The translations under genes and the position numbers were made by a program. The notes under the pieces were generated by a model, which was not told the origin of the DNA, made no database searches, and saw only the letters and a program-made list of their open reading frames with translations. DNA of 64,000 bases, taken from Allobosea thiooxidans (GTDB lineage: Bacteria > Pseudomonadota > Alphaproteobacteria > Rhizobiales > Beijerinckiaceae). Below, one piece after another: positions 1 through 64,000 of the stretch (position 1 is the stretch's first letter; each line of letters begins with the position of its first letter). The DNA is taken from the NCBI RefSeq assembly GCF_900168195.1, contig NZ_FUYX01000007.1, positions 62,001-126,000 of the forward strand, read 5' to 3'.

Positions 1-1235
1 TTCTCGATGCCGACCGAGATGCGGATCAGCGCGTCCGTCAGCCCGATCTCCTCGCGCAGCTCCCGGGCGACGCCGGAATGGGTCATCGCCGCGGGGTGCG
101 AGACCAGCGTCTCGGTGCCGCCGAGACTAACGGCGAGCTTCATGATCTGGAGATTGTCGAGCAGCGCGAAGGCCTCCTTCTCGCCGCCCTTGACGTCGAA
201 GGCGAAAGTCGAGCCCGCCGCGCTGCACTGCCGGTCGAAGACGGCCTTGCGCGGATCGCTGTCCTTAAGGTTGCCGAGGTAATGGACCTTCGCCACCTTC
301 GGGTGGTTTTCGAGATAATCCGCCACCAGCTTGGCATTCTCGTTGGCGCGGCTCATGCGGATGTCGAGCGTCTCCAGCGAGCGCATCAGCATCCAGCAGG
401 AATTCGGGTCGGCTTGCGTGCCGAGCGAGCCGCGCCAGGCCTTCACCTGCCGCACCAGCGCCTCGGAGCCGCTGATCGAGCCGCCGACGAGGTCGGAATG
501 GCCGCCGACATATTTCGTCAGCGACAGCAGGGTGAGGTCGGCGCCGAGCTTGAGCGGCTTCTGGTATTTCGGGCCGAGCAGCGTGTTGTCGACGACGACG
601 GGCGGGCGATGCCCCTGCGACTGCTCCAGCTCGTCGGCGATCGCCTTGCAGGCGGCGAGATCGACGAGGCCGTTGGTCGGGTTGGCCGGCGTCTCGACCA
701 GGATCATCGCGACGCGCCCCTTGGCGGCAGCGGCCTTCGCGACCTGCCGCATCTGCCCGATGTCGAGCCCGTCGGTGAAGCCGAAGGGCGTGATGCCGAA
801 GGCGCCCATCTGGTTCTTGAGCAGCGTCTCCGTGCCGCCATAGAGCGGGCGGGAGTGAAGGATCGTGTCGCCGGGGCGCAGGAAGGCGAAGCAGGTGGTG
901 GCGATCGCCGCCATGCCGGAGGCGAAGACGGCGCATTTCTCGGCCTCGTCCCAGATCGCCAGGCGATCCTCGAGGATCTCCATGTTCGGATGGTTGAAGC
1001 GCGAATAGACGAGGCCGGGCTTCTCGCCGGGCTTCGGCTGGCGCCGGCCCGAGGTGAAGTCGAAGAAGTCCTTGCCCTGCTGGGCATTCTCGAAGACGAA
1101 GGTCGAGGTCAGGAAGACCGGCGGCTTGAGCGAGCCTTCCGACATCGCCGGCGAATAGCCGAAGCCCATCATCAGCGTCTCGGGATGCAGCCTGCGATTG
1201 GCGATCCGATCCTTGTGATAGCTGTCTTCGCTCAT
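1..1235 (-). CDS. Cystathionine gamma-synthase-family PLP enzyme (3' end beyond the window)
   Basis: About 411 residues are visible, read leftward from an ATG at 1235; the frame is still open at base 1, so only the last residues are missing. The fold is that of the Cys/Met-metabolism PLP enzymes (COG0626). Visible landmarks are YSRFNHPN, the FASGMAA cofactor loop, ETPANPTNG and the Schiff-base lysine K241 in SLTKYVGGHSD. Family members are cystathionine synthases or lyases and methionine gamma-lyases, and the sequence does not tell them apart. It is divergent from an Lrp-type regulator 145 bp away. That arrangement is common for amino-acid lyases controlled by their neighbour, so a catabolic methionine or cysteine lyase is a reasonable inference. 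Confidence 0.85.
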   Translation of the reverse strand, partial: MSEDSYHKDRIANRRLHPETLMMGFGYSPAMSEGSLKPPVFLTSTFVFENAQQGKDFFDFTSGRRQPKPGEKPGLVYSRFNHPNMEILEDRLAIWDEAEKCAVFASGMAAIATTCFAFLRPGDTILHSRPLYGGTETLLKNQMGAFGITPFGFTDGLDIGQMRQVAKAAAAKGRVAMILVETPANPTNGLVDLAACKAIADELEQSQGHRPPVVVDNTLLGPKYQKPLKLGADLTLLSLTKYVGGHSDLVGGSISGSEALVRQVKAWRGSLGTQADPNSCWMLMRSLETLDIRMSRANENAKLVADYLENHPKVAKVHYLGNLKDSDPRKAVFDRQCSAAGSTFAFDVKGGEKEAFALLDNLQIMKLAVSLGGTETLVSHPAAMTHSGVARELREEIGLTDALIRISVGIE

Positions 1236-1313
1236 GGCGTCCTCCTTCGAGGCCGGCGGACCCGGCCGATAGCTGCCGCTCAGGATATTCCTATCATGGC
1301 GCCATTGCTTGAC

Positions 1314-1328
1314 CGATGAGGCTCATCG
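1314..1328. promoter_or_regulatory. Candidate Lrp operator palindrome
   Basis: The divergent gap between the PLP enzyme and the Lrp-family gene holds a perfect palindrome, CGATGAG-G-CTCATCG, centred about 60 bp before the lrp start. A TTGACC at 1309-1314 touches it. The position is right for an autoregulatory site, but no -10 box at a proper spacing was found, so the role is inferred. Confidence 0.35.
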
Positions 1329-1380
1329 TGCAGTGCTCTCTGCAGCTTCCTGCTCAAATTATCTCACTTCGGAGCATATC

Positions 1381-1839
1381 ATGCTCGACACGATCGACCG
1401 GCGCATTCTCGCCGTGCTGCGCGAGGACGGGCGGATCACCAATCAGGACCTCTCCCAGCGCGTCGGGCTCTCGCCGACACCGTGCCTGCGCCGGCTGAAG
1501 CGGCTGGAGGAGACCGGAGTGATCCAGGGTTATGCCGCAGTCGTCGACCCCAAGGCCTATGGCCTGCCCTTCAGCGTCTTCGTCTCGGTGCGGCTGACCC
1601 AGCAGAACCAGGAGCAGATCACCGAGTTCGAGAAGGCCGTCGAGGGCTGGAGCGAGGTCGCCGAATGCTACCTGATGACCGGATCGCAGGATTATCTCCT
1701 GCGCGTCGTCACCGACGGCATCGAGGGCTATGAGCGCTTCCTGAAGCAGAAGGCGACGCGGCTGAAATGCATCCAGTCGGTCGAATCCAACTTCGCGCTG
1801 GCGACGATCAAGAAGCGATCCGGGCTGCCCCCGATCTGA
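1381..1839 (+). CDS. Lrp/AsnC-family transcriptional regulator
   Basis: This 152-residue protein has the normal full length for the family. An N-terminal winged helix-turn-helix (about residues 3-60, with LDTIDRRILAVLREDGR and VGLSPTPCLRRLKRLE) is followed by an RAM/AsnC effector domain (about 65-145). The ATG at 1381 is preferred over an upstream in-frame ATG at 1309: it has GGAG six bases upstream, and the extra 24 residues match nothing in the family. Such proteins form octamers that sense amino acids. The divergent PLP lyase is the likely target. The gene ends 5 bp from the convergent lipoprotein hydrolase gene. Confidence 0.93.
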   Translation: MLDTIDRRILAVLREDGRITNQDLSQRVGLSPTPCLRRLKRLEETGVIQGYAAVVDPKAYGLPFSVFVSVRLTQQNQEQITEFEKAVEGWSEVAECYLMTGSQDYLLRVVTDGIEGYERFLKQKATRLKCIQSVESNFALATIKKRSGLPPI

Positions 1840-1844
1840 AGGCG

Positions 1845-2867
1845 TCAGGCGCCGCCGCGATCCATCGCGCGGCGCACGACCTGCGTGACCTCGCTGTTGG
1901 ACAGGAACAGGTCGTGCCGCAGCATGCTCCAGCCGCGGCCGGAGGTGTCCGCGACACGCACGCCGAGCGCCTCCAGGCGCGAGCGGTCGGCGGCACCGGC
2001 GCGGGCCACGCCGCCGGCGATGCGCGCCGAGACCGCCAGCGCACGGTCGCCCGGATCGATGATCACGGTCATCCGGTTCGCGAGCGGCCCGAGCTTCTTC
2101 ACGGTCTGCTCGAAGGCGTCGACATCGACATCAGGCGAGGCGAGCACGATCGAGCCGATGCGGGCGTAGACGTCCTGCGAATCGCGCAGCTCGCGCAGGC
2201 CCTCGAGCGTCAGGAAGGTGCCCATCGAATGCGCGACGATGTGGATGCGGCCGACCGTCGGGTTGGCGACGAGCGCCTGCAGCGTCTGGACGAAGCCGTC
2301 GCGCGACCAGAGCGCGCTTTCGCGGTCGTAGGCGTAGTCGAAGAGCTTGCCGCCGGACGGCCAGGTGAACAGGGCCGTGCGCCCCTGGAAGGCCAGCGAA
2401 TGCGAGAGCTGCCCGGCGCTGCGCGCCGCCGACTCGAAGGATTCGTTGAAGCCATGGATGTAGAGCAGCACGTCGCGGCCGTTGGCCGCCTCGGAGAAGG
2501 TCCGCGCCGCGTCCCGGCTGGTTTCGCGGATCACGCCCTGCACGGCCCAGTCGCCGCTGACGGCAGAGGAGACGCGCCCCGTGATGCCGCGTCCCGGCGG
2601 CGCCAGGCTGACCTCCGCGAAGGTCAGCGGGCCACGATCGGTGCCGAAATAGGGTTCCGCGCGGCCGGTCGCGTTGCGGGTCGTCATCACCAGCAGGCGC
2701 GGATCCTTGCCCAGCGCCGAGGCATCGGCCCTCTCCGGCTCGGAGAAGGGCGAAACGCTGGCCTCGCTCTGGGCGCAGGCCGCGAGCCCGAGCGGCAGCA
2801 AGGCCGCCAGCGCCAGCGAACGGCAGGAGAAATCGCGCCTCGAAAAATCGCGCCTCGTCGGAGACAT
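1845..2867 (-). CDS. DUF900-type alpha/beta hydrolase lipoprotein (copy 1)
   Basis: This 340-residue protein has an N-terminal lipoprotein signal whose lipobox LGLAAC puts the lipidated cysteine at residue 31. The twin-arginine-like RRDFSRRDF before it may mean Tat rather than Sec export. The hydrolase core shows an oxyanion HGFNESF motif (about 138-144), the LFTWPSGG segment typical of DUF900 (COG4782), and the nucleophile elbow AHSMG with S214. The substrate is unknown; the family is annotated only as esterase/lipase-like. It lies 131 bp downstream of a paralogue on the same strand with the same domain order, so the pair looks like an old tandem duplication. Confidence 0.85.
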   Translation of the reverse strand: MSPTRRDFSRRDFSCRSLALAALLPLGLAACAQSEASVSPFSEPERADASALGKDPRLLVMTTRNATGRAEPYFGTDRGPLTFAEVSLAPPGRGITGRVSSAVSGDWAVQGVIRETSRDAARTFSEAANGRDVLLYIHGFNESFESAARSAGQLSHSLAFQGRTALFTWPSGGKLFDYAYDRESALWSRDGFVQTLQALVANPTVGRIHIVAHSMGTFLTLEGLRELRDSQDVYARIGSIVLASPDVDVDAFEQTVKKLGPLANRMTVIIDPGDRALAVSARIAGGVARAGAADRSRLEALGVRVADTSGRGWSMLRHDLFLSNSEVTQVVRRAMDRGGA

Positions 2868-2998
2868 GCGGTCAGAAACCCGAATGAACAGGAGGCCATG
2901 CCGGCCAATCGGCCCTTAAGGGCAGGCCAACGCGGCCAGAATGGGGCAACGCCCTCGCCCGGCGCCTCGGCCGGCCGCGGCGTTGCACTGAAGTGACA

Positions 2999-4162
2999 TC
3001 ACTGCGCGCCGGATATGATCTGGACCGGAGCGGTGACGACGAGCCCGACCGTCGAGCCGACCGTGCCGACGACACCGCCGGCAATATCGCCGATCCGGTC
3101 GCCGAAGCGCGGGCCGGAGAAGCCGACGCCCTTATCCTGGCGCAGCCGCTCGCCGATCAGCTGCACAACCTTCGGCGAGGACGCGAACTTGGCGTGGTTC
3201 AGGCTGTCGCTGGAGGAAACGTCGGACAGGTCGATCAGCCGTACCCCGAGCTTCTCGAGCTCGGCGATCGTCTCGGTGTCCTTCGCCGAGACCGCTCCGA
3301 GACGCGTCTTGTCGCCGGCGAAGCGGCGCGAGAAATCGAGCGCCCGGTCGTCAGCGGAGACGAACACGGTTATCGGCCGCCGGATCTGGCGCATCTGCAT
3401 CTTGAACACGTCGAGATCGACGTCGGGCGCTGCGAGCATGACGTCGCGCAGCTTGCCGCCGAAATCGCCATCGCCGCGGATCGCAGCCTGGCGCAACGTC
3501 TCCAGCGTCAGCAGCGTGCCCATCGAATGCGCCAGGATGTCCATGCGCGACGAGCCAATGTCGCGGGCGATGGCGCGCAGGTTGAGCTCGAGGAAATCAC
3601 GCGAGTAGAAGGCGCTTTCGCGATCATAGGGATAGGCGAGAAGTTGTCCGCGCGAGGGCCAGGTGAACAGCACCGGTACGCCCTTGAAGCCGGAATCGTA
3701 GACGATCTGCGCGAAGCGATAGACGGCGTCGGCGAAGTTCGTGTTGTAGCCGTGGACGAAGACGAGCACGTCGCGCTGCGAGGCCGGCCGGCGCATCAGC
3801 TCCTTGCGCACGTCGGAAACCGCCGGGGCGAGGTCGAGCTTCTGGATATAGGTCGCGGTGAAATGCTTGGCCGGATCGCCCGGTCCCGAATCGGGGAGCT
3901 CGAGATCGCCGGGCTTGTGGCCGCGGGGCACGGTGATGTCGAGGCGCGCGAAGGAAAGCCTCGGCCCGCGCTCGCCGCTGAAATAGACCGGCTGGGCGGA
4001 GGGCTCGCGCGTCGTCGCGACATAGATCTGGACCGTGCCGGCGATGTCCGCCTTCGGCGCCTGGCTCAGCTCCAATACCCGTGGCGTTCCGCAGGCCGCG
4101 AGGACCAGCGGCAGCAACAGCGCCAAAAACACTCCACGAAGCCGCATCGCCACGCCCATCAT
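2999..4162 (-). CDS. DUF900-type alpha/beta hydrolase lipoprotein (copy 2)
   Basis: This 387-residue paralogue of the downstream gene has a lipoprotein signal ending LVLAAC (Cys24). It has HGYNTNF, LFTWPSRGQLLAYPYDRESAFYSRD split by the usual strand-turn, and the nucleophile elbow AHSMG. Its C-terminus is longer than that of copy 1 and includes a Gly/Val-rich tail near residues 355-387 that could pack against the membrane. The start could be ATG 4162 or the ATG five codons later; neither has a strong ribosome-binding site. It is probably anchored to the inner or outer membrane and faces the periplasm. The substrate is unknown. Confidence 0.85.
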   Translation of the reverse strand: MMGVAMRLRGVFLALLLPLVLAACGTPRVLELSQAPKADIAGTVQIYVATTREPSAQPVYFSGERGPRLSFARLDITVPRGHKPGDLELPDSGPGDPAKHFTATYIQKLDLAPAVSDVRKELMRRPASQRDVLVFVHGYNTNFADAVYRFAQIVYDSGFKGVPVLFTWPSRGQLLAYPYDRESAFYSRDFLELNLRAIARDIGSSRMDILAHSMGTLLTLETLRQAAIRGDGDFGGKLRDVMLAAPDVDLDVFKMQMRQIRRPITVFVSADDRALDFSRRFAGDKTRLGAVSAKDTETIAELEKLGVRLIDLSDVSSSDSLNHAKFASSPKVVQLIGERLRQDKGVGFSGPRFGDRIGDIAGGVVGTVGSTVGLVVTAPVQIISGAQ

Positions 4163-4280
4163 CAGGAAGTCGTCTCATTGCCGATTGGAATCTTCAAGAT
4201 GCGCGCATGACACAGTGATGAAGCAAATGGCGACCCCACGACGCCTTGCAGCCCGCGACGCCGGCTTGCTAACTGGCGCC

Positions 4281-5267
4281 ATGGCCGACCGCACCTCTCC
4301 AGCCGACACGCTCGGCGACGCGCTCCTCGCCGGCGAACGCGCCGCGCTTGCCCGCGCCATCACCCTGGCGGAATCGCGGCGTGCCGACCATCGCGAACAG
4401 GCCCAGGCGCTGATCCAGCGCCTGCTGCCGCGAACCGGCGGCGCCATCCGTGTCGGCATCACCGGCGTGCCGGGCGTCGGCAAGTCGACGATGATCGACG
4501 CGCTCGGCAGCTATCTCACCGGCAAGGGACACAAGGTCGCCGTGCTCGCGGTCGACCCGTCCTCCACCCGGACCGGCGGCTCGATCCTCGGCGACAAGAC
4601 GCGCATGGCGCGACTTTCGGTCGATCCGAACGCCTATATCCGCCCCTCGCCTTCTTCCGGCACGCTGGGCGGCGTCGCCGCCAAGACCCGCGAGACCATG
4701 CTGCTGTGCGAGGCGGCCGGCTTCGACGTGATTCTGGTCGAGACCGTCGGTGTCGGGCAGTCGGAAACCGCGGTCGCCGACCTCACCGATTTCTTCCTGG
4801 TCCTGATGCTGCCCAATGCCGGGGACGAATTGCAGGGCATCAAGAAGGGCATCATCGAGCTCGCCGACATGATCGCGGTCAACAAGGCCGACGGCGCCGG
4901 GGCGACCGCCGCGCGCGCCGCCGCGGCGCAGTACAAGGCGGCTCTGCACATCCTCGCGCCGACCTCCTCGCTGTGGAGCACGCCGGTGGTGACGGTTTCC
5001 GGCCTCACCGGCGAGGGGCTCGACAAGCTGTGGTCCCGGATCGAAGAGCATCGCGCCCGCTTCGAGGCCAAGGGGCTGATCGCGGAGCGGCGTCGCCGGC
5101 AGGACGTGAAATGGATGTGGGCGATGGTGCAGGACCGCCTGCAGGCGAAGCTGCGGCACGACCCCGCCCTGAAGGCGCGCACCCCCGAACTCGAGGCCGC
5201 AGTCGCCTCCGGCCGCCTGGCGCCGACGCTCGCCGCCGAGGAGATCGCCCAGGCGCTTGGGCTGTAG
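4281..5267 (+). CDS. meaB: MeaB/ArgK-type G-protein chaperone of methylmalonyl-CoA mutase
   Basis: This 328-residue protein matches the family length from the ATG at 4281. An in-frame ATG at 4218 is possible, but it adds residues outside the conserved region. Walker A is GVPGVGKST (62-70), followed by VDPSSTRTGGSILGDKTRM, ETVGVGQSE and the base-recognition motif NKAD. The family protects and reloads the cobalamin cofactor of methylmalonyl-CoA mutase or related acyl-CoA mutases. No mutase gene is in the window, so this copy is separated from its client. Many alphaproteobacteria carry meaB apart from the mutase as part of propionyl-CoA or ethylmalonyl-CoA metabolism. Confidence 0.92.
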   Translation: MADRTSPADTLGDALLAGERAALARAITLAESRRADHREQAQALIQRLLPRTGGAIRVGITGVPGVGKSTMIDALGSYLTGKGHKVAVLAVDPSSTRTGGSILGDKTRMARLSVDPNAYIRPSPSSGTLGGVAAKTRETMLLCEAAGFDVILVETVGVGQSETAVADLTDFFLVLMLPNAGDELQGIKKGIIELADMIAVNKADGAGATAARAAAAQYKAALHILAPTSSLWSTPVVTVSGLTGEGLDKLWSRIEEHRARFEAKGLIAERRRRQDVKWMWAMVQDRLQAKLRHDPALKARTPELEAAVASGRLAPTLAAEEIAQALGL

Positions 5268-5358
5268 CCCCGCCACCCGGCACGCCTTCGCTCATCCCGA
5301 AACGGCACAGCTCAGGTTGGCACGTCGCTTGATCGGGACCAGTCGAAGAGGAGGTGCC

Positions 5359-6729
5359 ATGGAGCTTTCACGACGTGGATTGCTGATAGCCGGCGCCTGC
5401 GCCGCGGCCTTGCCCTGCATGCCGGCCGCCGCCCAGTCTCGTTCGGCCGCGTCGGGCCCGCTCGGCCATCTCGGCCTCGATGCCGGCCGGTTCGGCCTTA
5501 GGCCCGGCGCGGCGGAGGACCAGTCGCTGCGCCTGCAGGCAGCGCTGGCCGAGGCGGCCAAACGCAATGCGCCGCTGATCGTTCCGCCCGGGCGCTACCG
5601 CATCGGCGGGGTGGCACTGCCCGACGGAGCGCAGATCGCCGGGGTCGCGGGCGAGACGCGTTTCGTCACCGCCCAGGGAGGCCCGGCGCTGACGGCCCGC
5701 AACATCGCTCGCGCGAGCCTGTCCGGGCTGGTGCTCGACGGGCTCGACATCCCCTCACCGCAGCGTGGCGGGCTTGTCGCCGCCGAGAACGTCGCCGCGC
5801 TTTCGGTTTCCAGCTGTGCCTTCGCCAAGGCTGGCTCGGTCGGCCTGGTGCTCGAACGCTGCGGCGGGCGGATCACGGGGAACCACTTCGCCGCCATGCG
5901 CGAATCGGCCCTGTTCTCGCTCGACTCGCTCGGCCTCGCCATCGACCAGAACGCGGTCGAGGATTGCGGCAACAACGGCATCCAGATCTGGCGCAGCCAG
6001 CCCGGCGACGACCGCTCGACCGTCCGGGGCAACCGGGTGAGCCGCATCCGCGCCGATGGCGGCGGCGACGGCCCCAACGGAAACGGCATCAGCCTCTACC
6101 GCGCCGGCGGCGTCATCATCGAAGGCAACCAGCTGCGCGACTGCGCCATGACCTTCATCCGCAACAACTCCGGATCGGGCGTCCAGATCCTCGGCAATCA
6201 GGGGCGGCGCTGCGGCGAAGTCGCGCTCTACAGCGAATTCGCCTTCGAAGGCGCCATCATCGCCAACAATCTGGTCGAGGATTGCGCTCAGGGCGCCAAC
6301 ATCACCAATCTCGACCATGGCGGGCGTCTCGCCGTCTTCGCCAACAACATCATCCGCAACGCCAGGCGCGGCATCGCTCCGAACGGCAAGGAGCCGATCG
6401 GCGGCATCGGCGTTCACGTCGAAGCCGAAGCGGCCGTGACCGGCAACGTCATCGAGAATGCGAGCGATATCGGCATCTCGCTCGGCTGGTCCTGGGGCAT
6501 GCGCAACCTCGTCGCGACCGGCAACGTCATACGCAAGACCGGGATCGGCATCGCGATCTCACTGGTGCCGAAGGAGCGCAACGCCCTGATCGCCAACAAC
6601 CTCATCGACGAGGCCCGCAACGGGGCCGTCGTCGGCACCGAATACGGCAAGCCGGTCACGGGGGACCTCGCCAAGATCCCCGATGCCCGGGCAGCCGGCG
6701 TCAGGGTCGAGGGCAACGCCGTGCGCTGA
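5359..6729 (+). CDS. TIGR03808-type Tat-exported right-handed beta-helix protein
   Basis: This 456-residue protein starts at an ATG with a strong GAGGAGG site. Its N-terminus carries a twin-arginine signal (SRRGLLIAGA, then a hydrophobic stretch and a cleavage-like AAAQS near residue 25). The body is rich in short repeats of the form GNxVxxx and IxxNxI, as in parallel beta-helix pectate-lyase-like proteins. The family is named twin-arg-translocated uncharacterized repeat protein and has no established function. A folded, Tat-exported periplasmic beta-helix suggests carbohydrate binding or cleavage, but no catalytic residues can be named. Confidence 0.85.
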   Translation: MELSRRGLLIAGACAAALPCMPAAAQSRSAASGPLGHLGLDAGRFGLRPGAAEDQSLRLQAALAEAAKRNAPLIVPPGRYRIGGVALPDGAQIAGVAGETRFVTAQGGPALTARNIARASLSGLVLDGLDIPSPQRGGLVAAENVAALSVSSCAFAKAGSVGLVLERCGGRITGNHFAAMRESALFSLDSLGLAIDQNAVEDCGNNGIQIWRSQPGDDRSTVRGNRVSRIRADGGGDGPNGNGISLYRAGGVIIEGNQLRDCAMTFIRNNSGSGVQILGNQGRRCGEVALYSEFAFEGAIIANNLVEDCAQGANITNLDHGGRLAVFANNIIRNARRGIAPNGKEPIGGIGVHVEAEAAVTGNVIENASDIGISLGWSWGMRNLVATGNVIRKTGIGIAISLVPKERNALIANNLIDEARNGAVVGTEYGKPVTGDLAKIPDARAAGVRVEGNAVR

Positions 6730-6755
6730 GCGCGGGGTTGCGTTTTGAAGTGCGG

Positions 6756-6793
6756 GTCATCCCGGCCGGAGCGAAGCGGAGCGCCGGGATGAC
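6756..6793. repeat. GTCAT/ATGAC palindrome at a convergent junction
   Basis: A perfect inverted repeat with 11-base arms (GTCATCCCGGC and GCCGGGATGAC) and a 16-base loop containing GCGAAGC. It fills most of the 100 bp between two convergent genes and probably stops transcription in both directions. Its ends match other palindromes in this window (15431, 28988, 52795, 58049). Confidence 0.8.
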
Positions 6794-6829
6794 GGTGCAT
6801 TTCCGCGCCAGATCAGCCAATGCTTCGGC

Positions 6830-7828
6830 TCAGTCCTGAGGTGCCCTCACCCGGCCGACCTCGATGCCGTTCCAGTTCTTCAGCACCGCCTGCCGCAGCG
6901 GGGCGAAGGCCGCCTGCGTCGCCTCGTCCATCGGCAGGAAGCGCGCGATCAGCGCGCCCAGCGCGACTTCGGAAGCGCGCCCGGCACCATCGTCACATTT
7001 CAGCGCGATGCCGTAGCCGAGCTCCGGCAGAGCGGCGCAATAGACGCCTTCCGCACCGGTCTTGGTGAAGGCGCGGGCTCCGAGCAGGCCCATCAGCCGC
7101 GTGTCGAAACGGCCGGTGCCGGCGACCATGAAGGGGTGCGCTGCCGCGGCGGCGCGGATGCGCGCGGCCGCCTTCGCCCGCTCCGGGCCGAAGCCGCGGC
7201 CGGTGCCGAAGCGCGCGAAGCCGAGCGCCAGCGCCGAAAGCGGCACGGCATAGGTGGGGATCGAGCAGCCATCGGTGCCCATCCGCTCCGCCGCGTGGGC
7301 CGCGCCGGTCACCGTCTCGAGCGCGCCGCGCACCGCCTGCTGCACGGGATGGCCGGCCTTCACATAACCGGCCGGATCCTCGTCGAGCGCGCAGGACAGG
7401 CAGACGAACCCGGCATGCTTGCCCGAACAATTGTTGTTGAGGGCGCTCGGCTCGGCTCCGGAGCGAGCGAGCGCCCGCGCCGCGGCCTCGTTCGACGGCC
7501 AATGCGCGCCGCATTCGAGACAAGCCGCCTCGCGACCGGCCTTCCTGAGCATGGCGAGCGAGGTCTCGGCATGAAGCGGCTCGCCGGAATGGGAGGAGAC
7601 AGCGAGCGCGATCTCGGCCTCCGTCAGCCCGTAGCGGTCAGCCGCGCCACTCTCGAGCAGCGGCAGCGCCTGGAGCGCCTTCACGGCAGAGCGCGGGAAC
7701 ACCGGCCGTTCGATATCGCCGGTGGCAAAGACCACGGCGCCATCGGCGTCGACGACGATCGCCGCTCCACGGTGGCGCGATTCGACGACATTACCGCGCG
7801 TGACTTCGGCGAGAACGGGATTTTCCAT
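6830..7828 (-). CDS. Rhizobium etli-type (thermolabile) L-asparaginase
   Basis: This 332-residue protein starts at the ATG at 7828, which follows GGAGG at four bases; an upstream in-frame extension looks non-coding. It belongs to the COG4448 class, unrelated to the E. coli type I/II enzymes and related to beta-lactamase-like serine hydrolases. Visible features are the S47-x-x-K50 pair in FPRSAVK, SSHSGEP near 79, the N-N-C134-S-G-K137 zinc-site motif, C188 in DGCSIP, and K277 in ALKCDD. These correspond to catalytic and zinc residues described for R. etli asparaginase V. The enzyme converts asparagine to aspartate and ammonia, most likely in the cytoplasm because no signal peptide is present. 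Confidence 0.92.
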   Translation of the reverse strand: MENPVLAEVTRGNVVESRHRGAAIVVDADGAVVFATGDIERPVFPRSAVKALQALPLLESGAADRYGLTEAEIALAVSSHSGEPLHAETSLAMLRKAGREAACLECGAHWPSNEAAARALARSGAEPSALNNNCSGKHAGFVCLSCALDEDPAGYVKAGHPVQQAVRGALETVTGAAHAAERMGTDGCSIPTYAVPLSALALGFARFGTGRGFGPERAKAAARIRAAAAAHPFMVAGTGRFDTRLMGLLGARAFTKTGAEGVYCAALPELGYGIALKCDDGAGRASEVALGALIARFLPMDEATQAAFAPLRQAVLKNWNGIEVGRVRAPQD

Positions 7829-7965
7829 GGCGGCCTCCGGCTTCCGCTGCTGCGGATCGCCGCTTTTGGCGCCGACGGCGCCGCCTGTCAAAAGCGCTGG
7901 CGCAAAGCCGACACCGCTGCCACCGTAGGCCGGCCCAGCAGTCGCCCTTCGCGAACAGGACACCG

Positions 7966-8790
7966 ATGTCGCCGGACTACGAGACCGAATACAACAATCG
8001 CGCCCGCGTGCCGGAACACCCCGGCATCATCGAAGGCTGGCAGGCCGATGCCGCCGCCTATCGCGCCACGGCGCTGTGCGAGCTCGACGTCTCCTATGGC
8101 GAGGGCGAGCGGCAGCTCTACGACCTGTTCAAGCCCGACAATATCCGCGGCAATGCGCTGGTGATGTTCATCCATGGCGGCTACTGGCAGGCTCTCGACC
8201 GCAGCCATTTCTCGCATATGGCACGCGGCCTGAACCGGCTCGGCCTGCCGGTCGCGGTCGTGGGCTACGACCTCTGCCCGCAGGTCGAGCTCGGCCACAT
8301 CGTCTGGGAGCTGCAGCAGGCCGCCGCGGCGCTGTGGCGACGCTTCGGTTTGCCCGTGGTCGCCACCGGCCACTCCGCCGGCGGGCATCTCAGCGCCTGC
8401 ACGCTCGCAACCGACTGGAAGAACGTCGACCCCGATCTGCCCGACCAGCTCGTGCCGGCGGCCTACGGCATTTCCGGGCTCTACAATCTCAAACCGCTGA
8501 CGGAGACGAGCCTCAACAAGGCACTCGGCCTCAGCATGGAAGCAGCCGAGCTCGAAAGCCCGCTGTTCTGGCCGGCGCCGGCGCGGTTGACGATGGATGC
8601 GGTCGTCGGAGCCGCCGAGAGCTCCGAATATCTCAACCAGAGCCGCCGCATCGTCGATATCTGGGGCCTGGAGGGCGTGACGACGCGCTACGAGGAAATC
8701 CCCGGCGCCAACCACTTCACGGTGATCGCCGGGCTGACCGAGCCGGAGAATCCGATGACCCGGCGCATCGCGGCGCTCGCGGGCGCTTGA
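7966..8790 (+). CDS. Alpha/beta hydrolase, kynurenine-formamidase-like esterase
   Basis: This 274-residue protein has AGGA ahead of its ATG. It shows the oxyanion motif HGGYW (70-74), which is typical of arylformamidases, the nucleophile elbow GHSAGG with S137, and a late histidine in PGANHF. There is no signal peptide, so it is cytoplasmic. Kynurenine formamidase hydrolyses N-formylkynurenine in tryptophan breakdown. No other kynurenine-pathway gene is nearby, so a general amide or ester hydrolase is equally possible. It is followed closely by a stand-alone Lrp effector domain on the same strand. Confidence 0.8.
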   Translation: MSPDYETEYNNRARVPEHPGIIEGWQADAAAYRATALCELDVSYGEGERQLYDLFKPDNIRGNALVMFIHGGYWQALDRSHFSHMARGLNRLGLPVAVVGYDLCPQVELGHIVWELQQAAAALWRRFGLPVVATGHSAGGHLSACTLATDWKNVDPDLPDQLVPAAYGISGLYNLKPLTETSLNKALGLSMEAAELESPLFWPAPARLTMDAVVGAAESSEYLNQSRRIVDIWGLEGVTTRYEEIPGANHFTVIAGLTEPENPMTRRIAALAGA

Positions 8791-8842
8791 TCTCACCACG
8801 CCTGGGGTTCTATCCAGACCCGAGAAAGTTTCGGAGCGCGCG

Positions 8843-9079
8843 ATGCAGACCTTCTTCGTCGAGATCAAATGCAAGCTCGGCAAGACCTATGAGGTCGCCA
8901 GCGAACTGGCCGACCGCGAGATCGCCTCGGAGATCTACTCGACCGCCGGCAACTACGACATCCTGGCCAAGTTCCACGTGGCGGCCGATGTCGACATCGG
9001 CCATTTCGTCGCGCAGAAGGTGCAGTCGATCCCCGAGATCTCCGATACTCACACGATCATCACCTTCAAGGCGTTCTGA
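8843..9079 (+). CDS. Stand-alone Lrp/AsnC effector (RAM) domain protein
   Basis: This 78-residue protein consists only of the RAM/AsnC ligand-binding domain (FFVEIKCKLGKTYEVA at the start, STAGNYDILAKFHV in the middle, ISDTHTIITFKAF at the end) and has no DNA-binding half. GGAG precedes the ATG by six bases. Such one-domain proteins are known in bacteria and archaea, and form dimers or larger rings that bind amino acids. It may modulate a full-length Lrp or an enzyme. It sits 52 bp after the esterase gene, so the two may share a transcript. Confidence 0.88.
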   Translation: MQTFFVEIKCKLGKTYEVASELADREIASEIYSTAGNYDILAKFHVAADVDIGHFVAQKVQSIPEISDTHTIITFKAF

Positions 9080-9209
9080 GGCTGGCGGCCTCGACGCCGA
9101 AGGCGGATTCGCGAATCGTAGGAGTCTCTTGGCTGAAAGAGCTCAGAGAGCGCTCGAGATAGTTCAGAGATCGATTCAAGCGAATCCCGGACGCCTGCTG
9201 CGAGGCCCC

Positions 9210-9228
9210 TGCTGCCTTTCCGGCAGCA
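9210..9228 (+). terminator. Stem-loop before the malic enzyme gene
   Basis: A perfect 7-bp stem, TGCTGCC/GGCAGCA, with a five-base loop lies in the 238 bp before maeB. It is followed by CTCTTGTT, not a clean T-run. It may end transcription from the upstream genes; no clear -35/-10 pair for maeB was found beyond it. Confidence 0.4.
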
Positions 9229-9317
9229 CTCTTGTTCCCGATTGATGCAACGGCATGGCTTGACGCAGCCACATTTCCGCGCGACCTCCCCCTGCTCCGG
9301 ATGCTGGGGTCGCCACT

Positions 9318-11615
9318 ATGAAAAGCACTCTCTCTAACGATCTGCGCTCGGGCGCCCTCGTCTATCACCGCCAGCCCCGCCCCGGTAAGCTCGAGATCCA
9401 GGCGACCAAGCCGCTCGGCAACCAGCGCGACCTCGCCCTCGCCTACTCGCCCGGCGTCGCCGCCGCCTGCGAGGCGATCGTCGACGATCCGGCCGAAGCC
9501 GCCGAACTCACCTCGCGCCAGAACCTGGTCGCCGTCATCACCAACGGCACGGCCGTGCTGGGCCTGGGCGACATCGGCCCGCTGGCCTCGAAGCCGGTGA
9601 TGGAAGGCAAGGCCGTCCTGTTCAAGAAATTCGCCGGCATCGACTGCTTCGACATCGAGGTCGAGCAGAAGAACATCGAGAAGTTCGTCGAGGTCGTCGC
9701 GGCGCTGGAGCCGACCTTCGGCGGCATCAACCTCGAAGACATCAAGGGCCCGGAATGCTTCGAGATCGAGGAGCAGCTCAAGGCCCGGATGAACATCCCG
9801 GTCTTCCATGACGACCAGCACGGCACCGCGATCATCGTCGGCGCGGCGATCCTGAACGGGCTCGACCTCGCGGGCAAGAAGATCGCCGACGTCAAGATCG
9901 TCGTCTCCGGCGCGGGCGCGGCGGCCATCGCCTGCATCAACCTGCTGGTCGAGCTCGGCGCGCAGCGGAAGAACATCTGGGTCAGCGACATCGACGGCGT
10001 GGTCTACAAGGGCCGCAACACGCTGATGGACCGCTGGAAGGAAGTCTATGCGCAGGAGACCGACGCCCGCACGCTGAACGACGTCATCGGCGACGCCGAC
10101 GTCTTCCTCGGCGTCTCGGCCGCCGGCGTGCTGAAGCCGGAGATGGCCAAGCGCATGGCGCCGAAGCCGCTGATCCTGGCACTCGCCAATCCGAGCCCCG
10201 AGATCACGCCCGAGGACGCCCTCGCCGTCCGTCCCGACGCCATGATCTGCACCGGCCGCTCGGACTATCCGAACCAGGTCAACAACGTCCTGTGCTTCCC
10301 CTACATCTTCCGGGGAGCGCTCGACGTGCAGGCGACGACGATCAACGAGGCGATGAAGCTCGCCGCCGTGCGCGCCATCGCGGCGCTCGCCCGCGAGGCG
10401 ACCTCGGACATCGCGGCGCGCGCCTATGGCGGCGAGGCCTCGACCTTCGGCGCGACCTCGCTGATCCCGAACCCGTTCGATCCGCGGCTGATCATGCGCA
10501 TCGCTCCGGCCGTGGCCGAGGCCGCGATGGCGACGGGCGTGGCCCGCAAGCCGCTGGTCGACATCGGGGCCTATCGCGAGCAGCTCTCGCGCTTCGTCTT
10601 CCGCTCCGGCTTCCTGATGAAGCCGCTGTTCCAGCAGGCCAAGTCCGACCCCAAGCGCGTGATCTACGCCGAGGGCGAGGACGAGCGCGTGCTGCGCGCC
10701 GCCCAGGTGGCGCTGGAGGAAGGGCTCGCGATCCCGATCCTGATCGGCCGGCCGAGCGTGATCGAGAGCCGCATCCAGCGCTTCGGCCTGTCGATCAAGC
10801 CGGGCGTCGACTTCGAGATCGTCAATCCGGAGGACGACCCGCGCTATCGCGACTACGTCCAGACCTATCTCGACATCGCCGGCCGGCGCGGCATAACGCC
10901 GGAGGCGGCCCGCGCGCTGGTGCGCACCAACAACACCGTGATCGCCGCGCTCGCGGTGGCGCGGGGCGAGGCGGATGCGATGATCTCCGGCCTCGAAGGC
11001 CGCTTCATGTCGCGCCTGCGGCACGTCAAGGACATCATCGGCCTGGCGCCGGGCGTCTGCGACCTCGCGGCGATGACGCTGATCATCACCAACAAGGGCG
11101 CGTTCTTCCTCTCCGACACGCATGTGAAGCACGACCCGACGGCCGAGGAGATCGCGGACATGACCGTGCTCGCCGCGAGCCATGTCCAGCGCTTCGGCCT
11201 CGAACCCAAGATCGCGCTGCTCTCGCACTCGGATTTCGGCGCGGCCGACACGCCGACCGCGCTCAAGATGCGCAAGGCGCTGAAGCTGATCCGCGACCGC
11301 GCGCCGCATCTGGAATGCGACGGCGAGATGGAGGCCGATACCGCCCTCGTCCCGCTGATCCGCGAGCGCGTCCTGCCCTCCTCGACGCTGAAGGACATGG
11401 CGAACGTCCTGATCTTCCCCAATCTCGACGCCGCCAACATCGCCTATCAGTTCGCCAAGGTGCTGGCCGACGCGCTGCCCGTCGGGCCGATCCTGATCGG
11501 CACGGCCAAGCCTGCCCATCTGCTCACCGGCTCCGTGACCGCCCGCGGCGTGGTCAACATGACCGCCGTCGCCGTGGTCGAGGCGCAGGAGAGCGCGGCC
11601 GCTGCTGCCGGTTGA
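9318..11615 (+). CDS. maeB: NADP-dependent malic enzyme with C-terminal phosphotransacetylase-like domain
   Basis: This 765-residue protein has the usual MaeB size and architecture. An N-terminal malic-enzyme domain (about 1-430) carries [12 protein letters not shown], the nucleotide-binding GLGDIG and VVSGAGAAA, and FHDDQHGTA for metal and substrate. It is followed by a phosphate-acetyltransferase-like domain (about 440-765) that usually lacks transacetylase activity and serves regulation and oligomerisation. It decarboxylates malate to pyruvate with reduction of NADP+, linking the TCA cycle to gluconeogenesis and NADPH supply. No key residue seems to be missing. The next gene begins seven bases after the stop codon. 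Confidence 0.96.
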
Positions 11616-11622
11616 TCCTGCC

Positions 11623-12723
11623 ATGGCCCTGCCGCGCACCCTGCTCGCCCTGGCCATCGGCCTCTGCCTGACGGCAGCGGCACGGGCGCAAGAGCCGCTG
11701 CGCGAGGAGCCCGGTTTCCTGCGCGTCCAGATCGGAGACCGCGCGGCCCGCCTCGAAACCCTGATCGTCCGCCCCGACGCGGCCGCGGGGCGGCTGCCGC
11801 TCGCGCTGATCACGCATGGCAAGGCGCCGAGCAACACGAGGATGGGCGATCTGCGCGCCGCCAACTACGCCCCGATCGCCCGCGACCTCGCCCGTCGCGG
11901 CTGGCTCGCCGCGGTCGTCGTCCGGCGCGGCTTCGGACAATCGGACGGCCCCTTCTCCGCGGAGGGCGCGGGCTGCAGCCTGCCCGACATGTCGCAGCGC
12001 TTCGAGAACGATGCGAAGGAGCTCGAGGCCGCGCTCAAGGCTTTGGCAGAACGGCCCGACGTCGCTCCGGACCGCATCATCGCGCTGGGTGAATCGGCGG
12101 GCGGCGCCGCCGTCATGGCGCTGGCCCAGCGCAGGCCGCCCGGCCTGAAGGCCGTGGTCAACGTCGCCGGCGGGCTCGATCTCAGCGATTGCGTGGAGAA
12201 GGGCCGGGATGCGCTCGTCGCGACCATCCGGCACTGGCCCTGGAAGGATACCCTGCCACAGCTCTGGGTCTATGCCGGCAACGACGACCTCTTCCCGCCC
12301 TCCCTCGTCGATGGGATGAGGGCCGCGGCCCTCGACCGTGGCGGCGACGTGCGCCTCATTGCGTTGCCGGATGTCAGTCCACGCGGCCACGCGATCCTGC
12401 AGAACGGCAGGGCCCGCTTCGTCTGGCTGCGCGAGATGGATACCTCTCTGCGTGCCTGGAAGCTGCCGACCCTTTCGCCCGAACAGCCGAGAGCGGCGTT
12501 CAAGCGCTTCGGGCTCGAAGGGCGGGCCTCGGTATTCGAGAACTATTTCAGCGCGCCCGGCGAAAAGGCGATGGCCGTCAGCTCGACGGGCAAGAGCTTC
12601 ACCTACCGCTACGGTGAAAAGGATCTCGAAGCGGCGCGCCGGATTACGCTGTCCGATTGCGGCAAGAAGGCCGAGGACTGCCGCGTGGTCTTCGAAAACA
12701 ACCGGGCCGTCGAAGCGCCTTAG
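11623..12723 (+). CDS. Secreted alpha/beta hydrolase (dienelactone-hydrolase-like)
   Basis: This 366-residue protein has a Sec signal peptide (hydrophobic segment from residue 5, AxA-type site ARAQ near 22-23), so it is probably periplasmic. The core shows ITHGKAPS, a RRGFGQSDGP loop and the nucleophile elbow GESAGG with S158, with a late PRGHAIL histidine. A domain of about 100 residues follows the hydrolase core and ends in DCGKKAEDC, a possible disulfide pair. The substrate is unknown. The gene starts seven bases after maeB and may be co-transcribed with it, although the functional link is obscure. Confidence 0.8.
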   Translation: MALPRTLLALAIGLCLTAAARAQEPLREEPGFLRVQIGDRAARLETLIVRPDAAAGRLPLALITHGKAPSNTRMGDLRAANYAPIARDLARRGWLAAVVVRRGFGQSDGPFSAEGAGCSLPDMSQRFENDAKELEAALKALAERPDVAPDRIIALGESAGGAAVMALAQRRPPGLKAVVNVAGGLDLSDCVEKGRDALVATIRHWPWKDTLPQLWVYAGNDDLFPPSLVDGMRAAALDRGGDVRLIALPDVSPRGHAILQNGRARFVWLREMDTSLRAWKLPTLSPEQPRAAFKRFGLEGRASVFENYFSAPGEKAMAVSSTGKSFTYRYGEKDLEAARRITLSDCGKKAEDCRVVFENNRAVEAP

Positions 12724-12824
12724 CCCGGCATCGCTTTCCCGCTTGGCAGACTCACGCAAGCAGGCTCTACTTCCCGTCCGTCGGGCATTGCTCGCAGCGG
12801 CGCCCGGCCGAAAAGGGGGTCGCC

Positions 12825-14426
12825 ATGCTCGACGTCACGCGCCGCAACGCTCCTCTGGCACTTGCCGCCATCCTGGCCGCCAGCCGCGCCGTGGTGGCCC
12901 AGGGCCGCATCGCCTTCCACCGCGGCAATGACGGCGAGCCCGAAACGCTCGACCCGCACAAGACCTCGACCGTCGCGGAAGCCCATCTCCTGCGCGACCT
13001 GCGCGAGGGCCTCGTCATCCACGACATGAAGGGGGAGGTCGTCCCCGGCGCCGCCGAAAGCTGGACGATGAGCCCGGACGGGCGGCTCTGGCGCTTCACC
13101 CTGCGGGCCAACGCGAAATGGTCGAATGGCGAGCCTGTCCGGGCCACGGACTTCGTCTATTCCTTCCGGCGCATCCTCAACCCGGAAACCGGGGCGAAAT
13201 ACGCCAACCTGCTCTATCCGATCCGCCATGCCGAGGCGATCCACAAGGCGGCTACCGGATCCTCGCTGGACGATCTCGGCGTCACCGCCCCGGACGAGCG
13301 CACGCTCGAGATCGCGCTGGAGCGGCCGACGCCCTATCTGCTCGAACTGCTGACGCATCAGAGCGCCCTGCCCGTCCACCCGGCGAGCGTCGCCAGAGCG
13401 GCGCAGCAGCCGGACCGCCCCGAAAGCTGGATCACCAACGGCGCCTATATGCTCAAGGAGCTCGCGCCGAACTCGCATATCCGGCTCGATCGCAACCCGC
13501 ATTTCCACGACGCGGCCAATGTGAAGATCGACACGGTGATCTTCTACCCGGCCTCCGACCTCGCCGCGGCGGCGCGGCGCTTCCAGGCCGGCGAACTCCA
13601 CCTGACGACCGACATCCCGGCCGACCAATTCCGGCAGCTGCGCCAGAAGCTCGGCGACCAGGTCCGCATCGGCCCCTATCTCGCGACCTATTTCCTGATC
13701 ATCAACAGCGCCAAGCCGCCCTTCGACGACGTGCGCGTGCGCCGGGCGCTCTCGCTGCAGATCGACCGGGAGTTCATCGCCGAACGGATCTGGGGCGGAA
13801 CGATGCTGCCGGCCTATGGCGTGGTGCCGCCCCATATCGGCAATTACGGCGCGCGTGCCGAGCTCGATTTCCGCCACAACTCGATCCTCGAGCGCGAGGA
13901 CGAGGCGAAGCGGCTGCTCGCCTCCGCCGGCTTCGGCAACGGCGTGCCGCTCGATATCGAATTCCGCTTCAACACCACCGACAATAATCGCCACACCGCC
14001 AGGGCTATCGGCGAGCAATGGCGCGCCATCGGCGTCGAGACCCGCTTCGTCGAGACGGACTACCGGACGCATTTCGCCTATCTGCGCGAGGGCGGCGATT
14101 TCGACGTCGCGCGCTATGGCTGGATCGGCGACTACTCCGATCCGCAGAACTTCCTGTTCCTGTTCCAGAGCGACAATGCCGGATTCAACATCGGCAAGTA
14201 CAACAATCCGCAGTTCGACGATTTGATGCGGCTCGCTGCGGACGAACTCGACATCGCCCGGCGGGCCGCGATCCTGCGCGAGGCGGACAGCATCGTCACC
14301 ACCGACATGCCCTGGATCCCGGTGCTGCACTATTCGACCAAGAATCTCGTCTCGCCCAGGCTCGCCGGCTTCGAACAGAACCTGCGCGGCGCCATCCCGT
14401 CCCGGTTTCTGAGCCTGACGCGGTAG
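12825..14426 (+). CDS. Oligopeptide-type ABC transporter substrate-binding protein (SBP family 5)
   Basis: This 533-residue protein starts at the ATG at 12825; codons upstream of it are not family-like. A short hydrophobic leader (PLALAAILAASRAVVAQ) serves as the signal peptide. The mature start GEPETLDPHKTSTVAEAHLLRDL split across the binding lobe is typical of OppA/MppA-like proteins, as are the YxFSFRRILNPETGA-like stretch and IGDYSDPQNFL. It would bind peptides in the periplasm. No permease or ATPase genes are adjacent, so it is an orphan binding protein that must share a transporter encoded elsewhere. The neighbouring D-amino-acid transaminase hints at peptides carrying D-residues, but this is speculative. 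Confidence 0.88.
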   Translation: MLDVTRRNAPLALAAILAASRAVVAQGRIAFHRGNDGEPETLDPHKTSTVAEAHLLRDLREGLVIHDMKGEVVPGAAESWTMSPDGRLWRFTLRANAKWSNGEPVRATDFVYSFRRILNPETGAKYANLLYPIRHAEAIHKAATGSSLDDLGVTAPDERTLEIALERPTPYLLELLTHQSALPVHPASVARAAQQPDRPESWITNGAYMLKELAPNSHIRLDRNPHFHDAANVKIDTVIFYPASDLAAAARRFQAGELHLTTDIPADQFRQLRQKLGDQVRIGPYLATYFLIINSAKPPFDDVRVRRALSLQIDREFIAERIWGGTMLPAYGVVPPHIGNYGARAELDFRHNSILEREDEAKRLLASAGFGNGVPLDIEFRFNTTDNNRHTARAIGEQWRAIGVETRFVETDYRTHFAYLREGGDFDVARYGWIGDYSDPQNFLFLFQSDNAGFNIGKYNNPQFDDLMRLAADELDIARRAAILREADSIVTTDMPWIPVLHYSTKNLVSPRLAGFEQNLRGAIPSRFLSLTR

Positions 14427-14544
14427 GTCGCCCGCGCGGCCCTGCACCAGACGCCGGGCCGTTTCCCTGCCTTGATGCTCGCAAGCGCGGCCAAGCTCCG
14501 CTAGGAAGAGCGCGTCCCTTTCCCCACCCAGCGGGTCCGCAGCG

Positions 14545-15402
14545 ATGAGCCGTATCGTCTATGTCAATGGCGCCTATCTCCCGGAGGAGGAGGCGAAGAT
14601 TTCCGTTTTCGACCGCGGCTTCATCTTCGGCGACGGCATCTACGAGGTTTCGGCCGTTATCGGCGGCAAGCTCGTCGATTGCGAGGCGCATCTGGCCCGC
14701 CTCGAACGCTCCTGCGGCGAGATCCGACTCGGCCTGCCCTGGTCGAAGGCCGAGCTCGTCGCGATCCATGAGGAGCTGATCAAGCGCAACAATCTCGATG
14801 AGGGCGGCATCTACCTGCAGGTCTCGCGCGGCGCCGCCGATCGCGACTTCCCCTTCCCCAAGGACGTCCAGCCGACGCTGGTGATGTTCACGCAGGCCCG
14901 CAACTTCGTGAACGCGCCGGGCGCGAAGACCGGCATTAAGGTCGTCTCGACGCCGGACCTGCGCTGGGCCCGCCGCGACATCAAGAGCGTCAACCTGCTC
15001 GCGCCGGTGCTCGCCAAGCAGTTCGCGCTGGAAAGCGGCGCGCAGGAGGCCTGGCTGGTCGAGGACGGCGTGGTGACGGAGGGCGCCTCCTCCACCGCCT
15101 GGATCGTCAAGGGCAAGACGCTGATCTCGCGCCCGCTCTCGCACAAGGTTTTGCCGGGCATCACCCGCAAGGCCGTGCTCGCCTATCTCGAGGAGTCCGG
15201 CTTCTCGTTCGAGGAGCGCGAATTCACGCTGGAAGAGGCGCTCGACGCCGAGGAGGCCTTCATCACCTCCGCGACCAGCCTGGTCATGCCGGTGACCTCG
15301 ATCGACGGCCACACGATCCATAACGGCGCGCCCGGCCCGACCGCGCAGCGCCTGCGCGAGATCTATATCGACTACGCCCGCAAGGGCGGCGTGCTGGGCT
15401 GA
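14545..15402 (+). CDS. dat: D-amino-acid transaminase (class IV PLP enzyme)
   Basis: This 285-residue protein has normal length for class IV fold aminotransferases. It shows FDRGFIFGDGIYE near the N-terminus, the Schiff-base lysine K147 in RDIKSVNLL, and TEGASSTAWIV around 178-188 that binds the cofactor. The YLQVSRGAADRDFPFP split motif and RDIKSVNLL favour D-alanine aminotransferase over branched-chain aminotransferase. The enzyme moves amino groups between D-amino acids and 2-oxo acids, making D-glutamate for the wall or degrading D-amino acids. The gene stands alone and faces the convergent guanine deaminase gene across a repeat. Confidence 0.9.
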   Translation: MSRIVYVNGAYLPEEEAKISVFDRGFIFGDGIYEVSAVIGGKLVDCEAHLARLERSCGEIRLGLPWSKAELVAIHEELIKRNNLDEGGIYLQVSRGAADRDFPFPKDVQPTLVMFTQARNFVNAPGAKTGIKVVSTPDLRWARRDIKSVNLLAPVLAKQFALESGAQEAWLVEDGVVTEGASSTAWIVKGKTLISRPLSHKVLPGITRKAVLAYLEESGFSFEEREFTLEEALDAEEAFITSATSLVMPVTSIDGHTIHNGAPGPTAQRLREIYIDYARKGGVLG

Positions 15403-15430
15403 GATCCCCGGCAGGCCCGAGCACCGCAGC

Positions 15431-15518
15431 GTCATGCTCGCCCTTGTGGCGAGCATCCACGTCTTGAACGTTTGGGCGAAGGAAGACGTGGATGGTCGGG
15501 ACAAGCCCGACCATGACG
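15431..15518. repeat. Cloverleaf palindromic element, copy A
   Basis: An 88-bp element with an outer stem GTCATG/CATGAC enclosing three hairpins with almost no unpaired bases between them: CTCGCC/GGCGAG, CATCCACGTCTT/AAGACGTGGATG and GTCGGG/CCCGAC. A second copy lies at 58049-58140. Both copies sit between convergent genes. It contains no plausible gene, although one frame reads VGLVPTIHVF, a peptide I recall from spurious annotations in related genomes. Confidence 0.9.
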
Positions 15519-15525
15519 GGCGGTG

Positions 15526-16869
15526 CTAGACGCCACCCGAGAATGACGCCCCCGCGGCCAGCTCCCCCATCACATAGGTCGCGACGACGTTGCGGTCGTC
15601 GCCGAGCGTGACGAGGACGAAGAGTTCCTCCGCCAGGTCGCGCACCGTCTCCATGCGGTGCGCCATCGCCCGCGTCGCACCCGTATCGAGCACCACGACA
15701 TCCGCCTCGCAACCGGGCTCGAAGCTTCCGACCCAATGATCGAGGCCGAGCGCCACGGCATTGCCGCGCGTGATCGCATGCAGCGCCGCGAAGGCCGAGA
15801 GCGACTGCCCCTGCAGCTGCAGCACCTTGTAGGCCTCGGCCATGGTTCGGAGCATCGAATAGGAGGTGCCGCCGCCGATATCGGTCGCGACCGCGACCTT
15901 CACGCCGCGCTGCCGGGCATGGGCCCAGTCGAACAGGCCGGAGCCAAGGAACAGGTTCGAGGTCGGGCAGAACACCGCGACCGCGCCGGTCTCGGCGAAG
16001 GCCTGCCATTCGTTGTGGGTCATGTGGATGCAGTGGCCCATCAGGCTCTTGTGTCCGAGCAGGCCGTAGCGCCGGTAGATATCGGCATAGTCGGCCGCTT
16101 CGGGATAAAGCTCGCGGGCGAAGGCGATCTCGGCCCGGTTCTCGTCGATATGGGTCTGAACGTGGCAATCGGGATGCTCGGCCGTCAGCTTTCCTGCCGC
16201 CGCCAGTTGCTCCGGCGTCGAGGTGATCGCGAAGCGCGGGGTGATCGCATAGAGCTGCCGGCCCTTGCCGTGCCAGCGCGCGATCAGCGCCTTCGAATCG
16301 CGATAGGCGCTCTCGGCCGTGTCGGTCAGCGCTTCCGGCGCGTTGCGATCCATCATCACCTTGCCGGCGATCATGCGGGTGTTGCGTCGTTCCGACTCGG
16401 CGAAGAAAGCCTCGGCCGATTGCGGATGGACCGAACAATAGACCGCGGCCATGGTGGTGCCGTTGGCGAGGAGCTCGTCGAGGAAGAAGCGCGAGAGCTT
16501 CTCGGCATGGCCCTGCCGGGAGAGCTTCTGCTCCTCGACGAAGGTGTATTTGTTCAGCCACTCCATCAGCTGCGCGCCATAGGAAGCGACAACTTGAGTC
16601 TGCGGCATGTGAATATGGGCGTCGATGAAGCCCGGCATGATCAGATGCGGGCGGTGATCGACGATCTCGGCATCGGCCGGCAGCGTCCGGAGCAGCGCCC
16701 TCGCTTCGCCCGCCGCCTTGACCAGCCCGTTCTCGATGACCAGCAGCCCGTCCGCGACATAGCGATGCGCGGCCTCGCCGGCGATCTCGGGATCGTCGAC
16801 GAACCAGAGCAGGCGGCCGCGCAGCGCGCGCAGGGCGGTGGGGAGGGTCACGTCGGGCGGCTCCGGCAC
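15526..16869 (-). CDS. guaD: Guanine deaminase
   Basis: This 447-residue amidohydrolase has the usual length for the family. It starts at GTG (16869) with only a weak ribosome-binding site. Metal ligands are visible as H85-x-H87 in FIDAHIHMPQT, a histidine in HVQTHIDEN, one in GHCIHMTHNE, and the aspartate in VATDIGGGTS. The MPQT motif after HxH and the CPTSNLFLGSGLFD stretch are characteristic of guanine deaminases. It converts guanine to xanthine and ammonia. It is divergent from xdhA, whose product oxidises xanthine to urate, so the two transcripts encode consecutive steps. Confidence 0.95.
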   Translation of the reverse strand: MPEPPDVTLPTALRALRGRLLWFVDDPEIAGEAAHRYVADGLLVIENGLVKAAGEARALLRTLPADAEIVDHRPHLIMPGFIDAHIHMPQTQVVASYGAQLMEWLNKYTFVEEQKLSRQGHAEKLSRFFLDELLANGTTMAAVYCSVHPQSAEAFFAESERRNTRMIAGKVMMDRNAPEALTDTAESAYRDSKALIARWHGKGRQLYAITPRFAITSTPEQLAAAGKLTAEHPDCHVQTHIDENRAEIAFARELYPEAADYADIYRRYGLLGHKSLMGHCIHMTHNEWQAFAETGAVAVFCPTSNLFLGSGLFDWAHARQRGVKVAVATDIGGGTSYSMLRTMAEAYKVLQLQGQSLSAFAALHAITRGNAVALGLDHWVGSFEPGCEADVVVLDTGATRAMAHRMETVRDLAEELFVLVTLGDDRNVVATYVMGELAAGASFSGGV

Positions 16870-16919
16870 AATTCCACATCACATCTGCACCAAATCGAAG
16901 CTTCCGGCCAAGCGCGGAT

Positions 16920-16940
16920 CATGCCTAATCTGGCGGCATG
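16920..16940. promoter_or_regulatory. Candidate operator between guaD and xdhA
   Basis: The 99-bp divergent gap contains the inverted repeat CATGCC-N9-GGCATG, 29 bp before the xdhA start. A shared regulator of guaD and the xdh operon could bind here. No regulator gene is adjacent and no clear promoter boxes were found, so the assignment is tentative. Confidence 0.3.
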
Positions 16941-16968
16941 AAACGGCTAAGCGAGCGGAGCAGGCACG

Positions 16969-18459
16969 ATGCGTGAGACGTTGCGCTTCCTGCTCGGCGA
17001 CAGGCTGGTCGAGCTCGACCGCTGCGATCCGACCTTGACGGTGCTCGACTGGCTGCGCCTCGACCAGCGCATGACCGGCACGAAAGAAGGCTGCGCCGAG
17101 GGCGATTGCGGCGCCTGCACCGTCATCATCGGCTGGCTCGACCGCGGGCGCCTGCGCTACGAGGCGATCAATGCCTGCATCCGCTTCCTGCCGACGCTGG
17201 ACGGCTGCCAGCTTCTCACCGTCGAGCATCTGAAGGGGGCGGATGGCAGCCTGCACCCGGTCCAGCAGGCGATGGTGGAATGCCACGGCTCGCAATGCGG
17301 CTTCTGCACACCGGGCTTCGTGATGTCGCTGCTGGCGCTCCGGCTGAACGAGGCGCAGCCGAGCGTGAGCAGGATCGAGGATGCTCTCGCCGGGAATCTC
17401 TGCCGCTGCACCGGCTACGAGCCGATCATCGCCGCCGGCCGCCGCATGGACGAGATCGCGCCGCGGGAGGCAGATCGTTTCCTTCAAGGCCGCGAAACCG
17501 TGGCGGCCAGACTGACCGCCCTGAACGACACCAAGACGCTTTCCCTGCAAGGCGAAGCGGGTCGCTTCTACGCCCCGGCGACGGTCGAAGCGCTGGCCGA
17601 TCTCGTCTCCGCGTACCCGCAGTCGACTCTGGTGGCCGGCGCGACCGATGTCGGGCTCTGGGTCACCAAGGCGATGAAGCGGCTCGACCCGGTGATCTAT
17701 CTCGGGCGCGTCGAGGCGCTGCACACCATCAGCGACGAAGGCGAGCACCTGCGCCTCGGCGCGATGGCTGGCCATATCGATGTGCGCGCAGCTTTGGCCA
17801 CCCTGTCGCCGCAGCTCGACGAGCTGATGCGCCGCTTCGGCGGAGAGCAGGTGCGCAATGCCGGCACGATCGGCGGCAACATCGCCAACGGCTCGCCGAT
17901 CGGAGATCTGCCGCCGGCCCTGATCGCACTCGATGCGACGCTGGTGCTGGCACGGCGCTCGGAAGGCAGGCTCGAACGCCGCGCCATTCCGCTCGAGAGC
18001 TACTTCCTCGATTATCGCAAGCAGGACCGGCGCCCCGGCGAATTCGTCGAGGCCGTACTGGTGCCAAAACTGGCGGACGGCATGCTGTTCCATGCCTCCA
18101 AGATCTCGAAGCGCTTCGACGAGGACATCTCCGCCGTCTGCGGCGCCTTCCGGCTGACGCTCGGCGCCGACGGCCGGATCAGCGAGGCCCGCCTCGCCTA
18201 TGGCGGCATGGCCGGTATCCCGAAGCGCGCAGCGGCAGCCGAAGCCGCCTTGATCGGACGCCCCTGGGACGACGAGGCCGTCGCCGCCGCAACCGCCGCG
18301 CTGCCGCAGGACTTCACGCCGCTCGACGACATGCGCGCCTCGGCGCAGTATCGGCTCAAGATCGCCGGCAACCTGCTGCGGCGCTTCCTGATCGAGACGA
18401 CGCAAGGCGCGACGGAAACGCGGGTCGCCGGCCTGCTGGCGGAGGCCGGCCATGGCTGA
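16969..18459 (+). CDS. xdhA: Xanthine dehydrogenase small subunit (FeS and FAD)
   Basis: This 496-residue protein has an N-terminal plant-type [2Fe-2S] domain with C42, C47, C50 and C70, then a second [2Fe-2S] domain with C110, C113, C145 and C147 (CGFCTPG and CRCTGYEP). An FAD domain follows from about residue 185, with VAGATDVGLWVTK and NAGTIGGNIANGSPIGD, and a CO-dehydrogenase flavoprotein C-terminal domain ends it. It passes electrons from the molybdenum site in XdhB to NAD+. The stop overlaps the xdhB start by 8 bp, which indicates translational coupling. GGAG precedes the ATG. Confidence 0.96.
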   Translation: MRETLRFLLGDRLVELDRCDPTLTVLDWLRLDQRMTGTKEGCAEGDCGACTVIIGWLDRGRLRYEAINACIRFLPTLDGCQLLTVEHLKGADGSLHPVQQAMVECHGSQCGFCTPGFVMSLLALRLNEAQPSVSRIEDALAGNLCRCTGYEPIIAAGRRMDEIAPREADRFLQGRETVAARLTALNDTKTLSLQGEAGRFYAPATVEALADLVSAYPQSTLVAGATDVGLWVTKAMKRLDPVIYLGRVEALHTISDEGEHLRLGAMAGHIDVRAALATLSPQLDELMRRFGGEQVRNAGTIGGNIANGSPIGDLPPALIALDATLVLARRSEGRLERRAIPLESYFLDYRKQDRRPGEFVEAVLVPKLADGMLFHASKISKRFDEDISAVCGAFRLTLGADGRISEARLAYGGMAGIPKRAAAAEAALIGRPWDDEAVAAATAALPQDFTPLDDMRASAQYRLKIAGNLLRRFLIETTQGATETRVAGLLAEAGHG

Positions 18460-20794
18460 TGCACGCCGCAAGCTCGATATCGCCGTCGAAGCCGGGCTCG
18501 TCGGCAGCGCGCGCGCCCATGATTCCGCGCCCAAGCACGTCGCGGGCGAAGCACTCTACATCGACGACATCGCGGCGCCTGAGGGCCTGCTGCATGCCTA
18601 TCTCGGCACGAGCGGCATCGCCCGGGGCCGGCTGCTCAAGCTCGATCTCGATGCCGTCCGGTCGGCGCCCGGCGTCGTCGCCGTCCTGACGGCGACGGAC
18701 ATACCCGGCGCCAACGACATCTCCTCGACGCATCTCCATGACGAGCCGGTCTTCGCAACCGAGGCCGTCCTGTTCCACGGCCAGCCGCTCTTCGCCGTCG
18801 TGGCCGAAACGCGCGAGCAGGCGCGGCAGGCCGCGACGCTGGCGAAGGCGGAGTATGCCGAAGAAGCGCCGCTCATCGACATCGCTGCGGCACGCGGGGC
18901 CGGCGGCAGGCTCGTCACCGAACCGCTCAAGCTGGAGCGCGGCGATGTCGCGGCCGCTCTCGTGGAAAGCCCGCGCCGGCTCCAGGGATCGATGACGATT
19001 GGCGGGCAGGAGCATTTCTATCTCGAAGGTCAGGTCGCGCTGGCGATCCCCGGCGAGGACGAGGACATGGCGGTGCTGGTCTCGACCCAGCATCCGAGCG
19101 AGGTCCAACACATGGTCGCGGCCGTGCTCGGCGTCGGCTCGCATGCGGTCACGGTCGAGGTCCGACGCATGGGCGGCGGCTTCGGCGGCAAGGAAACGCA
19201 GGCCAATCTCTTCGCCTGCGTCGCCGCGCTCTGCGCCCGCAAGCTGAAGCGGCCGGTGAAGCTCCGGCCCGACCGCGACGACGACATGGCGATCACGGGA
19301 AAACGCCACGACTTCGTCTGCGACTATGAGATCGGCTTCGACGACGAGGGTCGCATCCATGCGCTCGATGCCGTCTATGCGGCACGCTGCGGCTGGAACG
19401 CCGATCTATCGGGGCCGGTGACCGACCGCGCCCTGTTCCATATGGACAATTGCTATTTCTATCCGGCGGTGCGCGCCCGCTCGGAGCCGCTTTTCACCCA
19501 TACCTGCTCGAACACCGCCTTCCGCGGCTTCGGCGGACCGCAGGGGATGGTCGGCGCCGAGCGCTTCATCGAGGAGGTCGCCTACGCGACCGGGCTCGAC
19601 CCGCTGGAGGTGCGCCGGCGCAATCTCTACGGCGCCGCCGGTCGCGACATCACGCCCTACCATCAGAGGGTCGAGGACAATATCGCGGCCGAAGTCATCG
19701 CCGAACTGGAGCGGCGCTCGGACTACCAGGCGCGCAAGGCGGCGATCCGCGAGGCCAACCGGAAGAGTCCCATCGTCAAACGTGGCATCGCGCTGACGCC
19801 GGTGAAGTTCGGCATCTCCTTCACCGCGACCTGGTTCAACCAGGCCGGCGCACTGGTCCATGTCTACAAGGACGGCACGGTCGCGCTGAACCATGGCGGC
19901 ACCGAGATGGGGCAAGGGCTCTACGTCAAGGTGGCGCAGGTCGTCGCCCATGCCTTCGGCATCGGGCTCGATCAGGTGAAGATCACCGCGACGACGACCG
20001 GAAAGGTGCCGAACACCTCGGCCACCGCCGCCTCCTCCGGCTCCGACCTCAACGGCATGGCGGCGCTCGACGCCTGCGAGACGATCAAGAAGCGTTTGAC
20101 CGAATTCGCCGCGAAGCACTGGCAGGAGCGCCCCGAGGACATCGCCTTCCTGCCGGGGCTCGTGAAGATCGGCGCCCGCGAGATCGCCTTCAAGGAACTG
20201 GTCGCCGCCGCCTATCTGGCGCGCATCCAGCTTTCGGCGACGGGCTTCTATGCGACGCCAGAAATCCATTGGGACCGCAAGGCCGGGCGCGGGCATCCGT
20301 TCTACTATTTCGCCTATGGCGCGGCGGCGGCCGAGGTCGCGATCGACACGCTGACCGGCGAGTACAAGGTCGAGCGTGTCGATATCCTCCACGATTGCGG
20401 GCAGTCGCTGAACCCGGCGATCGACAGGGGCCAGATCGAAGGCGGCTTCGTCCAGGGCATGGGCTGGCTGACCACCGAGGAGCTGGTCTGGGACAGGAAG
20501 GGGCGGCTCTGGACCCATGCTCCCTCGACCTACAAAATCCCCGTCGCCTCCGACCGGCCGCGCATCTTCAACGTTCATCTCCTGGAGAATGCGCCGAACC
20601 GCGAGCCGACGGTCCACCGCTCCAAGGCGGTGGGCGAGCCGCCGCTGATGCTGGCGATCTCGGTGCTGCACGCACTGTCGGATGCGGTGGCGAGCGTCGG
20701 CAATTACCGGGTCTGCCCGCGGCTGGATGCGCCGGCGACGCCGGAGCGGGTGTTGGATGCAGTGGAGCGGGTCAGGGCGGAGGCGGGGCGATGA
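18452..20794 (+). CDS. xdhB: Xanthine dehydrogenase molybdopterin-binding large subunit
   Basis: This 780-residue protein has full family length. Molybdopterin-binding motifs are visible: GGQEHFYLEGQ, MGGGFGGKE, AFRGFGGPQG and NHGGTEMGQGL. The catalytic glutamate lies in VGEPPLMLA near the C-terminus. It oxidises hypoxanthine and xanthine to urate as part of an (alpha-beta)2 complex with XdhA. It is followed by a 229-bp gap filled with nested palindromes before xdhC, so XdhC may be made at a different level from XdhA/B. Confidence 0.96.
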   Translation: MADARRKLDIAVEAGLVGSARAHDSAPKHVAGEALYIDDIAAPEGLLHAYLGTSGIARGRLLKLDLDAVRSAPGVVAVLTATDIPGANDISSTHLHDEPVFATEAVLFHGQPLFAVVAETREQARQAATLAKAEYAEEAPLIDIAAARGAGGRLVTEPLKLERGDVAAALVESPRRLQGSMTIGGQEHFYLEGQVALAIPGEDEDMAVLVSTQHPSEVQHMVAAVLGVGSHAVTVEVRRMGGGFGGKETQANLFACVAALCARKLKRPVKLRPDRDDDMAITGKRHDFVCDYEIGFDDEGRIHALDAVYAARCGWNADLSGPVTDRALFHMDNCYFYPAVRARSEPLFTHTCSNTAFRGFGGPQGMVGAERFIEEVAYATGLDPLEVRRRNLYGAAGRDITPYHQRVEDNIAAEVIAELERRSDYQARKAAIREANRKSPIVKRGIALTPVKFGISFTATWFNQAGALVHVYKDGTVALNHGGTEMGQGLYVKVAQVVAHAFGIGLDQVKITATTTGKVPNTSATAASSGSDLNGMAALDACETIKKRLTEFAAKHWQERPEDIAFLPGLVKIGAREIAFKELVAAAYLARIQLSATGFYATPEIHWDRKAGRGHPFYYFAYGAAAAEVAIDTLTGEYKVERVDILHDCGQSLNPAIDRGQIEGGFVQGMGWLTTEELVWDRKGRLWTHAPSTYKIPVASDRPRIFNVHLLENAPNREPTVHRSKAVGEPPLMLAISVLHALSDAVASVGNYRVCPRLDAPATPERVLDAVERVRAEAGR

Positions 20795-20841
20795 GGTGCC
20801 CGCCCCGCGCAGCCGCCCGTGGCCGAATAAAGCGCGGGGCA

Positions 20842-20984
20842 CCCTCTCCCATAGGGAGAGGGCAGGGTGAGGGGAAGGCCGTTGGACACTTTAGCCGTGA
20901 CCTGACCGCTGCTGCGGTGAGGGCTCGCCTCACCGGTCCAGGGGCCGACACCTCACCCCTGCCCCTCTCCTTGCAAGAGAGGGG
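20842..20984. repeat. Nested palindromic element between xdhB and xdhC
   Basis: The gap has three hairpins: CCCTCTCCC/GGGAGAGGG at 20842-20862, CGGTGAGG/CCTCACCG at 20915-20935, and CCCCTCTC/GAGAGGGG at 20962-20984. The two outer hairpins, with their AGGGTGAGGGG and CCTCACCCCTG flanks, are themselves inverted copies. The whole 143 bp therefore reads as one large imperfect palindrome. It encodes no protein and looks like a small non-autonomous element or mRNA processing site inside the operon. Confidence 0.8.
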
Positions 20985-21023
20985 TTCCTCGCGCCCTTCG
21001 GGTGAATGTCGTGGAGGAGAGCC

Positions 21024-21866
21024 ATGACCCTCGCCGCCTTCCTCGCCGCCCATCAGCGCGACGGCATCGTCCTCGTCAGAGTAGAGGCCGCGGAAGGCTC
21101 GACGCCGCGCGAGGCCGGCGCAACCATGGCCGTCAGCCCCGGCGCCATCGCCGGGACGATCGGCGGCGGGCAACTGGAATTCCACTGCATCGATCTCGCC
21201 CGGCACATGCTCGGCGAGGGCGCCGAGGACCAGCTCCTCGATATCCCGCTCGGCCCGCAGATGGGCCAGTGCTGCGGCGGACGCGTACGGGTCTCCCTGC
21301 GCCATGCCGGTGCGGCCGACGCCGCACTGTTCGCCGCTCGCGAGAAGGCAGAGGCTGCCGCGCGGCCACCGGTGCTGATCTTCGGCGCCGGCCATACTGG
21401 CCGGGCTCTTGCGAAGGCTCTGGCGCCCCTGCCCTTCTCCGTCTCGCTGATCGACGACCGCGACGACGTCATGAGCGGGCTGCCGTCCACCGTCACCTGC
21501 GTCCGGATGGCCAATCCGGTCGATGCGGTCGCGGCCGCTCCGGCGAAGGCCGCCTTCGTCGTGCTGTCGCACAGCCACGCCCTGGATTATCGGCTCGCCG
21601 AGGCAGCTCTGGCGCGCGGCGACGCGGCCTATATCGGCATGATCGGCTCGGCCACCAAGCGCGCCCGCTTCGAGTCCGGCTTCCTGCGCGCCGGAGGCCG
21701 GCGTGGGGCATTGGAGCGATTGACCTGCCCGATCGGCGGCTCGGATGTGGACGACAAGCGTCCGGAGGTGATCGCGGCCTTGACGGCAGCCGAGCTGGTG
21801 CGTTGCTTGCTTGGCCGCCGCGAGCCGGCGCGAAGGAGAAAAGCGAGACATGAATCAGCCGCGTGA
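21024..21866 (+). CDS. xdhC: Xanthine dehydrogenase accessory protein XdhC
   Basis: This 280-residue protein starts at an ATG preceded by GGAGGAG. The N-terminal XdhC/CoxI domain shows EGSTPREAGATM and the cysteine pair in MGQCCGG; a Rossmann domain follows with LIFGAGHTGRALA. The protein binds molybdenum cofactor, helps to sulfurate it and inserts it into XdhB. Its last 17 bp overlap the start of the ABC ATPase gene, which ties purine transport to purine oxidation at the translational level. Confidence 0.94.
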   Translation: MTLAAFLAAHQRDGIVLVRVEAAEGSTPREAGATMAVSPGAIAGTIGGGQLEFHCIDLARHMLGEGAEDQLLDIPLGPQMGQCCGGRVRVSLRHAGAADAALFAAREKAEAAARPPVLIFGAGHTGRALAKALAPLPFSVSLIDDRDDVMSGLPSTVTCVRMANPVDAVAAAPAKAAFVVLSHSHALDYRLAEAALARGDAAYIGMIGSATKRARFESGFLRAGGRRGALERLTCPIGGSDVDDKRPEVIAALTAAELVRCLLGRREPARRRKARHESAA

Positions 21867-23397
21867 GCAGGAAGTGCCGCCGCGGCTGGCGCTCGCCCAT
21901 ATCTCCAAGAGCTTTCCGGGCGTGAAGGCCAATGACGACATCAGCCTGAGCGTCAGACCCGGCGAGATCCACGCTTTGCTCGGCGAGAACGGCGCCGGGA
22001 AGTCGACGCTGGTCAAGATCATCTACGGGGTGCAGCAGGCCGACGAAGGCAGCATCCACTGGAACGGCGAACCGGCCGCGATCCCCTCGCCCAAGGCCGC
22101 GCGCAAGCTCGGCATCGGCATGGTCTTCCAGCATTTCTCGCTGTTCGACGCGATGACGGTGATCGAGAACATCGCGCTCGGGCTCGACGAGGCCGTCGAC
22201 CGCGAGGAGCTGAAGCGCCGCGTCGCCGCGATCCTGCAATCGTATTCGCTGCCGCTCGATCCGGAGCGCGAGGTGCATACGCTCTCGGTCGGCGAGCGCC
22301 AGCGGATCGAGATCGTGCGCTGCCTGCTGCAGAAGCCGAAGCTCCTGATCATGGACGAGCCGACCTCGGTGCTGACGCCGCAGGAGGTCGAGCGCCTGTT
22401 CGAGACGCTGCGCCAGATCGCCGCCGAAGGCTGCTCCATCCTCTACATCTCGCACAAGCTGCATGAGATCAAAGCGCTCTGCGACAGCGCCACCATCCTG
22501 CGCGGCGGGCGCGTGGTGGCGACCTGCGATCCCAAGGTCGAGACGACCAAGCGCATGGCCGAGCTGATGATCGGCGCGGAGCTGCGCAAGATCGAGCATG
22601 GCAAGGCGGCCGGAGGCGGCGCCGTCCGGCTGGAGGTCAAGGGCCTGTCCCTGCCCGGCGAGCCGCCTTTCGGCACGGCTCTGGACAATGTCTCGTTCGA
22701 GGCGCGGGCCGGCGAGATCCTCGGCATCGCCGGCGTCGCCGGCAACGGGCAGGCGGAGCTCCTGACCGCGCTTTCGGGCGAGCAATTGGCGGCCGCGCCG
22801 GAAGCGATCAGGCTCGATTGCAAGGCGATCGGGCTGGAAGGCGCCGGGGCACGCCGGGCGCTCGGTCTCGCCTGCGTGCCGGAAGAGCGCAACGGCCACG
22901 CCGCGGTGCCGGATTTCTCGCTCGCCGACAACGGCGTGCTGACCGCGCGCCACCGGCTGCCGCTGGCGCCGCATGGCTTCATCAGCCGCGGCGCCGTCCG
23001 GCGCTTCGCGGACGGAGTCATCAAGCTCTTCGACGTCAGGACCACCGGCAATGCCGCGCTCGCCCGCTCGCTTTCGGGCGGCAACCTGCAGAAATTCATC
23101 ATGGGCCGGGAGATCGGCCAGCAGCCGGCCGTGCTCGTCGTCTCGCAGCCGACCTGGGGCGTCGATGCCGGCGCCGCCGCGGCGATCCGACAGGAGTTGG
23201 TGGACCTCGCCGCCAAGGGCTCGGCCGTGGTGGTGATCTCGCAGGATCTCGATGAACTCCTCGAGCTCGCCGACCGTCTCTGCGTCATCAATGAAGGGCG
23301 GCTCTCGGCGCCGCGGCCGGTCGCGAGTCTCGGCATCGACGAGATCGGCCTGATGATGGGCGGCATCCACGGCGCGGAGGAGCCCGTTCATGCTTGA
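21850..23397 (+). CDS. ABC importer ATPase, two-domain, BMP/nucleoside type
   Basis: This 515-residue tandem ATPase resembles the sugar and nucleoside importer ATPases (RbsA, NupO). Domain 1 (about 10-245) has Walker A GENGAGKST, signature LSVGERQRIEI and Walker B LLIMDEPTS. Domain 2 (about 255-510) has a degenerate Walker A GVAGNGQAE, signature LSGGNLQKFIMGRE, and a Walker-B region reading VLVVSQPTWGVD that lacks the acidic pair, as is normal in this family. One active site per monomer is expected. It starts inside xdhC and overlaps the next permease gene by 8 bp. Context predicts uptake of purine bases or nucleosides. Confidence 0.93.
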   Translation: MNQPREQEVPPRLALAHISKSFPGVKANDDISLSVRPGEIHALLGENGAGKSTLVKIIYGVQQADEGSIHWNGEPAAIPSPKAARKLGIGMVFQHFSLFDAMTVIENIALGLDEAVDREELKRRVAAILQSYSLPLDPEREVHTLSVGERQRIEIVRCLLQKPKLLIMDEPTSVLTPQEVERLFETLRQIAAEGCSILYISHKLHEIKALCDSATILRGGRVVATCDPKVETTKRMAELMIGAELRKIEHGKAAGGGAVRLEVKGLSLPGEPPFGTALDNVSFEARAGEILGIAGVAGNGQAELLTALSGEQLAAAPEAIRLDCKAIGLEGAGARRALGLACVPEERNGHAAVPDFSLADNGVLTARHRLPLAPHGFISRGAVRRFADGVIKLFDVRTTGNAALARSLSGGNLQKFIMGREIGQQPAVLVVSQPTWGVDAGAAAAIRQELVDLAAKGSAVVVISQDLDELLELADRLCVINEGRLSAPRPVASLGIDEIGLMMGGIHGAEEPVHA

Positions 23398-24454
23398 GTG
23401 GCGCCGCCGCCGCGAGCCGAGCACGCTGATGCTGGCCTTGAGCCCGCTGATCGCGATCGGCCTGACCATGCTGCTCGGCATGATCGTCTTCACCGCCATG
23501 GGCTATGATGGCTTCCACGCGGTCGGCAGCATCTTCCTGACGCCGTTCCTGGAGCCGCAGCGCTGGGCCGATATCGGCGTCAAGGGTGCGCCCCTCATCC
23601 TGATCGCACTCGGCCTCGCGGTCGGCTTCCGGGCCAATGTCTGGAACATCGGCGCCGAGGGGCAGTACGTCATGGGCGCCATCGCCGGCACCGGCGTCGC
23701 GCTCCTGACCTACGACATGACCGGCTGGTGGATCCTCCCCGCCATGGTGCTCGCCGGCATCCTCGGCGGCATGGCCTGGGCCGCTATCCCCGCCTTTCTG
23801 CGCGTCAAGCTGCAGGTTAGCGAGATCCTGACCAGCCTGATGCTGACCTATGTCGCGGTCCAGCTCCTCTATTTCCTCGTGCGCGGCCCCTGGAAGGACC
23901 CGGGCGGCTTCAACTTCCCGCAGACGCGGATGTTCACCGCCGACCAGACCCTGCCGATGGTGCTCGAAGGCTCGCTCGTCCATCTCGGCATTCCGGTCGC
24001 GCTGCTGCTCGCCATCATCGCCTGGCTGCTGATGGAGAAGACCACGGCGGGCTATGCCATCAAGGTCGTCGGCCTCGCCCCCGCCGCGGCGCGCCATGGC
24101 GGCTTCAGCGCGGCGCGCACGACCTGGGCGACGATGCTGATCAGCGGCGCGCTCGCCGGCCTCGCCGGGCTGTTCGAGGCGGCCGGCCCGTTCGGGCAGC
24201 TGACTCCGCAGTTCCCCGTCGGCTACGGCTTCACCGCGATCATCGTCGCCTTCCTCGGCCGGCTCAACCCGCTCGGCATCGTCTTCGGCGGAATCGTGCT
24301 GGCCGCGACCTATGTCGGCGGCGAGATTGCCCAGTCGACGGTCAGACTGCCGCAGGCGGCGACCGGCATGTTCCAGGCGATGCTGCTGTTCATGCTGCTC
24401 GCGACCGACGTGCTGGTGAGGTGGCGCATCGTCTGGAAGCGGAGGACAGCATGA
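23390..24454 (+). CDS. ABC importer permease 1, BMP/nucleoside type
   Basis: This 354-residue inner-membrane protein has about nine hydrophobic segments and the BPD_transp_2 (branched-chain/ribose-type) fold. Typical motifs are LGLAVGFRANVWNIGAEGQYVMGAI and the cytoplasmic VVGLAPAAARHGGF coupling region, each seen here as partial matches. It pairs with the following permease to form the heterodimeric channel. Its ATG lies 8 bp inside the ATPase gene and its TGA overlaps the next ATG (ATGA). The gene order ATPase-permease-permease-BMP matches nucleoside importers such as B. subtilis NupNOPQ. Confidence 0.92.
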   Translation: MLEWRRRREPSTLMLALSPLIAIGLTMLLGMIVFTAMGYDGFHAVGSIFLTPFLEPQRWADIGVKGAPLILIALGLAVGFRANVWNIGAEGQYVMGAIAGTGVALLTYDMTGWWILPAMVLAGILGGMAWAAIPAFLRVKLQVSEILTSLMLTYVAVQLLYFLVRGPWKDPGGFNFPQTRMFTADQTLPMVLEGSLVHLGIPVALLLAIIAWLLMEKTTAGYAIKVVGLAPAAARHGGFSAARTTWATMLISGALAGLAGLFEAAGPFGQLTPQFPVGYGFTAIIVAFLGRLNPLGIVFGGIVLAATYVGGEIAQSTVRLPQAATGMFQAMLLFMLLATDVLVRWRIVWKRRTA

Positions 24455-25374
24455 CCACGGCCATGCTCGTCTCGATCCTGATGACGCTGATCGCGGCCTC
24501 GACGCCGCTGCTGCTTGCCTCGCTCGGCGAGCTCGTCGCCGAAAAGGCCGGGGTGCTCAATCTCGGCGTCGAGGGCATGATGCTGTGCGGCGCGGTCGCG
24601 GGCTTCGCCGTCGCCTTCTCGACCGGAAGCACCGGCTTCGGCCTCGTCGCCGCGGCTTTTGCCGGCGTCGCCGCCGCGATGATCTTCGCCGTGCTCGCGC
24701 TCTCGCTGATGGCCAACCAGGTCGCGACGGGGCTGGCGCTGACGATCTTCGGCATCGGCACCTCCTCGCTGATCGGCGCGGGCTTCGTCGGGCGCACCGT
24801 GACGCGGCTGCAGCCGGTGTTCCCGGCGGCGCTCTCCGAACATCCGCTGCTGCGGGTGATCTTCGGCCACGATATTCTCGTCTATCTCTCGCTCGCGCTG
24901 GTCGCGGCGGTCAGCTTCTTCCTGCGCCGCACGCGGCCGGGGCTGATCCTGCGCGCCGTCGGCGAGAACGACGCCTCGGCCCATGCCATCGGCTATCCGG
25001 TGATCGCGATCCGCTATGCGGCGGTCGCCTTCGGCGGGGCGCTGGCGGGGCTCGGCGGCGCCTATTTCTCGCTGGCGCTGACGCCGATGTGGGCCGACCG
25101 GCTCACCGCCGGCCGCGGCTGGATCGCGCTCGCCCTCGTCGTCTTCTCGGCCTGGAAGCCCGGCCGCCTCCTGCTCGGCGCCTATCTCTTCGGGGCGGTG
25201 ATGACGCTCGAGCTGCAGGCCAAGGCAGCCGGGGTTTCGTGGCTCGCGCCGGAGGTTCTGGCGATGGCCCCCTACCTTGCGACCATTGCGGTTCTGACCA
25301 TGATGTCGCTAGGACGAAGGACCGGCCGGCTCGACGCGCCGGCCTGCCTCGGCAAGCCCTTCTCGGCGACCTGA
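24451..25374 (+). CDS. ABC importer permease 2, BMP/nucleoside type
   Basis: This 307-residue membrane protein starts at the ATG in the ATGA overlap with permease 1. Eight to nine hydrophobic segments and the motifs LGELVAEKAGVLNLGVEG and AVGENDASAHAIGY mark it as the shorter partner permease of the BMP-type importers. In this family both permeases are needed for the translocation path. The binding-protein gene follows after 30 bp. Confidence 0.92.
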   Translation: MTTAMLVSILMTLIAASTPLLLASLGELVAEKAGVLNLGVEGMMLCGAVAGFAVAFSTGSTGFGLVAAAFAGVAAAMIFAVLALSLMANQVATGLALTIFGIGTSSLIGAGFVGRTVTRLQPVFPAALSEHPLLRVIFGHDILVYLSLALVAAVSFFLRRTRPGLILRAVGENDASAHAIGYPVIAIRYAAVAFGGALAGLGGAYFSLALTPMWADRLTAGRGWIALALVVFSAWKPGRLLLGAYLFGAVMTLELQAKAAGVSWLAPEVLAMAPYLATIAVLTMMSLGRRTGRLDAPACLGKPFSAT

Positions 25375-25404
25375 CGCCGCAACCGACAACGGGGAGTTCT
25401 CGCA

Positions 25405-26484
25405 ATGACCAGCATCATCACCCGCCGCAGGCTGACCTTCGGCGCGGCCGCCGCCTCCACCCTGCCGATCCTGGGCCGTGGCGCATCGGCCCAGTCGCCG
25501 CTCGGCGTCGGCTTCATCTATGTCGGCCCGATCGGCGACCACGGCTACACCTGGACGCATGATCAGGGCCGCCTCGCGCTCGAAAAGGAGTACGGCGCGA
25601 AGATCAAGACCAGCTTCATCGAGAACGTCGCCGAGGGGCCAGACGCCGCCCGTGCGCTGCGCCAGCTCGCCCAGGCCGGCAACCAGCTGATCTTCGCCAC
25701 GTCCTTCGGCTTCATGAACCCGACGATCCAGGTCGCCAAGCAGTTCCCGAAGCTCAAGTTCGAGCACGCCACCGGCTATATGCGGGCCGAGAACGTCGCG
25801 ACCTACGATGCCCGCTTCTATGAGGGCCGAGCCGTGATCGGCACCATCGCCGGCCACATGTCGAAGACCGGCCAGGCGGGCTACGTCGCCTCCTTCCCGA
25901 TCCCCGAGGTCGTGATGGGCATCAACGCCTTCCACCTCGCCGCGCGCAAGGTGAACCCGAACTTCAAGACCAAGGTCGTCTGGTGCTCGACCTGGTACGA
26001 TCCCGCCAAGGAGGCCGACGCGGCCAAGGCCCTGATCGACCAGGGCGCCGACATGATCACCCAGCACACCGACTCCGCCGCCCCGCTGCAGGCGGCCGAG
26101 CAGCGCGGCGTCTTCGCCTTCGGCCAGGCCTCGGACATGAAGTCCTTCGCGCCGAAGGCCCATCTCTCCGCGATCGTCGACGACTGGTCGGGCTACTACA
26201 TCAAGCGCGTCAAGGAAGTGATGGACGGCAGCTGGAAGAGCGGCGCGATCTGGGGGGGAATCAAGGACGGCTTCGTCAAGCTCGCGCCCTATAACGACGC
26301 GATGACGCCCGAGGCCCGCAAGGCCGCCGACGAGGTCACCAAGGCGATCGTCGCCGGCACGCTCCATCCCTTCACCGGCGAACTCAAGGACCAGAAGGGC
26401 GAAGTGCGCCTGAAGGCCGGCGAGACGGCCAGCGACGAGATGCTCTCGAAGATGGACTGGTACGTCGACGGCATCCAGGCCTGA
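25405..26484 (+). CDS. BMP-family (PnrA-like) substrate-binding protein
   Basis: This 359-residue protein has a Tat-type signal: ITRRRLTFGAAAA, a hydrophobic stretch, and a cleavage-like GASAQS near residue 30. GGGGAG precedes the ATG. The mature protein carries the Bmp/PnrA signature (GFIYVGPIGDHGYTW, DQGADMITQHTDSAAP). Related proteins bind purine nucleosides. Here, next to guanine deaminase and xanthine dehydrogenase, a purine base such as guanine, xanthine or hypoxanthine is the likely ligand. It is the last gene of the run and is followed by a strong stem-loop. Confidence 0.92.
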   Translation: MTSIITRRRLTFGAAAASTLPILGRGASAQSPLGVGFIYVGPIGDHGYTWTHDQGRLALEKEYGAKIKTSFIENVAEGPDAARALRQLAQAGNQLIFATSFGFMNPTIQVAKQFPKLKFEHATGYMRAENVATYDARFYEGRAVIGTIAGHMSKTGQAGYVASFPIPEVVMGINAFHLAARKVNPNFKTKVVWCSTWYDPAKEADAAKALIDQGADMITQHTDSAAPLQAAEQRGVFAFGQASDMKSFAPKAHLSAIVDDWSGYYIKRVKEVMDGSWKSGAIWGGIKDGFVKLAPYNDAMTPEARKAADEVTKAIVAGTLHPFTGELKDQKGEVRLKAGETASDEMLSKMDWYVDGIQA

Positions 26485-26496
26485 GCCCGGTTTCAG

Positions 26497-26530
26497 CGCG
26501 GCGACGACGGGCCTTCCCATCGTCGCCGCG
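26497..26530 (+). terminator. Stem-loop terminator after the purine importer operon
   Basis: A perfect 11-bp stem (CGCGGCGACGA/TCGTCGCCGCG), extended after one mismatch by GGG/CCC with a CCTT loop, begins 13 bp after the stop codon. It lacks a T-run, so it may work with Rho or protect the 3' end of the mRNA. Confidence 0.65.
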
Positions 26531-26803
26531 ATTCGCAACACTGCCTTCTCGCCCGTCTCCGATCGCGGCGGAGCCGACATCCCCCTCCAAAGGGCGTATA
26601 TCGCCCCCTATTTCAGCGGAACGAAGCCGTTTTCTGTGCGTATCTACGGCCGCGGGCATCGTCTTTCCGCAATAACCGTGGCAACTGCGTGAGTTGCGCG
26701 CCGCGAATGACATCCATGTGTCGCGGTCGCTCGTGTCGGAAACGAGCATGAACGGCCGTGGTCCAGCACGCGACGCCTGAAGCACCTTCTCAAGGAGGAT
26801 TTC
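26531..26803. other. Non-coding region upstream of HU
   Basis: No gene is supported in these 273 bp; together with the preceding stem-loop they make up a 319-bp gap. Two small hairpins are visible: GGGCG-TATAT-CGCCC around 26596 and GCTCGT/ACGAGC at 26729-26747. A near-perfect ribosome-binding site (AAGGAGGA) stands just before the HU start. The region probably holds the HU promoter and a long leader, but I cannot place the -35/-10 boxes. Confidence 0.5.
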
Positions 26804-27076
26804 ATGACCAAGAACGAACTGATCGCCGCCATCGCGGACGAGACCGGCAAGACCAAGGCGGACGTTTCCGCCATCCTGGCCTCTCTCGGCGCGACCGTCG
26901 CCAAGACCCTCAAGAAGGGTGACGACGTGACGCTCGGCGGCATCGGCAAGCTCTCCGCCGCCAAGCGCGAGGCCCGCGAGGCCCGCAACCCCTCGACCGG
27001 CGCCACCATCAAGGTTCCGGCCAAGACCGTGGTGAAGTTCAAGGTCACCAAGGACCTTGCCGACGCGGTGGCGTAA
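26804..27076 (+). CDS. HU-family DNA-binding protein
   Basis: This 90-residue protein has the normal HU length. It starts MTKNELIAAIADETG and ends with the DNA-binding arm region NPSTGATIKVPAK and VVKFKVTKDL. Its alphaproteobacterial-style dimer would bend and compact DNA in the nucleoid. The single gene has its own strong ribosome-binding site (AAGGAGG, six bases from the ATG) and is followed after 36 bp by a large hairpin. Confidence 0.96.
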   Translation: MTKNELIAAIADETGKTKADVSAILASLGATVAKTLKKGDDVTLGGIGKLSAAKREAREARNPSTGATIKVPAKTVVKFKVTKDLADAVA

Positions 27077-27112
27077 CAGCTAAAGTTCGGGATCGAGCGG
27101 CGTTCCCGCGCC

Positions 27113-27159
27113 AGAGCCCGTTCCGATCAGGTCGAAACGACCTGATCGGATCCGGCTCT
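27113..27159. repeat. Large perfect hairpin between HU and the VWA gene
   Basis: The core is a 13-bp perfect stem (TCCGATCAGGTCG/CGACCTGATCGGA) with a three-base AAA loop. An outer 6-bp stem, AGAGCC/GGCTCT, lies three bases further out on each side. It follows the HU gene and probably ends its transcription, although there is no T-run. I recall similar palindromes as a dispersed family in related genomes; only this copy was noticed here. Confidence 0.75.
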
Positions 27160-27205
27160 CGCGGACGCTGCTTGACCCGGCGCCCCATGCCCTCACATTA
27201 GCGGC

Positions 27206-28381
27206 ATGTTCCTTCGCCTCTTCACCGATCTGCGCACCGCCAAGGTCCCCGTGACCCTGCGCGAATATCTGACGTTGCTCGAGGGCGTCGAGGCCGACCT
27301 CGCCGAGCACCGGGTCGACGAATTCTACTATCTCGCCCGCGCCACGCTGGTGAAGGACGAGCGCCATCTCGACAAGTTCGACCAGGTCTTCGCCCAGGTG
27401 TTCAAGGGCATGGAGACGCTGGGCCAGGCCATCGAGGCCGCCGGCATTCCCGAAGAGTGGCTGCGCAAGCTCGCCGAGAAATTCCTGACCGACGAGGAAA
27501 AGGCGCAGATCGATGCGCTCGGCTGGGATAAGCTCTGGGAGACGCTCAAAGCACGGCTCGAGGAGCAGAAGGGCCGCCACCAGGGCGGCAACAAATGGAT
27601 CGGCACCGCCGGCACCTCGCCCTATGGCGCCTATGGCTACAATCCCGAGGGCATCCGCATCGGCCAGGACAAGAACCGCAACTTCCGCGCGGTGAAGGTC
27701 TGGGACAAGCGCGAATTCAAGGATTTCGACGACACGCGCGAGCTCGGCGTGCGCAACCTGCGCATCGCGCTGCGGCGCCTGCGCCGCTTCGCGCGGACCG
27801 GCGCGGCCGAGGAGCTCGACCTCGACAACACCATTTCCGAGACGGCCAAGCACGGCTATCTCGACGTGAAGCTTCGCCCCGAGCGGCGCAATGCCGTGAA
27901 GGTGCTGCTCTTCCTCGATGTCGGTGGCTCGATGGACTGGCATATCGAGCTGGCCGAGGAGCTGTTCTCGGCGGCGCGGGCCGAGTTCAAGCATTTCGAG
28001 CATTTCTACTTCCACAACTGCCCCTATGAGCGCGTCTGGAAGGAGAACCGCCGCCGCCACGACCAGATCATCCCGACCTGGGACGTGCTGCGGACCTATC
28101 CGGCCGATTATCGCCTCGTCTTCGTTGGCGACGCCTCGATGAGCCCCTATGAGATCGCGATGCCCGGGGGCTCGGTCGAGCACTGGAACGAGGAGGCCGG
28201 CGAGGTCTGGGTGGAGCGGCTGGTGACGAAATTCCCGAAATCGGTCTGGCTCAACCCCGTCCAGCAGCATCTGTGGAGCTATACCCAGTCGATCCGCCAG
28301 ATCGGCGGCCTGATGGGCGGACGCATGTTCCCGCTGACGCTCGACGGGCTGGATGACGCGATGAAGGTTCTGGCGCGTTGA
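27206..28381 (+). CDS. VWA-domain protein, CoxE-like
   Basis: This 391-residue protein belongs to the CoxE-like VWA group (COG3825/COG3552). The N-terminal helical half is followed by a VWA domain (about 225-391) whose metal site reads FLDVGGSMDWH, so DxGGS replaces the classical DxSxS. This is a recurrent variant in the family. Such proteins usually work with a MoxR-type AAA+ ATPase gene directly upstream to mature metalloenzymes or complexes. Here the upstream gene is HU and no MoxR is in the window. The stop codon TGA overlaps the next possible start (TTGA). Confidence 0.88.
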   Translation: MFLRLFTDLRTAKVPVTLREYLTLLEGVEADLAEHRVDEFYYLARATLVKDERHLDKFDQVFAQVFKGMETLGQAIEAAGIPEEWLRKLAEKFLTDEEKAQIDALGWDKLWETLKARLEEQKGRHQGGNKWIGTAGTSPYGAYGYNPEGIRIGQDKNRNFRAVKVWDKREFKDFDDTRELGVRNLRIALRRLRRFARTGAAEELDLDNTISETAKHGYLDVKLRPERRNAVKVLLFLDVGGSMDWHIELAEELFSAARAEFKHFEHFYFHNCPYERVWKENRRRHDQIIPTWDVLRTYPADYRLVFVGDASMSPYEIAMPGGSVEHWNEEAGEVWVERLVTKFPKSVWLNPVQQHLWSYTQSIRQIGGLMGGRMFPLTLDGLDDAMKVLAR

Positions 28382-28389
28382 CGATTGCG

Positions 28390-28986
28390 ATGATGGACGA
28401 AGAACAGGACGACACGCTTCCGAGCTGGCGCCAGCGCCCCAAGCCGGTCGGCTACGAGATCGGCTACAAGCTCGTCGGCGACACGCTGGAGATCGACCGG
28501 ACGCGGCGGGTCGACAGCGTCCGGCTGAGCGCGGTGGAGCAGGTGCGCTTCCTCTACGCGCCGGGCAACATCTCCTCGAAGGGCTACAAGACGCAGCTGC
28601 GGCTCAGCGACGGCCGAACCGTGACCTTCGGCAACCTCTCCTGGCGCTCGCTGACCGATCTCGACCGCGACGATGCGCGCTATCACCGCTTCGTCACGGC
28701 ACTGGCGGCCGCGATCGCGCGGGCGAATCCGCGCGCCCGCTTCGTCGCCGGGCGGCCGAAGCCACTCTGGCTCGGCCTCGCCGTGGTCGGCGCGCTGTCG
28801 ATGCTGATGCTTGCGGTCTTCACGCTGCGCGCCTTCCAGCAGGGGGCGACCAATGCCGGGCTGCTCGGCATCCTGCTGATCGCCGCCTCGTTCTGGCAGG
28901 TCTGGCCGCTCGTCAACCTCAACCGCCCGCGCGAGCTCGCGACCGGCGAAGTGCCCGACACGCTCGTGCCCGGCCGCGCGGGCTGA
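28390..28986 (+). CDS. Small membrane protein of unknown function
   Basis: From the ATG at 28390 this protein has 198 residues. A TTG at 28378 that overlaps the stop of the VWA gene could add four more. The N-terminal half (about 1-120) is soluble and PH-like in appearance (alternating strands, TRRVDSVRLSAVEQVRF). Two membrane segments follow (near 129-150 and 160-177, with GLLGILLIAASFW), and the C-terminus is short. I do not recognise a named family. The overlap with the VWA gene suggests that the two proteins act together at the inner membrane. Confidence 0.75.
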   Translation: MMDEEQDDTLPSWRQRPKPVGYEIGYKLVGDTLEIDRTRRVDSVRLSAVEQVRFLYAPGNISSKGYKTQLRLSDGRTVTFGNLSWRSLTDLDRDDARYHRFVTALAAAIARANPRARFVAGRPKPLWLGLAVVGALSMLMLAVFTLRAFQQGATNAGLLGILLIAASFWQVWPLVNLNRPRELATGEVPDTLVPGRAG

Positions 28987-28987
28987 C

Positions 28988-29029
28988 CTTCTCCGTCATT
29001 CTCGGGGCAAGCCCGGCATGACGGAGAAG
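28988..29029. terminator. Bidirectional GTCAT/ATGAC hairpin
   Basis: A perfect 12-bp inverted repeat, CTTCTCCGTCAT/ATGACGGAGAAG, encloses a smaller GGGC-AA-GCCC hairpin. It occupies almost all of the 48 bp between two convergent genes. It likely terminates both transcripts and shares its ends with the other GTCAT palindromes in the window. Confidence 0.75.
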
Positions 29030-29034
29030 TGGCG

Positions 29035-29457
29035 TCAGCGGACCACCAGCACCGAGCATTTCGCCCGGCGCACGATGGCCGAGGCGTTCGAGCCGATGAC
29101 ATATGCCAGCATGCCGGGCTCGTGCGAGCCGATGACGATGAGATCGGTGCCGCTGGCATCGGCCTCGGCCAGCACCTCGCCATGCACCGAGCCGATCAGC
29201 ACCTTGGCGGAGACCTGCTCCGGCGGCAGATCGACCTTCGCGGCGATTTCCGCGAGCTTCGCTTCGGCGTCGTCCTGCTGCTCCGAATCGAAGTCGGCCG
29301 GCACGAATTCCATATAGGTGACCGGGATCAGGGAGCGGACATAGACGAGCCGCACCGTCCCGCCCGAAACCTTCGCGAAGGACACGGCAGCCGCGATCGC
29401 CGGCTGCGCGAGCTCGGCCTCCGCGAGGTCGACGGGGACCATGATCGATTTGTACAT
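29035..29457 (-). CDS. Universal stress protein (UspA family)
   Basis: This 140-residue single-domain protein starts MYKSIMVPVDLAEAE. The nucleotide-binding signature G-x2-G-x9-G-S appears in altered form as GSHEPGMLAYVIGSNASAI, so ATP binding is plausible but not certain. An in-frame upstream ATG would add four codons; the chosen start matches the family. Such proteins help survival under starvation or redox stress. It faces the VWA/membrane gene pair across a hairpin and is the most downstream of three minus-strand genes. Confidence 0.9.
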   Translation of the reverse strand: MYKSIMVPVDLAEAELAQPAIAAAVSFAKVSGGTVRLVYVRSLIPVTYMEFVPADFDSEQQDDAEAKLAEIAAKVDLPPEQVSAKVLIGSVHGEVLAEADASGTDLIVIGSHEPGMLAYVIGSNASAIVRRAKCSVLVVR

Positions 29458-29572
29458 CGCATCCTCCAAGGCTGGTTACGGAACCATCTTGGAGTGTGCC
29501 AGCGCCAGCGCCATGATCCAGCGCAAAATGCGCGATGCGACACGGCGTCCCCGCCGAAGCGGCGCCGCCCTC

Positions 29573-29893
29573 TCAGCCCTGCCGCTCGGGGGTGCGCACG
29601 ACGAGGCCGTCGAGATCGTCGCGGATCCGGATCTGGCAGGAGAGGCGCGAGTTCGGGCGAACGTCGAAGGCGAAGTCCAGCATGTCCTCCTCCATCGGCT
29701 CGGCATGGCCGACGGCCGGCATCCAGGCATCGTCGACATAGACATGGCAGGTGGCACAGGCACAGGCGCCGCCGCATTCGGCCTCGATGCCGGGGATGGC
29801 GTTGCGGATCGCCGTCTCCATCACCGTGGAGCCGGTCTCGCCCTCGACGGTGCGGCTCTCTCCATGAGCGTCGATGAAGGTGATATTCGGCAT
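29573..29893 (-). CDS. Adrenodoxin-type [2Fe-2S] ferredoxin
   Basis: This 106-residue protein has the cluster ligands C40, C46, C49 and C86 (C-x5-C-x2-C-x36-C), which is the vertebrate/ISC-type spacing. [14 protein letters not shown] begins the fold, and [17 protein letters not shown] holds the first three ligands. Such proteins feed electrons to cytochromes P450, Rieske oxygenases or FeS assembly. No partner oxygenase or ISC gene is nearby, so its client is unknown. It is 83 bp downstream of the Hpt gene on the same strand. Confidence 0.93.
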
Positions 29894-29977
29894 AAGGCAC
29901 TCCGGCGGCGCAATGACGGCCTCCGCTTAGAGCATTTCAAAGCGTCATGAAACGGCTTTGGCGCCGCAGCCGCCCGC

Positions 29978-30316
29978 TCAGGCCGCACAGTCCAGGCGCG
30001 CAATGGCGGCCCGCGCCTCGGCCGCCGCGAGCGCCAGCGCATCCATGGCAGCCTCGCTCACCCCATGCGCCGGCCCAGCCAGGCCGAGCTCGATCCGGTC
30101 CGCTGCCTCCGCCACCTGCCAGGCGCCGACCGCCCGGGCCGCTCCCTTGAGGGTGTGGGCGGCTTCCAGCCTCGTCTGCGTGTCGGCGCTGCCATGGATG
30201 GTGCGCAGATGCGCGGCGCATTGCTGGGCGAAAAGCGCAAGGAGCTCCCGCTCCAGTTCGTGGTCGCCGCCGGTCTGGCGCGACAGATAGGCGATATCGA
30301 TGGCGGTGGCCGACAT
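29978..30316 (-). CDS. Single-domain Hpt phosphotransfer protein
   Basis: This 112-residue, all-helical protein consists of one Hpt domain. The phosphoacceptor is H54 in EAAHTLKGAARAVGA. The ATG at 30316 is chosen; an upstream in-frame ATG at 30445 would add 43 residues that do not look like protein. It would relay phosphate between a hybrid kinase and a response regulator. No kinase or regulator is adjacent. It is divergent from the giant GPR/RgsE-like gene with a 256-bp gap, which raises the question of a cell-cycle or polarity link. ChpT-like function is not implied, because ChpT has a different fold. Confidence 0.88.
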   Translation of the reverse strand: MSATAIDIAYLSRQTGGDHELERELLALFAQQCAAHLRTIHGSADTQTRLEAAHTLKGAARAVGAWQVAEAADRIELGLAGPAHGVSEAAMDALALAAAEARAAIARLDCAA

Positions 30317-30393
30317 GGACGCAACTCGCGAAACGCTTGGATATGACACCGCCGCGCGGGCGGCTCGACCCCATTCAGGAAGCGCCCCGATGG

Positions 30394-30409
30394 TAAACGA
30401 GGCGTTAAC
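30394..30409. promoter_or_regulatory. Possible CtrA-like site
   Basis: TAAA-N7-TTAAC in the divergent gap between the Hpt and GPR-like genes is one mismatch from the CtrA consensus TTAA-N7-TTAA. A single near match in 256 bp can arise by chance, so this is only a pointer. Confidence 0.2.
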
Positions 30410-30572
30410 GACGTTTGTGAATCGAGCACTCAAATGGGTTTCCAACGTTCCGGGGCTCCACTACCCTTTCAATTGGTAAATGATGGGCGCAGTGTCTCCG
30501 ATCATCCCGGCCAGAGGCGGCGGGGCGACGGGACATCCGTTGCGCCCGTCTCAGTAGCGTGGCGAGGCGGCA

Positions 30573-33500
30573 ATGAATCGACCCAAGAAGCTCCAGGATC
30601 CCACTGAAGCTGCGATGTCGGCGATCGAGGAGGCGCTCCGCCTCGACCAGCCCAAGGGCGAAACGGAAACGCCGGTAGAGGCCGAGCCGAGACTGCCCGC
30701 CACCAGCGAGAACGATCTGAGGCTCGAGCTTCCCCGCGTCGAGCCGGCCGCGGCAGCCCCGGCCCAGGCGGCGAGCTCCCAGCCGACGCAGCCACGCGCC
30801 AGCATCCAGCCCGACACCAGCCGCGTCGCCAATGACGACCGGCGCGATTCAAGCTCCCTCGTCCAGGCCTTCTCGGTTCGCCCCGCGCGCAAGCCCTACT
30901 GGTTCGCTGCCCTCGCCTCCCTCGCCTGGCTCGGCGGCGCCGCCTTCGTCCTGCTCGGTCGCTTCGGTTCGTTCAGCAACGGCCTGCCCGAGCCGATCGC
31001 CAATTTCGGCATCGGCGAGTGGACCCTGCTTGTCCTGTCGATCGGCGCGCCGGTCGTGTTCTTCTTCGTCCTGGCGGCGCTCTATCGCCGCACGCAGGAA
31101 ATGCGCCTGATCTCGCGCGCGATGACCGAGGTCGCGCTGCGCCTCGCCGAGCCCGAGGTCGCCGGCGCCGATTCCGTGCTGTCGCTCAGCCAGACCATCC
31201 GCCGCGAGGTCGCCGCCATGGGCGACGGCATCGAGCGCGCAGTGGCTCGCGCGGGCGAGCTGGAGACGATCGTGCGCGGCGAGATCTCGACGCTCGAGCG
31301 CGCCTATGCCGACAACGAGATCCGCCTGCGTTCCCTGATCGACGAGCTCGTCACCCAGCGCGAAGCCGTGGTCGGCAATGCCGAGCGCGTGAAGCTCGCG
31401 ATCAGCGGCGCCCATGACGGGCTCGCCAAGGACCTCGACAGCGCCAGCCGCGCCATCGCGGAAGCCGTCGCCCAGGCGGGCGACCGGGTCACCGGCTCGC
31501 TCGGCGCCAAGGGCGACCAGATCACCCAGGCGCTCGGCCGCGCCGGCGAGCGGATGGTCGAGGAGATCAGCGGCCGCGGGCACGATCTCGTCGAACGCCT
31601 CCAGATCACCTCCGGCGAAGTCTCGGAGCGCCTGGCCGGAGCCAGCGACAACCTCTCGACGATGCTCGACGGCCGCGCCAAGGAGATCGCCGGCTCTCTG
31701 GAGCGCACCGGCGCCGCGCTGACCGACGGGCTGACCAGCAGCGCCCAGGGCGTCACCCGCGCCATCAGCGAGACCGGGATGCAGGTGGCAGAGACGCTCA
31801 CCAGCCGGGTCGAGACCGTCAACGAGACGCTGAAGGCGACTGGCGAGACCCTCGCCAAGGACATCTCCGCGCGCGGCAGCGAGGCCGCGGAGCGGTTCGA
31901 GACCAGCAGCCGCAACATGGTCTCGCTCATCGAAAGCCAGAGCGAAGCCCTGCAGAAGCGACTGGCCGAATCCGGAGAGGCGCTGCGCAGCGCCCTCTCC
32001 GACGAAGGCGAGAGCGTCACCACGCGGCTGGCCGAGGTCGGGCGCGGCGTCAACAGCCTGCTCAACCGCCAGAACGAAGCCATCGCCACGCGCCTCACCG
32101 AGGTCGGCGAGAGCGTCCACGCCCTGATCGGCACCCATGGCGACACGCTGGTCGGCCGCCTCAACGACACCGCCCGCACCGTCGACGACGTGCTGCGCGA
32201 GCGCAGCGAGGCGATCATCCTGCGCGTCAACGACGCCAGCCAGACCCTGAGCGAAACCGTCGAGAAGCACGGCGACACGCTGACCAGCCGCATCACCGAC
32301 GTCGCGGGCCAGGTCCACGGCCTCTTTACCGAACAGGGCGGCAAGCTCGTCGACCGCCTCAGCGAGACCGGCGAGACGGTCCACACCCTGCTCGACCAGC
32401 AGGCCGAGAAGCTGGTCGGCCGCGTCTCCAGCGCCGGGCAGGAGCTCACCGTCCTGGTCGGGGAGCAGAGCGACACCGTCGTCACCCGCGTCGCGACCGC
32501 GGGCGCCGATGTCGCCAAGCTGCTGTCGGAGCGCAGCGAGGCCCTGGTCGCCAGCGTCTCGGGCGCCGTCAACACCGTCGAGACCCGCCTGCGGGACGAG
32601 AGCGACCTGCTGGTCAACCGCCTCACCCAGGCCGGCCAGGAGGTCAGCAACGTCGTCGGCAACGAGAGCCAGCGCCTGATCTCCGGCCTGTCGGAGACCG
32701 GCATGCGCGTCAGCGCGCTGCTCGAGGAACAGGCCGGCGCGATGACCGTCAAGGTTTCGCAGGCCGGGCTCGAGATCAAGGATCTGCTCGGCAGCGAGAG
32801 CCAGGCCCTGGCCAGCCGCGTCGCCGATGTCGGCCGCTCGGTGCATGGCATCCTGGCCGAGCGCAGCAATGCCCTGATCTCCCGTCTCGCCGAGACCGGC
32901 GAGAGCATCGACCAGAAGCTGGAGGAGCGCGGCATGGCTCTCGCCAGCCGCATCACCGACAGCGTCGGTGCCGCCCAGAGCGCTCTGGAGCAGCAGCAGA
33001 CCGGCTTCCTCGCCAGCATCGGCGAGACCAGCGACAAGGTCGGCGTCCTCCTCGGCGAGCAGCGCGAGACGATGGTCCGCGACCTCGTCAGCGCCGGCCG
33101 CGAGGTCCACACCCTGCTCGGCGAGCAGAGCGAGGAGCTGGCGCGCCGCATGACCGAGGCGACCCACACCCTCACCGAGACGATCAATGTCGACGGCCGC
33201 CATGTCGCCGACCGCGTCGTCGAGGCGACGCAGGGCCTGCGCGACACCTTCACCGTCCATGCCGAGGAGGCCCGCGGCCTGCTCGCCGGCACCGGCCGCG
33301 AGATCGTGCTGGCCCTCACCCAGCAGGGCGGCCGCGTCAACGAGGCGCTGTCGGCCAATGCCGAGTCGATGCTGCGTTCGGTCGAGGGCCGCGCCCAGGC
33401 GCTGACCGAGGCGCTCGCGCTGCGCCACGACGCGCTGACCCGCCTCTTCGACGAGCGTGGCCGCGAGATCGAAACCGCTCTCGGCTCGCGGATGGCGACG

Positions 33501-36500
33501 CTGGCGACGCTGTTCGACACCCAGGGCCGCGAGATCGACGTCGCGCTCGGCGATCGCCTCGCTGCCCTGTCGACCTTGTTCGACACCCAGGGCCGCGACG
33601 TCGAAGCCGCACTCGGCGCCCGCCTCGCCGCCTTCGAGGACCTGATCGTCCATCAGGGTGGCGCGCTGACGGCCAAGATCTCGGGCGATGCCCGCGAGCT
33701 GAGCGACGCGCTGCATAGCGGCATCGCCCAGGTCGAGAAGCTGATCTCCGAGGATGGCGTCTCGCTGGCCGACAAGGTCGGCACGCGAGCTCTGGAAGCG
33801 GCCGAACTCCTCGCCAACCGCACTCGCGAGGCGGCTGACGCGATGGAATCGCAGATCAAGCTGTTCGAGGATCGCTCGGGCGCCAAGAGCGCCGAGATCG
33901 CCGGCGCGCTCGACAGCCTGATCGCACGCATCGACGGCAGCCTCGGCTCGCGCGCCACGGCGCTGAACGAGGCGCTGGTCGAGCGCACCGTCGACATCGC
34001 CCGCGTGCTCGCCGAGGGTGGCCGCGAGGTCACCAAGGCGCTGGCCGCCAAGGCGGACGAGATCGGCGAGGTCGTCACCTCGAAGAGCGAGTCGCTCACG
34101 CGCACGCTCAGCGACAAGGCCGACACCATCAATGCGACGCTGGGCGGCCGCGCCCTCCAGATCGCCGATACGCTCGACCAGAGCGTGGCCCGCTTCGAGG
34201 AGCGCGTCGTCAACCGGCTCGATACCGTCTCGCATACGCTCGACAGCCGTGGTGACGAGATCGCCGCCACGCTGCAGAGTCGCTCCGAGGCGATCGCGGC
34301 GGCGCTCGCCGAGCGGGCGCAGGAGCTGCGCGCCCTCTTCGACAACCAGGGCAACGGCATGGTCTCGGCGCTGGCCGGGCAGAGCGAAGCCATCGCGGCG
34401 GCGCTCACCGAACGGGCCGAGCAGCTGCGCACTCTGTTCGACGATCGCGGGCTCGGCATCGTCGCCGCGCTCGGCCGCCGCGGCGACGCCATCACGGGGG
34501 CGCTCGACCAGCGCGCCGAGCAGCTGCGCACGATCTTCGAGGACCAGGGCACCGGCGTCGTCACCGCCCTCGAGCGCCAGGGCACGGCGATCGCGAACAC
34601 GCTGGAAGAGCGCTCCGACGCGCTGCGCGCCGCCTTCGAGGCCAGGGGCCAGAGCCTCGTCGAGGTGCTCGGGCATCAGGGCGAGACGCTCACCCAGTCG
34701 CTCGACCAGCGGGTCGAGGCCCTGCGGGCTGTCTTCGATGCCAAGGGCAACGGCGCCGTCGAGGCGCTGAGCCAGCGCGGCGAGGCACTGGCCGCCGAGT
34801 TCGCCACGGTCGGCGAGACGGTGGTGCGGTCGCTCGAGAGCCGCGGTAACGCCATCGTCGCCGGCCTGCGCGACCGTGGCGCAGCCATCGCCAGCGCGGT
34901 CGAGGCTTCGTCCAACGCCCTGCGCGAGACGCTGGAAGCCGGCTCGAAGCAGTCGCTTGACGCCCTGCTCGGCACGAACGAGCAGCTGCGCGAGGAGCTG
35001 GGCGGCATGCTTGGCCGCCTCGGCGAGGCCAACAAGCTGATGCAGCAGATCGTCAACGGCGCGAACAAGAACCTCGCCGCCGTCGAGAACGGCCTGTCGA
35101 ACCGCGTCGGCGAACTGCAGAACGTGATCGGCACGGTGATGGCAGAGGCCGGCAACGCCTCGCAGCAGGTCACCAGCCAGATCGCCGAGCTCAAGAGCTT
35201 CTCGGAAGGGACGCTGCGCGAGACGACGGCGCTGATCGCGCAACTCGACGACCGCGGCAGCTCGCTGAACGAGGCGACGCAGGCCAGCTCCGCCGCGCTC
35301 AACGCGGTGGCCGGCCGGCTCGAGCAGATCGAGGCGCGCGTCGGCAAGGCGCTGGCCGAGCGCCGCGACGCGCTCGAGCAGCTCCACAGCCTCATCGCCA
35401 GCCGCACCGACGACGTCGAGACGATCACCCGGTCCTTCGCCTCGCTGATCGACGAATCGCTCGGCAGCGCCGAAGCGCGGGCGCGCCAGATCGGCGCCGT
35501 GCTCTCCGACTCGGCCGAGTCGACCACGAGCGCGATCGCCCAGCAGTTCGAGTCGATCCGGAGCGCCACCGGCAAGGAGCGCGAGCGCACCGCGGAAGCC
35601 CTGCGCGCCGCCTATTCCCAGGTCTCGGACGAGATCGGCGGCGAGCTTGCGAAGGTGACCGAGCGCTTCCAGAAGGCGGCGCAGGACATGCGCGGCATCA
35701 CCGGCGACATCCAGCGCGAGCTGGAGGCGACGCGCGCCGAGCTCAAGCGCGGCGTGCTGGAGCTGCCGCAGGAGGCGCAGGAATCGACCTCGGCCATGCG
35801 CCGAGTCGTGGCCGAGCAGATCAAGGCGCTGAACGACCTCTCCGAAATCGTGACGCGGGCCGGCCGGCGCGGCGATGTCTCGCTGCCGATCGAGGCGATC
35901 GCGAGCCGGCGTGGCAGCGCCGGCGCAACGGCCACCGCCCCTGCCCCGCAGCCAGCCCCGGTCATGGCGCCGAAGCCGGCAGCGGCCGAGGAGCCGCTGC
36001 TGCGGCCTTCGCTGGACGCGACCGCCGAGGCTTCGCGCGGCGCAGCCGCCCCTGCCCCGAGCCGCCCGGCTCCGGCACAGGAGGCCCCGCGCCGCCAGCC
36101 GGAGGCTCCGTCGCAGCAGCAGCCGGCCAAGGCAGGCTGGCTCTCGGACCTGCTCAGCCGCGCCTCGCGCGACGACAAGCCGGAGCCGAGCAAGCCGACG
36201 ACGCACTCGATCGAGAAACTCGACTCGCTCTCCGTCGACATCGCGCGGATGATCGACCATGACGCGGCCGTCGAGCTCTGGGACCGCTACAAGCGCGGCG
36301 AGCGCAACGTCTTCACGCGCCGGCTCTACACGCTGCAGGGCCAGCAGACCTTCGACGAGATCCGCCGCAAGTACCGTCGCGACTCGGAGTTCAAGGAGAC
36401 CGTCGACCGCTATATCGACGAGTTCGAGCGCCTGCTCGGCGAGGCCGCCAAGGACGACCGCGACTCGATGGTGGCGAAGACCTACCTGACCTCCGAGACC

Positions 36501-36548
36501 GGCAAGGTCTACACCATGCTGGCCCATGCCAGCGGGCGCTTCGAGTAA
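30573..36548 (+). CDS. Giant GPR/RgsE-like polar-growth protein with 54 hendecad-pair repeats
   Basis: This protein has 1991 residues. The N-terminal 105 residues are Pro/Ala-rich and probably cytoplasmic. Two membrane segments follow (about 109-129 and 150-171). A helical entry region leads into 54 consecutive 22-residue repeats (287-1474) with no insertion or deletion. Each repeat is two 11-residue units with hydrophobic positions 2, 9, 13 and 20 and small residues at 6 and 17. More coiled coil runs to about 1775, then a Pro/Ala/Gln-rich linker to about 1878, then a conserved-looking C-terminal domain (about 1880-1991, IARMIDHDAAVELWDRYKRGE). Size, membrane anchor and apolipoprotein-like repeats match GROWTH POLE RING protein of Agrobacterium and RgsE of Sinorhizobium, which form a ring at the growing pole. 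The assignment rests on architecture. Confidence 0.8.
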   Translation: MNRPKKLQDPTEAAMSAIEEALRLDQPKGETETPVEAEPRLPATSENDLRLELPRVEPAAAAPAQAASSQPTQPRASIQPDTSRVANDDRRDSSSLVQAFSVRPARKPYWFAALASLAWLGGAAFVLLGRFGSFSNGLPEPIANFGIGEWTLLVLSIGAPVVFFFVLAALYRRTQEMRLISRAMTEVALRLAEPEVAGADSVLSLSQTIRREVAAMGDGIERAVARAGELETIVRGEISTLERAYADNEIRLRSLIDELVTQREAVVGNAERVKLAISGAHDGLAKDLDSASRAIAEAVAQAGDRVTGSLGAKGDQITQALGRAGERMVEEISGRGHDLVERLQITSGEVSERLAGASDNLSTMLDGRAKEIAGSLERTGAALTDGLTSSAQGVTRAISETGMQVAETLTSRVETVNETLKATGETLAKDISARGSEAAERFETSSRNMVSLIESQSEALQKRLAESGEALRSALSDEGESVTTRLAEVGRGVNSLLNRQNEAIATRLTEVGESVHALIGTHGDTLVGRLNDTARTVDDVLRERSEAIILRVNDASQTLSETVEKHGDTLTSRITDVAGQVHGLFTEQGGKLVDRLSETGETVHTLLDQQAEKLVGRVSSAGQELTVLVGEQSDTVVTRVATAGADVAKLLSERSEALVASVSGAVNTVETRLRDESDLLVNRLTQAGQEVSNVVGNESQRLISGLSETGMRVSALLEEQAGAMTVKVSQAGLEIKDLLGSESQALASRVADVGRSVHGILAERSNALISRLAETGESIDQKLEERGMALASRITDSVGAAQSALEQQQTGFLASIGETSDKVGVLLGEQRETMVRDLVSAGREVHTLLGEQSEELARRMTEATHTLTETINVDGRHVADRVVEATQGLRDTFTVHAEEARGLLAGTGREIVLALTQQGGRVNEALSANAESMLRSVEGRAQALTEALALRHDALTRLFDERGREIETALGSRMATLATLFDTQGREIDVALGDRLAALSTLFDTQGRDVEAALGARLAAFEDLIVHQGGALTAKISGDARELSDALHSGIAQVEKLISEDGVSLADKVGTRALEAAELLANRTREAADAMESQIKLFEDRSGAKSAEIAGALDSLIARIDGSLGSRATALNEALVERTVDIARVLAEGGREVTKALAAKADEIGEVVTSKSESLTRTLSDKADTINATLGGRALQIADTLDQSVARFEERVVNRLDTVSHTLDSRGDEIAATLQSRSEAIAAALAERAQELRALFDNQGNGMVSALAGQSEAIAAALTERAEQLRTLFDDRGLGIVAALGRRGDAITGALDQRAEQLRTIFEDQGTGVVTALERQGTAIANTLEERSDALRAAFEARGQSLVEVLGHQGETLTQSLDQRVEALRAVFDAKGNGAVEALSQRGEALAAEFATVGETVVRSLESRGNAIVAGLRDRGAAIASAVEASSNALRETLEAGSKQSLDALLGTNEQLREELGGMLGRLGEANKLMQQIVNGANKNLAAVENGLSNRVGELQNVIGTVMAEAGNASQQVTSQIAELKSFSEGTLRETTALIAQLDDRGSSLNEATQASSAALNAVAGRLEQIEARVGKALAERRDALEQLHSLIASRTDDVETITRSFASLIDESLGSAEARARQIGAVLSDSAESTTSAIAQQFESIRSATGKERERTAEALRAAYSQVSDEIGGELAKVTERFQKAAQDMRGITGDIQRELEATRAELKRGVLELPQEAQESTSAMRRVVAEQIKALNDLSEIVTRAGRRGDVSLPIEAIASRRGSAGATATAPAPQPAPVMAPKPAAAEEPLLRPSLDATAEASRGAAAPAPSRPAPAQEAPRRQPEAPSQQQPAKAGWLSDLLSRASRDDKPEPSKPTTHSIEKLDSLSVDIARMIDHDAAVELWDRYKRGERNVFTRRLYTLQGQQTFDEIRRKYRRDSEFKETVDRYIDEFERLLGEAAKDDRDSMVAKTYLTSETGKVYTMLAHASGRFE
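31431..34994 (+). repeat. 66-bp coding periodicity (54 units) inside the giant gene
   Basis: Within the reading frame, blocks such as RLSETGETVHTLLDQQAEKLVG split at residue 22 recur at exact 66-bp steps from 31431 to 34994. I checked the register against the nucleotides at 31431, 32091, 33411, 34269 and 34929. The units are diverged in DNA, so this is conserved protein geometry and not a recent tandem expansion. Confidence 0.9.
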
Positions 36549-36577
36549 GCGCCCGCCCTCGACAGGACCGGAATGAG

Positions 36578-36610
36578 AAAGGCCGCCCTCACGGGCGGCC
36601 TTTTACTTTT
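36578..36610. terminator. Bidirectional intrinsic terminator
   Basis: An 8-bp perfect GC stem (GGCCGCCC/GGGCGGCC) with a TCAC loop is followed by TTTTACTTTT on the plus strand and preceded by AAA, giving TTT on the minus strand. It lies 32 bp after the giant gene and 40 bp after the convergent ATPase gene and can serve both. It is the clearest Rho-independent terminator in the window. Confidence 0.93.
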
Positions 36611-36640
36611 CAGGTTGCCGTGGAGAGGTGGAACGCTCTC

Positions 36641-37354
36641 CTAAGCCGCCGCCCGGAAGCGCGCCTCGCCCCGGTTCACAAAGCAGGTCTTGTCGAAGAG
36701 GGAGAGGTCGAGCGGATTGGGCAGCCTCACATCCGCGATCTCTGGGAACGGCCTGCCCGAGCCCTCATAGGCGCGATCGATCTGCGAGATGAAGACGAGG
36801 ATCAGGCCCCTCTCCTGTGCGAAAGCCTTCAGCATCCTCACCTGAAGCGCCAGTTCCGGCGTCTCGCGGCGCTGGTCGAGCAGTTGCAGATAGTCGATGA
36901 CTGCCATCGTGCCGCGCGGCGCGTCTGCGAGCCTCGCGGCGATATAGTCGGCGCTGATGGCGTCAGAGCAGTCGCAATCGAACAAGCCGACGAAATCGCG
37001 CGGCTCGATCCTGATCGCCCGCAAACGGGACAGCACGTCCGACGGCGTGTATTCAAGCGTCAGGAACACGCCCCGGCACCCGGACCGCATGGCTTCGGCG
37101 AGAAGAGCCAGGCTCGCCAGCGTCTTGCCCTGCCCCGGCCGCCCAGCCAACAGAACGAGATCGCCCGGCTCCAGCAGAGGCCATAGGGCACGGACAGATG
37201 TCATCCCGGGTTGCTTCGCCGCAAGCAGGCTCCAGCTGCGGTAGCCCTCCTCGACCGCGATGCGGTCGAGCGCGGCATGGAGCGGGATATGCTCAGCCCT
37301 GCTCAGCAGCCTCGCCCTGCGCTTCAACTGATGGATCGGAGCCGACAAATTCAT
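36641..37354 (-). CDS. Small DnaB/RecA-fold ATPase (helicase-like)
   Basis: This 237-residue protein has AGGAGG eight bases before its ATG. Residues 1-45 (LKRRARLLSRAEHIPLHAALDR, shown here in part, up to EEGYRSW) resemble a short N-terminal helical motif that I recall from small alphaproteobacterial proteins. The rest is a RecA-like core with Walker A GRPGQGKT (71-78), a Walker-B-like stretch AVIDYLQLLDQ, and the sensor-like LILVFISQIDR. It lacks the primase-binding N-terminal domain of replicative DnaB (about 450 residues). It may be a phage-derived or regulatory ATPase related to DnaB or KaiC. The function is not known. Confidence 0.75.
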   Translation of the reverse strand: MNLSAPIHQLKRRARLLSRAEHIPLHAALDRIAVEEGYRSWSLLAAKQPGMTSVRALWPLLEPGDLVLLAGRPGQGKTLASLALLAEAMRSGCRGVFLTLEYTPSDVLSRLRAIRIEPRDFVGLFDCDCSDAISADYIAARLADAPRGTMAVIDYLQLLDQRRETPELALQVRMLKAFAQERGLILVFISQIDRAYEGSGRPFPEIADVRLPNPLDLSLFDKTCFVNRGEARFRAAA

Positions 37355-37570
37355 GACATGAACCTCCTATCGCGAGCAGCTGACGCAGTCCCTCCTCATG
37401 CGTAATGCCCGGACAGTCGGTCGGATCGTCGGAAATGCCCTGCATGATGTGCTGCCCCGGCTGGAGGGGGGAGGCTCGGGCCGAGCCGGAATCGCAGCCT
37501 AGCGCAGCCAATTCCGGAAGGAAATCGGTAGCGCCTGTCCTGAGATGCCATGGGTGCCGCGGCTAGGTGC

Positions 37571-38176
37571 TCAGCGCGCCCAGCGCACGATCTCGATCAG
37601 CACCTGCGAGAGCGCGCGGTCGAGCGCCTGCGTCGCGCCCGGCGCGTCGACGGCGCCGGCCGGTACCCGTGCCGAGAACAGCCGCGCCCGCTGGATCTGC
37701 CCGGTGCGGTCGCCGACGATCCTGGCCGTGATCTCGACCACCGCCGTCCCGCTCGCGGCGTCGATGTTGAAGCTGCGGATGTTGGTGTTGAGCTGGACAT
37801 CGGGCGTGATGCGCTGGCCCGGCGCCGAGACGGAGCCGATCCGGCTGGCATTCTCGAAGGTCTGGATCAGGCGCGCCTGGACGAGCGCGGGGATCCGGTC
37901 CGCCCATTGCGCACCGCCGAGGAAGGACAGCGCCCCGCTCGAATCCTTCACGATGACGCGGTCGGAATCGAGCGCCTGAACCGCCGTCGGCTCGGCCACG
38001 ATCATGACCGCGCGCGAGCCCCCCACCTTGCCGAAGCCGCTCGGTGCCGACAGGTCGAAGGTCGTCGGCGTCGCGCCGCCGCCGCAGCCGGCCAGCGCCG
38101 CCGCGAGGGCCAGCGCCAGAACCGGAAGGCCGCGGCGGGCGGCGATGGCCGGCGGGAACGATGCCTCGGTCGTCAT
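37571..38176 (-). CDS. ABC-transport auxiliary lipoprotein (PqiC/DUF330-like)
   Basis: This 201-residue lipoprotein has a signal ending ALAGC (Cys31). The mature part has the ABC-type transport auxiliary fold: YDLSAP-like start (FDLSAPSGF), VMIVAEPTAVQALDSDR, and an end motif ALDRALSQVLIEIVRW. In Pqi and related MCE systems this lipoprotein sits on the inner face of the outer membrane and receives or passes lipid from the MCE tunnel. It is the last gene of the mlaE-mlaF-mlaD run, starting 3 bp after mlaD. Its presence, rather than MlaC, makes this a Pqi/Mla hybrid. Confidence 0.85.
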   Translation of the reverse strand: MTTEASFPPAIAARRGLPVLALALAAALAGCGGGATPTTFDLSAPSGFGKVGGSRAVMIVAEPTAVQALDSDRVIVKDSSGALSFLGGAQWADRIPALVQARLIQTFENASRIGSVSAPGQRITPDVQLNTNIRSFNIDAASGTAVVEITARIVGDRTGQIQRARLFSARVPAGAVDAPGATQALDRALSQVLIEIVRWAR

Positions 38177-38179
38177 GGG

Positions 38180-39322
38180 CTAGCGGGATCCATTGTATTG
38201 CGGGAGCGGCGGCTTGCCGCCGAAGATGAATTGCTGCGGGTTGCGTTCGAAATTCCGCAGCGTGCGGTTCAGTTCCGTCAGGGTGCGCTTGCCGTCGGAG
38301 ACCAGCGACTCGACATCCCGCAGCCCCGGTCCGGTGAAGCGGGTGATGCCGGTCGTGATCTCGGCCGTGCGCTTGTCGAGATTGTCGGCGAGCGTACGGA
38401 TCGACTTTGCGGCGTCCGCTACCTCCTGGAAGGCACTGCGGCCATCGGGGCCCGATCCGGACTCGAGGAAGCCCTTCGCCGCCTTCAGCACGCTCTCGAC
38501 CTGATCCGCCGCCTTGTCGAGCTTGGCCGAGATCGAGGCGGCATCCTTGACCACCTTCGCGACGTCGGCGCTGGAACCGCCGAGCGCGCCGGTGAACTTG
38601 TCGACGTTCTCGACGATGCTGTTGATCTTCTGCCGGTCGACCGAGCGCACCACCGCCGTCAGCTCCTCACTGAGCGACTGCAGCTTCTGCGAGAGCGGCT
38701 GGATCGTGTCGGCGATGTTGCTGAAGCCCGCCATCAGCTTGTCGATGCCATCGGCGTTGTTGCCGAGCGCCTGGGAGAACTTCTCGACATTGCGGACGGT
38801 ATTGTTGATCGGTTCGCGGTTCTGCTTGATCAGCCCATCGAGCGAGGTGAGCATCGTATCGGCCTTCTGCGCGACATTGCGCACGGTCTCGATGATGTCC
38901 TGCAGCTCGGAGCGTTCGGCGATGATCGTCGGCATCGGCTCGCCCGGCTTCGCCTTGAGCACGGGCGCATCCGGCGCGCCGCCGATCAGCTGCAGGGCGA
39001 CGACGCCGGCGAGGCCCTGCGCCTCGATCCGGGCGCGGGTGTCGTCCCGCAGCGGCGTCGTGTTGGCGACCTGGATGACGGCATAGATCCGCCGCGGATC
39101 GTCGGGCTGCAGCTCGATCGTGGTCACCTCACCGACGCGCAGACCGTTGAACAGCACGCTCGAGCCGCGGCCGAGGCCGGTCACGGAGCCGGTGAAGATC
39201 ACGCGCACATTCTCCTTGCGCCCGGCGCCGCCGCTGTTGAACCAGTAGACGAAGCCGAACGCCGCCGCGAGGACCGCGAGGGTAAAGAGGCCGACAAGTG
39301 CGTAGTTGGCGCGCGATTCCAT
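38180..39322 (-). CDS. mlaD: MlaD-type MCE-domain protein
   Basis: This 380-residue protein has an N-terminal membrane anchor (about 8-28, LVGLFTLAVLAAAFGFVYW) and one MCE domain (about 40-115, with VLFNGLRVGEVTTIEL). A long helical C-terminal part (about 130-345) is rich in heptad-like hydrophobic positions. E. coli MlaD has only 183 residues, so the tail is probably a periplasmic needle as in longer MCE proteins. A hexamer of such proteins forms a hydrophobic tunnel for phospholipids. It sits 3 bp after mlaF. Confidence 0.92.
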   Translation of the reverse strand: MESRANYALVGLFTLAVLAAAFGFVYWFNSGGAGRKENVRVIFTGSVTGLGRGSSVLFNGLRVGEVTTIELQPDDPRRIYAVIQVANTTPLRDDTRARIEAQGLAGVVALQLIGGAPDAPVLKAKPGEPMPTIIAERSELQDIIETVRNVAQKADTMLTSLDGLIKQNREPINNTVRNVEKFSQALGNNADGIDKLMAGFSNIADTIQPLSQKLQSLSEELTAVVRSVDRQKINSIVENVDKFTGALGGSSADVAKVVKDAASISAKLDKAADQVESVLKAAKGFLESGSGPDGRSAFQEVADAAKSIRTLADNLDKRTAEITTGITRFTGPGLRDVESLVSDGKRTLTELNRTLRNFERNPQQFIFGGKPPLPQYNGSR

Positions 39323-39325
39323 GGT

Positions 39326-40180
39326 CTAGGTGTCTGATCCTCGTTCCCCGGCTGGCAGCCGGGCCATGGCGCGCTCGCCGCCGAAATAGGCCTTCAGCCA
39401 GGGGTGGTCGGACGCCAGCATCGTCGCCAGCGGCCCGACCGCGATCACCTTCTTGTCGGCCAGGGCGGCGATTCGGTCGCATGCATGATACAGGCTGTCG
39501 AGATCGTGGGTCACCATGAAGACGGTGAGCCCCAGCGTCTGCTTCAGCGTGAGGATGAGGTCGTCGAACTCGGCGGCGCCGATCGGATCGAGCCCCGAGG
39601 TCGGCTCGTCGAGGAAGACGATCTCCGGATCGAGCGCAAGCGCCCGCGCCAGCGCCGCGCGCTTGATCATGCCGCCGGAGAGCTCGGAGGGCACCTTGTC
39701 GGCCGCGTCGAGCGGCAGGCCGACGAGGTCGAGCTTCACCAGCGCCAGCTCGTCGAGCAGGTCCGGCGGGAGCTTGAGATACTCCCGCATCGGCACCTGG
39801 ATGTTCTGCTTCACCGTCAGCGCCGAGAACAGCGCGCCCTGCTGGAACATCACGCCGAAGCGGCGCTCGAGCACGCGGCGCTGCTGCGGCCCCAGCGTGT
39901 CGACATCCTCGCCGAAGACCTCGATCGTGCCCCGCGCCTTCTGCACCAGCCCGAGGATGGTGCGGGTCAGCACGGATTTGCCCTGCCCCGAGCCGCCGAC
40001 GAAGCCGAGAATCTCGCCGCGCATCACGTCGAGGTTCAGCCCCTCCATGATGACCTTCTCGCCGAAGGCGACCTTGAGGTCGCGCACCCGGATCACGGCG
40101 TCGGCTTCGCCTGCCTGTCCAGCCGCGGCCGGAGCGGCGCGTGCGCCATCGGGAAGGGCTCGATCGGGCACAGCCATCAT
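39326..40180 (-). CDS. mlaF: MlaF-type lipid ABC transporter ATPase
   Basis: This 284-residue ATPase has Walker A GGSGQGKS, signature LSGGMIKRAALARAL and Walker B IVFLDEPTSGLDP, followed by the H-loop VTHDLDS. It drives the MlaE permease. Its ATG overlaps the mlaE stop codon (TGATG), so the two are translationally coupled. An alternative start one codon later makes little difference. The N-terminal 25 residues before the ATPase fold are Ala-rich and probably disordered. Confidence 0.94.
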   Translation of the reverse strand: MMAVPDRALPDGARAAPAAAGQAGEADAVIRVRDLKVAFGEKVIMEGLNLDVMRGEILGFVGGSGQGKSVLTRTILGLVQKARGTIEVFGEDVDTLGPQQRRVLERRFGVMFQQGALFSALTVKQNIQVPMREYLKLPPDLLDELALVKLDLVGLPLDAADKVPSELSGGMIKRAALARALALDPEIVFLDEPTSGLDPIGAAEFDDLILTLKQTLGLTVFMVTHDLDSLYHACDRIAALADKKVIAVGPLATMLASDHPWLKAYFGGERAMARLPAGERGSDT

Positions 40181-41325
40181 CAGAACTCGATCGACGCAAA
40201 GAACATGGCGAAGAGCCCGTCGACGACGATGACCATGAAGATCGCCTTCACCACGGAGGCCGTCACCTGGCGGCCGAGCGATTCCGCCGAACCCTGCACC
40301 GCCAGCCCTTCGATCGAAGCGATCAGGCCGATGACGAAGGCCATGAAGGGTGCCTTGATCAGGCCGACGGCAAAGTGCTTCCAGGTGATCACCGACTGCA
40401 GCCGGGCGAGGAAGGTGTCGACGCCGATGCCGCCATAGAGCCAGGCGACCAGCCCCGCGCCGACCAGCCCCGCCATCGCCGAGATGAAGGTCAGGATCGG
40501 CAGCGAGATGATCAGCGCCAGGATGCGCGGCACCACGAGCACTTCGATCGGATCGAGCCCCATCACCCGCAGGGCGTCGATCTCCTCGCGCATCTTCATC
40601 GAGCCGATCTCGGCGGTGAAGGCCGAGCCGGAGCGGCCGGCGATCATGATCGAGGTCAGCAGCACGGCGAGCTCGCGCAGGATCAGGATGCCGGTCAGGT
40701 TGACGACGAAGGCCGCCGCACCGAACTGCTGCAGCTGGAAGATGCCCTGCTGGGCGACGATGCAGCCGACCAGGAACGAGATCAGCATGATGATCGGCGC
40801 GCCGTTGAAGGCGATCAGCTCGATCTGGTTGACCAACGATGGGCCCCGGAACTTGCGCGGCCCGAGCATGACGCTGGCCGAGCCGACGATGACCTCGCCG
40901 AGGAACATCGCCCCGCCGACCATGTCGCGCCCGAAGCCGACGACAGCCTTGCCGATATCGACCAGGACGTCGACGAGGCGAAAATGCGCGTGCCCTGCCG
41001 CGGCATCCTCGTCATGCACCCTCACCTCGCCGAGCAGGATGGCGTGCTCCGGCTTGTCGCTGACGATCTCGATCGCGACGCCGCTGCGCTCCTGGCGCGC
41101 CTTCAGGCGGTTGAGGACATAGGCGCCCAGCGTGTCGAGGCGGCTGACATTCGACAGGTCGAGGCGCGCGCCCGAAGCCGACTTCAGGCGCGCGACGATC
41201 TCGTCGACGAGCGTCGCAATGCGCGGCGCCCGGTCGGCGCTCCAGGAGCCGGCCAGCGTCACCGAGAGCCTTCCGGCATCATCGCGAAGGATCGCCTGCG
41301 GTTCGGCCGTATCGACACGCGCCAT
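40180..41325 (-). CDS. mlaE: STAS-MlaE fusion permease
   Basis: This 381-residue protein starts at the ATG at 41325. Residues 1-115 form a STAS domain (LDLSNVSRLDTLGAYVLNRL), the counterpart of separate MlaB in E. coli. Residues 130-381 form the MlaE permease with five to six membrane segments and the family signature (RSGSAFTAEIGSMKMREEID split after 20). The fusion replaces the MlaB subunit that regulates the E. coli complex. It is the first gene of the operon mlaE-mlaF-mlaD-lipoprotein, which moves phospholipids between the inner membrane and the outer envelope. Confidence 0.93.
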   Translation of the reverse strand: MARVDTAEPQAILRDDAGRLSVTLAGSWSADRAPRIATLVDEIVARLKSASGARLDLSNVSRLDTLGAYVLNRLKARQERSGVAIEIVSDKPEHAILLGEVRVHDEDAAAGHAHFRLVDVLVDIGKAVVGFGRDMVGGAMFLGEVIVGSASVMLGPRKFRGPSLVNQIELIAFNGAPIIMLISFLVGCIVAQQGIFQLQQFGAAAFVVNLTGILILRELAVLLTSIMIAGRSGSAFTAEIGSMKMREEIDALRVMGLDPIEVLVVPRILALIISLPILTFISAMAGLVGAGLVAWLYGGIGVDTFLARLQSVITWKHFAVGLIKAPFMAFVIGLIASIEGLAVQGSAESLGRQVTASVVKAIFMVIVVDGLFAMFFASIEF

Positions 41326-41593
41326 GTCGCTGTGATGTCCCCTGCCCGGCCGAAAACAGCCCCATGGCTGCGCGGCACCGGCCTGTCGCACTGAAAACTG
41401 CCCCCGATTCCCTGTATTGCCGCGACGGGCCGGCTTGGCAAGCGCGGGCTCCGGCGCCTGCCGCCGCAGCCGGAATGCCGCCGCGGATCATGCGTTCGGC
41501 CGGCCAAGGCAGCAATTCCTTAATCAATCGTGGAGCAGGCTCGAAATGGAACGTCACGACCGCCGGTGATTCGGGCGGTCCATCGAAGGCAGA

Positions 41594-42454
41594 ATGGTCA
41601 TGGGCGATGCGCGCTCGCTGACACCGCTGAGCCAGGCCGATTACGAGGCGATCGAGGCCGCCGTGATGGAGACGGCACGCGGCCGCTGGTTCATGGCCGA
41701 ATACGCCAAGCGCAACCGCCAGGCCGACACGCTGCAGTTGCTCGGCGCCATCCAGCGGATCGAGCGCGTCGTCGGGCTCGGCGTGCAGGAGACCAGCCGC
41801 GAGGCCAGCCTGATCGAAGCGGCAGCCCTGATCAGCGACCTGCGCGTCGATCTCGAGCGTGTCAGCGGCAAGGCGGAGGCCCGCTCCTCGGGCCTGGCCT
41901 GCGCGATCGAAAAGGCTGCCGGCACCGCGCTCGCGGCGACCGAAAGCATCCAGGAAGCCGCCTGGAGCCTGCGCGAGGCGGGAGCCGCCGAAGAACTCTG
42001 CGACAGGCTGGACCGGAACGCGGCCGAGATCTCGGGCGCCGTCGGCGTGGTCGACGGGATGGTCCAGCGGATCAACAAGATCGCCGATACAATCGCTATG
42101 CTCGATTCGAGCCTGCGCGCCTTCGGCGAAGTCGCGCGCGAGCCGGGACCGGGCTTCGAGACCATGGTGGCGATGGCCGAGGGCAGCCCATCGCGCCTGC
42201 CAATGGCGGTGCGCCGCCATGGCGACGATCATGAGCTTGCGTCGCAGGAGCCGGACGCGCCGCATCCGATCGACGACCGGGCGGTGCCGGAAGCACGGCT
42301 TGCGACGGTCCATCTGCTCGACGACGACATCGTCTTCAGTGATCCCGCCGCCATTGCGGCGCAGCCGGCACGGGCCGTCGCCGGCAGCTCGGAGGTCGGG
42401 CTGCGCGAGATCGACGCGATGCCGGTCGAACGCAAGCTGGCCTATTTCGTCTGA
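41594..42454 (+). CDS. Conserved helical protein of unknown function
   Basis: This 286-residue protein starts at ATG 41594 or at a second ATG two codons later. Residues 15-60 carry a striking conserved-looking block (ARGRWFMAEYAKRNRQADT) that I recall from several alphaproteobacterial hypothetical proteins. The middle (60-190) is helical with heptad character and resembles signalling or CheZ-like helical bundles. The end (190-286) is acidic and probably disordered, ending ERKLAYFV. A hairpin (GACCGCC/GGCGGTC, 41558-41580) lies just before the start. It is divergent from the mla operon. I do not assign a function. Confidence 0.7.
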   Translation: MVMGDARSLTPLSQADYEAIEAAVMETARGRWFMAEYAKRNRQADTLQLLGAIQRIERVVGLGVQETSREASLIEAAALISDLRVDLERVSGKAEARSSGLACAIEKAAGTALAATESIQEAAWSLREAGAAEELCDRLDRNAAEISGAVGVVDGMVQRINKIADTIAMLDSSLRAFGEVAREPGPGFETMVAMAEGSPSRLPMAVRRHGDDHELASQEPDAPHPIDDRAVPEARLATVHLLDDDIVFSDPAAIAAQPARAVAGSSEVGLREIDAMPVERKLAYFV

Positions 42455-42485
42455 AGCCGACTTCGGCTGAGCCCTGGGCCAGGGC
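42455..42485. terminator. Twin hairpins at a convergent junction
   Basis: Two short stems follow the helical-protein stop: AGCCGA-CT-TCGGCT (42455-42468) and GCCCTG-GGC-CAGGGC (42471-42485). They sit in the 49 bp before the convergent permease gene and likely terminate transcription. There is no long T-run. Confidence 0.6.
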
Positions 42486-42503
42486 GCGCAGCCGCCCTGC
42501 CGT

Positions 42504-43379
42504 TCAGTTCTCGCGCCGGATCGCGCTTTCGTGCCAGCGCCGCAGCAGCAGATGCGAGATCAGGCTCGTCGCCAGGAAGATGGCGACGCCGGAGAGCGAG
42601 ATCATGACCAGCGCGGCGAAGACGCGCGGGATCTTCAGCTGGTAGCCCGCCTCGAGGATGCGATAGGCGAGGCCCGAAGCGCTGCCGCCCGTCCCCGCGA
42701 CGAATTCCGCCACGACCGCTCCGATCAGCGCCAGCCCGCCGGAGATCTTCAGGCCCGCCAGGAAATAGGGCAATGCCGCCGGCAGTTTGAGATAGCGCAA
42801 CGTCTGCCAGCGCGAGGCGCCGTAGAGTTCGAACAGGTTGACGAGGTTGTGGTCGGCCGAGTTCAGGCCGAGGATCGTGTTGGACAAGATCGGGAAGAAG
42901 GCGACGATCCAGGCGCAGATCAGCAGAGACAGATCGATGTCGTCAGCCCAGATGATGATCAGCGGCGCGATAGCGACGACCGGCGTGACCTGGAGGATGA
43001 CCGCATAGGGCAGGAGCGCCATCTCCAGCCATTTCGACTGGCTGAAGAGCACGGCGAGCGTGACGCCGACGACGACCGCGGCCGCGAGCGCCATGAAGGT
43101 GATCTTGAGCGTGACCCAGAGCGAGCCGGAGAGCGTGCCCCAATCCGCGACCAGCGTCTGCGCGACCAGGAGCGGGCCCGGCAGGACATAGGAGGGAACC
43201 TCGTTCCAGCGGACGGCGAATTCCCAGAGCGCCAGCACGAGCACGCCGATGACGACCGGCGCGATGATCCGCGGCCAGGCGCTGACGGGCAGGCCGAGAA
43301 TCCGGGCTTCCGCCAGCGCGAGAGGCAACGCCTGGGCGTCGGTCCCGTCCGATGCCAGCGTTTCGACGGGAGCACTCAT
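42504..43379 (-). CDS. NitT/TauT-type ABC permease
   Basis: This 291-residue membrane protein starts at the ATG at 43379, overlapping the ATPase stop by 4 bp (ATGA). About six membrane segments and the coupling motif (EAR-type loop around LYGASRWQTLRYLKLPAALPY, shown here as one 21-residue region with key residues G, A, L and P) mark it as an SsuC/TauC/ThiX relative. It forms a homodimeric channel with the ATPase encoded upstream and the binding protein encoded first in the operon. Confidence 0.9.
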   Translation of the reverse strand: MSAPVETLASDGTDAQALPLALAEARILGLPVSAWPRIIAPVVIGVLVLALWEFAVRWNEVPSYVLPGPLLVAQTLVADWGTLSGSLWVTLKITFMALAAAVVVGVTLAVLFSQSKWLEMALLPYAVILQVTPVVAIAPLIIIWADDIDLSLLICAWIVAFFPILSNTILGLNSADHNLVNLFELYGASRWQTLRYLKLPAALPYFLAGLKISGGLALIGAVVAEFVAGTGGSASGLAYRILEAGYQLKIPRVFAALVMISLSGVAIFLATSLISHLLLRRWHESAIRREN

Positions 43380-44194
43380 CGGCCGATCGCCTCCTTGAGC
43401 TTGGTGGAGGCGACGCGGCAGAGATGGGCGTATTCGCCAGAGGTCCGGAACAGCTCGTCGCGCGGATAGTCGGCCTCGACCGAAAGATCGGCCATGACGC
43501 GGCCGGGCCGGGCCGCCATCACCACGATCCGCTGCGAGAGATAGACCGACTCGAACACCGAGTGGGTGACGAAGACGGCGGTGAAGCGCTCGCGCCACCA
43601 CAGCTCCAGCAGATCGTCGTTGAGGCGGTGGCGGGTGATCTCGTCGAGCGCCGCGAAGGGCTCGTCCATCAGCAGGATCTTCGGCCGCATCACCAGCGCC
43701 CGCGCGATCGAGACGCGCATCTTCATGCCGCCCGAGAGCTCGCGCGGATAGGATTTCTCGAAACCCTTGAGGCCGACCAGCGCGAGCATCTCGGCGGCGC
43801 GCGCCTCGGCCTCGGCGCGCGGCACGCCCTTCAGCTTCAGCGGCAGCATGACGTTGGCGAGGGCATTCGCCCAGGGCATCAGCGTCGGGTCCTGGAAGAC
43901 GAAGCCGAGATCGCGCCCGCCATGACCGGCCGTGCCCTGATCGGCCCCCTGCTCGCCCGGCCAGGAGATCGTCCCGGAGGTGGGCGCGCCGAGGCCCGCG
44001 ATCATGCGCAGCAGGGTCGACTTCCCGCAGCCGGAGGGGCCGAGCAGGCTGATGAACTGCCCCGCCCCCAGCTCGAGATCGACGTCGCGAACCGCGAGCG
44101 TGCCGTTGGCGAAGCGCTTCGAGACATGCCGTACCGTCACCAGCGGAATCCCGGCGGTGGATTGCGGCTTCGTCTCGTCCATCGTCAAAGTCAT
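43376..44194 (-). CDS. NitT/TauT-type ABC ATPase
   Basis: This 272-residue protein starts at ATG 44194; another ATG four codons later is possible. Walker A GPSGCGKST, Q-loop FVFQDPTLMPW, signature LSGGMKMRVSIARAL, Walker B ILLMDEPFAALDE and H-loop VTHSVFE are all intact. It belongs to the SsuB/TauB/ThiZ group, importers for sulfonates, nitrate, taurine or thiamine precursors. It lies 23 bp after the binding-protein gene and overlaps the permease gene. Confidence 0.92.
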   Translation of the reverse strand: MTLTMDETKPQSTAGIPLVTVRHVSKRFANGTLAVRDVDLELGAGQFISLLGPSGCGKSTLLRMIAGLGAPTSGTISWPGEQGADQGTAGHGGRDLGFVFQDPTLMPWANALANVMLPLKLKGVPRAEAEARAAEMLALVGLKGFEKSYPRELSGGMKMRVSIARALVMRPKILLMDEPFAALDEITRHRLNDDLLELWWRERFTAVFVTHSVFESVYLSQRIVVMAARPGRVMADLSVEADYPRDELFRTSGEYAHLCRVASTKLKEAIGR

Positions 44195-44217
44195 CTTCTC
44201 AGTAGCGCTTGTCTGGC

Positions 44218-45249
44218 TCAGGCCTTGCCGATGCCCTTGTTCACGAATTCGAGGCTGTAGGCCTTCTTGACGTCGACGCCCGCCGGGACCACCCCAGCAT
44301 CCGTCATCGTCTTGGCGAAGCTCGCCCAGCGCGCGTCGGTCATCGCGCCGATGCCGAGCTGCAGCGCATCGCCGGAGAGCACGATGCCGCGCTCGTTCAT
44401 GACCTTGAGCGCGTAGTCGATCTTCTCCTGATCCATGTCCGGGTTGTCCTTGAGGATCCGGGCATTGGCGGCGGCGATGTTGGGACCGCCCTTCATGTAC
44501 TCGGCCCAGCCTTCCAGCGTGGCGTCGACGAAGCGCTGGACCAGCTCCTTCTTCTCCTGCGCCATCTTCTTGGAGATCGTGATGGTGGTATTGTAGTTCT
44601 CGAAGCCGGCATCGGCGAGGAGATGGACGACCGGATCGACGCCCGCCTTGCGGATGACGAAGGGCTCCGAGGACAGGAAGCCCTGCTGCGTGAGCTTCTT
44701 GTCGGCCAGGAACGGCGCCATGTTGAAGGTGTAGGGGCGGATCTGCTCGTCCTGGAAGCCGAATTTCAGCTTCAGGAACGGCCAGAAGCCGACGCGGGCC
44801 TGCGCCGCGATCAGGATCGGCTTGCCCTTCAGATCGGCAAGCGTGTCGTTGCCCTGGCCGGGATGCGAGATCAGGACCTGCGGATCCTTCTGGAAGATCG
44901 AGGCGATGCACATGAAGGGCAGGTTCTCATGCGCGAAGCTCAGCGCCTCCAGCGAGTTGCCCATGATCATGTCGACCCGGCCGCCGAGCAGGAGCTGGGT
45001 CGGGTTCTGCTGCGGGCCGCCGGGGCGGATATCGACCTCGATGCCGTACTTCTTGTAGATGCCGTTGGTTGCGGCCAGATAGAAACCGCCATGCTCGGTC
45101 TGGGCGCGCCAGTTGGTCTGGTAGCTGACCTTGTCCAGCGTCTGCGCGCTGACGCGCGCGCCCGGCACGGGGACCAGCAGCGAGGCGGCCGACCCGCCGA
45201 TCAGCCCGAGCGCGGCGCGCCGGTTCACGCGATATTTCATCGTCGCCAT
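44218..45249 (-). CDS. NMT1/ThiY-like substrate-binding protein
   Basis: This 343-residue protein starts at the ATG at 45249, eight bases after AGGGGAG. The leader (KYRVNRRAALGLIGGSAA) is a possible Tat signal, with cleavage near RVSAQT. The mature protein has the NMT1/THI5-like fold (VSYQTNWRAQTEHGGFYLA, LLLGGRVDMIMG). Relatives bind thiamine pyrimidine precursors, sulfonates or nitrate. The divergent neighbour is a creatininase-family amidohydrolase. That pairing fits import and hydrolysis of an N-formylamino-pyrimidine or a cyclic amide, but the ligand is not known. No TPP riboswitch was seen in the leader. Confidence 0.88.
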   Translation of the reverse strand: MATMKYRVNRRAALGLIGGSAASLLVPVPGARVSAQTLDKVSYQTNWRAQTEHGGFYLAATNGIYKKYGIEVDIRPGGPQQNPTQLLLGGRVDMIMGNSLEALSFAHENLPFMCIASIFQKDPQVLISHPGQGNDTLADLKGKPILIAAQARVGFWPFLKLKFGFQDEQIRPYTFNMAPFLADKKLTQQGFLSSEPFVIRKAGVDPVVHLLADAGFENYNTTITISKKMAQEKKELVQRFVDATLEGWAEYMKGGPNIAAANARILKDNPDMDQEKIDYALKVMNERGIVLSGDALQLGIGAMTDARWASFAKTMTDAGVVPAGVDVKKAYSLEFVNKGIGKA

Positions 45250-45397
45250 CTCGATATCTCCCCTGCGCCTGCGAGCGGGCCGGCCACTGGTCCGTCTCCT
45301 TATCCCATGCGATAGGACAGCGGGACAATGCAACGCCGTGGCGCCGGGCTTCTGCACAGAAACAAGGCAATCGCACCGGCTCCTGACAGGCCTGATC

Positions 45398-46198
45398 ATG
45401 ACCGCACGTTTCTGGGGCGACCTGAAGAGTTCCGATTTCGCCGCGCTGGCACCCGAGCGCACCGTCGCCGTGCTGCCGCTGGCGGCGATCGAGCAGCACG
45501 GCCCGCATCTGCCGGTCTCGGTCGACACCACCGTGATGAACGCGATGCTTGCCGAGGCGATGCCGCTGGTGCCGGCGGAGCTCGACGTGCTCGTCCTGCC
45601 GACGCAGGCGGTCTGCAAGTCGAACGAGCACCTGCACTCGCCGGGAACGCTGACGATCGGCTGGGAGAGCGCGATCCGCTCCTGGATCGAGATCGGCGAG
45701 AGCGTGAAGCGCGCGGGCCTGCGCAAGCTCGTGCTGATCACCTCGCATGGCGGCAATGTCGACCCGATAAAGATCGTCGCGCGGGAGCTGCGGGTCGGCC
45801 AGGGCATGCTCGCGGTCTGCACGGCCTGGATGTCCTTCGGCCTGCCGGACGGCCTCTTCGACGAACTCGACATCCGCCACGGCATCCATGGCGGCGACAT
45901 CGAGACCTCGCTGATGCTGCATTTCCGGCCGGACCTCGTCGACATGAGCAAGGCCGGGCCTTTCAAGCCGCACACGGTGACGATGGCCGAGGAGGGCTAC
46001 ACGCATCTGCGACCGACCGGCCCGCACGCTTTCGCCTGGATGGCCCAGGACGTGAATCGTTCCGGCGCTGTCGGCGACGCCAGTCTCGCGACGGCGGAGA
46101 AGGGCAAGGCCACCGCCGCGCTCCAGGCGCGGGGCTTCGTCCAGCTGATGGCGGATGTCGCGCGCCTGCCGCTCGACACGCTCTACAAGGCCGATTGA
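45398..46198 (+). CDS. Creatininase-family amidohydrolase
   Basis: This 266-residue protein begins at the ATG at 45398. Family motifs are VLPLAAIEQHGPHLP (metal-binding Glu and His), DTTVM, ITSHGGNVDP, and a late GIHGGDIETS carrying the glutamate. The family includes creatininase, the F420/riboflavin pathway formamide hydrolase ArfB and N-formylaminopyrimidine hydrolases. Metal ligands all seem present. It is divergent from an NMT1-type importer with 148 bp between them. The gene ends 3 bp from the soxR stop codon. Confidence 0.9.
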   Translation: MTARFWGDLKSSDFAALAPERTVAVLPLAAIEQHGPHLPVSVDTTVMNAMLAEAMPLVPAELDVLVLPTQAVCKSNEHLHSPGTLTIGWESAIRSWIEIGESVKRAGLRKLVLITSHGGNVDPIKIVARELRVGQGMLAVCTAWMSFGLPDGLFDELDIRHGIHGGDIETSLMLHFRPDLVDMSKAGPFKPHTVTMAEEGYTHLRPTGPHAFAWMAQDVNRSGAVGDASLATAEKGKATAALQARGFVQLMADVARLPLDTLYKAD

Positions 46199-46201
46199 GC
46201 C

Positions 46202-46657
46202 TCAATCGGGGTCGAGGAGGCGCGGCCCCGGCCCCTCCTCGCCCAGCCGGTCGAGCGGATTGTGCAGCGGGCAGTCCCGGACCGAGAGGCAGCCGCAGCC
46301 GATGCAGCCGTTGAGGTGGTCGCGCAGCCGCGTCAGCCGGTCGATGCGGCGCTCCAGTTCCGCCTTCCAGGCGGAGGAGAGCCGCGTCCAGTCCGCGACG
46401 GTCGGCGTGCGCTCCTGCGGCAGGGCCTTGAAGGCCTCGCGGATGGTCTTCAGCGGGATGCCGGCGCGCTGTGCCACCTTGATGATCGCGACTCTTCGCA
46501 GCACCTCGCGCGGATAGCGGCGCTGGTTGCCCGGCGTGCGGTGGCTGCGGATCAGCCCCTCCGCCTCGTAGAAATGCAGCGCCGAGACCGCGAGGCCGCT
46601 GCGCCGCGCGACATCGCCGACGCTGAGCTCCCCCGGCAAGGACCAGTGCTGGGACAT
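46202..46657 (-). CDS. soxR: SoxR, redox-sensing MerR-family activator
   Basis: This 151-residue protein has a MerR-type helix-turn-helix (about 11-35, [20 protein letters not shown]), a dimerisation helix, and the [2Fe-2S] ligands C118, C121, C123 and C129 ([12 protein letters not shown]). The spacing is the same as in E. coli SoxR. Redox-cycling compounds oxidise the cluster, and the protein then untwists its target promoter. It is divergent from a predicted FMN reductase gene, and a SoxR-type promoter with a 19-bp spacer lies between them. It probably controls that gene directly, as is typical for non-enteric SoxR, which usually lacks SoxS. Confidence 0.96.
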
Positions 46658-46669
46658 CGGAAACGCCTC

Positions 46670-46700
46670 TTGACCTTAACCTTACTTGAGGTTCTATAAG
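46670..46700 (+). promoter_or_regulatory. SoxR-controlled promoter and operator
   Basis: -35 TTGACC (46670-46675) and -10 TATAAG (46695-46700) are separated by 19 bp, the overlong spacing typical of MerR-family promoters. Between them is the dyad CCTTAA-N6-TTGAGG. It differs by one base from the E. coli soxS operator CCTCAAGTTAACTTGAGG, with the same six-base centre. Transcription would start near 46707, 27 bp before the reductase start. The -35 box is 12 bp from the soxR start, which allows autoregulation. Confidence 0.9.
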
Positions 46701-46733
46701 CCCCGCTCCCGTGATGCAAACCGGAGCGCTTCC

Positions 46734-47327
46734 ATGCACCAGAAGGTCGATACGAGGATCAGGCTGGCCCTGATCTATGGCAGCAGCCGCGAAGGCCGGT
46801 TCTGCGACAAGGTCGCCGGCTGGGCGATCTCCCAGATCCAGGGCGACGGCCCGTTCGATCTGGCCGTCATCGATCCCGGCGAGATCGACCTGCCGCCGCG
46901 CCATGTCAGCGGCGGGCACCCTGCCCTCGAGGAGTTGCGGCAGGTCATCGGCTGGGCCGACGGCTTCGTGGTGGTGACCCCGGAATACAATCGCGGCTAC
47001 CCGGCGATCCTGAAATTCCTGATCGATGCGGTCGGGCCCGAATGGCGCGGCAAGCCTGTCGGCTTCATCTCATATGGCGGCATTTCGGGGGGCCTGCGCG
47101 CCGTCGAGCAGCTGCGCCTCGTCTTCGGGGAGCTGCATGCCGCGCCGATCCGCGACGGGGTCGCCTTCGCCGATGTCTGGAGCCGCTTCGATGCCGAAGG
47201 GCAGTTGCTCAATGCCGATCGGGCGGAGCAGGCGATGGCGACGATGCTGGCGCAGCTCCACTGGTGGGCGAGCGCGCTGCGCAAGGCGCGCGCGAGCGTG
47301 CCCTACGGCCAGTTCGCGCCGGCCTGA
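46734..47327 (+). CDS. NADPH-dependent FMN reductase-like flavoprotein
   Basis: This 197-residue flavodoxin-like protein has GGAG ahead of the ATG at 46734. FMN-binding motifs are visible: YGSSREGRFCDKVA at the phosphate loop and VTPEYNRGYPAILK near the isoalloxazine. YGGISGGLRA lies further on. Relatives are NADPH:FMN or quinone reductases (ChrR, SsuE type) that lower quinone redox-cycling by two-electron reduction. A SoxR promoter directly upstream makes it part of the redox-cycling-drug response. The C-terminal extension ends PYGQFAPA. Confidence 0.9.
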   Translation: MHQKVDTRIRLALIYGSSREGRFCDKVAGWAISQIQGDGPFDLAVIDPGEIDLPPRHVSGGHPALEELRQVIGWADGFVVVTPEYNRGYPAILKFLIDAVGPEWRGKPVGFISYGGISGGLRAVEQLRLVFGELHAAPIRDGVAFADVWSRFDAEGQLLNADRAEQAMATMLAQLHWWASALRKARASVPYGQFAPA

Positions 47328-47412
47328 GAGGCGATCCCGTCGCTGGGGGCATTCTTCAACCAGCGTGATACGTCACGCGAACGTGGAGAGAGCTTCACAA
47401 ATCCGAACTGGT

Positions 47413-47455
47413 CTCGTCGTGGCGGGATGCGGAACAATACCCGCCCCGAGACGAG
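47413..47455 (+). promoter_or_regulatory. Leader hairpin overlapping a ribosome-binding site
   Basis: CTCGTC/GACGAG and GGCGGG/CCCGCC form a two-part stem just before the MBL-fold gene. The right arm ends within the ribosome-binding site GAGGAG (47453-47458). Folding could reduce translation. Whether it is regulated is unknown. Confidence 0.3.
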
Positions 47456-47467
47456 GAGCCGACGGAT

Positions 47468-48232
47468 ATGAAGCTCAAACTTCTCCGCAACGCGACGCTG
47501 AAGCTCGACTATGGCGGCAGGACCTTCCTGCTCGATCCCGATTTCGGCCCTCGTCACAGTCGCCGCTCCTTCACCGGGCGCTCGCAGAACCCGATGGTCG
47601 ACCTGCCCGAGCCGATCGAGGACATCGTCGCCGGTGTCGACACCGTGATCGTCTCCCATCTCCACGCCGACCATTTCGATGAGGTCGCGAAGGAGCGGGT
47701 CCCCAAGAATCTGCCCGTGATCTGCCGGCCCGGCGACGAGGCGGCGATCGCGCAGGCGGGGTTCTCCTCGATCACGGCGATCGACTGCTTCGTCAGGCTG
47801 GGGCCGATCATCCTGAAGCGGCACCCCGCCCAGCACGGCACGGGCGCCGTCGTCGAGAAAATGGGACCGGTGATGGGGCTGAGCTTCGAGGCCCCGAACG
47901 AGCCGACGCTCTATTGGTGCGGCGACAGCGTGCTCTACCCGCCTCTGCGCGACGCGATAGCGGCCACCGGGCCCGATATCATCGTCACCCATTCCTGCGG
48001 CGCGATGTGGGACAACACGCTGATCGTGATGGACGAGGAGCAGACGCTGGCGGTCGCCGAGGCCTTCCCGCGCGCCACGCTGATCGCGACGCATATGGAA
48101 GCCCTGGACCACGCGACGGTCAGCCGCGCGGCGCTGCGCAAGGCTGCGAAGGAGCGCGGGATCGACACGAAGCGTCTGCGGATCCCGCTCGATGGCGAGA
48201 CCATCGAGGCCGGCGTACCCGCCCTGGTCTGA
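47468..48232 (+). CDS. MBL-fold metallo-hydrolase (UlaG/COG2220-like)
   Basis: This 254-residue protein has the zinc motif SHLHADHFD, further ligands in KRHPAQHG and WCGDSV, and a late ATHMEALDH histidine. There is no signal peptide. The COG2220 group includes lactonases and phosphodiesterases, and the substrate cannot be read from sequence. GAGGAG lies 9 bp before the ATG, partly within a leader hairpin. It stands alone, convergent with the malonyl-CoA decarboxylase gene. Confidence 0.88.
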   Translation: MKLKLLRNATLKLDYGGRTFLLDPDFGPRHSRRSFTGRSQNPMVDLPEPIEDIVAGVDTVIVSHLHADHFDEVAKERVPKNLPVICRPGDEAAIAQAGFSSITAIDCFVRLGPIILKRHPAQHGTGAVVEKMGPVMGLSFEAPNEPTLYWCGDSVLYPPLRDAIAATGPDIIVTHSCGAMWDNTLIVMDEEQTLAVAEAFPRATLIATHMEALDHATVSRAALRKAAKERGIDTKRLRIPLDGETIEAGVPALV

Positions 48233-48306
48233 AACCGCACGCGACCAGGCGGACTGCCGGCGCCAGAGCCGAAAGCCCGCCCGGGAACACGGCTACCGCG
48301 GCCGGA

Positions 48307-49638
48307 TCAACCGGCCGGGCGCAACAGCTTCCGGACGCTGCCGGACGCCACCACCGTGTTGCGGGTGGCGAAGGCCTCGTGGTTGGTCTCGATATCGTCG
48401 AGGTCGTAGCGGTAATTGACCATCACGCCGTGGGATTCCCGCAAGCCCCGCGCCGAGAGATTGCCGCCGACATTGATCCGCTCCAGCCGCGCCCCGTTGC
48501 CGAGGTGGAAACGCGCCACGGGATCGGTGACGCGGCCCGAGCTCGTCCGCGCCCGCAGCAAGTACTCGGCCATCATCTGCCCGAGAAGCTTGTCGCGGCG
48601 CGCCTTCGTCCCATCGTCGAGCGAGATCGTCTCGCCGGCCGGGCGGGCGAGTTCCGAACGCTCCTCGTTGGTCAGGGCGAGATCGCCGGGCTCCTGCGCG
48701 ATGCCGGCGAGCCAGCGGGCAAAGCCCGGCACCGGCGACAGCGTGACGAAGGTGTCGAGGCCGGGCAGTTCGCGCTTCAGATCCTCCGCCACCTGCTTGA
48801 TCAGGAAATTACCGAAGGAGATGCCGCGCAGCCCCTCCTGGCAGTTCGAGATCGAGTAGAATACCGCGGTCGTCGCCCGCTGCGCCGGTAGCACCTCGCG
48901 CTCGGAGCCGAGAAGCTCGTCGATACTGCCGGGGATTCCCGTGGTGAGCGCAACCTCGACGAAGATCAGCGGCTCGTCGACGAGCTGCGGGTGGAAGAAG
49001 GCGAAGCAGCGCCGGTCCGCCGGCTCCAGCCGCCGCCGCAGGTCGTCCCAGCCCTGGATCTCATGGACCGCCTCGTAGCGGATGATCTTCTCGAGCACGT
49101 TGGCCGGCGTGCGCCAGTCGATCCGGCGCAGCACGAGGAAGCCCCGGTTGAACCAGGAGCCGAAGAGGTGGCGGAAATCGACGTCGACCGCCTTCAGGTC
49201 GGGCTCGGTCTCCATCGCCTCGAACAGGGCCTCGCGCATCCGGACCAGCACGGGCGTGCCCTCGGGCGCGAGATTGAGGCGGCGTAGCAGCTCCTGCCGG
49301 CGCGGCTCGGCCGCCAGATGAAGCGCGGAGATCGCCGCCGCGTCGGGCTTCTTGCGATAGGCCTCGATCGCCTTGTCGAGCCGGTCGTGATCGGGCCCGA
49401 AACGTTCCTGCAGCATGTTGAAGAAGGCGAGTCGGCCGGGCTTGTCGAGCCGCTGCCAGGCTTCCAGCACCGCCTGCGCCAGCGCCATGCCCGAGGCCTC
49501 GCCCCGCCCGGAGAGCAGATCCTCGCAGAGCCGGTCGATCGGCCGGGCGCGGCCGCCGAGAAAGCGCTCGATGCCGATCAGGGCACGGCCGCGATCGGCC
49601 ACGCTCGTCAGAAGTTCGCCGAGAAACGCCATATCCAT
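48307..49638 (-). CDS. Malonyl-CoA decarboxylase
   Basis: This 443-residue protein has an N-terminal helical domain (about 1-140) and a catalytic GNAT-like domain (about 150-440). Conserved motifs include the serine in TLSPVPGFARWL and the C-terminal VNYRYDLDDIETNH. It converts malonyl-CoA to acetyl-CoA and CO2. In rhizobia the enzyme (MatA) is encoded with malonyl-CoA synthetase and a malonate carrier; neither is present here. The isolated gene may serve to remove malonyl-CoA made by side reactions, or act with unlinked mat genes. The second ATG (49632) is an alternative start. Confidence 0.94.
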   Translation of the reverse strand: MDMAFLGELLTSVADRGRALIGIERFLGGRARPIDRLCEDLLSGRGEASGMALAQAVLEAWQRLDKPGRLAFFNMLQERFGPDHDRLDKAIEAYRKKPDAAAISALHLAAEPRRQELLRRLNLAPEGTPVLVRMREALFEAMETEPDLKAVDVDFRHLFGSWFNRGFLVLRRIDWRTPANVLEKIIRYEAVHEIQGWDDLRRRLEPADRRCFAFFHPQLVDEPLIFVEVALTTGIPGSIDELLGSEREVLPAQRATTAVFYSISNCQEGLRGISFGNFLIKQVAEDLKRELPGLDTFVTLSPVPGFARWLAGIAQEPGDLALTNEERSELARPAGETISLDDGTKARRDKLLGQMMAEYLLRARTSSGRVTDPVARFHLGNGARLERINVGGNLSARGLRESHGVMVNYRYDLDDIETNHEAFATRNTVVASGSVRKLLRPAG

Positions 49639-49697
49639 GCGGTGCTCCGGGTTCGCAGGCCGATCCTATACGAGATTCAGCACAGGCAAATCGGGCA

Positions 49698-50963
49698 TCA
49701 GCGCAGCAGCTTCCAGGCCTTCAGGAAGAAATCCGGCGCGCCGAAATTCCCCGACTTCAGCGCCACGACCATCTCCGGCCCGTCGACCACGCGCGTCCAG
49801 GGCACGCCGGGGTCGATCTCGGGGCCGATTTCGAGCGTCCGGATGCCAAGCCCCAGCACGGTCGCGCCCGAAGTCTCGCCGCCCGCGACCAGAAGCCGCG
49901 TCACGCCGCCTTCGGAGAGCCGCCGCGCAACCTCGGCGAAGGCGTGCTCGACGATGCTGCCGGCCTTCTCGCGGCCGAGCCTGTCCTGCACCGCCGCGAC
50001 CTCGGCCGGATCGTCGCTGGAATAGAAGAGGAACGGCTTGTCCTGCGGCTGCGCCAGCGCCCAGGCCGCGAGGCCGGCCGCATCCTGGCTGCCATCGGCC
50101 AGCGCCAGCGGATCGACCTTGAGCGCGGGATAGCCAGCCTCCAGCGCCGCCTTGATCTGGCCCCGCGTCGCCGTCGAGCAGCTGCCGGAGATGATACCGG
50201 CACGGCCGGCGGGCGCCTTCAGCTCCTGCGGCCCGGGGCGCTCCGGCAGGAGGCCGGCGCGGCGGAAGTTCTGCGGCAGGCCCATGGCGATGCCGGAGCC
50301 GCCGGTGAGCAGGACATGCTCGGACACCGCATGGCCAAGCGTCATCAGATCTTCATTGGTCAGGGCGTCGGTGACGGCGTAACGCACACCTCCGGTCTCG
50401 AGCTTGGCAAGCCGTGCCTTCACCGCGGCGGGGCCGGCCAGCACGGTGGCGTAGTCGACGAGGCCGGTTTCGGCCTTCGCCTGCGCCGCCATCAGCCGCA
50501 TCAGGTTCGAATCCCGCATCGGCGTCAGCGGGTGGTCCTTCATCGAGCTCTCGTGCAGCGGCACGGCGCCGACGAAGAGATAACCCTGATAGATCGAGCG
50601 GCCATTCGCCGGAAAAGCCGGGCAGACGATGGCGAGCTTGGTGCCGAGCCGCTCCGCCAGCGCGTTCGCGACCGGGCCGATATTGCCCTCGGCCGTCGAA
50701 TCGAAGGTCGAGCAGTATTTGAACAGGATCTGGCGCGCGCCGGCCTTCAGCAGCGCCTCGCAGGCGGCGAGCGAGTCGGCGATGGCCTCGGCCACCGGAT
50801 TGGTCCGCGACTTCAGCGCCACGACGACCGCATCGGCCTCCGGCAAGGCCGCGTCGGCCGGCGGCACCCCGATGACCTGGACGGTGCGCATGCCGGCACG
50901 GTTCAGCATCAGCGCGACATCGGTCGCGCCCGTCATGTCATCGGCAATCACGCCCAGCAGCAT
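49698..50963 (-). CDS. otnK: 3-oxo-tetronate kinase-like (four-carbon acid sugar kinase)
   Basis: This 421-residue protein belongs to the DUF1537 kinases. The N-terminal substrate domain begins LLGVIADDMTGATDVAL, with KYCSTFDSTAEGNIGP further on. The C-terminal nucleotide-binding domain holds GGVTRLLVAGGETSGATV and ALKSGNFGAPDFF. Characterised members phosphorylate 3-oxo-tetronate or related four-carbon acids, usually beside an aldolase/decarboxylase (OtnC), an isomerase (OtnI) and a dehydrogenase. None of these is adjacent, so the substrate is uncertain. It ends 59 bp upstream of the malonyl-CoA decarboxylase start on the same strand. Confidence 0.88.
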   Translation of the reverse strand: MLLGVIADDMTGATDVALMLNRAGMRTVQVIGVPPADAALPEADAVVVALKSRTNPVAEAIADSLAACEALLKAGARQILFKYCSTFDSTAEGNIGPVANALAERLGTKLAIVCPAFPANGRSIYQGYLFVGAVPLHESSMKDHPLTPMRDSNLMRLMAAQAKAETGLVDYATVLAGPAAVKARLAKLETGGVRYAVTDALTNEDLMTLGHAVSEHVLLTGGSGIAMGLPQNFRRAGLLPERPGPQELKAPAGRAGIISGSCSTATRGQIKAALEAGYPALKVDPLALADGSQDAAGLAAWALAQPQDKPFLFYSSDDPAEVAAVQDRLGREKAGSIVEHAFAEVARRLSEGGVTRLLVAGGETSGATVLGLGIRTLEIGPEIDPGVPWTRVVDGPEMVVALKSGNFGAPDFFLKAWKLLR

Positions 50964-51245
50964 GCATCGTCTCCCTCGGCCATCCGGCTCGGTCTGCGGC
51001 AGCAGTTCTAACCGCCGGGCGGCCGCGAGGCGACAGCCATCGCCGCAACCGGCGGTTCCTTTACAGGCATGTCGCCGCTGTTGCCTTTCGCGGAGGCAGC
51101 ACTGCCTGCGAATTGATGCGCCGCATCATCGACGGCCGCATCTTTCTGAGTCAGGTTAGTACCAAGAGGGACGATCGGGACGGGCCGGCGCTGCCGCCGG
51201 CGCACCCAGACGACTCCGGGGATCCAATAAAAACGGGGGAGAAGC
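50964..51245. other. Intergenic region between divergent kinase and importer genes
   Basis: No gene is supported in these 282 bp. An inverted repeat AACCGCCGG/CCGGCGGTT (51010-51057) spans a 30-base loop. A GGGGGAG ribosome-binding site precedes the importer gene. Promoters for both divergent genes must lie here, but I could not place them. Confidence 0.4.
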
Positions 51246-52751
51246 ATGAAGCTGTTCAAGGTTGCGTTCTCGGCCGCCGCGCTCGCCCTGGCGACGCTCC
51301 CGGCACTCGCGCAGGCGCCCTCCGCCTTGCGCATCGGGCTGCAGGAAGACCCGGACATGCTCGATCCGCACAAGGCGCGCACCTTCGTCGGCCGCATCGT
51401 CTTCATGGGCCTGTGCGACCGGCTGCTCGACATCGCGCCCGATCTGAAGCTGGTGCCGCGGCTGGCGACGGAATGGAGCTTCTCGCAGGACGGGCTGACG
51501 CTGACGATGAAGCTGCGCAGCGACGCCAAGTTCCACGACGGAGAGGCCTTCAACGCCGAGGCTGCCAAGGCCAATCTCGAGCGTGCCCGCACCCTGCCGG
51601 ACTCGCTGCGCAAGTCCGAGCTCGCCTCGGTCGAGAACGTCTCGGCGCCCGACGCCACGACGCTGGTGCTGAAACTGAAGCGGCCGGATGCGACGCTGCT
51701 CGCGCAGCTGACCGATCGCGCCGGCATGATGCTCTCGCCGAAGACGCTGGCCGGCGACGTCGCCGCCAAGCCGGTCTGCTCCGGCCCCTATAAATTCGTC
51801 GAGCGCGTCCAGAACGACCGCATCGTACTCGAGAAGTTCAAGGAACATTGGGAGGCGGACAAATACAGCTTCGAGCGCGTGGTCTACCGCTCGATACCCG
51901 ACACCACCGTGCGCCTCGCCAATCTGCGCTCCGGCGAGCTCGACATGCTGGAGCGGCTGGCACCGACCGACGTGAAATCGGCCCAGGGCGACAAGTCGCT
52001 CAAGGTCGCGAGCACGGCCAATCTCGGCTACCAGGGCATCACCATCAATACCAACAACGGCGAAGCCGCCAACCAGCCGATGGGCAGGGACAAGCGCGTG
52101 CGCCAGGCGCTCTCGCTCGCCATCGACCGCAAGGTGCTGAGCCAGGTGGTGTTCGAAGGGCTCTACGAGCCGATGATCCAGCCGTTCAACCCCGGCAACT
52201 TCTATCTCAGCGCGGATTTCCCCGTTCCGGCGCGTGACATCGCCAAGGCGAAGGCGCTGCTGAAGGAAGCCGGCCAGTCCAAGGTCTCGGTCGAGCTCTT
52301 CGTCACCAACAACCCGGTCGACGCCCAGCTCGGCCAGGTGATCCAGGCGATGGCGCAAGAAGCCGGCATCGACATCCAGATCCGCTCGACCGAGTTCGCC
52401 AGCCAGCTGCGCGACCAGCAGCAGGGCAAGTTCCAGATGAGCCGGATCGGCTGGTCCGGCCGCATCGACCCGGACGGCAACATCCATCAGTTCGTCACGA
52501 GCAAGGGCAACCAGAACGACGGCCGCTATTCCAATGCGGAGGTCGACAAGCTGCTCGACGAAGCCCGCACCATCTACGAGCCGACCGAGCGCAAGAAGCG
52601 CTACGACGCCGCGCAGAATATCCTGCAGGACGAGCTGCCGATCGTCTATCTCTACAACCAGACGGTGTTCTTCGCGCTGCGCTCCAACATGGAGGGCTTC
52701 GTGATCAACCCGGACGGGATGATCCGCCTTGCGGGGCTGAAGCGCTCGTGA
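51246..52751 (+). CDS. Peptide ABC transporter substrate-binding protein (SBP family 5)
   Basis: This 501-residue periplasmic protein has a Sec signal (LFKVAFSAAALALATLPALA, cleavage near residue 22). The mature part begins with the family block LRIGLQEDPDMLDPHKART. It resembles DppA and GsiB (glutathione-binding) relatives. The gene starts an operon with two permeases, a gamma-glutamyltransferase-family protein and a DUF1028 protein, so gamma-glutamyl peptides such as glutathione are a plausible ligand. No ATPase genes accompany the operon. Strong hairpins follow the stop codon. Confidence 0.92.
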   Translation: MKLFKVAFSAAALALATLPALAQAPSALRIGLQEDPDMLDPHKARTFVGRIVFMGLCDRLLDIAPDLKLVPRLATEWSFSQDGLTLTMKLRSDAKFHDGEAFNAEAAKANLERARTLPDSLRKSELASVENVSAPDATTLVLKLKRPDATLLAQLTDRAGMMLSPKTLAGDVAAKPVCSGPYKFVERVQNDRIVLEKFKEHWEADKYSFERVVYRSIPDTTVRLANLRSGELDMLERLAPTDVKSAQGDKSLKVASTANLGYQGITINTNNGEAANQPMGRDKRVRQALSLAIDRKVLSQVVFEGLYEPMIQPFNPGNFYLSADFPVPARDIAKAKALLKEAGQSKVSVELFVTNNPVDAQLGQVIQAMAQEAGIDIQIRSTEFASQLRDQQQGKFQMSRIGWSGRIDPDGNIHQFVTSKGNQNDGRYSNAEVDKLLDEARTIYEPTERKKRYDAAQNILQDELPIVYLYNQTVFFALRSNMEGFVINPDGMIRLAGLKRS

Positions 52752-52752
52752 G

Positions 52753-52795
52753 GGCCCGCGACTTGGCGGGCCATGGCGCGCATACCGCCATGGCC
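52753..52795 (+). terminator. Overlapping hairpins after the binding-protein gene
   Basis: Two mutually exclusive perfect stems begin right after the stop: GGCCCGC/GCGGGCC (52753-52772) and GGCCATGGCG/CGCCATGGCC (52769-52795). They may cause partial termination or protect the upstream mRNA, giving more binding protein than permease, a common arrangement in ABC operons. Confidence 0.6.
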
Positions 52796-52883
52796 GTCAT
52801 TGCGAGGAGCGCAGCGACGATGCAATCCGGAAGGGCGCGGAGCTCTGCCGCCCCTGGATTGTTTCGCCGCGCTCGCAATGACG
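52795..52883. repeat. GTCAT/ATGAC palindrome inside the peptide-importer operon
   Basis: Perfect 12-base arms CGTCATTGCGAG and CTCGCAATGACG bound 89 bp that also contain CAATCC/GGATTG near the middle, giving one long hairpin. It ends 13 bp before the permease start. Its termini match the other GTCAT elements in the window. Confidence 0.85.
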
Positions 52884-52896
52884 CCGGGAGCAGCCG

Positions 52897-53841
52897 ATGG
52901 CGACCCTGATCCTCCGCCGCATCCTGATCGCGATACCGACGCTGTTCCTGGTGTCGCTCTTCGTCTTCGCCCTGCAGCGCGCGCTGCCCGGCGACCCCTT
53001 CCTCGTCATCGCCGGCGAGGAACGCGACGCCGAGGTGATCGCGCGCCTGCGCGAGATCTATCGCATGGACGATCCGATCTTCGTGCAGTTCTTCGCGTGG
53101 CTCGGGCAGGTCGTGCAGGGTGATTTCGGCCGCTCGCTGCGCACGGGCGAACCTGTTCTGAACCTGATCCTGCAGAAGCTGCCGGTGACGATCCAGCTCG
53201 CCACGGCCTCGATCCTGGTCGCGATCGCGATCGGCATCCCGATCGGCATCCTGGCGGCGCGGCGCAAGGGCACGGTCGTCGACTACTCCGCCAGCGCAGT
53301 GGCGCTGTCGGGGCTGTCCATCCCGAATTTCTGGTTCGGGATCATGCTGATCCTGCTCGTCTCGGTTCACCTGAAATGGCTGCCGGCCTCGGGCTATGAA
53401 TCGATCTTCGTCGACCCCTGGGAGGCGATCCAGCGCCTGATCATGCCGGCCTTCGTGCTGGGCAACGGGCTCGCCGCATTCCTGATGCGCCACACGCGCT
53501 CGGCGATGCTGGAGGTCCTGCGCTCGGACTATGTCCGCACCGCCCGCGCCAAGGGGCTCGACGAGGATACGGTGATCCACCGCCACGCGCTGCGCAACGC
53601 ACTGGTGCCGATCATCACCCTGACCACCCTGCTCTTCGGCGAGTTGCTGGCCGGCGCGGTGCTGACCGAGCAGGTCTTCACCATCCCCGGCTTCGGCAAG
53701 CTCATCGTCGATGCCGTGTTCAACCGCGACTATGGCGTGGTGCAGGGCGTGGTGCTGTGCACCGCCATCGGCTTCATCCTGATGAACCTGCTGGCGGACG
53801 TCCTCTACATCCTCGTCAATCCGCGCCTGAGGACCGGCTGA
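52897..53841 (+). CDS. Peptide ABC permease, DppB type
   Basis: This 314-residue protein has six membrane segments. Family motifs are ILRRILIAIPTLFLVSLFVF, LPGDPFLVIAGEE, DYVRTARAKGL (coupling helix) and IPGFGKLIVDAVFNRDY. It pairs with the next gene, whose ATG overlaps this stop codon (TGATG). GGGAG lies before the start, immediately after a dispersed repeat. Confidence 0.94.
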   Translation: MATLILRRILIAIPTLFLVSLFVFALQRALPGDPFLVIAGEERDAEVIARLREIYRMDDPIFVQFFAWLGQVVQGDFGRSLRTGEPVLNLILQKLPVTIQLATASILVAIAIGIPIGILAARRKGTVVDYSASAVALSGLSIPNFWFGIMLILLVSVHLKWLPASGYESIFVDPWEAIQRLIMPAFVLGNGLAAFLMRHTRSAMLEVLRSDYVRTARAKGLDEDTVIHRHALRNALVPIITLTTLLFGELLAGAVLTEQVFTIPGFGKLIVDAVFNRDYGVVQGVVLCTAIGFILMNLLADVLYILVNPRLRTG

Positions 53842-54722
53842 TGGCATCGCTCGATTCCATCTCCTCCGCAGGCGCATCGGCCGGCGTCACGGCGCGTCCG
53901 GGCGTGTTCGCCCGGCTCCTCCGGAACAAATCCGCGCTGATCGGCGGCAGCATCGTGCTGGTCTTCGTGCTGATGGCGCTGCTAGCGCCGATCCTGCCGC
54001 TGGCGGACCCGTTCAAGTCGAATTTCCTCGCCATCCGCAAGCCGCCCTCGGAGCTCTACTGGTTCGGTACCGACGAACTCGGGCGCGATCAGGTCTCGCG
54101 GCTGTTCTTCGGCGCGCAGGCCTCGCTGCTCGCCGGCATCGTCTCGGTCCTGATCGCGGTGGCGATCGGCCTGCCCTTCGGCCTCATCGCCGGCTGGTAT
54201 GGCGGCTGGATCGATATCGTGATCTCGCGCGTCACCGAGGCGCTGCTCGCCTGCCCCTTCCTGATCCTGGCGATCGCCTTCGCCGCCGTGCTCGGCCCGT
54301 CGCTGACCAATGCGATGATCGCGATCGGCCTGTCCGCGGTGCCGATCTTCATCCGCCTGATCCGCGGCCAGGTGATGAGCGTGAAGGCGGAGGATTTCGT
54401 CGAGGGCGCGCGGGCGGTCGGCGCGCGCGATGCGCGGCTGATGTTCTGCCATGTCCTGCCCAACACCCTGTCCCCCATCGTGGTGCAGTCGACTTTGTTC
54501 ATGGCGCAGGCGATCATTCTGGAAGCCGCCCTCTCCTTCCTCGGCCTCGGCCAGCAGCCGCCGGCGCCGTCCTGGGGTCAGATGCTCAACGTCGCCAAGA
54601 ACTTCATGGAACAGGCGCCATGGATGTCGGTGGCGCCGGGCATCTGCATCTTCCTGGCCGTGCTGGGCTTCAACCTGCTCGGCGACGGCCTGCGCGACGC
54701 GCTCGATCCAAAAGAAAACTAG
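53841..54722 (+). CDS. Peptide ABC permease, DppC type
   Basis: This 293-residue membrane protein starts in the TGATG overlap with DppB. Typical motifs are YWFGTDELGRDQVSRLFFGA, the coupling segment DFVEGARAVGARD, and LEAALSFLGLGQQPPAPSWG. Five to six membrane segments are seen. It forms the heterodimeric channel with DppB; the ATPases must be encoded elsewhere or shared. The gamma-glutamyltransferase-family gene follows after 18 bp. Confidence 0.94.
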   Translation: MASLDSISSAGASAGVTARPGVFARLLRNKSALIGGSIVLVFVLMALLAPILPLADPFKSNFLAIRKPPSELYWFGTDELGRDQVSRLFFGAQASLLAGIVSVLIAVAIGLPFGLIAGWYGGWIDIVISRVTEALLACPFLILAIAFAAVLGPSLTNAMIAIGLSAVPIFIRLIRGQVMSVKAEDFVEGARAVGARDARLMFCHVLPNTLSPIVVQSTLFMAQAIILEAALSFLGLGQQPPAPSWGQMLNVAKNFMEQAPWMSVAPGICIFLAVLGFNLLGDGLRDALDPKEN

Positions 54723-54740
54723 GCTCTCAAGGATACGCCC

Positions 54741-56540
54741 ATGTTCACCACAAGGCCCGAAATCCTCGGCACCTTCGGCGTCGTCACCTCGACGCACTGG
54801 ATCGCCACCGCCTCCGGCATGGCGATGCTGGAGAAGGGCGGCAACGCCTTCGACGCCTGCGCGGCGGCCGCCTTCGTGCTGCAGGTGGTGGAGCCCCATC
54901 TCGTCGGGCCGGCCGGCGACATGCCGGCAGTGTTCTATTCGGCCGACAAGAAGAAGGTCGAGGTTCTCTGCGCGCAGGGCCCGGCTCCGCAGGCCGCCAC
55001 CATCGCCGCCTACAAGGCTCTCGGCCTCGACCTGATCCCGGGCTCCGGCCTGCTCGCGACCGTCATCCCCGGCGCCTTCGGGGGCTGGATGACGCTGCTG
55101 CGCGACCATGGCCGGCTCAAGCTGCGCGACGTGCTGGAGCCGGCGATCGGCTATTTCGAGAACGGCCACCCGATGCTGCCGCGCGTCTCGGATTCGATCC
55201 GCGAGCTGACCGACCTCTTCTCCAACGAATGGACCAGCTCGGGTGCAGTCTACCTGCCCGGCGGCAATGTGCCGGAAGCCCGCAAGCTCTTCGCCAACCG
55301 GGCCGCGGCCGCGACCTACAAGCGCATCCTGAGCGAGGCGGAAGCCAAGGGCAGCGACCGTCAGGAGCAGATCCAGGGGGCCTATGACGCCTGGTACAAA
55401 GGCTTCGTGGCCGAGGCGATGGACCGCTTCTGCCGCACGACGGAGGTGATGGATTCCTCCGGCCGGCGGAACAAGGGCCTGCTGACCGCCGACGACATGG
55501 CGAAGTGGCAGCCGAGCTACGAGACGCCGGCCTCCGTGACCTATCACGACTGGGAGGTCTTCAAGATCGGCCCCTGGGGCCAGGGCCCGGCCTTCCTGCA
55601 GACGCTGAAGATCCTCGAAGGCGTCGACCTTGCCGGCATGGGCCCGGCAAGTCCTGAATTCGTCCATCATGTCGTCGAGGCGATGAAGCTCGCCTTCGCC
55701 GACCGCGAGGCCTATTACGGCGACCCGGACTTCGTGAAGGTGCCGCTGGCGACGCTGCTTTCCGAGGACTATGCCGCCGGGAGGCGCGGGCTGATCGGAG
55801 AGCAGGCTTCGCTGGAGCTCCGGCCCGGCACCGTCCCGGGCTACGAGGCGCAGGTCGCCCATGCCCTGAAGGCGCTCGGCGCCATCGCCCAGCCGGGCCA
55901 GGGCGGCGCCAGCGTCGGCGAGCCGACCATGGCCTCGATGGTCGCCGCCGGCCGCAAGGGCGACACCGTCCATATCGACGTCATCGACAAATGGGGCAAC
56001 ATGATCGCGGCGACGCCGTCGGGCGGCTGGCTGCAATCCTCCCCGGTCATCCCGGAACTCGGCTTCCCGCTGAACTCGCGGGCGCAGATGTTCTGGCTGG
56101 AAGAGGGCCTGCCCTCCTCGCTCGCGCCCGGCAAGCGCCCGCGCACGACTCTGACGCCCTCGATCGCCTTCGAGAACGGGCAGCCCCGCCTCGCCTTCGG
56201 CACGCCGGGCGGCGACCAGCAGGAGCAGTGGCAGCTCGGCCTGTTCCTGCGCCGCGTCCATCACGGCCTCAACCTGCAGGAAGCGATCGACCTGCCGCTG
56301 TTCCATACGCAGCACTTCCCCTCCTCCTTCTATCCGCGCTCGTCGCGGCCGGGCCACATGATGATCGAGGAGAGCATCGGCGCCGCCGCTCTCGCCGAGC
56401 TGGAGCGCCGCGGCCACCGCATCGAGAAGGCGCCGGCCTGGACGGTCGGTCGTCTCACTGCGGCGGAACGCAGCGCCGACGGCCTCTTGCGCGCCGCCGC
56501 GACGCCGCGTCTGATGCAGGCCTATGCCGCCGGCCGCTGA
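54741..56540 (+). CDS. Gamma-glutamyltransferase-family Ntn hydrolase
   Basis: This 599-residue protein has the full two-subunit precursor length. The predicted self-cleavage threonine is T409 in GDTVHIDVIDKWGN, aligned with DTTHYSVVD of E. coli GGT. The second T and the TLN-type loop after it are replaced, so it may prefer other acyl donors. No signal peptide is visible, unlike periplasmic GGT, so processing would take place in the cytoplasm after import. Co-transcription with a peptide importer suggests cleavage of gamma-glutamyl or similar N-acyl compounds. Confidence 0.9.
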   Translation: MFTTRPEILGTFGVVTSTHWIATASGMAMLEKGGNAFDACAAAAFVLQVVEPHLVGPAGDMPAVFYSADKKKVEVLCAQGPAPQAATIAAYKALGLDLIPGSGLLATVIPGAFGGWMTLLRDHGRLKLRDVLEPAIGYFENGHPMLPRVSDSIRELTDLFSNEWTSSGAVYLPGGNVPEARKLFANRAAAATYKRILSEAEAKGSDRQEQIQGAYDAWYKGFVAEAMDRFCRTTEVMDSSGRRNKGLLTADDMAKWQPSYETPASVTYHDWEVFKIGPWGQGPAFLQTLKILEGVDLAGMGPASPEFVHHVVEAMKLAFADREAYYGDPDFVKVPLATLLSEDYAAGRRGLIGEQASLELRPGTVPGYEAQVAHALKALGAIAQPGQGGASVGEPTMASMVAAGRKGDTVHIDVIDKWGNMIAATPSGGWLQSSPVIPELGFPLNSRAQMFWLEEGLPSSLAPGKRPRTTLTPSIAFENGQPRLAFGTPGGDQQEQWQLGLFLRRVHHGLNLQEAIDLPLFHTQHFPSSFYPRSSRPGHMMIEESIGAAALAELERRGHRIEKAPAWTVGRLTAAERSADGLLRAAATPRLMQAYAAGR

Positions 56541-56552
56541 GGAAATGACCGC

Positions 56553-57281
56553 ATGACCTGGTCCATCGTTGCGCGCGATGCCGCCACCGGCGCCTACGGC
56601 GTCGCCGTCTCGACCTGCGCCTTCGCCGTGGGCTCGCGCGTGCCCTATGGCGGCGGCCGGATCGGCGCCCTCGCGACGCAGGCCTTCGTCAACCCGCTCT
56701 ACGGCGTCGACGGCCTGCGGTTGCTGCAGGAGGGGCGCCCCGCCGTGGAGATCGTCGCGACGCTGACGGCGGCCGACGAAGGCCGCGCCCACCGCCAGCT
56801 CCACGTCATCGACCGGGACGGCAAGATCGCCGCCCATACGGGCGCCGCCTGCATCGACTGGTGCGGCGCGGTGGACGGCCCCCAGGTCTCGGTCGCCGGT
56901 AACATGCTGGCCGGGCCGGAGGTCGTGAAGGAGACGCTGAAGGCCTATATCGCCACCTCGGCGCTCGACTTCGACGAGCGGCTCCTGGTGGCGCTCGAAG
57001 CCGGCGAGAAGGCCGGCGGCGACAAGCGCGGCAAGCAATCCGCCGCGATCCGCATCTGGAGCGGCGAACCGGTGCCCAGCTTCGACATCCGCGTCGACGA
57101 CCATCCCGACCCGCTGGCCGAGCTGCGCCGGCTCTGGCGCCTCGCGCATCAGCGCTATGTGCCGTTCCAGCAGGCCTCGCCGTCGCGCGGGCGCCCTGCC
57201 GGTGTCACCGACCGGGCGGAGCTCGACCGACTCTGCGAGGACTACGCCGCCAGCTGGAATGCGCGGCATCCCGAGAGCTGA
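56553..57281 (+). CDS. DUF1028 protein (Ntn-hydrolase-like)
   Basis: This 242-residue protein matches the DUF1028 family (COG3342). It begins TWSIVARDAATGAYGVAVST, where an internal or N-terminal Thr/Ser could act as nucleophile, and has GRIGALATQAFVNPLYG and VAGNMLAGPEV. DUF1028 has an Ntn-hydrolase-type fold but no established reaction. It follows the gamma-glutamyltransferase-family gene by 12 bp and ends the operon. Two Ntn-fold proteins beside one peptide importer suggest consecutive amide cleavages. Confidence 0.88.
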   Translation: MTWSIVARDAATGAYGVAVSTCAFAVGSRVPYGGGRIGALATQAFVNPLYGVDGLRLLQEGRPAVEIVATLTAADEGRAHRQLHVIDRDGKIAAHTGAACIDWCGAVDGPQVSVAGNMLAGPEVVKETLKAYIATSALDFDERLLVALEAGEKAGGDKRGKQSAAIRIWSGEPVPSFDIRVDDHPDPLAELRRLWRLAHQRYVPFQQASPSRGRPAGVTDRAELDRLCEDYAASWNARHPES

Positions 57282-57364
57282 CCGGCAAGCCGCATTCTAG
57301 CCGCCCCCGCGGCATGATAGAATGACGCAGCGTCATCCTGTCATGCCTGTGAGCGGGGAATGCG

Positions 57365-57955
57365 ATGGCCGATCCGGACAACGAAGCCCTCCAGAAGCGC
57401 ATCGCCACGCTGGAGGCGCAGGTCGCAGCCTTGCTGCAGGCGATTTCGGCGGATCGGGGCGGCAATGTCGTCATCAACGCGCCGGGCTCGCTGACCGTCA
57501 ATTGCGGGCTCGGCATCTCGCTCACAGCCGGCAGCGTGATGACGTTGACCGCGGGCGCAACCCTCGCCGTGACCGCCGGGGCCAACCTTGCCGTGACCGC
57601 TGGCGTCAATACCAGTCTGGTCGTCGGCAGCCGCCTGCGCGTCAGCAGCGGCCAGGAAGCGACATTCGAAACCCGGAATTTCAACGTCGCAGCGGCGGTG
57701 GCGTGCGGGATCGACAGCGGACAGAAGTTCGCCGTCACCTCCGGCAAGGAAATGACGGTCACGGCCGGCAAGACGCTTCTGCTTGAAAGCGCCGACGCGG
57801 CGCTGCTGAAAAGCGGCGATGCCCGGCTCAACCTGAAGAAGGATGGCAGCGTCGATCTGCACGGGCGCGACGTCGTCATTCAGGCCAGCGGACGCCTCGT
57901 GGCCAAGGCGTCCGGCAATGTCACGATCAAAGGATCGAAGATCCTGCAGAACTGA
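57365..57955 (+). CDS. Orphan VgrG/gp5-tip-like beta-helix protein
   Basis: This 196-residue protein has GGGGA ahead of the ATG. A short coiled-coil start (residues 5-30, EALQKRIATLEAQVAALLQA) could trimerise it. Then come about 150 residues of short beta repeats (LTAGATLAVTAGANLAVTAG), and the end (KASGNVTIKGSKILQN) closely resembles the C-terminal tip of VgrG spikes and phage gp5. No Hcp, VipA/B, ClpV, VgrG body or effector gene is nearby. It may be a tip remnant, a free-standing beta-helical adhesin or a structural protein. Confidence 0.65.
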   Translation: MADPDNEALQKRIATLEAQVAALLQAISADRGGNVVINAPGSLTVNCGLGISLTAGSVMTLTAGATLAVTAGANLAVTAGVNTSLVVGSRLRVSSGQEATFETRNFNVAAAVACGIDSGQKFAVTSGKEMTVTAGKTLLLESADAALLKSGDARLNLKKDGSVDLHGRDVVIQASGRLVAKASGNVTIKGSKILQN

Positions 57956-57986
57956 AACGTGCTGCGCTTCTCTCGGAACTACGCCG

Positions 57987-58027
57987 TCATTCCGGGGCTT
58001 CGCGTCAGCGAAGAGCCCGGAACCTGG
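57987..58027. repeat. GTCATTCCGGG hairpin next to the cloverleaf element
   Basis: TTCCGGG and CTTCGC on the left pair with GCGAAG and CCCGGAA on the right around a GTCA loop. The left end reads GTCAT as in the other elements, but no ATGAC closes it. It is followed after about 20 bp by cloverleaf copy B, so the 206-bp gap is almost wholly repeats. Confidence 0.7.
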
Positions 58028-58048
58028 AACACAAGATTATTCCAGCTC

Positions 58049-58140
58049 GTCATGCTCGCCCTCGTGGCGAGTATCCACGTCTTGAACACCGCACTGCACC
58101 GATGAAGACGTGGATGGTCGGGACAAGCCCGACCATGACG
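58049..58140. repeat. Cloverleaf palindromic element, copy B
   Basis: This is a second copy of the element at 15431-15518. The outer GTCATG/CATGAC stem and the three inner hairpins are kept. Differences fall mainly in loops (the large loop is changed in sequence), and one stem change gives a G-T pair. It again lies between convergent genes. Confidence 0.9.
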
Positions 58141-58161
58141 GCCGACATGATTTCGATGAAC

Positions 58162-59283
58162 TCAGGTCAGCTTGCCGCGGGCTGCGACGGGGAGTTCCCC
58201 GATCAGCTTGTCGCCGCGCACCGTGATCAGCCGGTCGACCATGTTGACGACGACGCAGACATGGTTCGGCACGATCCGGACGACCTCGCCCACCACCGGC
58301 CGCTTGTTCGAGGCCGAGAGGTCGAGGAAGCCGTGCTCCTCGGCGAACTGCGCGATCTTCGCCGCCGGGTATTCGAGGATGTAGCCATGCCCTTCGAGAT
58401 TGCCCTTGTCGCTGGTCAGCGTCTTGGAGCCGGAATCGAGGATGCCGCGCTCGGCGCCCGCCCGGCTCACCACCGTCGCATAGACCGTCAGCGCGCAATC
58501 CTCGAGCGAGGCGACCCCGGCCGCGATCTGCATGCGGTCGTTGAAGATCGAGGTGCCCGAGCGGTGCTCGGTCGCGCCCTTGAGCTTGCCCATGTTGGGG
58601 ATATTGGGCGAGCCGCCGGTCGAGACGATGTCGGCCTTGAGGCCGGCATCGCGCAGGCCGGCATTGGCGGTGTCGAGGAAGATCTGCGTCCGCTCCCAGC
58701 CATCCTCCGGCGGGTACATCAGGAAGCCGGCGAAGCGCAGGCCGGGCGATGCGGCGATCATCTTCGCGAGCTCGACAGCCTCACCGGGCGTCTCGACGCC
58801 GGCGCGCTTGCGGCCCGTGTCGCACTCGACCACGACCTCGAGGTCGCGCCCGGCGATCCCGGCAGCGCGCGGCAGGCCGGAGATGGTGACGGGGTTGTCG
58901 GCGGCGACGATCATCCGGACACGGCGCTGGAGCGCGCCGAGCCGGCCGAGCTTCTCCTCGCCGAGGATGTTGTAGCTGATCATGATGTCGTCGAGCCCGC
59001 CATCGGCCATGATCTCGGCCTCGCCGAGCTTCTGGCAGGTGATGCCGCGCGCGCCGGCCTCGACCTGGAGCCGCGCCAGCTCGGGCGATTTATGCGTCTT
59101 GATATGCGGGCGGTTGGCGACGCCGGCGGCGTCGCAGGCGGCCTGGAGCCGGGCGATGTTGGCATCGACCTTGTCGAGGTCGATCACGACGGCCGGAGTG
59201 CCGTAGACGCGCGCGATCTCGGCCGCGAGCGGCGTGGCGGCCGGCTGGTCGACGGCCGGCGACGTGGTCGCGGTGACGCTCAT
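58162..59283 (-). CDS. DSD1/D-threonine-aldolase-fold PLP enzyme
   Basis: This 373-residue alanine-racemase-fold enzyme starts at the ATG at 59283, in a 4-bp overlap (ATGA) with ridA. The cofactor lysine is K62 in RPHIKTHKSPE. The metal pair is H341-x-C343 in PNHVCVVVN. H-x-C is the zinc pair of eukaryotic D-serine dehydratase DSD1, while D-threonine aldolases use H-x-D. That favours D-serine or D-3-hydroxyaspartate-type ammonia lyase chemistry over aldol cleavage. Such lyases release 2-aminoacrylate or imines, the substrates of RidA, whose gene is directly upstream. Confidence 0.88.
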   Translation of the reverse strand: MSVTATTSPAVDQPAATPLAAEIARVYGTPAVVIDLDKVDANIARLQAACDAAGVANRPHIKTHKSPELARLQVEAGARGITCQKLGEAEIMADGGLDDIMISYNILGEEKLGRLGALQRRVRMIVAADNPVTISGLPRAAGIAGRDLEVVVECDTGRKRAGVETPGEAVELAKMIAASPGLRFAGFLMYPPEDGWERTQIFLDTANAGLRDAGLKADIVSTGGSPNIPNMGKLKGATEHRSGTSIFNDRMQIAAGVASLEDCALTVYATVVSRAGAERGILDSGSKTLTSDKGNLEGHGYILEYPAAKIAQFAEEHGFLDLSASNKRPVVGEVVRIVPNHVCVVVNMVDRLITVRGDKLIGELPVAARGKLT

Positions 59284-59738
59284 GGCAGCACCTTGATGAT
59301 GACTTCGATCTCGACCGTCATGTTGTTGGGCAGCGAGCCCATGCCGACGGCAGAGCGGGCATGGCGGCCGCGCTCGCCCAGAACCGCGACGAAGAGGTCG
59401 GAGCAGCCATTGATGACCTTGGGCTGGTCGGCGAAGTCCGGCACGCCGTTGACCATGCCGAGCAGCTTGACCACCTCGACCTTGTCGAGCGAGCCGACGG
59501 CCTTCTTCATCGCCGCGAGCAGCCCGAGACCGGTCTGCTTGGCATGCTCGTAAGCTTCCTCGATGGTCACGTCCTTGCCGACCTTGCCGGTCGGATAGGT
59601 GCCGTCGGCCCGCTTCGGCCCCTGGCCGGAGAGGTAGACCATGTCGCCCACCTGCTTGAAGCTGACATAGGTCGCGACCGGCGTCGGCACCTCCGGCAGC
59701 GTCAGTCCCAGTTCCTTCAGCCTGTCCTCGGCGCTCAT
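59280..59738 (-). CDS. RidA-family enamine/imine deaminase
   Basis: This 152-residue protein starts at the ATG at 59738 with AGAGGA ahead of it. The RidA fold is shown by VYLSGQGPKRADGTYP, LGMVNGVPDFADQP and the arginine in GRHARSAVGMGSLP. At 152 residues it is longer than E. coli RidA (128) and belongs to another Rid subgroup. RidA proteins hydrolyse reactive enamines and imines from PLP lyases. The 4-bp overlap with the DSD1-like gene supports a direct functional link. Confidence 0.92.
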   Translation of the reverse strand: MSAEDRLKELGLTLPEVPTPVATYVSFKQVGDMVYLSGQGPKRADGTYPTGKVGKDVTIEEAYEHAKQTGLGLLAAMKKAVGSLDKVEVVKLLGMVNGVPDFADQPKVINGCSDLFVAVLGERGRHARSAVGMGSLPNNMTVEIEVIIKVLP

Positions 59739-59789
59739 GGCATTCCTCTCTTCGCTTGCCGCCGGCGTCTGTCGCACCGGCGCTTCCGA

Positions 59790-60299
59790 TCAAACCTGCA
59801 GATCGCGGCGCATATAGCGGGCCGCATCGTCGTAGCTCGCGAGCTTGCGAGCAAGGGCGGGATCGTCGATCTCGCGGAAGCCCTGGCGCTGCCAGAAGCC
59901 CGTCGAATCGTTGACCGCGACCAGAGCGAGGCTGGCATAGCCCGCCTGCACCGCAAGGCGCGCGATCTCGGCGACGATCCGCCCCGCAGCCCCGCCGCCC
60001 CGGCCCGAGGGCAGGAGCGCGAGGTCGTGGACATACCAGTTGCGCGTGTCCGGCGGGATCGCACCGAGCAGCGAGTTCAGCGCTGGGACCACCCCGGCCG
60101 GCCAGGGATGGCTGACGAGGTAGCCGACGAGATCGCCGCGCGCGCCTGCGAGCACATGGCAGCCTTCCGGCGCCAGCCGCAGCCGCTCCGCGAACACCGC
60201 CTCGTCCTCGGGGTAGTCCGGATGGACCACGGCCGCGATCGCCATCACGGCCGCCAGATCGGCCGGCGCCATGCGGCGCCAGCCCGCTTCAACCGACAT
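59790..60299 (-). CDS. GNAT-family N-acetyltransferase
   Basis: This 169-residue protein has the GNAT acetyl-CoA site in LLPSGRGGGAAGRIV (Q/RxxGxG/A variant RGGGAAG) and the late beta-strand NDSTGFWQRQGFREI. The substrate is not readable. In an operon for D-amino-acid derivatives it could N-acetylate D-amino acids or amines for detoxification. It lies 6 bp after the amidohydrolase gene and 51 bp before ridA. Confidence 0.88.
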   Translation of the reverse strand: MSVEAGWRRMAPADLAAVMAIAAVVHPDYPEDEAVFAERLRLAPEGCHVLAGARGDLVGYLVSHPWPAGVVPALNSLLGAIPPDTRNWYVHDLALLPSGRGGGAAGRIVAEIARLAVQAGYASLALVAVNDSTGFWQRQGFREIDDPALARKLASYDDAARYMRRDLQV

Positions 60300-60305
60300 G
60301 ATCGC

Positions 60306-61469
60306 CTACGCGGAGACCTTCGGGAACTTGCTGGTCCGCTTCGGGTGCCACCACTTGCCCTTCAGCACGACGCCCTCGGAGGCGATCTTCTTGTCGCCCA
60401 TCAGGTGCTCGCCGACGACGTCGACATAGTCGAACTTGCCTTCCTTGACGGTCAGGATCGTCGCGTCGCCGAGCGAGCCGACCTTGAGCGAGCCGTATTC
60501 CGGGCGCTTCAGCGCCATGGCGGCGTTCACGGTCGAGGCGGCGACGACGTTGTTCAGGCTCATGCCCATGCAGAGGAACTTCGACATGGTGGTGACCTGG
60601 TCATAGGCCGGGCCGTCGATGCAGAGCTTGTGCACGTCCGAGGAGATCACGTCCGGCTCGAAGCCGTTGGCCAGCATGGCGCGGGTCGTCTTGAAGGAGA
60701 ACGAGCCCTTGCCGTGGCCGATGTCGAAGATGACGCCGCGCTTGCGGGCGGCGAGCACCTCGGGCTTCACCGTGCCCTGCGCCGTCGCGGGAGCGTTCGG
60801 GAAAGGGCGGAAGGCGTGGGTCAGCACGTCGCCCGGCCGCAGCATGCCGATGACTTCCTCATAGGACGGCGGCGGATGGTCGATATGGCACATCAGCGGC
60901 ATGCCGACCTCGTTGGCGACCTGCAGCGCGATGTTGAGCGGCACGGTGCCCGAAGTGCCCGACGCATGCAGGCCGACGCGGACCTTGATGCCGACGATGT
61001 AGTCGCGGTTCTTGTCAGCGACCTCGACGCAGTCGATCGGGTTCATCAGGCGTAGATCGCCGCTCTCGCCGACCATGACGCGGTGGTCGAAGCCGTAGAT
61101 GCCGGCATGCGAGACATGGAGATAGGCGAGGATGCGCGCCTGGCTCGGCTCGATGACGTGCTTGCGGAAACCCGCCCAGTTGCCGGGGCCAGCCGAACCG
61201 GTATCGACCGAGGTGGTGACGCCCGAGACGCGGCAGAACTCGTCGGCGTCGATGCCGAGCGAGGTGCCGCCCCAGTAGACATGGGTGTGCAGGTCGATCA
61301 GGCCGGGGGTGACGATGTAGCCGGAGACGTCACGGATCTCCTTGGCGCCCTTCAGGTCCTTGCCGAAGCCGGACACCTTTCCGTCCGTGAAGGCCACGTC
61401 GAGCACGCCGTCGTGCTTCTGCGACGGGTCGATGACGCGGCCGCCCTTCAGGATGAGATCGTGAGTCAT
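60306..61469 (-). CDS. COG3964 amidohydrolase/deacetylase-family metallohydrolase
   Basis: This 387-residue protein begins with the cyclic-amidohydrolase small beta-domain (HDLILKGGRVIDPSQKHDG). The metal site is DLHTHVYWGG, a carboxylated-lysine candidate is IVGIKVRVG, histidines appear in MCHIDHPP and IGHGKGSF, and the aspartate in ISSDVHKL. COG3964 proteins were first annotated as dihydroorotases. Agrobacterium Atu3266 from this group hydrolyses acylated hydroxy acids such as acetyl-(R)-mandelate. The true substrate here may be an N- or O-acylated compound. It is 19 bp downstream of the carbamoylase gene. Confidence 0.9.
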   Translation of the reverse strand: MTHDLILKGGRVIDPSQKHDGVLDVAFTDGKVSGFGKDLKGAKEIRDVSGYIVTPGLIDLHTHVYWGGTSLGIDADEFCRVSGVTTSVDTGSAGPGNWAGFRKHVIEPSQARILAYLHVSHAGIYGFDHRVMVGESGDLRLMNPIDCVEVADKNRDYIVGIKVRVGLHASGTSGTVPLNIALQVANEVGMPLMCHIDHPPPSYEEVIGMLRPGDVLTHAFRPFPNAPATAQGTVKPEVLAARKRGVIFDIGHGKGSFSFKTTRAMLANGFEPDVISSDVHKLCIDGPAYDQVTTMSKFLCMGMSLNNVVAASTVNAAMALKRPEYGSLKVGSLGDATILTVKEGKFDYVDVVGEHLMGDKKIASEGVVLKGKWWHPKRTSKFPKVSA

Positions 61470-61488
61470 TGTAGTCCTCTGGGGGTGA

Positions 61489-62424
61489 TCAAACCGGGGA
61501 GACGGCGCCCTTGCGCTCGACGATCAGGCCGTAGGCCTGGGGCTCGCGATGCCTGGCGAAATTGAAGGTGGAGTCCTTATAGCTCTTTCCCAGGTCCATG
61601 TCGCAACGGGCGACGACGAGTTCGTCGCCCTCGGTCACGGCCTGCGCCACGACCTCGCCGGTCGGCGCGATGATGCAGGAGCCGCCGATCTGGTCGACGC
61701 CGGCCTCGAGCCCCGCCTTGGCGACGCCGACGACCCAGGTGGCGTTCTGGTAGGCACCGGCCTGCATCACGAGCTGGTTGTGGAAATTGCCGAGCCGGTC
61801 ATGGTCCGGCGCCGGCGGATTGTGCTTGGGCGTATTGTAGCCGAGCACGATCAGCTCGACGTCCTGCAGGCCCATCGCGCGGTAGCTCTCGGGCCAGCGG
61901 CGATCGTTGCAGATCATCATGCCGATATTGGCGTCCATCGTCCGCCAGACCGGCCAGCCGAGCTCGCCGGTCTCGAAATAGCGCTTCTCGAGATTCTGGA
62001 AGGGCGCGGCGGGGCGGTGCTCCGGGTGGCCCGGCAGATGGATCTTGCGATACTTGCCGACGATCGTGCCTGACTTGTCGACCAGGATCGCGGTGTTGAA
62101 GCGGCGCTTGCGGCCTTCCTCGAAGGCGAGCTCGCAATAACCGAGATGGAAGCCGACACCGAGACGCTTGCTCTCCTCGAACAGCGGCGCCGTCTCGTTG
62201 GAGGGCATCGCCGTCTCGAAATGGCTGTCGATCTCGGCCTCGTCGTCGATCCACCAATGCGGGAAGAAGGCCGTGAGGGCCGCCTCCGGATAAACGACGA
62301 GATCGGCGCCATGCCCCTTCGCCTGCCGCATCAGCTCGACCATGCGGGCAACGGCCGAGGCCCGGCTTTCATCGCGCTGGATCGGACCGAGCTGGGCAGC
62401 GGCAACGGTGAGGATGCGGGTCAC
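61489..62424 (-). CDS. N-carbamoyl-D-amino-acid hydrolase
   Basis: This 311-residue nitrilase-superfamily enzyme starts at the GTG at 62424, with GGAG six bases upstream. With that start the catalytic triad is E47, K127 and C172, which is the same numbering as in the Agrobacterium D-carbamoylase. Neighbouring blocks also match (FNTAILVDKSG, YRKIHLPGHPE, ICNDRRWPE, PAPDHDRLGNFHN). It cleaves N-carbamoyl-D-amino acids to D-amino acids, CO2 and ammonia, the last step of D-hydantoin use. No hydantoinase is visible, although one may lie beyond the window. A hairpin (62475-62495) separates it from the permease genes. Confidence 0.94.
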   Translation of the reverse strand: MTRILTVAAAQLGPIQRDESRASAVARMVELMRQAKGHGADLVVYPEAALTAFFPHWWIDDEAEIDSHFETAMPSNETAPLFEESKRLGVGFHLGYCELAFEEGRKRRFNTAILVDKSGTIVGKYRKIHLPGHPEHRPAAPFQNLEKRYFETGELGWPVWRTMDANIGMMICNDRRWPESYRAMGLQDVELIVLGYNTPKHNPPAPDHDRLGNFHNQLVMQAGAYQNATWVVGVAKAGLEAGVDQIGGSCIIAPTGEVVAQAVTEGDELVVARCDMDLGKSYKDSTFNFARHREPQAYGLIVERKGAVSPV

Positions 62425-62474
62425 GTCAGGCTCCGGATACAGATCACCCTGAGAGCAAGGCTTTGAGGGATGGG

Positions 62475-62495
62475 GCCGGCGCGTCAAGCGCCGGC
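62475..62495 (-). terminator. Intra-operon hairpin
   Basis: A perfect 8-bp stem, GCCGGCGC/GCGCCGGC, with a GTCAA loop lies in the 112 bp between the DppC-type permease gene and the carbamoylase gene. It has no T-run on the minus strand. It may act as a processing or partial termination site that lowers or separates expression of the enzyme genes. Confidence 0.5.
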
Positions 62496-62536
62496 AATGG
62501 ATGGCGTGGGTTGCTTCGGCGGCAGGACGGCCTTGT

Positions 62537-63445
62537 TCACAGGCTCTTGGCGAGGCGCGGGTCGAGCGAATCGCGCAGGCCGTCGCCGAGCAGATTGACC
62601 GCCAGCACGGTGAGCGAGAGGAACACCGCCGGGAATAGGATGATGTGCGGCCGCACCTGCCAGAGCGCCCTGCCCTCGGCCATGATGTTGCCCCAGGAGG
62701 GGGTCGCCGGCGGCACGCCCGCTCCGATGAAGGAGAGGATCGCTTCGACGATCATGGCGGAGGCGCAGATATAGGTCGCCTGCACGCTCATCGGCGCGAA
62801 GGTGTTGGGCAGGATGTGGCGCCAGATGATGCGCGGGACGCGCGCACCGTTCGCCACCGCCGCCTCGACATAGGGCTGCTCGCGCAGGCTGAGCACGACA
62901 CCGCGCACGAGGCGCGCCACGCGCGGGATCTCGGCGATGGTGATGGCGATGATGACGTTCTCGATCGAGCCGCGGGTCAGCGCCATCAGGGCGATGGCAA
63001 GCAGGATCGGCGGGATCGACATCATGCCGTCGATGATGCGCATGATGACGCCGTCGGCCCAGCGGATGAAGCCGGCGAAGAGGCCGATGGCGAGACCGAC
63101 CACCGAGGACAGGATCGCGACGCTGAAGCCGACCAGCAGCGAGACGCGCGCGCCGTAGATGACGCGGGAATAGATGTCCCGCCCCAGCATGTCGGTGCCG
63201 AACCAGTAGAGCTCGGAGGGCACGCGGGTGCGCCGCGACGGTGCGATCGCGGTGGGATCGACGGTGCCGAGCAGCGGGGCGAAGATGCCGATCAACGCCA
63301 TCACCACGAGCAGACCGCCGCCGATCGCGACGGAAGGGTGCCGGCGCAGGTAGCGGCGGAAGCGGGCGGCAGAGCCGAGCGGCGCGGAAGCGGCCTGCTC
63401 CGCACCGGGGGCGGCGGACGCCGCGACGGAAGGCTGAGCAGTCAA
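62537..63445 (-). CDS. Peptide-type ABC permease, DppC type, TTG start
   Basis: This 302-residue membrane protein most likely starts at TTG 63445, inside a TTGA overlap with the stop of the preceding permease gene; no ATG or GTG fits the family N-terminus. After an Ala-rich lead, six membrane segments follow. Typical motifs are ELYWFGTDMLGRDIYSRVIY, the coupling helix PYVEAAVANGARVPRI and VEAILSFIGAGVPPATPSWG. It pairs with the DppB-type gene upstream. Context with carbamoylase and D-amino-acid enzymes predicts import of D-amino-acid derivatives or peptides. Confidence 0.9.
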   Translation of the reverse strand: MTAQPSVAASAAPGAEQAASAPLGSAARFRRYLRRHPSVAIGGGLLVVMALIGIFAPLLGTVDPTAIAPSRRTRVPSELYWFGTDMLGRDIYSRVIYGARVSLLVGFSVAILSSVVGLAIGLFAGFIRWADGVIMRIIDGMMSIPPILLAIALMALTRGSIENVIIAITIAEIPRVARLVRGVVLSLREQPYVEAAVANGARVPRIIWRHILPNTFAPMSVQATYICASAMIVEAILSFIGAGVPPATPSWGNIMAEGRALWQVRPHIILFPAVFLSLTVLAVNLLGDGLRDSLDPRLAKSL

Positions 63446-64000
63446 TAGCGGATCCTCGGGTCGACGAGGGTATAGGTCAGGTCGATCAGCAGGTTCACGA
63501 GCACGTAGACCATGCTGAACATCAGGACGACGCCCTGGATGACGGGATAGTCGCGCCGCAGGATCGCATCGACGGTGAGCCGGCCGAGGCCGGGGATGGC
63601 GAAGACGCTCTCGGTGACCACGGCGCCGCCGATCAGCAGCGCGATGCCGATGCCGATGATGGTGACGATGGGCACCGCCGCGTTCTTGAGCGAGTGGAGG
63701 AAGAGCACGTCCTTCTGCGACACGCCCTTGGCCTGGGCGGTGCGGACATAGTCCTGCTGCAGAACCTCGAGCATGGTCGCGCGGGTAATCCGGGCGATCA
63801 GCGCGATATAGACGAGGCCGAGCGTGACGGAGGGCAGGATGAGATTCTTCAGCCAGGGCCAGAAGCCCTGCGCGATCGGCGTATAGCCCTGCACCGGCAG
63901 CCAATCGAGCTTCAGCGCGAACACCCAAGCGAGCAGATAGCCGACGACGAAGACCGGGACCGAGAAGCCGAAGACTGCAAAGGCCATCGCGCTCTTGTCG
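63442..64000 (-). CDS. Peptide-type ABC permease, DppB type (5' end beyond the window)
   Basis: The last 186 residues of a DppB-type permease are present; the frame is open through base 64000, so the true start lies outside. Visible features are three or four membrane segments, the coupling segment DYVRTAQAKGVSQKDVLF, and IPGLGRLTVDAILRRDYPVIQG. Its stop codon lies inside the start of the DppC-type gene. The binding-protein and ATPase genes are probably further upstream. Confidence 0.92.
   Translation of the reverse strand, partial: DKSAMAFAVFGFSVPVFVVGYLLAWVFALKLDWLPVQGYTPIAQGFWPWLKNLILPSVTLGLVYIALIARITRATMLEVLQQDYVRTAQAKGVSQKDVLFLHSLKNAAVPIVTIIGIGIALLIGGAVVTESVFAIPGLGRLTVDAILRRDYPVIQGVVLMFSMVYVLVNLLIDLTYTLVDPRIRY

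Follow-up and report, generated by a model that had tools for sequence, protein, structure and literature searches.

What is held constant in a giant repeat protein, the number of its repeats or their register? Polar growth in Hyphomicrobiales depends centrally on GPR/RgsE, whose helical bulk has so far been viewed as a series of apolipoprotein-like domains. The window analysed here, a stretch of 64,000 nucleotides from Allobosea thiooxidans, carries a gene of this type in which a pattern of 11 residues (hendecad) extends over more than half of the product (Table 1). A preliminary description of the locus suggested that the repeat number is under selection and that the segment could set a distance at the growing pole.

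Table 1. Features of the GPR/RgsE-type locus (window coordinates)
Feature	Position	Strand	Extent and basis
Hpt (histidine phosphotransfer) gene, single-domain	29978..30445 (start provisional)	-	divergent from GPR, conserved neighbour
GPR/RgsE-type gene	30573..36548	+	ORF translation, 1991 aa; orthology by sequence comparison
First hydrophobic (transmembrane) helix, predicted	30891..30965	+	~residues 107-131; helix 13-37 of AlphaFold2 model
Second hydrophobic (transmembrane) helix, predicted	31011..31088	+	~residues 147-172; start of helix 53-98 of AlphaFold2 model
Juxtamembrane region, conserved	31089..31430	+	residues 173-286
Hendecad array	31398..35006	+	residues 276-1478, ~109 eleven-residue units (HMM)
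54 blocks of 22 residues in the preliminary description (108 hendecads)	31431..34994	+	residues 287-1474
Post-array helical region	34995..35942	+	residues 1475-1790
Pro/Ala-rich low-complexity linker	35943..36194	+	residues 1791-1874
C-terminal helical domain, conserved	36195..36545	+	117 aa

By sequence comparison the protein is the Bosea orthologue of GPR/RgsE, an already known kind of protein, as had been proposed. In a comparison with Sinorhizobium meliloti RgsE, represented by the gene whose product has the published length of 2089 aa, identities number 80 over 113 residues of the C-terminal domain and 60 over 112 of the juxtamembrane region. The conserved C-terminal domain, the hallmark by which orthologues were found, occurs in all 61 relatives searched. 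The layout is shared as well: about 2000 residues with several PF01442-like domains (ten PF01442 stretches in the window protein), two predicted N-terminal transmembrane helices (hydropathy peaks of the first begin at residue 109, hydropathy windows of the second start at residues 145-154), a long proline-free helical region, a low-complexity linker and the C-terminal domain. Most columns that are invariant in the N-terminal alignment fall in the juxtamembrane region, which aligns as a single block without gaps in all 31 Bosea-clade loci. Downstream of the array, the helical region has no sustained 11-residue register, the linker is mostly disordered by prediction and carries numerous small indels between orthologues, and the C-terminal domain has no Pfam match over the cut-off (sub-cut-off only; CdiI_2, E 0.03). 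Published accounts describe localisation to the growing pole and a need in polar growth only in A. tumefaciens and S. meliloti, and RgsE is described as a cytoplasmic, membrane-anchored protein that interacts with TolQ, RgsA, and RgsS (PMC7327166).

Residues 287-1474 divide exactly into 54 gap-free blocks of 22, as the preliminary description had stated, with large hydrophobic residues in columns 2/13 (98%/100% of blocks) and 9/20 (93%/94%) and Gly, Ala or Ser in columns 6/17 (81%/80%); per 11-residue unit of the array, position 2 is large in 99%, position 9 is large in 94%, and position 6 is small (G/A/S) in 81%. The Fourier peak of hydrophobicity lies at 3.665 residues, the predicted 11/3 period, and the hydrophobic autocorrelation reaches 0.55-0.67 at lags 11, 22, 33, 44, 55, and 66 (shuffle maximum 0.12, n=500). 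A profile trained on half of the array scores positive on the other half in the correct phase only. The array thus has the sustained 11/3 hydrophobic periodicity of hendecad coiled coils; it contains no proline and has a net charge of -64 over 1203 residues. In the 16 orthologues listed, position 2 of the hydrophobic seam is large in 97-100% and Ala or Gly in at most 1% of units, figures that are partly circular, as phases were assigned with the window profile. The Bosea arrays have a narrow seam with ~10% Gly.

The extent and the unit of the array had to be revised. Residues 287-1474 are in register, but the real run is slightly longer, a single HMM run covering residues 276-1478. The pattern is weak at about residues 1095-1119, and block 38 carries Ser at column 2; an HMM with a cheaper entry cost omits ~1095-1119 and then resumes in the identical phase (offset 0), and at the cheapest jump settings the array falls into three pieces. 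Similarly, the 22-residue blocks are present, but the structural unit is 11: a 22-column profile slid by 11 scores nearly equal (167 vs 166 and 181 vs 159 bits), and both odd and even unit numbers occur in orthologues. The 22 residues (66 bp) look like the unit of DNA duplication; DNA self-similarity peaks at multiples of 66 bp, and 66- and 99-bp tandem repeats are present. Repeat slippage alone yields unit-sized indels, a point against selection on the seam.

The repeat number proved to be variable. The array comprises 89-130 hendecads, in 21 distinct lengths, among the 31 other complete orthologues of the Bosea clade, and across other families the number of units ranges from almost none to ~147, these counts resting on assemblies, some of them draft, in which tandem units could be miscounted. 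Among loci L032-L111, ORFs cut by contig ends (L032, L050, L064-L066, L068-L070, L074, and L111) and those missed by the search motif (L090, L095, L096, and L100) were not counted, and L120 was left out because a wrong frame had been chosen. Selection on repeat number is not supported by this range. The register is conserved while the number varies, since the array length is an exact multiple of 11 in 29 of the 31 orthologues; the other two have remainder 7, which is a 4-residue loss where they were compared with sister loci. In 33 close pairs, array gaps measured 22, 33, 44, 66 or 88 residues in 43 of 49 cases and 4 residues in six, the latter in two lineages (L046 and L059), although these are not counts of independent events, as close pairs have branches in common. 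In the same pairs, gaps in the low-complexity and C-terminal regions were multiples of 11 in only 2 of 67 cases, the low-complexity region having many indels of 1-10 residues (65 of 67 gaps), and the non-repetitive flanking helices were nearly indel-free (one gap, of 3 residues). Sister loci L041/L044, L037/L043, and L057/L060 differ by 2-3 units, and changes in unit number at internal sites span 2-8 hendecads. The preliminary description had named freely varying repeat numbers and indels in orthologues as evidence that would count against it; the numbers do vary in this way, but indels are found only as whole units or as shifts of 4 or 7 residues.

Outside the clade the remainders differ. The Microvirga-group arrays have remainder 10 in 23 of 27 loci and 6 in the other four, two classes that differ by 4, with no exact multiple among them, and one of five MAG loci (L088) has remainder 3. 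In distant families, 8 of 19 arrays are exact multiples of 11 and 11 are not (S. meliloti RgsE has remainder 4); these remainders carry little weight, as the alignment of the C-terminal anchor is split into 2-7 blocks in such families. In 21 more distant loci, 17 of them with at least one break, a shift of +7 (equivalent to -4) accounts for 36 of 61 non-zero register breaks and is seen in 10 loci, the remaining 25 breaks being other than +7; this count leaves out L142, a near copy of L140, and L143, a short, repeat-poor protein. In controls, artificial shifts of 1-10 residues were recovered by the break detector with no bias, and on degraded arrays it gave three fours and three sevens in 399 joins. 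Several breaks are present in many families and in S. meliloti RgsE, where they are mostly +7 and +10, whereas the Bosea array is single-phase over 1203 residues. Members of the Microvirga group share offsets of 5 and 10 (run-by-run count), and proteins with the GPR C-terminal domain elsewhere in the class show periods of 3.57-3.64, some having almost no array. Shifts of 4 or 7 residues preserve the hydrophobic seam, and from gaps of whole units or of these sizes we infer that the seam is conserved and the repeat number is free.

The reading that we favour, with a probability of about 0.5, is that the array forms a helix with almost no twist, which packs with others into rods of several strands, a putative oligomer that would serve as a scaffold of the growth pole. 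The two N-terminal helices would anchor the protein in the inner membrane, as published for RgsE, and the array would run into the cytoplasm as a very long predicted alpha-helix. As the repeat corresponds to 11/3 residues per turn, the seam stays on one side; to judge from the indel pattern, selection may keep it unbroken, and along it several copies could associate laterally in rods with hardly any twist. The middle seam residue is nearly always Leu, Val, Ile or Phe, and a large residue in this position, expected at the bundle axis, suggests bundles of at least three helices rather than a dimer. Hendecads are described as nearly untwisted, with one core residue that faces the axis and requires higher oligomers or small residues (PMC9858780). 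The rods would radiate from their anchored ends and hold the C-terminal domain and partner proteins at the growing pole. Repeat number would drift via unequal exchange of 22- and 33-residue DNA units, which would make the length adjustable and not a ruler. The proposal of a single unbroken helix of 1188 residues was not borne out by AlphaFold2, which predicts two helices for the first part, 193 and 128 residues long, and places a break of low confidence at residues 387-391. Both models are helical, the overall arrangement of the helices being of low confidence (pTM 0.26 and 0.37), and Foldseek gave no match below E 0.001 in the PDB for either.

The main rival, possible if somewhat unlikely, is a giant amphipathic membrane helix, in which the array would rest on the inner membrane, or on lipid material, at the pole in the manner of perilipin 4 (Plin4) or an apolipoprotein, with the conserved seam as its lipid-facing stripe. 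It predicts the same register and free length as the scaffold, and 11/3 helices are typical of lipid-binding repeats; Plin4, itself weakly hydrophobic, has 29 tandem 33-mers free of indels (PMC5889406). However, net-negative Plin4 is lost from droplets (PMC5889406), and the GPR arrays are net negative, at -4 to -9 per 100 residues in 28 loci and -0.5 to -3 in the other four of the 32 listed, a charge disfavoured on an anionic membrane; large hydrophobic residues number only two per 11. With the Apolipoprotein model PF01442 the whole protein reaches 227.9 bits (cut-off 90), and the N-terminal profile matches ApoA-IV in the PDB (E 2e-24), but the former score sums weak pieces, none of which exceeded the cut-off in the whole-genome search (best 45.6 bits), and PF01442 also gives sub-cut-off signals in 7 of 14 unrelated control genomes, so that common descent is not established. 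We regard as quite unlikely a bundle of antiparallel within-chain hairpins with breaks or Gly-rich spots as turns, although the GPR authors propose such a fold-back by analogy to ApoA-IV. The AlphaFold2 break, the published 50 nm foci and the SWISS-MODEL ApoA-IV-like models are in agreement with it, but this break is of low confidence, the window array has neither proline nor a regular turn signal, and the free internal changes of 2-8 hendecads would be poorly tolerated by a fixed hairpin layout.

Two further readings concern the indels and the length themselves. The unit-sized indels could arise simply from exchange between the similar 66- and 99-bp repeats seen in the DNA, with no selection on register. 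Gaps of 22 and 44 residues are the commonest and none of 11 occurs in close pairs, and the near absence of indels from the flanking non-repetitive helices means that intolerance is not special to the array. This explanation is nevertheless very unlikely, given the plentiful 1-10-residue indels in the low-complexity region of the same gene, the 4-residue size of the sole non-unit array gaps in close pairs, and the predominance of +7 in distant families. As for a molecular ruler, with a constant number of repeats measuring out a distance at the pole, an alpha-helix rises 0.15 nm per residue, and 1203 residues would span ~180 nm. This is close to the published 200-nm ring, but the variation in array length, between sister loci as well as within the clade and over families, removes the idea and leaves it scarcely credible.

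Apolipoprotein (PF01442) 22-mers are proline-punctuated. Human apolipoprotein A-IV, the best sequence match in the PDB, likewise consists of tandem 22-residue amphipathic helices, whereas the window array lacks the punctuation (0 Pro in residues 276-1478), is far longer and has a predicted membrane anchor. Plin4 resembles it in having a ~1000-residue array of 11-mers without indels between units, but is net positive (+1 per 33-mer), has no membrane anchor and targets lipid droplets (PMC5889406); the near-neutral or positive face of such arrays is not found in the window protein. Scy and FilP of Streptomyces, proteins of polar growth and cell division, have hendecad coiled-coil rods, that of Scy being >1000 residues of nearly all hendecads; both form dimers whose cores are rich in Ala, and have a DivIVA-like head (PMC9858780), whereas the window protein has a large axis residue and, in the Pfam scan, no such head. 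It would work like Scy/FilP and is not a member of their family. A long cytoplasmic helical tail under an inner-membrane domain is also known from ZorA of the Zorya defence system, where it forms a five-chain bundle (PMC11890865). Weak profile matches to ZorA tails were obtained, and the middle part of the ZorA tail has a period of ~3.64-3.68; its period drifts from ~3.7 to 3.5 without the long in-phase hendecad runs of the window array. ZorA membership was rejected, as the NCBIfam ZorA model scores 23.9 bits against a cut-off of 250, in the tail region only, and Pfam scans find no MotA/TolQ-type domain in the window protein.

The register rule, by which whole hendecads or 4/7-residue shifts are tolerated, is a concrete constraint that permits a simple genetic test, and the pattern apparently counts for more than the precise array length. 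We found no description of it in the literature searched on GPR and hendecads; a search for hendecads with apolipoproteins in bacteria found nothing, and the word "hendecad" is absent among the matches listed in a broader hendecad/Rhizobiales search. In the available text of PMC8262873, on the growth pole ring and its coiled coil, the terms "repeat", "amphipathic", "hendecad", "11-residue", and "22-residue" are absent. The A. tumefaciens GPR deletions in the published account cover residues 232-494 and 1036-1381, and coiled-coil deletions of 20 or 21 residues, one printed range being 22; judged by span length alone, apart from local register, none except that of 22 is a multiple of 11, and domain loss and register loss may therefore be confounded.

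A more elaborate version of the scaffold is highly tentative and, as a whole, improbable: a seam-locked, length-tunable rod of 3-6 helices acting as a straight cytoplasmic strut below a TolQ-associated growth-pole complex, similar to the ZorA tail, with its assembly controlled by an Hpt phosphorelay. The Hpt gene is a possible phosphorelay partner of GPR/RgsE. It adjoins GPR divergently in 59 of 88 loci and in 0 of 27 of the Microvirga group, and in S. meliloti an Hpt gene likewise lies divergently upstream of rgsE.

The array of the window protein splits exactly into 54 uninterrupted 22-residue blocks (residues 287-1474, no gap), and its hydrophobic period of 3.665 equals 11/3, as the preliminary description held in both respects. 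The hydrophobic autocorrelation reaches 0.67 (maximum 0.12 in 500 shuffles), the longest in-register run is 1203 residues, compared with 16-34 in ten whole-protein shuffles, and a profile trained on one half of the array matches the other half only when in phase. However, a 22-column profile can be slid by 11 at almost no cost in score; the repeat unit is therefore 11 residues, not 22. Phase is retained through a degenerate stretch at ~1095-1119. On the 11/3 wheel, the hydrophobic stripe of the helix (the seam) is narrow, with positions 9, 2, and 6 adjacent at 65, 98, and 131 degrees; residues are large in 94% and 99% of units at positions 9 and 2, respectively, and G, A, or S in 81% at position 6. 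The array contains no proline and has a net charge of -64.

Features of the GPR/RgsE-type locus
Feature	Window position	Strand	Residues of GPR	Remarks
Single-domain Hpt gene	29978-30445	-		divergent, upstream of GPR
GPR/RgsE-type ORF	30573-36548	+		translation, 1991 residues
N-terminal tail			start of protein	before hydrophobic helices
First hydrophobic helix			~107-131	predicted
Second hydrophobic helix			~147-172	predicted
Juxtamembrane region			173-286	conserved
Hendecad array			276-1478	11-residue units
Helix without sustained 11-residue register			after array, to ~1790	
Pro/Ala-rich linker				between post-array helix and C-terminal domain
C-terminal domain	36195-36545			conserved, 117 residues

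Array length was measured between two conserved flanking anchors, which needs no repeat model. Among 31 complete Bosea-clade loci, 29 lengths are exact multiples of 11 and two leave a remainder of 7, the latter arrays (L046 and L059) each being 4 residues short of their sisters. The three Chelatococcus arrays have exactly 89, 91, and 94 units, and of the five MAG loci all but L088, whose anchor is poor, are exact, at 60, 60, 64, and 75 units. The 27 Microvirga-group arrays form two classes 4 residues apart (remainder 10 in 23, remainder 6 in four). In 33 close pairs (flank identity at least 93%), which overlap in ancestry, array gaps are of 4 (6 times, all tracing to the L046 and L059 lineages), 22 (16), 33 (8), 44 (12), 66 (6), and 88 (1) residues. 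Gaps in the low-complexity and C-terminal parts of these pairs are of 1-11 residues, two of 67 being divisible by 11, and the flanking helices have a single gap, of 3 residues. The suggestion that repeat number is under selection and that the segment sets a distance is not supported by the 89-130 units, in 21 distinct lengths, of the 31 Bosea-clade loci. A ruler is thus refuted: length varies among these orthologs while the register stays, and therefore the constraint on the array is continuity of the seam.

In 21 distant loci (19 of the 20 one-per-family loci, L140, and L141), the register shifts at 61 joins between successive in-phase runs: by +7 (equal to -4) at 36 of them, +10 at eight, +9 at five, +6 at four, +3 and +5 at three each, and +4 at two. 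The +7 breaks occur in 10 of the 17 loci having any break, nine of them in the single locus L115. A +7 or -4 step changes the 7-4 seam spacing to 7-7 and leaves the stripe unbroken, as in mixed heptad/hendecad coiled coils. In controls, inserted shifts of 1-10 residues were recovered correctly, only one of 120 being called as split. Arrays bearing 20-50% substitutions gave 393 in-phase joins, three fours, and three sevens. The commonest non-zero offsets in the near set, 5 (29) and 10 (26), do not obey the 4/7 rule; they come mostly from the numerous Microvirga loci and hence represent few events.

An 11/3 seam runs nearly straight along an alpha-helix. In hendecads, as outlined in PMC9858780, one core residue faces the bundle axis, and either its side chain must be small or the oligomer a higher one; with a large residue in the middle of the seam in 99% of units, a bundle of three or more helices would be favored. 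A scaffold rod is plausible for such an array (probability about 0.5). A helix resting on the membrane would need a continuous seam as well. The narrowness of the seam and the strongly negative charge, which lies between -4 and -9 per 100 residues for 28 of the 32 loci listed, oppose this arrangement, which is about half as likely as the rod. The Conclusions of PMC8262873 put the extended helical domain of 1,700 residues at 600 nm; the textbook value of 0.15 nm per residue would give about 255 nm. The same paper presents 50-nm foci from GFP fusions, of which the N-terminal ones are the functional form; on a scaffold rod, this label would mark the anchored ends, not the reach.

Judged by sequence and plan, the window protein is a GPR/RgsE ortholog, which bears out the identity proposed earlier. 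It shares 80 of 113 residues of the C-terminal domain and 60 of 112 of the juxtamembrane region with the protein of S. meliloti Ak57, whose 2089 residues equal the RgsE length given in PMC7327166 and whose 1119-residue array span is proline-free. Function at the pole has been published for A. tumefaciens and S. meliloti. The Ak57 gene (L140:3076-9345) bears the annotation 'kinesin', and its 3.7-Mb record is labeled pSymB; such names and labels can mislead. Both the C-terminal domain and a tree of the flanking regions place Bosea nearest to the window genome (5.37 Mb, 34 contigs).

The C-terminal domain, which has no Pfam match above cut-off, was present in every one of 61 genomes from the same and related genera and families. 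A profile of it hit 107 of the 289 Alphaproteobacteria genomes sampled, and the open frames that carry it vary widely in length. RgsE homologs are listed in PMC7327166 for Rhizobiales, Emcibacterales, and Rhodospirillales; a 774-residue relative is present in a Sphingomonadales record. Among GPR-C-domain proteins from 20 class-level loci, a strong period of 3.665 is found in L156 and L157 and one of 3.660 in L158, others have 3.57-3.64, and three short proteins (L164, L165, and L175; 727-881 aa), with an Hpt gene nearby, have almost no array. Given this variation, strict hendecads characterize only part of the family. The window protein belongs to a known family, and its repeats follow a clear rule apparently not described before.

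The neighboring histidine phosphotransfer (Hpt) gene matches PF01627 (E 5.5e-9, motif HTLKG). With its product as query, upstream divergent Hpt frames were recovered for 59 of the 88 GPR orthologs: all Bosea-clade (31), Chelatococcus (3), MAG (5), and Rhizobiaceae (3) loci, 17 of 19 one-per-family loci, and none of 27 in the Microvirga group. They also occur in six of the 20 class-level loci, and in a Sphingomonas record this query missed an Hpt gene that is annotated at the GPR locus. The literature surveyed yielded no paper on the pairing; a partnership of Hpt with GPR would be a guess from synteny. An open frame of 1892 codons runs along the strand opposite the GPR gene (window 30849-36527, minus), probably as a side effect of repeat and codon composition.
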